Of a stretch of 22,838 nt of DNA, positions 1 to 22,838 are shown in pieces; position 1 is the first letter of the stretch, and each line of letters starts with the position of its first letter. The position numbers were made by a program, and so were the translations under genes. The stretch is from a virus. The notes beneath the pieces were generated by a model. That model was not told where the DNA came from, searched no databases, and saw only the letters and a list, made by a program, of their open reading frames with translations. The DNA is taken from positions 1 to 22,838 of the IMG/VR virus record IMGVR_UViG_3300032093_000892. One strand, given 5' to 3'.

Positions 1-2512
1 CAGAAGAAGTGACTTGCAAGTTACCATTTGTAATGGATGCACCGAGTGCGTTATCAAGAGGATTAACAACACAGTAGTTTGCCGCTGTCGCACTTGTCAA
101 TGTAGGTACATCGGTCATGCTGTCGTAGGTTGCGCCAGCGGTCAACGAGATGTTGTTGGTTGTCCAGTTGTTTCCATTTGGACTGAAGTCATACCCCAGT
201 GTGGTTGTGCTGGCATTGTTGGTGAAAGGCAAATAGAAGCCGTTAGTACCATACGAACCACCATAGGTTATGGGTTGCCATACTCCGTATGAGTTGAATG
301 TTCCAAAACTGTTTGGTGTCAGGGCTTGACCGTCAATGAAGTTGATTTCGGTTAAGTAGCCGTCGAAGTATGAAGAACCGCCATTATCTTTTCCAATATC
401 ATGCACAACAGCAGCATTAACCTGCGTATCTAAATTTTGCGTCATATAAGATGCAGATGAAAATGCAGTAACCTGCACACCATTTACATAAATTAACACT
501 CTATTTGATGCAGTTGCTTGTGTTGTGTCAACAGAAATAACAATGTGATACCAAGCCGCAGGGTCACGAAATACTTGCGTTGTTGCAATATAAGCCAAGT
601 TTGCAACAGTTAAATTAACATCGTTGTATGCTAAGTTGTCACCTGCAAAATAGATTTGTGTTGCAAGACCTGCTCCTGTACTAACGACTCCAGCATAAAA
701 TAACCGTTGATTGCCGCCCAAACTTCCACGCTTAACCCACCCACTCCAAGTCCAAGTCTTGCGGTTGGATGCACTCGCAGGAGTCCGATTCAAATATGCA
801 GATGCACTTGAACGGAAACGCAAAGAGTTGTTAACCAACTTCAATGGAGTCAAGTATCCACTTGATGTGAATGTGTGGATGACATTACCACCAGAGATGG
901 TTACAGTGCCACCAGCCATGAGTTGGGTAGCACCAGCGTAGCTAATGATGACAATACCTGAGCCGCCGTTACCGCCACCGCCAACACCTTGTCCACCAGC
1001 GCCGCCACCGCCACCAGTATTGACAGTTCCAGCAGTTCCAGCAGCGCCAGTTCCGCCACCCGCACCACCACCTCCAGAGCCTCCAGCACCTGCGACAAGA
1101 CTGACAGCACCATATCCACCAGCGCCACCACCACCTGCGTATGTAACAGAAGAACCGCTAATAGATGATGTTGAACCAGCACCACCAGCGCCAGCTTGTA
1201 AAGCTGTTCCAGTTGCACCAACAGCTCCAGCGCCTCCACCACCACCACCGCCTATGCCTCCTCCAGCATTACCACCAGCATTACCTTGTCCTGAAGTTCC
1301 AGCGCCTCCAGTACCCGTAATAGCGCCACCACCTCCAGAGCCACCAGATGAGCCGTTGTATGTACCGCCGTTAGACGCACCGCCGCCGCCTCCGACTGCC
1401 GCAGTCGAGATTGCACTAAAAACAGAATTTGTACCATTTGAACCAACAACGGCACTTGTTGCCCTAGCTCCACCGCTTCCGACAGTAACTGTGTAAATTG
1501 AGTTGGCATCAAGTGTCAATCCAGAGCCAGATAACAAACCTCCAGCACCTGCACCTGCACCAATGTCGTAACCACCACCACCACCACCAGCAACAACCAA
1601 ATAGGATGCGCTTATAGGTGTAACTGGAACAAGAGTGCCAGAAGTTGTAAATGTGTGAATGGTGTTGCCGCCAGATGAAGTGACGACACCGCCACCAAAT
1701 TTTTGTGCGCCAGCATAGGAAATGATGACGATGCCTGAGCCGCCTCTGCCTCCACCTCCAGCGTTAGCGCCACCACCACCACCACCGCCTAAATTTGCAG
1801 TACCAGCCGCACCAACTTCTGTGCCTGTTCCGGGAGATGGCCCACCACCTGCACCGCCGCCACCAGCACCACCAGCACCACCAGCGCCGGGGGTCGCTAC
1901 TGTTCTATTTCCACCGCCACCGCCACCAGCGTAAGTTACGGAAGAGCCGCTAATGCTGTTTGCAGTTCCAGCCCCACCCGCACCTGCTGTTCCATAAGTT
2001 GTAGAAACATTACCATTAACACCAACGGCAGAAGCGCCGCCGCCACCGCCACCAGCACGATTAAGCGAACCTCCAGTTGGGCCAGTTCCGCCGTTGTTTC
2101 CCTGAGATGGGGATGTGGATGGGGTGTTTCCTGCTCCACCTGCTCCACCGCTTCCATTCGTACTACCGCCACCGCCACCGCTACCGCCTGAACTACCAGT
2201 TATTGTTCCAGTTCCACTACCACCACCACCACCGCCAGTAGATGTAATTGTGTTGAATACGGAGTTATTTCCATTGCCGCCAGCAGAAGCGCTACCGCCA
2301 GTACCACCAGCGCCCACAGTAACTGTGTAGGATAAAGTGGGGTTCAAAGATTCTGTACCTGCTCGATACCCACCAGCACCGCCACCGCCAGCATGGTCAC
2401 TACCACCACCACCCCCACCAGCAACCACAAGGTATGTTGCCGTGACAGACGACAAGCCAGTCCACCCAAAGGCGGCTAGTGCAGCAGCTCCAACTTTTGA
2501 TAAACGTGGCAT
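1..2512 (-). CDS. Gly-rich tail fibre/adhesin with C-terminal LamG-like domain (3' end beyond window)
   Basis: I read this frame codon by codon. It starts at ATG 2512, stays open for 837 codons and has no stop before the left edge, so the C-terminus is missing. AAGGA lies 7 bases before the ATG, just after the stop of the preceding fibre gene. Residues about 25-298 and 298-555 are two tandem Gly-rich modules. Each begins YLVVAGGGGGG, contains YTVTVG and ends GGSGIVIISYAGA followed by IHTFT. Residues about 557-837 resemble a LamG/concanavalin-like jellyroll, with WTWSGWVKRGSL, AAWYHIVISVDTTQATASNR, YVNGVQ and YFDGYLTEINFIDGQALTP. In phage tails such parts usually form receptor-binding tips. 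It is likely a virion adhesin; the receptor is unknown. The opposite strand shows long Pro/Ala-rich frames that are only the shadow of the Gly codons. Confidence 0.88.
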   Translation of the reverse strand, partial: MPRLSKVGAAALAAFGWTGLSSVTATYLVVAGGGGGGSDHAGGGGAGGYRAGTESLNPTLSYTVTVGAGGTGGSASAGGNGNNSVFNTITSTGGGGGGSGTGTITGSSGGSGGGGGSTNGSGGAGGAGNTPSTSPSQGNNGGTGPTGGSLNRAGGGGGGASAVGVNGNVSTTYGTAGAGGAGTANSISGSSVTYAGGGGGGNRTVATPGAGGAGGAGGGGAGGGPSPGTGTEVGAAGTANLGGGGGGGANAGGGGRGGSGIVIISYAGAQKFGGGVVTSSGGNTIHTFTTSGTLVPVTPISASYLVVAGGGGGGYDIGAGAGAGGLLSGSGLTLDANSIYTVTVGSGGARATSAVVGSNGTNSVFSAISTAAVGGGGGASNGGTYNGSSGGSGGGGAITGTGGAGTSGQGNAGGNAGGGIGGGGGGGAGAVGATGTALQAGAGGAGSTSSISGSSVTYAGGGGAGGYGAVSLVAGAGGSGGGGAGGGTGAAGTAGTVNTGGGGGAGGQGVGGGGNGGSGIVIISYAGATQLMAGGTVTISGGNVIHTFTSSGYLTPLKLVNNSLRFRSSASAYLNRTPASASNRKTWTWSGWVKRGSLGGNQRLFYAGVVSTGAGLATQIYFAGDNLAYNDVNLTVANLAYIATTQVFRDPAAWYHIVISVDTTQATASNRVLIYVNGVQVTAFSSASYMTQNLDTQVNAAVVHDIGKDNGGSSYFDGYLTEINFIDGQALTPNSFGTFNSYGVWQPITYGGSYGTNGFYLPFTNNASTTTLGYDFSPNGNNWTTNNISLTAGATYDSMTDVPTLTSATAANYCVVNPLDNALGASITNGNLQVTSS
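902..2440 (-). repeat. Two tandem Gly-rich modules within the adhesin gene
   Basis: Two modules of about 250-270 residues sit head to tail. Shared landmarks in the same order are YLVVAGGGGGG, TVTVG(A/S)GG, NSVF.(T/A)I, SSGGSGGG, SISGSSVTYAGGGGG, GGSGIVIISYAGA and GG(T/N)(V/T)..GGN.IHTFT. At DNA level the region is dense in GGT/GGC codons, seen as acc/gcc on the plus strand. This looks like an internal duplication and offers obvious targets for recombination or slippage. Confidence 0.8.
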
Positions 2513-2522
2513 CTGCGTGTCC

Positions 2523-4400
2523 TTATGCGAACTTGGTTTGTGATGCCAACACGGTAAAAGCGGCGCTTCCTGTTTTGATGATTACATAGGTGTAACTATC
2601 AATTGAGCTTGCATTGCCTGATGTCGGTGCAGTGCCGCCTTGCCACTTGGGAGTGACAGACGAGCCATCTACTTGCACAGCAGAGTTGTAATAAGCCGTA
2701 GCACCATTGGTCACCAAGAAAGTCACAGACAAGGATTCGCCTGTTGCCATGATGGTGTTCAACGATGTGCCAACTGAGCCTCTAAAGTTGACCGTGAAGT
2801 TGCCAGATGCATTGGTGGTGTAGTACAAGACTGACTGGGTTGTAACATCATAGGCAATCGTGCCTGTTGCCGCAGTCGCAGAGATGGTGTTCACCTCAGC
2901 AATGTTTGGAGTCTTGAATGCAGACTTAGAAGAAGAGCCAGCGGTCTGCAAACCAGAGGTTGGTGAAGTAGTACCTATACCCACATTACCGCTGGAGTCG
3001 ATACGCATACGTTCTGTGTTAGCGGTATCAAATGCCATGTGATCGCCGCTGTTGTTGTAAAGAACTTTACCTTGAGTGTCTGATGCTGTATCACCAAACA
3101 ATAACTGACAGTTTCCGTCTGTTGCAGAAACCAAAGACACCAAAGTGCTTCCGCCAGCATTGGAGGTGGCAATATCCAAAAGACGACTAGGACTGCTCGT
3201 ACCAATACCCACGTTGCCAGCGGAGTCGATACGCATACGCTCATTAGCGTCTATGCCACCACCAGAGCCGTCCCGTGTACCAAATACAAGTGATGTGTCG
3301 GGTGCGCTGCTTTCAGCAACGCCAGCAACGTATGCACCTACACCAGCGGTTGGAGTGGAATTATCAGACGTATAGAATTGCAAACCACCTGTTGGTTGAC
3401 CAGTTGTTACAGCAGTGTCTGTTTCGGTTATTCGGATAAGCGTGTCACCGTATGTTGGCGAGCCTACTACCGTTCCTGAAGCAAGTGTTTGTGAAACGCT
3501 TACGGTGTATGTGCCAATACCACCAGTACCAGTGCCAAGAGCAGTGACCCTAGTGTATGGCTGAACACCTGAGCCATGAACTAAATCACCAACAGCAACG
3601 CCACTTGTGGTGACAGCAGACACAGTCATCGTTGTGCCAGTAATAGATGCCGTCACTGACCAAGCAGTGTTATTAGTCCCAGCAATTTCAAGTTTGGTTA
3701 CGGGGGTGGTTGTGCCAATACCTACGTCACCAGCAGAGTCAATCCTCATACGTTCAGTAGGCGAACTCGCACCGTCAGCAGTGGTGCTGAATATCAATCG
3801 ACCGGGCATATCGTTTGTGCCGGGTGTGCCGTCTACAGCGGCGGCTATTTGCGCCCCAATTATTCCAGTTGTGCCATCTGCGCCATAAAACTCTAATCTT
3901 CCAAGTGCGTCACCAGAAGCTAAAACAGTAAAATCACCAACCGTTGCACCTCTGCTTTTTAATATGGCGATTGCATTTGAAGTAGCATTTGCAGAAAATC
4001 TTGAAAGCCCTATTTGTGCGGCTCCTGGGGCGTTTACTTGAATGTTTGGTGTAAAACCGCCATAGTTAACAGCCGTTGTTGAGCCAGAAACTACAACACC
4101 ACTTGCATCAATCACAAACGGTGATGAGTCAGGATTCGTGCTGTCCTCAACCAACAAAGCAGCAGCGGTGCCTAGTTGCGTAATACGCAGGGCGGGATAG
4201 GTGTTGTCTGTCACTTGAATGACTTGCGGTGTGACATAAGGGCTACCACCAGCAGCCAGTAATATGACATTGCCACCACCGTCAAGTGTGTATATCTTTT
4301 TGTCTGTGACGTTGACAGCCAATTCCCCCTGCACCAGTTGCCCAGCGGAGGGAGCGGAAAGTGCAACGGATGAGTTCTTGGTGACTATGGTTGTTGCCAT
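2523..4400 (-). CDS. Tail fibre protein with GNVGIGT shaft repeats
   Basis: 625 residues. ATG 4400 directly follows the stop of the upstream gene (TAA then ATG, no gap). The N-terminus (residues about 20-48, QGELAVNVTDKKIYTLDGGG) is the attachment-type segment seen at the start of many phage fibre and appendage proteins. Three shaft units carry ERMRIDS(A/S)G(N/D)VGIGT near residues 218, 388 and 463. Between the first two is a small beta-type domain with VGDLVHGSGV and ALGTGTGGIGTYTVS. The last 100 residues (FRGSVG, VTFLVTNGATAYY, PKWQGGTAPTSGNASSIDSY) match the usual C-terminal domain of such fibres. It probably trimerises and takes part in host recognition. Neighbours are the 75-residue CxxC gene upstream and the Gly-rich adhesin downstream. 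The fibre call is strong; its place in the virion is inferred. Confidence 0.85.
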   Translation of the reverse strand: MATTIVTKNSSVALSAPSAGQLVQGELAVNVTDKKIYTLDGGGNVILLAAGGSPYVTPQVIQVTDNTYPALRITQLGTAAALLVEDSTNPDSSPFVIDASGVVVSGSTTAVNYGGFTPNIQVNAPGAAQIGLSRFSANATSNAIAILKSRGATVGDFTVLASGDALGRLEFYGADGTTGIIGAQIAAAVDGTPGTNDMPGRLIFSTTADGASSPTERMRIDSAGDVGIGTTTPVTKLEIAGTNNTAWSVTASITGTTMTVSAVTTSGVAVGDLVHGSGVQPYTRVTALGTGTGGIGTYTVSVSQTLASGTVVGSPTYGDTLIRITETDTAVTTGQPTGGLQFYTSDNSTPTAGVGAYVAGVAESSAPDTSLVFGTRDGSGGGIDANERMRIDSAGNVGIGTSSPSRLLDIATSNAGGSTLVSLVSATDGNCQLLFGDTASDTQGKVLYNNSGDHMAFDTANTERMRIDSSGNVGIGTTSPTSGLQTAGSSSKSAFKTPNIAEVNTISATAATGTIAYDVTTQSVLYYTTNASGNFTVNFRGSVGTSLNTIMATGESLSVTFLVTNGATAYYNSAVQVDGSSVTPKWQGGTAPTSGNASSIDSYTYVIIKTGSAAFTVLASQTKFA

Positions 4401-4628
4401 TTAGGGCTCCAGCGGCACATCAGGCCGAGTAAATTTAAGGGTAATGTTTTCTGTTTGTCGTGCTGGCAAACGGTAGGGGTCAAGGTCATCAAGGTCATAC
4501 CTGCAAACCATCAACCCAGGACTATTGGGATCTGGGTACAGGTCTTCCAACGACATTTTGATACTGCAACGCCCGCACAGGCCAATGCCATAGGTACTGC
4601 GTCCAGATGGGTCAAAAAAGATGCTCAT
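4401..4628 (-). CDS. Conserved 75-residue CxxC phage protein
   Basis: 75 residues. The start overlaps the stop of the adaptor gene by 4 bases (ATGA), and the stop abuts the next ATG. It contains CGRC at residues 18-21 and a further Cys at 42, followed by DDLDPYRLPARQTENITLKFTRPD. I recognise this as a small protein commonly found beside gp4-like adaptor and tail genes of podovirus-like phages, but I know of no assigned function. The cysteines could form an incomplete metal site. Tight coupling to the adaptor suggests a role in head-tail joining or in the virion, by context only. Confidence 0.8.
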   Translation of the reverse strand: MSIFFDPSGRSTYGIGLCGRCSIKMSLEDLYPDPNSPGLMVCRYDLDDLDPYRLPARQTENITLKFTRPDVPLEP

Positions 4629-5611
4629 CTTGTGTAGACCCCAATATTGGGTGTAAAGTAAATGGGTGAATTGTCCCGCTCCTCCATCTCTGCCTGATTC
4701 AAGGCGCGCAACGCCTTTTGATCGAGGATTTGGATGAGGGAAGGATCCACGGTAGGGGTAATCTCAGCCAAGGCAGCTGCGAGGAGATAAACAAGGGCGT
4801 TGAACCAGCGTTGTGGCACTTCAATTTCTTCAGTCAGCGTTCCCACATCCATAATGTACCGCTTGGTGTAGGTTGTAATTTGAGAAAGGGTGAAAGCGGC
4901 ATTTGGAACAGGCCAAATGTACATAAAAGGCTGGTTGAGTTGACGGTCTAGCCAAAATTGAAGGGGCCTACCTTGGAAAGTCTTGTCGGGCAAATTGTTG
5001 TAGCTGTCTCGATTAAGGCGTGCCATTACAATTTCGTTAGGTGTATTGCCAAAATTGACCGTTGTTGCACTCAATGTGCCACTTGTCACCCGAACACGCC
5101 AATAAAGTGCAGTTACTGACCCGTCAATGTCAGTCCATGTCCATTCGCCTGCCACTAAACTTGGGTTTGCAACTGTTTCTATGGTTGTCCATGAGGAACC
5201 ATCGGCAGAATACTCAATGACAAAGGGTTGTGAGGCGGCAGACCACAGAATTCCAACGGTTGTAACGGTATTTGCAGTGGACAACTGCAAAGATGAGGTG
5301 GTCGACGTGCTTGCTGTGGTACCAGAGAGGTACTGGATGGTGCGAAGATTGGTGTTCAATAAGTCTACTGTACCCACAGGGACAGGGACTTGAGCCATGT
5401 TCTCGTACATGGGCAGAATGAGCCGCTCAATGCACCACAGTTGCAGGCCGCGGTTGGCAAGATCGGACATGATGAGGTAGAGGTTTTCCTGCGCCACCTC
5501 CAACAACTCAGCACCCACACCTTGTGGCGGCACACGGCAACGACGAAAGGCGTGGTCAATCACCTTTCGTGTGTTAAAAACTGTCTGCGATACGGTTCCT
5601 GAAACTGCCAC
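4625..5611 (-). CDS. P22 gp4-like head-tail adaptor with inserted beta domain
   Basis: 328 residues, ATG at 5611 with GGAG upstream. Residues 1-95 are mainly helical (TRKVIDHAFRRCRVPPQGVG, LYLIMSDLANRGLQLWCIE), as in the gp4-type proteins that close the portal after packaging. Residues about 195-328 resume this pattern (FQGRPLQFWLDRQ, WFNALVYLLAAALAE, IQILDQKALRALNQAEMEERDNSP). P22 gp4 is about 166 residues, so this protein is about twice that size. The extra length is largely residues 97-190, which read like a discoidin-type beta sandwich (ILWSAASQPFVIEYSADGSSW ... YWRVRV). The gene couples to the 75-residue gene downstream. The adaptor call rests on pattern and context without an alignment; other head-completion proteins remain possible. 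Confidence 0.65.
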   Translation of the reverse strand: MAVSGTVSQTVFNTRKVIDHAFRRCRVPPQGVGAELLEVAQENLYLIMSDLANRGLQLWCIERLILPMYENMAQVPVPVGTVDLLNTNLRTIQYLSGTTASTSTTSSLQLSTANTVTTVGILWSAASQPFVIEYSADGSSWTTIETVANPSLVAGEWTWTDIDGSVTALYWRVRVTSGTLSATTVNFGNTPNEIVMARLNRDSYNNLPDKTFQGRPLQFWLDRQLNQPFMYIWPVPNAAFTLSQITTYTKRYIMDVGTLTEEIEVPQRWFNALVYLLAAALAEITPTVDPSLIQILDQKALRALNQAEMEERDNSPIYFTPNIGVYTR

Positions 5612-5683
5612 TTTTGTTCTCCGTTAAGCCGCAGTTCGCTGGACCAGCGACCTCGTTGACCAATTATAAGGATAATTCCGGTT
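5612..5683 (-). other. Intergenic segment with two inverted repeats
   Basis: This 72-bp gap separates the basic Lys-rich gene from the adaptor gene. It holds a perfect 6-bp inverted repeat with a 3-nt loop at 5636-5650 (TCGCTG/CAGCGA) and an AT-rich inverted repeat at 5662-5677 (AATTAT/ATAATT). On the minus strand a TATAAT lies at 5668-5663, but I see no good -35 partner at 16-18 bp. A weak internal promoter or an RNA-stability structure is possible. Confidence 0.4.
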
Positions 5684-6106
5684 TTAGCACACCTTGGGTG
5701 AGCGATTAAATGCGGGCACTCCACCTTTTTTCAATTTAGTCATAGGCTTGCCTGGGTGCATGTGTGATTCATGCTTATGAACGGCTTTTTTCATCGCTGC
5801 CTTGTCCATTTTCACATCTTCATGCACTTTGCCGCCTTTTTTCATCATGCCGGGAGGTGCCATGGGGGCTGCTGCGGCAAGAGGCGACATAGGCGCTGCC
5901 ATGGTTTCAGGCATCTCAACTTTTCGAAGCATGGCAACTTCTTTTTTCATCACACCTTTGGGTGCTGCCTTGGCTTTTGCCTTTGCCTTGCCACCTTTTT
6001 TCATTGGTGTAGGCGCATCAACTTTGCCACCATGCGCGTAACCTGGCATGCTTGCCCGCTCTGTTGGTTTATTAAAAGTGTATTCACCGTATGCTGTCTT
6101 TCCCAT
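5684..6106 (-). CDS. Lys/Met/Ala/Gly-rich basic protein with KKGG motifs
   Basis: 140 residues, ATG at 6106 with AGGAG about 6 bases upstream. The N-terminus (MGKTAYGEYTFNKPTERASM) looks ordered. The rest is low complexity, with Lys, Ala, Met, Pro and Gly dominant and very few acidic residues. The motif KKGG occurs three times (MKKGGKAKAKAK, MMKKGGKVHED, KLKKGGVPAF), and there is a His-rich stretch, KHESHMHPGK. Similar short KKGG/KGG-rich proteins occur among structural genes of environmental phages without known function. The composition would suit binding DNA or an acidic protein surface, or a peptide packaged in the virion. It is placed between a fibre gene and the adaptor gene. Frame and strong ribosome site support it as real; the function is unknown. 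Confidence 0.78.
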   Translation of the reverse strand: MGKTAYGEYTFNKPTERASMPGYAHGGKVDAPTPMKKGGKAKAKAKAAPKGVMKKEVAMLRKVEMPETMAAPMSPLAAAAPMAPPGMMKKGGKVHEDVKMDKAAMKKAVHKHESHMHPGKPMTKLKKGGVPAFNRSPKVC

Positions 6107-6119
6107 GATGTTCTCCTAA

Positions 6120-8153
6120 TTAGGCCCAAGAGCCGATGCTTGTGTCTGTTGTGATTGCTGAAATAGGGCTCAAAGGCCACACTTGCGCGTTTGATCCTGC
6201 GATGACGGTTACCACTGTGCCTACTGCTGTCAAACCAAATTGGAAGTTGACGGTGCCCTGTCCGCCTGCCAAAATATCGAATGTTCCACGAATTCGCAAC
6301 ACAAAAGCACCCGCTGCTGCTCCTGAGGCAGCAGAGATTGACACCAAAGTGGCAAAACCAGAGGTAATCCTGTTTTGCATCAATGTGGATGCTGTCGGAG
6401 TTACTGCAGAAGCCGCAAACATGGCAATTGACTCGTAGTCGTGCGCTGCCAATGTTGCTGTACCAGCGAGTGCGTACTGAAAGGTTTTTGCTGTCGCTGC
6501 TGTGTTGGTGACAGTAAAGTTAAGCTCATAGGCGTAACGTGTTGACGCTGCCACACTTACCGCTTTGTTGAATAGCGTTTGCGTTGTAGTAATTGCACCG
6601 TTAGCGGTGTAGTCGGCACCAAGCTGATATGTCTGCATGCTTGGAATCAAACCGCGTTGCAACGCCTGAGGTGAGAAGTACATGGAGGTGCCATCAAACT
6701 CTTGCGCCCCTTGAAAGGTAGTGGTCAGTAGGGTACCTGGGTCCCAGTCAAACGGCGCCCTTGTTGCTGTACCAGCAGCAATGTGTAGCCAACCAATTGT
6801 GTCTGCAGTAGTGCCCACACCCAATGGAACGGCTGAGGTGATAAAGTCACCAACACGCAACTTTTCAGTTGCTGCTGCACCAGCACTCATAGTGGCAATG
6901 ACAAAGTCAAATGCCTCAGATGCAAGCGTTACAGCTGTTGCCACACTAGACAACACAACGCCTATTTCATTGACACCATTGGATGTCTCAGTTTCTAGTT
7001 CAATAGAATTGCCAATTCCAATTGCCGGCACACCACTGGTGGTGTGCGTCAGGCGAAGCATTGAACTGACTGTGTTTGTTGCTGTGTCATTCAGCACAGG
7101 TTGCAGGGTGACTGCAGGTGTGGTTGTATTGATACCCACACGCGCGGTTTCTGTCGCTGTGCCACTTTTCAAGCGCATGACCTCTGTACTCGCCACGCCT
7201 TGTTGCATAACAGCAAGGCCCATGTCAAAGTTTTCAGAGCCAAGGGTAACAGCGGTTGCAGTAGTGTAAATGGCACCGCCTAATTTATTGGTGCCACTGG
7301 TTGTTTCTGTTTGAAAATCAATTGCTGTGCCAATGCCTACAGCAGGTGTTCCACTGGTTGTGTGCGAAAAGCGGCCTGCAGAACTAATGGCGTTGGTTGA
7401 AGCATCATCAACCACTGCTTCAATAGCAGCACCGGGTGTGCTTGTGCCAATGCCCAACTTCTTGTCTTGTGTAAACCTTGCAACCTCAGCTACCGCTGCC
7501 CCACTGCTCATCAAGTTGACTGCTAGTTGGAAGTCTTCCGCACCTGAACTCACACTGGTTGTGACTGCAGAAAGTGTAGCACCCAATTCATTGTTGCCAG
7601 CTGCTGTCTCTGTTTGAAACCCAATTGCTGTGCCAATGCCAGCACCTGGGACACCTGATGTGGTGTGCGTTGCCCTGATAACCTCAGTTACTGTGTTGTT
7701 GTTTGCGTCATCTGTGACTGCTTGCACCGCTGTTGCAGGACTTGCTGTGCCCACACCCAACCGCTTGGTTGAAGTTATGCGGGCTACCTCAGTAAGTGTG
7801 CCCCCAAGCGTCCGGACCACTACATCGAACGCCTCATTGGGCGCAGTAAGGTCGGTAGACACAGATTGAATGACAGAGCTTGTCTGTACACCCGACAACG
7901 ATTCAGTTGCAAATGCAAGCCCGGTACCAATACCAATTGCAGGCGTGCCAGTTGTTGAATGGGTAATGGTCACCACATTGGTGACGCCATTGGTGACGCC
8001 ATCATCAACGGTGAAGTTGGGTTGTGTGCTTGTAAAAGTCTTGATCTGCGTCGCTGTCAATTTGACAGAGGTTGCTGACTGCACTGCCTCAAATTGCTCA
8101 AGCCCTGTTAAGGCTGTGCCTGAAGGTAAACTGGGTATCGTTACGTATGCCAT
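6120..8153 (-). CDS. Repeat-built tail fibre/appendage protein
   Basis: 677 residues, ATG 8153, two bases after the upstream stop. The ribosome site is weak, so translational coupling is likely. The N-terminal 45 residues (YVTIPSLPSGTALTGLEQFE) resemble a fibre anchor. Residues about 48-455 are four tandem repeats of about 100 residues with the core pattern HTTSG.PA.GIGT.I.F.TET..G.N..G, then E.FD, then EV.R....K.LG(V/I)GT.(S/T)P. The C-terminal part (about 480-677) holds FDGTSMYFSPQALQRGLIPSMQ and a beta-rich sequence that resembles the head of other phage appendage proteins. The GIGT.(S/T)P pattern is shared with the fibre at 2523-4400, so both may derive from one shaft module. It is likely a virion fibre or spike; its position and target are inferred. 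Confidence 0.82.
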   Translation of the reverse strand: MAYVTIPSLPSGTALTGLEQFEAVQSATSVKLTATQIKTFTSTQPNFTVDDGVTNGVTNVVTITHSTTGTPAIGIGTGLAFATESLSGVQTSSVIQSVSTDLTAPNEAFDVVVRTLGGTLTEVARITSTKRLGVGTASPATAVQAVTDDANNNTVTEVIRATHTTSGVPGAGIGTAIGFQTETAAGNNELGATLSAVTTSVSSGAEDFQLAVNLMSSGAAVAEVARFTQDKKLGIGTSTPGAAIEAVVDDASTNAISSAGRFSHTTSGTPAVGIGTAIDFQTETTSGTNKLGGAIYTTATAVTLGSENFDMGLAVMQQGVASTEVMRLKSGTATETARVGINTTTPAVTLQPVLNDTATNTVSSMLRLTHTTSGVPAIGIGNSIELETETSNGVNEIGVVLSSVATAVTLASEAFDFVIATMSAGAAATEKLRVGDFITSAVPLGVGTTADTIGWLHIAAGTATRAPFDWDPGTLLTTTFQGAQEFDGTSMYFSPQALQRGLIPSMQTYQLGADYTANGAITTTQTLFNKAVSVAASTRYAYELNFTVTNTAATAKTFQYALAGTATLAAHDYESIAMFAASAVTPTASTLMQNRITSGFATLVSISAASGAAAGAFVLRIRGTFDILAGGQGTVNFQFGLTAVGTVVTVIAGSNAQVWPLSPISAITTDTSIGSWA
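6790..8012 (-). repeat. Four tandem ~100-residue protein repeats
   Basis: Repeat units begin near residues 48 (TVDDGVTN), 146 (VTDDANNN), 247 (VVDDASTN) and 353 (VLNDTATN) of the fibre protein, giving spacings of about 98, 101 and 106 residues. On the plus strand the recurring DNA hallmark is a version of GGTGTGCCACTGGT(G/T)GTGTG near each unit. Copies are diverged, so this is an old duplication under selection and not a recent expansion. Confidence 0.8.
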
Positions 8154-8155
8154 GG

Positions 8156-8554
8156 TCAGCTGTAAGTCTTAATGACTTCCATCACAACTGAATAGGTGTC
8201 ACCGGCACCAACATCCATGGTGGTAAACGAAATATCTCCTGTTTTACCTGTGCCTGAGTTATTGGGTATCCCACCAAACATACTGTAGTCCATGAAGTAG
8301 TTAGTGTTTTGGGGCAAAGTAATAATCATCAAAGGTGTAGTAGCAGCCCAAAGCATTTGTACTTCACAACCATGAGTTTGTGCCCAAACTCGATTGAGTT
8401 TACAACCGGTGCAGGCTAACGCGCCTTGTGGGTTTAGTGTAGATACATCAACTTTGACTACGGCTGTTTCTGTTGTATCAACGAAACCTGTGACCTTGAT
8501 AATGGCAAGACGCTCGCCATCAAGGATTGTCTGAGTTGTCAGTGTGTTTGCCAT
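8156..8554 (-). CDS. Putative virion protein, 132 residues
   Basis: 132 residues, ATG 8554 with AGGAG 6 bases upstream. It contains LDGERLAIIKVTGFVDTTETAVVKVDVS, a run containing CTGCKLNRVW, and a beta-rich C-terminal half (TGDISFTTMDVGAGDTYSVVMEVIK). No catalytic motif or membrane segment is visible. It lies after the terminator-like hairpin downstream of the 152-residue gene and just before a fibre gene, which suggests a capsid-decoration, neck or tail role. I recognise the general type as a small conserved virion protein in environmental phages but cannot name a family. Confidence 0.75.
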   Translation of the reverse strand: MANTLTTQTILDGERLAIIKVTGFVDTTETAVVKVDVSTLNPQGALACTGCKLNRVWAQTHGCEVQMLWAATTPLMIITLPQNTNYFMDYSMFGGIPNNSGTGKTGDISFTTMDVGAGDTYSVVMEVIKTYS

Positions 8555-8568
8555 CTATAGCTCCTAAA

Positions 8569-8593
8569 AGAAAAGGGGCATGGTTAGCCCCTT
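8569..8593 (-). terminator. Rho-independent terminator-like hairpin
   Basis: On the minus strand a 7-bp stem AAGGGGC/GCCCCTT with a 7-nt loop is followed by TTCTTTT (the end of the stem itself adds two T). It starts 4 bases after the TAA of the 152-residue gene and ends within 15 bases of the next ATG. The T-tract is broken by one C, so it may be a leaky terminator that lowers expression downstream of the capsid block. Confidence 0.65.
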
Positions 8594-8597
8594 CCCA

Positions 8598-9056
8598 TTA
8601 CTTCATTGCGTAAACAACAGTCACTAGCCACACACCTTGTGTAGTCACAATTGTTCCGTTGGGATCAACAGTTGCAAATACTGAGGTGTTGGTGCTGACA
8701 TTTGACATTGCTGTCACTTGTGCTGCTGTGAAAGCCAAAGCTGTACGACCTGCAGTAAAGCAGTTGGTGCTAGACAGATACTGTGTGCCAGCTGCTGCTG
8801 TACCAATTGTGATTGGCGCAGTAGTTGCTGTACCAGCACCTGCCACTGGTGCAGTCAATGTGTCAACAAAAAAGTTAACGATTTGAGAGCCAGCGGGAAT
8901 CGAAATTGACCCACTAACTGCCAAACCGTCAGCTGTACTTGTCAACGAAATTGTCTGCATTAGCGTAGCATAACCACCATTGGCGGCTTCTGTCAACGCA
9001 TCTCCGGCCACCAAAGTGGAACCGAAGTAAGTGTGAGTCAAACTTGGTGTAGACAT
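8598..9056 (-). CDS. Putative capsid-associated (decoration-like) protein
   Basis: 152 residues, ATG 9056 with AAGGAG 7-8 bases upstream. Composition is rich in Thr, Ala, Ser, Gly and Val, with alternating beta-type stretches (ADGLAVSGSISIPAGSQIVNFFVD, TQGVWLVTVVYAMK) and no charged clusters or motifs. It directly follows the major capsid gene and sits between two strong hairpins, so it is probably made in quantity. This fits a head decoration or stabilising protein, but that is inferred from place and composition. A tail or neck protein is an alternative. Confidence 0.72.
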   Translation of the reverse strand: MSTPSLTHTYFGSTLVAGDALTEAANGGYATLMQTISLTSTADGLAVSGSISIPAGSQIVNFFVDTLTAPVAGAGTATTAPITIGTAAAGTQYLSSTNCFTAGRTALAFTAAQVTAMSNVSTNTSVFATVDPNGTIVTTQGVWLVTVVYAMK

Positions 9057-9076
9057 TGCGTTTCTCCTTGTTGGGA

Positions 9077-9098
9077 GCTAGGGGCCGAAGCCCCTAGC
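9077..9098 (-). promoter_or_regulatory. Perfect 9-bp hairpin with UUCG loop after the capsid gene
   Basis: On the minus strand GCTAGGGGC, TTCG, GCCCCTAGC forms a perfect stem closed by the very stable C(UUCG)G tetraloop. It lies 7 bases past the TAA of the major capsid gene and before the ribosome site of the next gene. No T-tract follows in either direction, so a simple intrinsic terminator is unlikely. A barrier to 3' exonucleases that stabilises capsid mRNA, or an RNA-processing site, is more plausible. Confidence 0.75.
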
Positions 9099-9105
9099 AA
9101 TTTAA

Positions 9106-10149
9106 TTACAGACCGGAGGTACCGTAAACGGTACGAGGATCTGTCCAACCTGGAATGTAACGCTCTGTTGCTTTGTAACGCATGGAGTCGGTTTCGAAAT
9201 CGCCTTCCATAGATTTTTCCAAAGCACGGCGCATCATCAATTGCAGGCCAACCTTTGCGTCTGTCTGCACCCACCATGCGGTGGTTGAAGTCAGACGAGA
9301 CAGGTTTGCTTGACCGCCATTCAACATGCCCATTGACTTAATTGGGTTGATGTCGTTGTTTGCGTTACCTGTACGCAACACCGATTTCAACAACACTTCA
9401 GCTTGGAAGACGTTGGAGGGGCTCACAACCAGCTTCTCAGGGTTCAAACGAATACGCTTGCCGTTGTTGTCAACTGCGTTGCGGATTTGAATGAGCATCT
9501 GTTCAAGTGAGGTTTGTGATAAAGCAGCAGCGCTTGTCAGCAAATTGCTGAAGGTACCAGCTGCAATGGGGTGGTTGTTAGCAACCAATGCAACACCGTC
9601 ACCACCAACATAAGCACCGCCGGTGAAGGAACGGTTCAAAATGTTGGCGCAAAGAGTTTCTTTGGTTTCAATCAACGATTGTGCCAAGTGTTTGGCGTAG
9701 GTTTGACCGATGGAAATGTGATCGCCATCTTCAACCAAGACTTTGGTCAAGGCAAAAGCCAAGCCGTAGACTTTGTAGACATAGCGAGCATTGAACAGCA
9801 CACCACCTGCTTGATAGGTGACAGGCATGCCATCGGGCAACTCAGGAGCTGCACCAAAGCCGTACAGGACGGGTTCTTCATGGTAATTACGGGGAATACC
9901 GCGACGCTCTGAGAAGACTTGCTTCCACTCATCGGCGCGTTGGTCGTAAATGCCATCAAACTCTTCATTCAGAATTGGTTCAACAATTGAGCGGAAATCC
10001 GTGGAACGCATTGGAACAGCGCACAGGATCATGCCACTTCGGACCATGTGTCCAAAGAGCATGTCGCTCAGTTTTTGGCCTAAACTCCAAAGGAAGTTTT
10101 TGGTGCTAGTACTAACCGTGTTAAACACGGACAAAAGTTTTTGTTTCAT
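9106..10149 (-). CDS. Major capsid protein
   Basis: 347 residues. ATG 10149 has AAGGAG 8 bases upstream, a convincing start. From residue 47 on it reads as a phage major head protein: STDFRSIVEPILNEEFDGIYDQ, EWKQVFSERRGIPRNYHEE, VYGLAFALTKVLVEDGDHIS, AKHLAQSLIETKETLCANIL, then an Asn/Pro-rich middle (RIRLNPEKLVVSP) and a C-terminal MEGDFETDSMRYKATERYIPGWTDPRTVYG. The type resembles the Mu gpT-like or HK97-fold group. It forms the icosahedral shell around the packaged genome, assembled with the scaffold candidate encoded upstream. An unusual feature is the first 46 residues, partly hydrophobic (LLSVFNTVSTSTKNFLWSLG), which may be a delta-like or cleaved leader. A hairpin follows the gene. Confidence 0.85.
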   Translation of the reverse strand: MKQKLLSVFNTVSTSTKNFLWSLGQKLSDMLFGHMVRSGMILCAVPMRSTDFRSIVEPILNEEFDGIYDQRADEWKQVFSERRGIPRNYHEEPVLYGFGAAPELPDGMPVTYQAGGVLFNARYVYKVYGLAFALTKVLVEDGDHISIGQTYAKHLAQSLIETKETLCANILNRSFTGGAYVGGDGVALVANNHPIAAGTFSNLLTSAAALSQTSLEQMLIQIRNAVDNNGKRIRLNPEKLVVSPSNVFQAEVLLKSVLRTGNANNDINPIKSMGMLNGGQANLSRLTSTTAWWVQTDAKVGLQLMMRRALEKSMEGDFETDSMRYKATERYIPGWTDPRTVYGTSGL

Positions 10150-10161
10150 GTCTGTTACTCC

Positions 10162-10725
10162 TTAGAACGCGACTTTATCAGCAACATATTGATGCTCGGA
10201 GATCTCGACTTGACAGATCACATAAGTATCACCGAATGCGTTATCTGGGCCGGGTGTAATGCCGATCAGACGCATTTGCGCGCTAGCTGACGTAGTGACA
10301 GTGCTAACATCCAAAACAACTGCACTCAAACCAGTGGTTGTTGAACCAGCGGTAATTGTACCTGTGTTGAATTGGTTGCTTATGTTGGTTACGTCGATAG
10401 CAGCGTTTGACTGAATCTCATAAACAATCATTGGGTCAGTAGTTGCATAAGCAACAATTTGAGTGCCAGTTGTGCTAGCAATCCACTTGTTCGATACGCG
10501 ACGACGACCGTCAGAGTCGGTGAACTCAACACCTTGGAATGTTCCAATGAAGGGGTCACCAATTGCTGCGGGAGCCAGTGTTCCATCGGCTGCAAGTTTC
10601 ACAGGCTGATTCTGTAGCAATGTGGCGCTATAGTTATCAGTCAATGTGAAAGCCTGTGGACGCACAGAACCACTGGGGTGGTAAGCGGGACGAAGCCCGA
10701 AAGGTGCATTTACAGTATTCGACAT
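10162..10725 (-). CDS. Conserved phage structural protein (MSNTVNAPFGLRP type)
   Basis: 187 residues, ATG 10725 with AAAGGA upstream. The N-terminus MSNTVNAPFGLRPAYHPSG is a recognisable opening of a conserved protein found near capsid genes in many environmental phages. The body is beta-rich: a possible barrel segment (QPVKLAADGTLAPAA, GTFQGVEFTDSDGRRRVSNKW) and a repetitive Thr/Ser stretch (TGTITAGSTTTGLSAVVLDVSTVTTSASAQM). No enzyme motif is visible. The gene lies immediately upstream of the major capsid gene with its own strong ribosome site. It is likely a head protein, possibly a decoration protein, by position and composition. Confidence 0.75.
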   Translation of the reverse strand: MSNTVNAPFGLRPAYHPSGSVRPQAFTLTDNYSATLLQNQPVKLAADGTLAPAAIGDPFIGTFQGVEFTDSDGRRRVSNKWIASTTGTQIVAYATTDPMIVYEIQSNAAIDVTNISNQFNTGTITAGSTTTGLSAVVLDVSTVTTSASAQMRLIGITPGPDNAFGDTYVICQVEISEHQYVADKVAF

Positions 10726-10764
10726 GTTTGTTTCCTTTAAGAGAATGTCGTTCGAGGTTTTGAG

Positions 10765-11295
10765 TTAGTCAGTAAAAACTGGCTTACCCGGTGCTTTACG
10801 CAAGTCCTGCATACCATCACCCTCGATAATGCTTCCACCAGCAGCCATAATGCCATCCTTCATCTGGTCCACCATGGCTTGAAGTTTCTCATCTTCGCGC
10901 AGGGGTGCGCTGTAATGTGCTTCAGTCATGTAGGTCTCATAGAGACGCAACGGGAGTTTAAAGGCTAGCATTTCGTTGACACCTACCATACCCGAGTATT
11001 CGCCAGTCTTGATCGTGGCGTATTCCCAGCCCGGAACATCTTCAGGCTTGATTGGTTCGTAGCCGAGACGCATACGACCTTGAATGGAATCACGTGGGTT
11101 TGTAGTGGTCAGCCAGCAACTGTGGTAACCGGGGATTTTTGGTAAATCAGGCAATGCGCTCTGGAAGAACTGCTGCCTAAACATTTCGACTCTATCGTCG
11201 TCCGACAATTCCCTTGCCTCTTTGGCTGCGCGGTCTAACGCTGCCCTGGATTCGCGTGCGGGATCGGAAGTTTTCTTCAGTCGTTCATCGGTCAT
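10765..11295 (-). CDS. Conserved unknown protein in the head gene cluster
   Basis: 176 residues from ATG 11295. A GTG at 11304 would add three residues, but its first base lies inside the AAGGAG ribosome site, whereas the ATG is 8 bases after it, so I chose the ATG. The first 50 residues are charged and helical (ESRAALDRAAKEARELSDDDRVEMFRQQF). The middle holds IPGYHSCWLTTTNPRDSIQGRMRLGYEPIKPEDVPGWEY, and the C-terminal part is LREDEKLQAMVDQMKDGIMAAGGS. I recall similar proteins next to scaffold and capsid genes in uncultured phages, without known role. A head-assembly or minor virion function is inferred from position. Confidence 0.75.
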   Translation of the reverse strand: MTDERLKKTSDPARESRAALDRAAKEARELSDDDRVEMFRQQFFQSALPDLPKIPGYHSCWLTTTNPRDSIQGRMRLGYEPIKPEDVPGWEYATIKTGEYSGMVGVNEMLAFKLPLRLYETYMTEAHYSAPLREDEKLQAMVDQMKDGIMAAGGSIIEGDGMQDLRKAPGKPVFTD

Positions 11296-11313
11296 GGTGC
11301 TCACTCCTTAGTT

Positions 11314-12252
11314 TCAGCGAGTTGAATTTTCTTTATCCCACTTGGCATACTGCTTGAGGTAGCGTTGCCTTGCGGTAGGATCGTCCCAGACGCCAGCATC
11401 AATCATTGCTTGCTTCCGTTCTGGAGACACGTATACTTCGTTGCGAGTACTGCGTGGGGCATGTTCACGGCTAGAGCCAAGGGGTGGACCTCTTCTGCCT
11501 GACCGTTGCATGTTGTCATCATTTAATGCTTCCACTCGTTTATCCAGCTCTCGCCAGTACTCCAATGTGTTGGGATTATATCCTTCGTTCGCCATGCCTT
11601 GGTCAATTTTCAAAACTTTGTCTGACTTTTCATCACCAGAGTTTGGCTTATACCAAGGGTTCATTTTCATCCAGTCCTGTGCCAACTGAGTGGCTAAGGC
11701 CTGTGGCTGGGTGTTTTGAGTTGGCTGAGTGGTTGGATTTTTGAAGTTGCTTTTGGCATGTTCAAGTTGACGAAGCTTGTCCTTTGTCTCATCTCGAATG
11801 CGCATTGCCTTGGCAACGTCATCACCATTACCAGCTTCTACCGCTCTTGCAATGATGTGCTCAACTGCCTTCGCCTCCTCCTGCACCTGTTTCAACTGCT
11901 GATCCAATGAAAGATACTCAGAAGTTGCGCTCTTGTGCTCAATGCTTTGCATTCGGCGCATGAGTTCTTCATTCTGCTGTTTTAGGTATTGAAGTTCCGC
12001 TTTGTCCCGCTCAATGGCGAGTTTGCGCCTTTGGGCACGGTCAGCTTTTTCTTCACGCCTGCGCCTACGCAGGTCTTCCCGATCCTCATTGTCAGGTGCT
12101 AAGCGACGATCTTCCTCATCATCATCTACTTCTGGCTTTTCATCAACCGGAATTAACTCTTGTTCCTTTGTCTTCGATGCCTGCTGCTCCTGCTCATCCA
12201 GGTCATCATCATCAATCTCTTCTAACACATCGTCTTGTGCTTTCTTATTCAT
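11314..12252 (-). CDS. Putative scaffolding protein
   Basis: 312 residues, ATG 12252 with AAAGGAG 6 bases upstream. Residues 1-60 are strongly acidic (DVLEEIDDDDLDEQEQQ, EVDDDEEDRRL). Residues about 60-170 are a highly charged coiled coil (LRRRRREEKADRAQRRKL, LKQQNEELMRRM, MRIRDETKDKLRQLEHAK). A Gln/Thr/Pro linker leads to a C-terminal basic and aromatic part (VYVSPERKQAMIDAGVWDDPTARQRYLKQYAKWDKE). An acidic start, coiled coil and basic tail, placed between portal and capsid genes, is typical of internal scaffolds that template procapsid assembly. No sequence motif proves it, so the call rests on architecture and gene order. Confidence 0.7.
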   Translation of the reverse strand: MNKKAQDDVLEEIDDDDLDEQEQQASKTKEQELIPVDEKPEVDDDEEDRRLAPDNEDREDLRRRRREEKADRAQRRKLAIERDKAELQYLKQQNEELMRRMQSIEHKSATSEYLSLDQQLKQVQEEAKAVEHIIARAVEAGNGDDVAKAMRIRDETKDKLRQLEHAKSNFKNPTTQPTQNTQPQALATQLAQDWMKMNPWYKPNSGDEKSDKVLKIDQGMANEGYNPNTLEYWRELDKRVEALNDDNMQRSGRRGPPLGSSREHAPRSTRNEVYVSPERKQAMIDAGVWDDPTARQRYLKQYAKWDKENSTR

Positions 12253-12271
12253 TTCAAGCTCCTTTCAGCTT

Positions 12272-12691
12272 TTAGATAAACGCACGGATTTTGGTGGGGT
12301 CACCAGTGACTTTGCCGATGATGTCGAGGTCGTTGAAAATCACAAACTCAATTTCTTCATCGCCATTCTTCACTGTCCACCTGTCACCGCCATACTTGGG
12401 TGTACGCACAAAATCGCCTGGGTTGCACCAAGCGCCTTCAGGCCACATGTCCATGGTGTTGCGGTTCTTAAAAGCCAATGGACCTACAAGCGCAACTTTG
12501 GACACTTGCGTGTTGCTGGCTTCGGTCTTGCGGGCTTCTTCTGGGATGTAGATCCCACCACTTGTTTGCGACTTGGCACGGCGAACTTGCACCATGACCC
12601 GTGAACCAAATGGGATGATGCCAGGATCCACAGTGGGGAAGGCATCTTCTAGAGAGTCATACGACATTGACAAAGGTACTTCAAGTAGCAT
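12272..12691 (-). CDS. GroES-like co-chaperonin
   Basis: 139 residues, ATG 12691 with GGAG 6 bases upstream. The pattern IIPFGSRVMVQVRRAKSQTSGGIYIPEEARKTEA, then VALVGP, then GDFVRTPKYGGDRWTV and FVIFNDLDIIGKV is that of GroES/Cpn10: an N-terminal strand with RV.V, the mobile loop around TSGGIYIPEEA, and a beta-barrel core ending in an ..DI.G.. strand. Cellular GroES is about 95 residues; this has an N-terminal extension (about 22 residues) and an insertion (FKNRNTMDMWPEGAWCNP). Phage versions such as T4 gp31 replace host GroES so that GroEL can fold the capsid protein. Its place between portal and scaffold genes fits that role. Host GroEL is presumably the partner. Confidence 0.85.
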   Translation of the reverse strand: MLLEVPLSMSYDSLEDAFPTVDPGIIPFGSRVMVQVRRAKSQTSGGIYIPEEARKTEASNTQVSKVALVGPLAFKNRNTMDMWPEGAWCNPGDFVRTPKYGGDRWTVKNGDEEIEFVIFNDLDIIGKVTGDPTKIRAFI

Positions 12692-12711
12692 TCGCTTCTC
12701 CGATTGCTGGG

Positions 12712-12906
12712 TTAAAAATCACGCTCGTCTTGATCTTTCAAGACTTGCTCCACTTTTGAGAGGGCAGCTTCAAGGCCTTGGTAGTAACCTATTGACTTCC
12801 CGTACTCAAACTCTACGCTCTTGTCCGGCCCCGGTGGAACTTTCAGGGCACGATGAGCAACACTGTTCTGCTCTTCTTTCAGCAGACCGATGAGCCTAGC
12901 AAACAT
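12712..12906 (-). CDS. Small conserved protein, 64 residues
   Basis: 64 residues, ATG 12906, three bases after the stop of the upstream 60-residue gene. The sequence is charged with a likely helical C-terminal half (GKSIGYYQGLEAALSKVEQVLKDQDE) and a Val/Pro-rich middle (RALKVPPGPDKSVEFEYG). No motif is recognised. Its position between portal and co-chaperonin suggests a minor structural or assembly role, which is inference. A longer competing frame in this area (12879-13166) is rejected because it overlaps three better-supported genes. Confidence 0.68.
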   Translation of the reverse strand: MFARLIGLLKEEQNSVAHRALKVPPGPDKSVEFEYGKSIGYYQGLEAALSKVEQVLKDQDERDF

Positions 12907-12909
12907 GTA

Positions 12910-13092
12910 TCAACCGCCGCTTGTTGCGCGCTTGGCTGGCATTGCTGCTTGACTCTTCGACATTTTAGGAAATTGTTTTGCTGTGCCTGTAGGCTTGGCA
13001 GGTGTAGGTGCTGGGTCTTTGCCTGATCCTGACATACTTGTTGGGTAGCTTTTACCCATTGCCATTTGTTTGTGTAAGTTGACTGCTTCCAT
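12910..13092 (-). CDS. Small basic Ser/Lys/Pro-rich protein, 60 residues
   Basis: 60 residues, ATG 13092 with a strong AAGGAG 6 bases upstream, directly after the portal stop. The protein is basic, probably disordered, and rich in Ser, Lys, Pro, Ala and Gly (GSGKDPAPTPAKPTGTAKQF, PAKRATSGG at the end). Nothing identifies a function. The composition is reminiscent of the KKGG protein farther left and would suit a small virion or DNA-contacting peptide, but that is speculation. The ribosome site and tight spacing are the main support. Confidence 0.65.
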   Translation of the reverse strand: MEAVNLHKQMAMGKSYPTSMSGSGKDPAPTPAKPTGTAKQFPKMSKSQAAMPAKRATSGG

Positions 13093-13101
13093 GATAGCTC
13101 C

Positions 13102-15612
13102 TTAAGGATTGGGGTTGATGCCTGTGCCGGTTGAGTAGCCAATTTTCTCGCCACTCTGAACTTCAAGTGCCGCCAATTGCTTGGCAGTTTGGTTGTCTTC
13201 TGAGTTTGTGAAGATGCGGGTTTGGTTGTCTACATCGTTGCGTGCATCTTCTGCCTGTTGGCGCATTTGTTCGCGTGCCAATTCTGCTTGTTGACGCTGC
13301 TGTTCCATGGCAAGCAACGCTTGGCGCTCTTCTTGCTTGTCTGCCATTTCTGCCTGCTTGATTGCCATGTTGGCCTGATCTGCTGCCTGTTTGCGTTCCA
13401 CTTCCTGTTTGGCAATGTCCGCTTTGGGATCGCCCATGTTGGGAGGTGCCATGGATTGCAAAACCTGCACTGCCTGTTCGATGATGGGCGGCAATGCTTG
13501 CAATGATTCGTTGACTTCCTTCACCACTGATTGACTTGCCGCTGCCATGACTTGGTCGAAAGCTTTCTTCTCCTCTGTGCTTGCCTTGACCAGCAGCTTC
13601 TCAATGGGTTGACCAGCAGCTTCTGATGCCACATCCACCATTCTACTGACATACCACAGCACCATGTGCTCCCGCAAATGCTCAAGTAGGATGGGAATGG
13701 CTGTGGGTGCTGCTACTCTGCTTGCCCCGAGCACAGGGCTGGTCAAGAAGTCAAGGTGCACTTGGATGTGGGCAAGGTGATCTTGTTCTGGGAATGCTGC
13801 AACAGGTCTACTCATACTAGCTGCCACATTTTCATTGACTGCATTCATTTCTTTTACTTCAGGCTGTGGCAGGAGCAAAGATTCACCGTCAGGCACTTTG
13901 AGTTGCTTCAGCAACATCTTTTCAACTTCACGCGCGTTGTACAAGCCTGGGTGAGTATCTGAACGCTGAACTATCGTTTGCACCTGAGCAAAGCGCTGAG
14001 TGTCACTGTAAATGTTGGGATCAGATACGGGCACCACATTCATTGGGCCTTCAAAGTCCTTGCGATACGCCAGCAGCTCACCCGCGTCATCATAGATTTC
14101 TTGCTCATCCATGTAGAAGCGGTTGATGCGGTAGAGGACATTTAACAAGCGACCCATCGCGTCATGCACTCGCATGTGGATGGCAGAGAACACAGTCATG
14201 CCCTGTTCCATGCGCGCAAGTGTAGTGCCAACAGGTGTGTTGGCGTTGCTGTCCGCTAAGTCCTCAAATGTCGTTCTGACTACGCCTTTGCCTGCGTCAA
14301 TCAAAAAGCCCATCAACTGAAATAGTACAGCAGAGGGTGGGTTGAATGGCATGGGCATCATTACTTTGCGAATGTCATCCTGCCCAAACGAGCCCTCTAT
14401 CTCATGCACCTCAGTTGGGTCAATCCGGTCTGTCTGCCCACCAGAGCCACCTTTGAGTTTGAGTAGGCCTGGGAAGTTGTTGATATGGGCTGAGTCAAGC
14501 AAAGAGCGCAAAGCGCCAGTGGATGCTGCTGACAAACCACCAATCATGTGAGTCAGGCCAATGGGGTAAGCTCCGCGCCATGGAACAAATGGGAATTCGA
14601 TGATGTGCATCAGCTCATCCATCAACTTATCTTCCTCTTCCCAATTGCGGTAGATGGCTAGCACCTTTTGTGTGCTCTTGTCTACTGAAATGATGTATGG
14701 GGCTGGACCATCTGTGTCATCTTCCACATCGTAGTAAACAGCAATCTCGAAAATGGTTCGCAAGCCATCGGTGTTATACCCATCTGACTGGCGTCCTTCT
14801 ATTTTGTCATTTGCTGTCTCTGCCTTAGATACTTCTGGGGTATGGGGCTCAGGAGTCAGCTCGATGTCTCGGTACATGCCTGACTTCACCCGTTGACCAT
14901 ACTCCAACTTGGTGATGTACTGCACATGCGTCTTGCGTTCTGCTGTGTAGAAGTTGGTAGCAGCAAATGGCAGCAAAATGTCGTCTGATGAGACGAACAT
15001 GGGCAATGGGCGTTTGCGTTTTTGGTCCCATGTGAGTTTGATGTACTGCACACCAGACAACGGCATTTGGGTGGACATCTGCTCAAGCTCTGCTCTAAAC
15101 TCTGGCATCTGTTTGGTCATTTGCCAGTTGAGGAACTTGGTGATGCGTTCTGCCTTCTTGTACTTGTCTTTAGTCACACTGCCAATGATGTCTTGGCGAG
15201 CTGGACCTGTGGGTGGAAAGATCTCTTTCATCACCCGAGCAGAAAAGTCAACGCATGCCTCTGTCAGCATGGGATGCACTACTTTGGATGCACCGGTGAA
15301 TGAGGCGCCACCTGGGGCGTCATCACCTAAACCTGTTCGCCTAATGCCTTCCTCATACTGCTCATCCCGACGCTTCCGCGCCTCTTTATCCTTCTCAACC
15401 AACTCACACAAGTCAGCACCTATGATGGCAAGTTCGCCCTCTGGCATGTCCTCTGCTATGTTGGCATAAAACTCTGACTCACCAAGCAATGGTGCTTGGC
15501 TAATCTTAACCATTGCACCACCATCTTCTGTGTCCTTCACATCTTCATCATCGTTCTCAATGGGCATCATCTCGCCCAGTTGGTCTTCCATTGTGTCGTC
15601 TGTGTCAGCCAT
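13102..15612 (-). CDS. Portal protein
   Basis: 836 residues, ATG 15612 with AAAGGA upstream, 12 bases after the TerL stop. Features are an acidic N-terminus, then RRDEQYEEGIRRTGLGDDAPGG, HPMLTEACVDFSARVMKEIFPPTGPAR, AYPIGLTHMIGGLSAASTGALRSLLDSAHINNFPG, VRTTFEDLADSNANTPVGTTLARMEQGM and the helical IHMRVHDAMGRLLNVLYRINRF. These fit the large portal type of podovirus-like phages (P22 gp1 is about 725 residues). The last 150 residues are a long Gln/Ala/Glu-rich coiled coil (KQAEMADKQEERQALLAMEQQ). The portal forms the dodecameric channel for DNA entry and exit, binds TerL, and nucleates head assembly. The location right after TerL supports the call. Confidence 0.88.
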   Translation of the reverse strand: MADTDDTMEDQLGEMMPIENDDEDVKDTEDGGAMVKISQAPLLGESEFYANIAEDMPEGELAIIGADLCELVEKDKEARKRRDEQYEEGIRRTGLGDDAPGGASFTGASKVVHPMLTEACVDFSARVMKEIFPPTGPARQDIIGSVTKDKYKKAERITKFLNWQMTKQMPEFRAELEQMSTQMPLSGVQYIKLTWDQKRKRPLPMFVSSDDILLPFAATNFYTAERKTHVQYITKLEYGQRVKSGMYRDIELTPEPHTPEVSKAETANDKIEGRQSDGYNTDGLRTIFEIAVYYDVEDDTDGPAPYIISVDKSTQKVLAIYRNWEEEDKLMDELMHIIEFPFVPWRGAYPIGLTHMIGGLSAASTGALRSLLDSAHINNFPGLLKLKGGSGGQTDRIDPTEVHEIEGSFGQDDIRKVMMPMPFNPPSAVLFQLMGFLIDAGKGVVRTTFEDLADSNANTPVGTTLARMEQGMTVFSAIHMRVHDAMGRLLNVLYRINRFYMDEQEIYDDAGELLAYRKDFEGPMNVVPVSDPNIYSDTQRFAQVQTIVQRSDTHPGLYNAREVEKMLLKQLKVPDGESLLLPQPEVKEMNAVNENVAASMSRPVAAFPEQDHLAHIQVHLDFLTSPVLGASRVAAPTAIPILLEHLREHMVLWYVSRMVDVASEAAGQPIEKLLVKASTEEKKAFDQVMAAASQSVVKEVNESLQALPPIIEQAVQVLQSMAPPNMGDPKADIAKQEVERKQAADQANMAIKQAEMADKQEERQALLAMEQQRQQAELAREQMRQQAEDARNDVDNQTRIFTNSEDNQTAKQLAALEVQSGEKIGYSTGTGINPNP

Positions 15613-15624
15613 TTGCTGTGTCCT

Positions 15625-17097
15625 TTATGCGGCGTATGGGTTATGGCGGGCGATCACTGGCTTGCGAGGTCTAGCTTCTTTGACGGGCAAGGTGACAGCC
15701 ATTTGGTTGCGGTCAGCAAGTAGGCGGAGGGCTTGAGTAGTAGCATCAACAAAGTCATCATGCTTGATTGAACCTTCACCATGGAAACTGCAAACCTGAG
15801 TGATTAAAGGATCTGCCCAGGAGCGTGGCATGCCAGGACGCTTTTCCGATTCCACTACCCAGACATGTCCATGAGCAAAAAGGTGAGATACGGCATGCAG
15901 TCGCTGAAGTTTGTCTGCCCTGCCTGGATTATAAGGGTATGCCAAGATATCTTCACGCGCAAGCATCTGTCTCAAAGAAATCCCTGACCCTTTGTCCTCA
16001 ATCACCAGCAGGTCAACTGACTTGCCACCTAGGAGTGATTGCTTAGGACCAACCAATGGTTGAATCATGGGCCTTAAATCCTCATCTCCGTATTTGACTT
16101 TATACTCTTTCTTTACCCGTTCAATGAGGTCTGGCAACCCAAGGTGATCTTGCCAGCAGTCAAGTAACAGGAAGTTCGGTCGCTTGTCATGCCGGAACAA
16201 TCCCCAGACAGAGCATGCTGTTGGGTCTGAGTCATGTGTCTTTTTGTCCGTTGTCTTTTCAGTGAACGCTGTGTCCAACGACATGACTATGTACTCGAAG
16301 CCTGGCAATGGCTTGTCTGCAGGCCATAACTTGAACTGGCTTCTCTTCACTATGCCTGACTCTTCTGGGTCTATGACCTCAGCATAGATCTCTTGTCTTC
16401 CCAACTGTGTGCCCTCATACTGCGACAGCTGGTCAATGAATGACTTGGCTAAGTTGTCTTTGTTCTCATAGGTTGACCCGCGAGTCACATAGACAGAGCC
16501 TTTCTTCTTCTCTCCATCCTTAATAAGTTTCCTTACCAACTCAATAGGCCTTGGAGTGGTTGTGACTACTACCTGTGGGTGTTCGCCCAGGCGCAATCCA
16601 AACTTCATCATGTCCCATGTCTCATCTGCATATTGCCATGCTGCCAACTCATCGCACCACACACGGTGATGCTGTGGGCCACGAAGTCGATCTGGTTCCT
16701 GTGCTGAAAAACCTTTGATGACTGATCCATTCTCTAAAATGATTTCTGATATCGTTCGGTTGTAGGACCTGATGATGGTTTCAGGTAGCACAGACAGCAT
16801 GCCTGATTCACCCTCAATGCAGGTGTCTCGAATGTCACCAGAGGTTGGTGCAATGATGGAACAACGGGAACCTGGGTGTTGGGTAGCATACCAAGCGGTG
16901 TCCTCCGCCCCTGTCCTTGTCTTCCCAAACCCTCGGCCTGCCAAGATCAACCAGACATCCCAATCACCAGCAGGTGTTCGTTGATTGTCCCTTGCTGTTG
17001 CTAGCCATCTCATGCGCCATGCCAACAGCGTCAGATCAAACACCGACAACTCAGCAAGTGAGCTGTCTAAGTTGTTTGGGTCAATGGCTACTGTCAC
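15625..17097 (-). CDS. terL: Terminase large subunit (packaging ATPase and nuclease)
   Basis: 490 residues, ATG 17097 overlapping the upstream stop by 4 bases. Walker A is GRGFGKT at residues 54-60, Walker B is VWCDE at 146-150, and the coupling motif TTTPRP lies at 179-184. The RNase H-like nuclease domain follows, with candidate acidic residues in MSLDTAF (D275), LLLDCW (D313), VIEDKGSG (E367/D368) and HDDFVDA near the end. It pumps DNA into the procapsid through the portal and cuts the concatemer. All core motifs are intact and the length is ordinary for the family. The upstream partner is the small-subunit candidate. Confidence 0.95.
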   Translation of the reverse strand: MTVAIDPNNLDSSLAELSVFDLTLLAWRMRWLATARDNQRTPAGDWDVWLILAGRGFGKTRTGAEDTAWYATQHPGSRCSIIAPTSGDIRDTCIEGESGMLSVLPETIIRSYNRTISEIILENGSVIKGFSAQEPDRLRGPQHHRVWCDELAAWQYADETWDMMKFGLRLGEHPQVVVTTTPRPIELVRKLIKDGEKKKGSVYVTRGSTYENKDNLAKSFIDQLSQYEGTQLGRQEIYAEVIDPEESGIVKRSQFKLWPADKPLPGFEYIVMSLDTAFTEKTTDKKTHDSDPTACSVWGLFRHDKRPNFLLLDCWQDHLGLPDLIERVKKEYKVKYGDEDLRPMIQPLVGPKQSLLGGKSVDLLVIEDKGSGISLRQMLAREDILAYPYNPGRADKLQRLHAVSHLFAHGHVWVVESEKRPGMPRSWADPLITQVCSFHGEGSIKHDDFVDATTQALRLLADRNQMAVTLPVKEARPRKPVIARHNPYAA

Positions 17098-17435
17098 TTG
17101 CCGCTCAGTTTGCTCATTGCTTGGGAGATCTCATCTATCAGCTTTAGGCGAACCTCAATTGGGTTTCCATCAGCACCTGTGACCTCTATCGACCTGCGCT
17201 TGGAGTGCCCATACTGGACAACCTCTTTCAGCGCATCTTTCCTAACAGCAACAGGAAGGTTTTTGTCAAAAGCGATTTCGGCAAGCTCAGTCAATGGATC
17301 ACCAAACTTGTCAATGATGGATTCCCAAGTGTCTTGCTGTGTCTTGCGCTTGGATGTGCGCGCAGCTGGGATGCCAGGAGTAGCAGCAGATAGTAGTGAA
17401 GCAGCTGGCTTCAAGTCAGGTGGCATTTTATCCAT
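17094..17435 (-). CDS. Putative terminase small subunit
   Basis: 113 residues, ATG 17435. No clear Shine-Dalgarno is visible; ATG 17426 three codons in is an alternative. The stop overlaps the TerL start (ATGA). The N-terminus is Pro/Ala-rich. The middle is helical (DTWESIIDKFGDPLTELAEIAFDKNLPVAVRKDALKEVVQYG), followed by KRRSIEVTGADGNPIEVRLK and a short helical tail. The last pattern is seen at the end of several phage small terminases and their neighbours. Position directly before TerL is the main reason for the call. The small subunit would bind the packaging site and regulate TerL. It is the first gene of the virion operon, just past the AT-rich non-coding region. Confidence 0.7.
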   Translation of the reverse strand: MDKMPPDLKPAASLLSAATPGIPAARTSKRKTQQDTWESIIDKFGDPLTELAEIAFDKNLPVAVRKDALKEVVQYGHSKRRSIEVTGADGNPIEVRLKLIDEISQAMSKLSGK

Positions 17436-17466
17436 ACGACAAAAGGTGTGAAGTTAATTTCGTGCC

Positions 17467-17472
17467 ATTATA
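17467..17472 (-). promoter_or_regulatory. TATAAT -10 candidate upstream of terminase genes
   Basis: A perfect TATAAT on the minus strand lies 31 bases before the ATG of the small terminase candidate. No recognisable -35 hexamer occurs at 15-18 bp and there is no TGn extension. The promoter may need an activator, or may be chance in AT-rich DNA. Confidence 0.35.
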
Positions 17473-17501
17473 ACTACAACTTCAAACAAATTGCTACCAC
17501 C

Positions 17502-17518
17502 TTATACACGTACGTGAA
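17502..17518 (-). repeat. Palindromic motif copy A (TTCACGTACGTGTATAA)
   Basis: Read on the minus strand, this contains the perfect palindrome CACGTACGTG and points toward the terminase genes. Copy B at 17716-17728 on the plus strand is identical apart from lacking the central four bases. The pair flanks the TTAGC repeats and faces outward. Confidence 0.6.
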
Positions 17519-17592
17519 CCAAACCATAAAATTTTTTATATCACCACAAGAAAAAGCGTTGCAGCTAAGCCATTGTTAGCAATCAGTAACAT

Positions 17593-17634
17593 ATTAGTAC
17601 TTATTAGCATTTATTAGTACTGCTATTAGCAAAT
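17593..17634. repeat. Tandem 20-22 bp repeat with TTAGT/TTAGC
   Basis: Unit 1 (17593-17612) is ATTAGTACTTATTAGCATTT. Unit 2 (17613-17634) begins ATTAGTACTG and ends TATTAGCAAAT, differing by a 2-bp insertion and a few bases. Single TTAGC copies flank both units. The arrangement looks like iterons for a DNA-binding protein. Confidence 0.65.
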
Positions 17635-17715
17635 AATCTTTGTTTCCGTGCATATTATTAGCATATTAGCATTTTCAACTTTTTTCTGAAAAAAAAATAA
17701 TTGGTGTTCTCTTTC

Positions 17716-17728
17716 TTCACGTGTATAA
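17716..17728 (+). repeat. Motif copy B (TTCACGTGTATAA)
   Basis: Plus-strand copy of the motif at 17502-17518, without its central TACG. It lies between the stop of the nuclease gene and the AT tract and points away from the TTAGC repeats. Confidence 0.55.
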
Positions 17729-17756
17729 ACCACTAAAAAACTTTCCCCACCCATCA

Positions 17757-18191
17757 CTAAATGCTTGATTTATATGAAACGGCCTCAAACCCCTCACAAA
17801 GACTTAACATAAATGCCCTCAATTCCACCTCCCAATTCACCATCTCAACCATGGAATATTGATTGATTTCGCCTGCCAAACTGCCAGGAATTGCAAAAAA
17901 ACGGGTATCCAACTGCACTAAAACCCAACTTTTGCCGCCATTTTTGGTCTGATTGAAGTGCCAATTGACCTGTTCCTGTGTCAATCCACGCTGACTTTTG
18001 AACACTATAGTTTCCTTTTTGGCGGGCACCTTACCATGTTTAAGCTCTATCCATCCCTCCATCCCTTTCACACAAAAGTTGGCATCTGGCATACCATCAA
18101 TCACCCCGTTCTCCACCCTCTCCCATCTTCCCGGCAAATCTTGTTTGCGGACGATATCCCTCAAACGGTTCCACAATAACTTTTCTGACAT
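17757..18191 (-). CDS. PD-(D/E)XK (VRR-NUC/resolvase-like) nuclease
   Basis: 144 residues, ATG 18191 with AAGGA 8 bases upstream. The catalytic pattern is visible: acidic residues in WERVENG (E24, E27), GMPD with D36, and WIELK with E49 and K51, giving E...PD-x12-E-x-K. A beta strand follows (SWVLVQLDTRFFAIP). These features place it with small phage PD-(D/E)XK endonucleases of the VRR-NUC or Holliday-junction-resolvase kind, which cut branched DNA in recombination and before packaging. It is the last gene of the accessory operon, just before the AT-rich region. Its first 95 bases overlap the end of the small membrane-protein gene in another frame. Confidence 0.78.
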   Translation of the reverse strand: MSEKLLWNRLRDIVRKQDLPGRWERVENGVIDGMPDANFCVKGMEGWIELKHGKVPAKKETIVFKSQRGLTQEQVNWHFNQTKNGGKSWVLVQLDTRFFAIPGSLAGEINQYSMVEMVNWEVELRAFMLSLCEGFEAVSYKSSI

Positions 18192-18306
18192 CTGGCTTTT
18201 CCTTATTCATTGCCAACAAAATAGCCACCAAGCACACCCAAAAGGCAACCCCTGACACCATGAGTACAAAGATGCCAACTGATGCCACTGCTTCTATAAG
18301 TGTCAT
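18097..18306 (-). CDS. Small single-span membrane protein, 69 residues
   Basis: 69 residues from ATG 18306. GGAGG lies upstream, and the start overlaps the stop of the 54-residue zinc-finger gene (ATGA). Residues about 3-34 are strongly hydrophobic (LIEAVASVGIFVLMVSGVAFWVCLVAILL), one or at most two spans. The rest is a charged tail (NKEKPDVRKVIVEPFEGYR). The end overlaps the nuclease gene by 95 bases in a different frame, which is unusually long; translation could end earlier only through an error I do not see. Holin-like or membrane-anchoring roles are possible, but one span and no lysis enzyme nearby make this open. Confidence 0.6.
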   Translation of the reverse strand: MTLIEAVASVGIFVLMVSGVAFWVCLVAILLAMNKEKPDVRKVIVEPFEGYRPQTRFAGKMGEGGERGD

Positions 18307-18467
18307 ACCTTCCCCTCCATACATGGATGCTCATCTGCCGCTCTTTTGTTGAGAAAGATCATTTTGCATTGAGTACAGCGCCACAACTGCCCCTCCTCTA
18401 TTACTGTGCGCCTTGCCCCATGCTGCCCTCTCACCTTGCCAAAGAATGTTTTGATTGTCTCAATCAT
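18303..18467 (-). CDS. 54-residue zinc-finger protein
   Basis: A short gene: ATG 18467 overlaps the end of the lipoprotein gene by 8 bases, and its TGA overlaps the ATG of the next gene (ATGA). The protein begins MIETIKTFFGKVRGQHGARR and contains a CxxC...HxxC arrangement (WRCTQCKMIFLNKRAADEHPC), a classical single zinc knuckle or C2HC-type finger. The frame fills the 135-bp space between two other genes exactly, with coupling at both ends, which supports coding. The ribosome site is poor, so it probably depends on reinitiation. Function unknown; nucleic-acid or protein binding is the likely use. Confidence 0.68.
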   Translation of the reverse strand: MIETIKTFFGKVRGQHGARRTVIEEGQLWRCTQCKMIFLNKRAADEHPCMEGKV

Positions 18468-18756
18468 TTTTTCTAATCTCAACTGCTGAACAAATCACAT
18501 CTATGACCACTGGCACTCGTTGACCATTGAGCATGGTGTGGCTGTAGATCATGCGGGGGCGCATGTTGCTGTTCCTGCACTCCTGCACTGCCTCTATCGA
18601 CGCTGACCTGTCCATCGGATGCACCTCTCTCTGCACCACCATTTCTTGGAAATGTGATGGCTTGGGTGGTGGCTCCCGGTACACCACAGGCGCAGGGGCA
18701 GGTGGTGTGGACGAACATGCGCTCACAAAGGCGCAAAGCAATATAACTGTTCTCAT
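18460..18756 (-). CDS. Small lipoprotein, Pro-rich
   Basis: 98 residues, ATG 18756 with AAAGGAG 10 bases upstream, two bases after the preceding stop. The N-terminus is a lipoprotein signal (MRTVILLCAFVSAC) with lipobox VSAC and the lipidated Cys at 14. A Pro-rich stretch follows (STPPAPAPVVYREPPPKP), then a small folded part with Cys at about 60 and 89. Mature proline-rich outer-membrane lipoproteins are typical of phage o-spanins (Rz1 type), but Rz1 is usually shorter and embedded in or next to Rz, and no Rz-like partner is visible. A superinfection-exclusion or envelope-active lipoprotein is an alternative. The signal implies a Gram-negative host. Confidence 0.75.
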   Translation of the reverse strand: MRTVILLCAFVSACSSTPPAPAPVVYREPPPKPSHFQEMVVQREVHPMDRSASIEAVQECRNSNMRPRMIYSHTMLNGQRVPVVIDVICSAVEIRKND

Positions 18757-18758
18757 CT

Positions 18759-18935
18759 CTACTGTACTCCTTTAATCTCTAACCCAACCTGCAACCCATC
18801 GGCATACCCCTTTGAATACGCCGCCTCCAACGCCTGTTGCAACACCACAATCTGCGTCCGCATCATCGTCTGTTCCTGCAACACTTTATCTATCTGCGCA
18901 TCCAAATCGTCCATTACTTTTGTCATTTCACTCAT
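18759..18935 (-). CDS. 58-residue coiled-coil protein
   Basis: 58 residues from ATG 18935, where a good GGAG site and a 4-base overlap with the upstream stop (ATGA) favour it over the upstream ATG 18965, which lies inside the previous gene. It is almost wholly helical with heptad spacing (VMDDLDAQIDKVLQEQTMMRTQIVVLQQALEAAYSKG), ending in YADGLQVGLEIKGVQ. It is probably a small oligomeric coiled coil. No function is evident. Confidence 0.72.
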   Translation of the reverse strand: MSEMTKVMDDLDAQIDKVLQEQTMMRTQIVVLQQALEAAYSKGYADGLQVGLEIKGVQ

Positions 18936-19573
18936 ATGCTTTTCTCCTGTATATCGTAGAACCAATCATCGCCTGCCGCCCATTTCCGTGTCCCATCTAC
19001 CGACCAAAAAACCTGTGCTGCCTGAAAATCTGGAAACTTGGTTTCCGCTGCTATCAATGATTGGTCATACCAAAGGCAACGGTTGTTGGGTTGGCAGGCA
19101 AACTGTCCATTGTCCAGCTTAATCCAGTTGAACGACTTATGCTCCTCTGCCTGCTCTGTAAACCCTGTGTCCAAATCCATGCCATCAGCGCAGAAATCAA
19201 CTGTAAACATGTACTGCCCAAAGTGCCATTGCTTGTCTTTGCCCAAGAACTTCACACCCAGATTGCGCAAACCAATCTTCTCAATGATGGTGAACCTGTA
19301 TCCCATACAGTCCCACAGTTGTAAGGTGTCAATGGGCAAGTAAGGACCCTGCGAATCCTCTGTGTGCCAAACATAGGCATGGATAGGCAACTTGTCGTAC
19401 AGCGCACCATACGCTGGCAGCAACGATTCAATGCGAAACACCTGCCCCCTCAACGCCTTAAGGCTCACCCAAATGGCTGGCTCCAATTCACCATGCCCCT
19501 TTTGAAAGTTGTAAAGGAATTCCCGCTTCACAAAGCATTTGATGGGCGGCAATGCTGCCACTATGTAACTCAT
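18932..19573 (-). CDS. Conserved unknown phage protein, 213 residues
   Basis: 213 residues, ATG 19573 within the recurring GGAGAAGAATACATGA junction. It begins MSYIVAALPPIKCFVKREFLYN and contains HGELEPAIWVSLKALRGQVFRIESLLPAYGALYDKLPIHAYVW, LPIDTLQLWDCMGYRFTIIEK, DFCADGMDLDTGFTEQAEEHKSFNWIKLDNGQFACQPNNRCLWYD. It is rich in aromatics and looks like a well-folded soluble protein. I recall related hypothetical proteins in environmental phages (the conserved YGALYDKLPI region) but no function. It is the longest complete gene of the accessory cluster. Confidence 0.82.
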   Translation of the reverse strand: MSYIVAALPPIKCFVKREFLYNFQKGHGELEPAIWVSLKALRGQVFRIESLLPAYGALYDKLPIHAYVWHTEDSQGPYLPIDTLQLWDCMGYRFTIIEKIGLRNLGVKFLGKDKQWHFGQYMFTVDFCADGMDLDTGFTEQAEEHKSFNWIKLDNGQFACQPNNRCLWYDQSLIAAETKFPDFQAAQVFWSVDGTRKWAAGDDWFYDIQEKSI

Positions 19574-20046
19574 GTATTCTTCTCCTTTGTAGTGCGCATT
19601 GCTTCTTTGAAAGCGGCAATTCTGGCTTGATGCTCAGGCGTATATTGCGGTTCTGTAGAAGGCGGCAGGTCTAAGATTTCACTCATCAAATGCACCCCAC
19701 CATCCGGTCTTTCAATGCAGGCAACCACGCCGATGCGTCCGTCTTTTTCCCAATACGCCTTGAACGAATACTTGGGTGGCTCTTGCTCTGTGCGCTGTGC
19801 TGGCGCTTGCATTGAGTATTGACACATACACCCTTGCAATATGCTTGAGTGAAGACCTGCTACCTTTCCGCAGTTTGGACAAGTGTTCATGTGTTCTTCT
19901 CCTTGAAGCTGTTCAATGTACTCACGCAGTTCGTCAATTTCTTCATGCAACCTCTGTTGAATCATTGAGTTGCTAATCATTCCGCTTTGATGGTCAGGGT
20001 GTTCTTCACAGCGTTGAGAGAAGTATTTGATGTCTTCGTATTTCAT
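19570..20046 (-). CDS. Zinc-ribbon accessory protein, apparent fusion of two small genes
   Basis: 158 residues from ATG 20046 (ATGA overlap and GGAG site); an ATG at 20121 is inside the preceding gene and was not used. Residues 1-52 are acidic and helical (QRLHEEIDELREYIEQLQ). Residues 53-158 begin MNTCPNCGKVAG with CMC farther on, a likely zinc ribbon, then the linker AQRTEQEPPKYSF, a beta segment (GRIGVVACIERPDGGVHLMSEIL) and a helical tail ending KEKNT. An internal copy of the gene-junction cassette lies at 19887-19902 with its own good ribosome site, so the second half may also be made separately. Confidence 0.7.
   Translation of the reverse strand: MKYEDIKYFSQRCEEHPDHQSGMISNSMIQQRLHEEIDELREYIEQLQGEEHMNTCPNCGKVAGLHSSILQGCMCQYSMQAPAQRTEQEPPKYSFKAYWEKDGRIGVVACIERPDGGVHLMSEILDLPPSTEPQYTPEHQARIAAFKEAMRTTKEKNT
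19887..19902 (-). promoter_or_regulatory. Internal copy of the gene-junction ribosome site
   Basis: GGAGAAGAACACATGA on the minus strand, 15 of 16 bases identical to the true junction at 20043-20058. Its ATG (19890) is in frame with the surrounding gene. It could start a 106-residue protein. Confidence 0.5.
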
Positions 20047-20396
20047 GTGTTCATCTCCATTGGTGGTGTGCAAGTATGAATGCTGTCTATGCCACCCACT
20101 CGCTTCCCGCATCGTGAGCAAAAGTTCTGCTCTGTGCGCTGTGGTGCAACGACACCATGCACTGATTCAAACTTCATTGTTCTGCCGCAAGTGCAGTTGT
20201 ATTGAAATATCTTTAGAGGCTCTTGCTCAGTCTGTGCCAAGGCTTCTTTAATGGCGGTGATGGCTTTGTCTGCTTTGTCTTCAACCTTGTGATATTTCCA
20301 CGCATCTTGTGGCGGATCGGACATAAACATGATGCCGTGATATCTAACAGCGTTTTCCAACGCATCAAGTGCCAGCTTCAATGCTTCTTGTGTCAT
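20043..20396 (-). CDS. Small accessory protein with C-terminal Cys knuckles
   Basis: 117 residues, ATG 20396 in a GGAG..ACATGA junction. Residues 1-55 are helical (MTQEALKLALDALENAVRYHG ... KADKAITAIKEALAQ), an opening common among small proteins of environmental phages. The linker TEQEP leads to YNCTCGRTMKF and NFCSRCGKRVGG, which could form a zinc ribbon. A 15-bp stretch (20129-20143, encoding QRTEQ) is repeated exactly in the next gene. Function is unknown. The stop overlaps the next ATG. Confidence 0.75.
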   Translation of the reverse strand: MTQEALKLALDALENAVRYHGIMFMSDPPQDAWKYHKVEDKADKAITAIKEALAQTEQEPLKIFQYNCTCGRTMKFESVHGVVAPQRTEQNFCSRCGKRVGGIDSIHTCTPPMEMNT

Positions 20397-20614
20397 GTGT
20401 AGTCTCCCTCCTCTGTGTGCTCAGTCAGTCTTGCCATCAGCCGTGCAATGCGTTGTTCGTTGTACTGTATTGCCGCATTCGCATACTCAGCCGCAGTCTC
20501 AGCTTCCAGCTTGCGTAGGTGTGCTTCACGCAGTTCGGCGGCAATGACTTCGTGAATCGTCCTAGCCCTCAACACCTCTTTGATGTATTTGACGGTTGTT
20601 GATCTGAAGCTCAT
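20393..20614 (-). CDS. 73-residue helical protein
   Basis: 73 residues, ATG 20614, overlapping the previous stop by 4 bases. The ribosome site is weak, so coupling is likely. It is basic at the start (FRSTTVKYIKEVLRARTIHE) and then strongly helical and charged (LREAHLRKLEAETAAEYANAAIQYNEQRIARLMARL), consistent with a coiled coil. It ends EEGDYT in the shared junction. No family is recognised. Confidence 0.72.
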   Translation of the reverse strand: MSFRSTTVKYIKEVLRARTIHEVIAAELREAHLRKLEAETAAEYANAAIQYNEQRIARLMARLTEHTEEGDYT

Positions 20615-20865
20615 TTTTTCATTTCTCTGATATAGATTGCAAAACTGCTGATGGTGTCGTTGCCAAACGCCTTGAACTTTTCTATCTCTCTGGCTACCTC
20701 CTCAATCACTGCGTTCCGCAACTCATCGTAAAACTCCTGCTGTGTCTTGACTTCAAGCTCTGTTGACTGCCCAATGTCATCCAACACCTCATAGGCCTTT
20801 TCAATGTACCCATCGCGCAACAATTCTTTGGCGGCCAACACCGCCATTATCTGCCGCTTCCTCAT
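20611..20865 (-). CDS. 84-residue helical protein
   Basis: 84 residues, ATG 20865 overlapping the upstream stop (ATGA). The sequence is helical with alternating charge (LAAKELLRDGYIEKAYEVLDDIG, YDELRNAVIEEVAREIEKFKAFG) and resembles a short helical-hairpin (TPR-like) shape. No motif or family is recognised. It is a member of the coupled small-gene chain. Confidence 0.72.
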   Translation of the reverse strand: MRKRQIMAVLAAKELLRDGYIEKAYEVLDDIGQSTELEVKTQQEFYDELRNAVIEEVAREIEKFKAFGNDTISSFAIYIREMKK

Positions 20866-21113
20866 TTGAGTGTGCTCTTGATGTAGTCACCCGCTAAATC
20901 AATCAGACCATACCAATCAATGCCTGCCGCCTCTACCACCTTCTCCCCCGCCTCAAGCAGCTCTGCAATTTCATTCGCACTCAAATCGTCCAAGTCATAC
21001 TCAACGCCGTTGACTAAAAACACATTACTGTCTTCTGTCCGCGGGTCATTGGGATGCCCGGTGCATGGTCCCCATGTTGCCTCATCGCCTGGTCCTGCTG
21101 TAATTCTGCTCAT
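20862..21113 (-). CDS. 83-residue acidic protein
   Basis: 83 residues, ATG 21113 with GAGGAG 9 bases upstream, overlapping the end of the previous gene's codons. It begins MSRITAGPGDEATWGPCTGHPNDPR, followed by a beta segment (SNVFLVNGVEYDLDDLSANEIAELLEAG) and an acidic helical tail. It resembles small soluble phage accessory proteins. No function is assigned. Confidence 0.72.
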   Translation of the reverse strand: MSRITAGPGDEATWGPCTGHPNDPRTEDSNVFLVNGVEYDLDDLSANEIAELLEAGEKVVEAAGIDWYGLIDLAGDYIKSTLK

Positions 21114-21119
21114 ATCTTT

Positions 21120-21374
21120 TTACTCCTCTTTCTGTGGTTTTGGACAATTCTCTGGCACCTTTACCAGAACGTAAACAGCGGCATACCCACCACCCCTTTT
21201 CAATGGCTGTTGCCACCTATCAATGTAGACATCAGGCATCTGGCGAATGATGTTGGAGATGCTTGCATACGCCCTCCCCGTCACCCCCTCCAACTCCCTA
21301 ATGGTCATCCCATCCTCTGTCTTCCTAAGCGCACGCCTAATGGCTTTAATGGTTGCAGGTGAATCAGGATTCAT
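21120..21374 (-). CDS. Winged-helix-like DNA-binding protein candidate, 84 residues
   Basis: 84 residues from ATG 21374, whose ATGA overlaps the stop of the 25-residue membrane peptide. An ATG at 21464 in the same frame would add 30 residues that overlap two other small genes, so I prefer 21374. The sequence SPATIKAIRRALRKTEDGMTIRELEGVTGRAYASISNIIRQMPDVYIDRWQQP followed by GGYAAVYVLVKVP has the layout of a winged helix: helix, helix-turn-helix (TIRELEGVTGRAYASISNII) and a basic wing. It may be a small transcription regulator of the phage. The fold is inferred by eye. Confidence 0.68.
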   Translation of the reverse strand: MNPDSPATIKAIRRALRKTEDGMTIRELEGVTGRAYASISNIIRQMPDVYIDRWQQPLKRGGGYAAVYVLVKVPENCPKPQKEE

Positions 21375-21448
21375 TTGTAGACATCCCAAAGCAAAAACAC
21401 ACAGCCCAATAGGCCAACAATGGTCAACAAGGTGTCTAAGGTATCCAA
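21371..21448 (-). CDS. 25-residue membrane peptide with TTG start
   Basis: TTG 21448 lies 7 bases after a strong GAGGAGG. The frame encodes MDTLDTLLTIVGLLGCVFLLWDVYK: an acidic N-terminus, a 16-18-residue hydrophobic core and a polar end, i.e. one membrane span. It begins inside the 35-residue gene (13-base overlap, another frame) and its TGA overlaps the next ATG. The combination of strong ribosome site, coupling on both sides and a clear membrane span supports it. Function is unknown; a pinholin-like or membrane-signalling peptide is possible. Confidence 0.6.
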   Translation of the reverse strand: MDTLDTLLTIVGLLGCVFLLWDVYK

Positions 21449-21543
21449 ACTGGCGCCTCCTCATAATTGTCTGGGTTAAAGGGGACAGGGCGGTTGCCTT
21501 TGTCCTTCGGGTTGGGAAATGGGGGGAAAGGCCAAGTGTTCAT
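21436..21543 (-). CDS. 35-residue Pro-rich peptide
   Basis: ATG 21543 overlaps the TGA of the 97-residue gene (ATGA); stop TAG at 21436-21438. The product, MNTWPFPPFPNPKDKGNRPV followed by PFNPDNYEEAPVWIP, has nine prolines and four phenylalanine/tryptophan residues near the start. It fills the space between two accepted genes. There is no strong ribosome site at its own start, so coupling is required. A short linear peptide that binds a host protein is a reasonable guess only. Confidence 0.58.
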   Translation of the reverse strand: MNTWPFPPFPNPKDKGNRPVPFNPDNYEEAPVWIP

Positions 21544-21833
21544 ATTGTCACCATCAGCACATGGGTTTCAATACGGTCAACCACTGATGCATCCTTACCA
21601 CCAATGTGCCACATGTACTTGCCCAGGGGTGTTCTTGGCATCTTCCAGTCATAGATCGTTGCCACCTGACCATCGCCAAATGTGAGAACCCATTCGCATG
21701 TCGTCTTGTCCCCATTGCGCTCATACGGCAAACCAAAAGCCTCAATGAGGTCCTCATACGTTGTCTCCACATACCCCACAAGGCCTGTGCCATTGCGTTG
21801 ACCACCGCGTGTGAATTGCATTGACTTTTTCAT
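21540..21833 (-). CDS. Conserved unknown phage protein, 97 residues
   Basis: 97 residues, ATG 21833 with AAAGGA 9 bases upstream, after a 48-bp gap with a candidate promoter. It contains GLVGYVETTYEDLIEAFGLPYERNGDKTTCEWVLTFGDGQVATIYDWK and GKYMWHIGGKDASVVDRI. I recognise this layout (TTYEDL...FG.P, K...EW...F.DG..ATIYDWK, W.IGG) from small conserved proteins of many phages with no experimental function. It probably forms a compact alpha/beta fold. It is the first gene after the candidate promoter and leads the small-gene chain. Confidence 0.8.
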   Translation of the reverse strand: MKKSMQFTRGGQRNGTGLVGYVETTYEDLIEAFGLPYERNGDKTTCEWVLTFGDGQVATIYDWKMPRTPLGKYMWHIGGKDASVVDRIETHVLMVTI

Positions 21834-21866
21834 TTCTTTCTATCCTTTCTGTTGATGTGAGATTTA

Positions 21867-21895
21867 ATTGTATGGTATTTTTCATTTGTCAACAA
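21867..21895 (-). promoter_or_regulatory. Sigma70-like promoter candidate
   Basis: On the minus strand TTGTTG (21895-21890) and TACAAT (21872-21867) are spaced by 17 bp, 33 bases before the ATG of the 97-residue gene. It lies partly over the end of the zinc-protein gene and is placed to drive the small-gene chain independently of the polymerase transcript. Confidence 0.42.
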
Positions 21896-22277
21896 GTGTT
21901 TTTGTTTTTTCTTGTAAAAGTTTTTTTGCCTCTCTTGCGCTCATTCTTACATGCGTCTTTCTATTTTCTTTCTGTGTTTTTCTTTTTTCCTCTGCAGCAG
22001 CAAACTTTGCGTGCCTTTTATGTGCCTTTTCTGCATCCTTGGGCAGCATCAATTCTGGGTCTTCCATTCGCAACACAAACTGTCCCTCATCCACATACCT
22101 TATGGATGCGCGCTTGATGAGTTTGCGCAGGAATGTTGCCTCCACTTCATAGGTAGAGAAGCGGTCAAGGCAATCGTCACTCAAACAATACCTGCGCCTC
22201 CATTGCAAATTGTCTTTGGGCGCGGAAAAAGCAACCCTTGTCAACCCACCGCATGTGATGCATTTGATTCCAGCCAT
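21882..22277 (-). CDS. Ogr/Delta- or NrdR-like zinc-binding protein
   Basis: 131 residues, ATG 22277, two bases after the polymerase stop. The N-terminus has C6xxC9 and C31x4C36 around GLTRVAFSAPKDNLQWRRRYCLSDDCLDRFSTYEVEATFLRKL. The CxxC...CxxxxC layout and RFSTYE tail match the Ogr/Delta zinc finger of P2-like phages, which activates late transcription; the RRR..C...RF.TYE stretch also recalls the NrdR zinc ribbon. The C-terminal half is very basic and helical (KAHKRHAKFAAAEEKRKTQK), probably for nucleic-acid contact. A phage transcription activator is the best guess, but this rests on motif similarity by eye. Confidence 0.65.
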   Translation of the reverse strand: MAGIKCITCGGLTRVAFSAPKDNLQWRRRYCLSDDCLDRFSTYEVEATFLRKLIKRASIRYVDEGQFVLRMEDPELMLPKDAEKAHKRHAKFAAAEEKRKTQKENRKTHVRMSAREAKKLLQEKTKTLVDK

Positions 22278-22279
22278 TG

Positions 22280-22838
22280 TCAGTTCACCTCACCCCATGA
22301 AGGACCAAACTCTGCATCCACCAACAACGGCACCCTCAGCCCTTCAATGGATTGAGTCATAATGCGTTCTATTTCTTCCACCTCTTGCTCCTTGCCCTCA
22401 GGAATGGAGAAGCACAACTCATCATGCACTGTCAACAGCATGGGAATGTCATTCAACACATCCGATGCCTGCAGTTTGACCATTGCCATTTTGATGAGGT
22501 CAGCGGCAGAACCTTGAAGGAGGCGGTTAAGTGCTTTGTGGGTAAATGAACGCCTGATCTTGTTGCCCCATTTCTCTTTGGCGGCCTCATACGGCAGCGC
22601 CTCAAACTCATCCTTCGCACTCGTTGGTTCCCACATGTCAAACCTTGAATACCTACCTGCAAACGTCCTGATGAATCCCCTTTGTGACGCCCGTTGGCTT
22701 GCGAGGTTGTAAATGTCTTTGACAAAGGGAAAAGTGCTGTGGTATTGATTGAAGAGTGGTTTTACATCAGCAAGCTCTCGCCCCAAGTTAGCAGCCAGCG
22801 CCTTTTCGCCCATCCCATACACCAAGCCAAAGTTGATT
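22280..22838 (-). CDS. DNA polymerase, family A (C-terminal part; 5' end beyond window)
   Basis: The frame is open to the right edge, so only the last 186 residues are seen. It begins with INFGLVYGMG, the motif B (O-helix) of family A polymerases, just inside the edge. FVKDIYNLASQRASQRGFIRTFAGRYSRF, then RLLQGSAADLIKMAMVKLQ, and motif C as LLTVHDELCFSIPEG with the catalytic HDE follow. This is the palm/fingers part of a Pol I/T7-type replicative enzyme that copies the phage genome. The end VDAEFGPSWGEVN is typical (G.NW..AH in Pol I). A TTG at 22825 is a Leu codon within the gene and not a start. It is the most upstream gene in the window. Confidence 0.93.
   Translation of the reverse strand, partial: INFGLVYGMGEKALAANLGRELADVKPLFNQYHSTFPFVKDIYNLASQRASQRGFIRTFAGRYSRFDMWEPTSAKDEFEALPYEAAKEKWGNKIRRSFTHKALNRLLQGSAADLIKMAMVKLQASDVLNDIPMLLTVHDELCFSIPEGKEQEVEEIERIMTQSIEGLRVPLLVDAEFGPSWGEVN

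Follow-up and report, generated by a model that had tools for sequence, protein, structure and literature searches.

The AT-rich gap ahead of the terminase genes of this virus is one of two copies of an intergenic element, about 230 bases long, that bracket the replication genes. The window, a virus record of 22,838 bases analysed over its whole length, holds the copy beside the putative small terminase gene (terS), here called B; the other, copy A, which a motif scan of longer contigs revealed, precedes the replication genes and lies 16-22 kb upstream from B. Here we document the duplication, the conservation and position of the copies, the inverted symmetry that they have in a sister group and the GC skew around them. 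We propose, by analogy, that the gap is a copy of a pair of replication sites like oriL and oriR of phage SPP1, and put the probability of this reading at slightly under one half (about 0.48).

The gap and its neighbouring genes

The large ORFs that flank the gap (positions 17436-17756) are both on the minus strand (Table 1). Downstream follow, in order, the putative terS, the large terminase and the portal protein; upstream lie the gene of a phrog_2165 protein, small genes and then the end of a family A DNA polymerase gene at the window edge. From this layout, the gap sits where the replication block ends and the virion block begins, both being read in one direction. The putative TerS has phrog_15261 (function unknown) as its sole family match, with an E value of 0.00025, and a poor structure model (mean pLDDT 60.4), while the phrog_2165 protein looks by eye like a small nuclease rather than a DNA helicase. 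A phrog_3704 'ferredoxin' gene, which is co-directional with terS in the window (18932-19573), opposes terS in locus L039 (2706-3338), where it lies right beside B and encodes a protein 82% identical to that of the window.

The AT-rich character that an earlier note on this DNA had ascribed to the gap is borne out by its GC content, 0.318 versus 0.491 for the window, a value equally low in 7 of 2252 sliding windows. The seven plus-strand TTAGC/TTAGT words counted there are real: TTAGY occurs at 17576, 17594, 17604, 17614, 17626, 17658 and 17666, a number that none of 2000 dinucleotide shuffles of the 321 bases of the gap reaches (mean 1.83, maximum 6), and no shuffle out of 2000 reaches the six copies of the longer word TATTAGY (mean 0.19, maximum 2). 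A 20-bp near-tandem unit was found at 17592-17631 (1.9 copies, 90% matches) and the perfect palindrome, CACGTACGTG, at 17507-17516, inside the terS-side arm; the outward-facing motif pair was located at 17502-17518 (minus) and 17718-17729 (plus), the latter reading CACGTGTATAAA. One detail needs correcting, in that the inverted word RCTAA, reported as single, occurs twice in the gap, at 17564 and 17732. The terS-side arm sequence has a single match in the window when up to three mismatches are allowed. A default repeat finder reported no repeats in the gap since the words are shorter than its seed, and Rfam and tRNA scans of the window came back empty. Elsewhere in the window there are short tandem arrays of 9, 12 and 21 bases (1860-1885, 7976-8002 and 13334-13377, respectively) and a strongly negative GC skew over about 750-2500.

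The TATAAT box on the terS side is likely to be the -10 element of the virion operon. It has a poor -35 side and was missed by the consensus promoter scan. Over 17300-17900 the promoter and terminator scan returned three promoter-like sites versus 2.0 expected, and zero terminators.

Table 1. Coordinates and strands of genes and sequence features in and around the gap
Feature	Position	Strand	Remark
Large terminase	15625..17097	-	PF03237, PF17289; phrog_38
Putative small terminase (terS), 113 aa	17094..17435	-	named by position before terL
TATAAT, candidate -10 box of virion operon	17467..17472	-	present in 9/9 alignment rows
Duplicated element, copy B (both arms included), in terS direction	17501..17731	-
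terS-side outward arm TTCACGTACGTGTATAA	17502..17518	-	holds palindrome CACGTACGTG
A/T tract, terS-side arm (ATAAAATTTTTTATATCA)	17526..17543		read from sequence; retained in 9-row alignment
Additional TTAGC outside the TATTAGY set	17576	+
Six TATTAGY iterons (RCTAATA in terS direction)	17592, 17602, 17612, 17624, 17656, 17664; span 17592..17670	+
A/T tract, far arm	17679..17703		read from sequence; retained in 9-row alignment
Far-side outward arm with CACGTGTATAA	17716..17731	+	co-varies with other arm between lineages
144-aa phrog_2165 protein (listed DNA helicase)	17757..18191	-	runs toward element

Two copies around the replication genes

In all 11 contigs tested, no other stretch of the contig matches B as well as copy A does, with best scores of 64-99 (80 in the flipped case, G013) versus shuffle maxima of 20-44. 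A scan of 15 contigs with the core of the sister group found two sites, and no third, in nine (G004, G005 and G007-G013); of the others, G006 and G014 reach B only, the B core of G016 is degenerate, which leaves A as its single site, and G001-G003, as members of the window clade, lack the sister-group core. Contig G002, which agrees with the window over 21,030 bp but for 2 mismatches, has copy A about 20 kb upstream of B; the phage of the window therefore has both copies, the window itself holding B alone.

SPP1 has two origins 12-13 kb apart, each composed of direct repeats and an AT-rich region and both bound by one protein, the initiator gp38/G38P; one origin is intergenic, the other lies inside the initiator gene, and the second is thought to halt the fork and begin the concatemer stage (PMC3485210, PMC6316719). 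As far as the excerpts of these papers go, the pair described here matches in number, build and scale: one genome has two similar sites, both of which, in the window clade, combine direct repeats with AT-rich DNA. The repeats and AT-rich DNA, the rank of A as best match to B and the skew peak at B (see below) all count in favour of a replication pair. Unlike the SPP1 arrangement as excerpted, no copy sits in an initiator gene; both are intergenic in the contigs read and stand at operon heads. Outward arms, a strong inverted repeat and a flipped core, which are features of the sister group, are likewise absent from the excerpted SPP1 descriptions. The satellite phage P4 has separated sites, ori and crr, with shared repeats, which are needed in cis for replication. 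The likeness lies in this paired layout; P4, a small satellite, has no match for the arms, the flipped core or the operon-head position.

The main rival, which is possible and compatible with a replication pair, is shared transcription control, whereby one phage regulator would bind both copies and govern the early operon from A and the late one from B without taking part in the initiation of replication. TATAAT-like boxes, putative promoters by sequence, follow both copies, each ahead of an operon, and a place at operon heads is where a transcription element would be, which counts against a replication pair. Copy A of contig G002 lies after a terminator-like hairpin and ahead of TTGGAC-17-TATAAT, both recognised by eye, and precedes an SNF2-type helicase gene. 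In many sister loci a divergent gene, often of 146 aa, starts beyond B and runs away from terS, unlike the neighbour of B in the window clade, which runs toward terS; the hairpin and the divergent gene both favour an operator. The spacing to the -10 box cuts both ways, being fixed at sister-group B and variable elsewhere. From the terS-side box it is 32-34 bp at 8 of 8 sister-group B copies, as for part of a promoter, which supports the operator and counts against a replication pair, but most sister-group A copies have a spacing of about 65-81 bp and, measured from the arm, it varies from 4 to 39 bp across eight window-clade copies. The far arm, moreover, persists where it faces no gene start (copy A of the contigs read, copy B of the window clade), which speaks for a replication pair and against an operator, and an operator by itself leaves the skew turn at B unexplained. 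In phage lambda, oL and oR are related operator regions before two major operons and are bound by one regulator. The element resembles them as a pair of related regions before two major operons; the difference is that the operons here are co-directional and 16-22 kb apart.

The copies also invite a comparison with each other. Within window-clade lineages, A and B are 67.4-72.3% identical (three lineages; for one of them the pair, L299 plus L018, comes from two contigs of one sample, taken to belong to a single phage), versus 53.3-58.6% for A-A and 59.6-64.4% for B-B comparisons between lineages. We do not propose concerted evolution of A and B as a general feature, the signal being confined to the window clade: inside the sister group, A-B identity is 69.7% within versus 68.5% between genomes, and the own B ranks top in 2 of 8 cases.

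Two direct copies bracketing the replication block, and inverted arms around an asymmetric core that is sometimes flipped, would also suit a site-specific recombination pair that excises or exchanges the block. We regard this as improbable: integrase (PF00589) and resolvase (PF00239) were each found in 0 of 10 contigs, several of them fragments, in searches whose controls were positive in 14/14 and 10/14 genomes. In L304 and L305 the gene immediately preceding the SNF2 helicase encodes a small nuclease to which the phrog_2165 protein beside B (window 17757-18191) bears a likeness by eye. With the nuclease-like gene at B and the helicase gene at A in the window clade, joining B to A restores the L304/L305 order, which hints that the replication block may have arrived as a circle. 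The replication block of L114 (contig G002) also carries, at 3379-7526, a set of 7-deazaguanine DNA modification genes (QueE, QueC, GTP cyclohydrolase and a queuine tRNA-ribosyltransferase-like gene), as do several isolate phages.

Conservation and symmetry in the window clade and its sister group

Searching viral contigs with the putative TerS yielded 18 loci, 17 of which extend upstream of the gene, and the gap region is present in all 17, many of them near-identical; relatives thus keep the repeat region, as the earlier note had anticipated. Nine gap-region sequences were aligned (alignment A1). The distant loci L014 and L018 (57 and 59% TerS identity) retain the A/T tracts and the TATAAT box, and their iteron words persist in fewer exact copies, B of L018 being without a cluster of three exact RCTAATA. 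The outer arms change together, from TATACACGTG in the window form to TATACACGAGGAAAG in L018 and TTTTATATATAG in L014. Contig G002 has RCTAATA clusters of 5 and 6 at its two copies, and copy A of G003 has the word in mixed orientation. The B copies have a GC content of 0.22-0.38 versus 0.38-0.51 for their contigs. The word TTATCCACA, which we take to be the DnaA-box consensus, is retained in the window-clade A copies of L296, L297, L298 and L300 and is absent from B. Inverted symmetry is weak in this clade: with the outward boxes masked, it was reached by 2 of 200 shuffles for the window's B and 11 for A of G002, and by 87 (L299 A), 170 (L010 B) and 172 (L014 B) for other copies.

Among the matches listed in a large-terminase search (80 of 223), sister loci at 69-79% identity appear beside the window-clade loci. 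Large-terminase relatives at 57-58% identity occur in three bacterial metagenome bins (L327, L328 and L329), perhaps as co-binned phages or prophages. The sister-group gap forms an inverted repeat with arms of about 50 bp and a core with CGAACGAACGA-like words, and its outward boxes, of the type CTATAGSGWWTTTG, are 145-156 bp apart. Of 53 sister-group terS loci, 7 are cut, 44 have a scorable core and 2 (L137 and L140) are without an exact core match; the 46 uncut loci represent 39 distinct sequences, every one of which beats all 100 shuffles in the inverted symmetry of B. At copy A, with the boxes masked, 11 of 14 distinct sequences beat all 200 shuffles, the others being reached by 1 (L218), 9 (L205) and 40 (L213). 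Instead of RCTAATA iterons, the sister-group sites have other repeats; the absence of these iterons and the weak symmetry of the window clade count against a replication pair. The A/T tracts of the window clade are equated with the sister-group boxes on our reading of the alignment, and the two may correspond. The box-pair pattern occurs in 46 stretches of the viral collection; such lists are selected by the two boxes, so the conservation of the boxes within them is circular. A further pattern, TATACACG...CGTGTATA, matched 60 stretches in viral contigs, most of which we judged by our own estimate to be chance; the known ones were used.

The core of B lies in one orientation in 37 of the 44 scorable sister-group loci and is flipped in 7, and by eye it appears flipped in L137 and L140 as well. 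Such flips are easier to reconcile with a symmetric platform than with a cut site or a promoter that works one way, and in that respect favour a replication pair. Repeats flanking a core occur at packaging sites, and the element adjoins the putative terS, so that a packaging site (cos or pac) bound by the adjacent small terminase has to be weighed; 7 of the 53 listed sister-group loci end within 300 bp upstream of terS. Contig ends at this point are, however, also expected from assembly breaks at a duplicated inverted sequence, and G013, which has a 123-bp end overlap, reads through B. The flipped cores argue against packaging too, and a second copy 16-22 kb away departs from the one site per genome that is expected; cos or pac is therefore disfavoured and seems to us a poor candidate.

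Even less probable is an outward promoter pair read by a single-subunit RNA polymerase of the T7 type. The sister-group box CTATAGGGA resembles the T7 promoter class, and both its sequence and the outward arrangement would fit, but the TATAGGG form is absent from the window clade, and the polymerase family PF00940 was found in 0 of 8 contigs by a search in which the T7 record was positive at 9.9e-110 (and in 0 of 16 in another search, run without a positive control).

The group is known here from assembled contigs alone. Used as blastn queries against 50,697 phage records, the window copy and one sister copy gave no convincing match; distant blastn hits of the window region to 38 phage records, the best with E of about 0.1 over 49 bases, were taken as chance. 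A scan for similar gap pairs in DSL-LC04, S0112, Me-ZS1, ply2008005c and Caulobacter phage RW (first 50,000 bases) revealed nothing clearly alike, but RW and S0112 have similar gap pairs, with uncontrolled scores of up to 52 and 42, respectively, that may be of the same kind. The titles and abstract openings listed in searches of open-licence PMC contain no description of the element.

Strand asymmetry and a possible division of labour

In six sister genomes (55-58 kb), the cumulative GC skew, detrended and followed in the terS direction, has its maximum at +769, +2709, +996, +786, -661 and +480 bp from B. The skew turn for which the earlier note had suggested looking is thus found no more than 2.7 kb from B in all six genomes and within 1 kb in five; the genomes are related, and counts such as 6/6 are therefore not independent. 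The amplitude is reached by 0-4 of 2000 block shuffles in five genomes and by 81 of 2000 in G010. By the usual bacterial convention, a cumulative skew maximum is terminus-like. The minimum lies 16.2-25.7 kb upstream of B and 5.0-7.5 kb from A; since the turn at B is a maximum and the minimum is nearer A, 'origin' in the strict sense is a better description of A than of B. The earlier note's proposal, an origin and/or the control point for the virion operon, is thus partly supported: conservation, the turn and the TATAAT box upstream of terS favour it, but the kind of turn at B does not suit an origin, and the control point corresponds to the main rival above. A start closer to A and an end at B would agree with the cumulative skew; the distance of the minimum from A, 5-7.5 kb, counts against a replication pair.

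Most long ORFs are co-directional in the four contigs mapped, and the turn is therefore not a plain switch of gene strand. In all six sister genomes the third-codon skew computed on plus-strand genes falls on crossing B, with no step up at A. For the window clade the values before and after B are +0.18 and -0.06 in G002 and +0.43 and +0.06 in G003; at A the skew moves from -0.03 to +0.10 in G002 and stays at 0.06 in G003. With a step at B and none at A in the sister genomes, skew gives a boundary at B and does not single out A, which counts against a replication pair. Early and late genes differing in composition may be an alternative source of the step at B.

In the replication-pair reading, each copy would be an AT-rich array of short putative binding sites between outward arms, placed before a TATAAT-like box, and one putative phage initiator would bind both. 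Copy A would act as the active replication origin, and copy B, serving as a late origin or as a barrier to forks, would close the first replication stage and set off the switch to concatemers, a division of labour modelled on the proposal for oriL and oriR of SPP1. A more elaborate version, which we consider unlikely, is a paired switch in which one copy fires replication while its twin stops the fork and triggers concatemers, the same protein coupling this to the change from early to late expression at the operon heads and the flippable core serving as a symmetric nucleoprotein platform.

In this phage group, known here from contigs, each end of the replication block is marked by the element. 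If the two copies are a true origin pair, their sequence would allow replication in such phages to be mapped from read depth alone, and they would join SPP1 as a second system for testing the twin origin as a concatemer switch.
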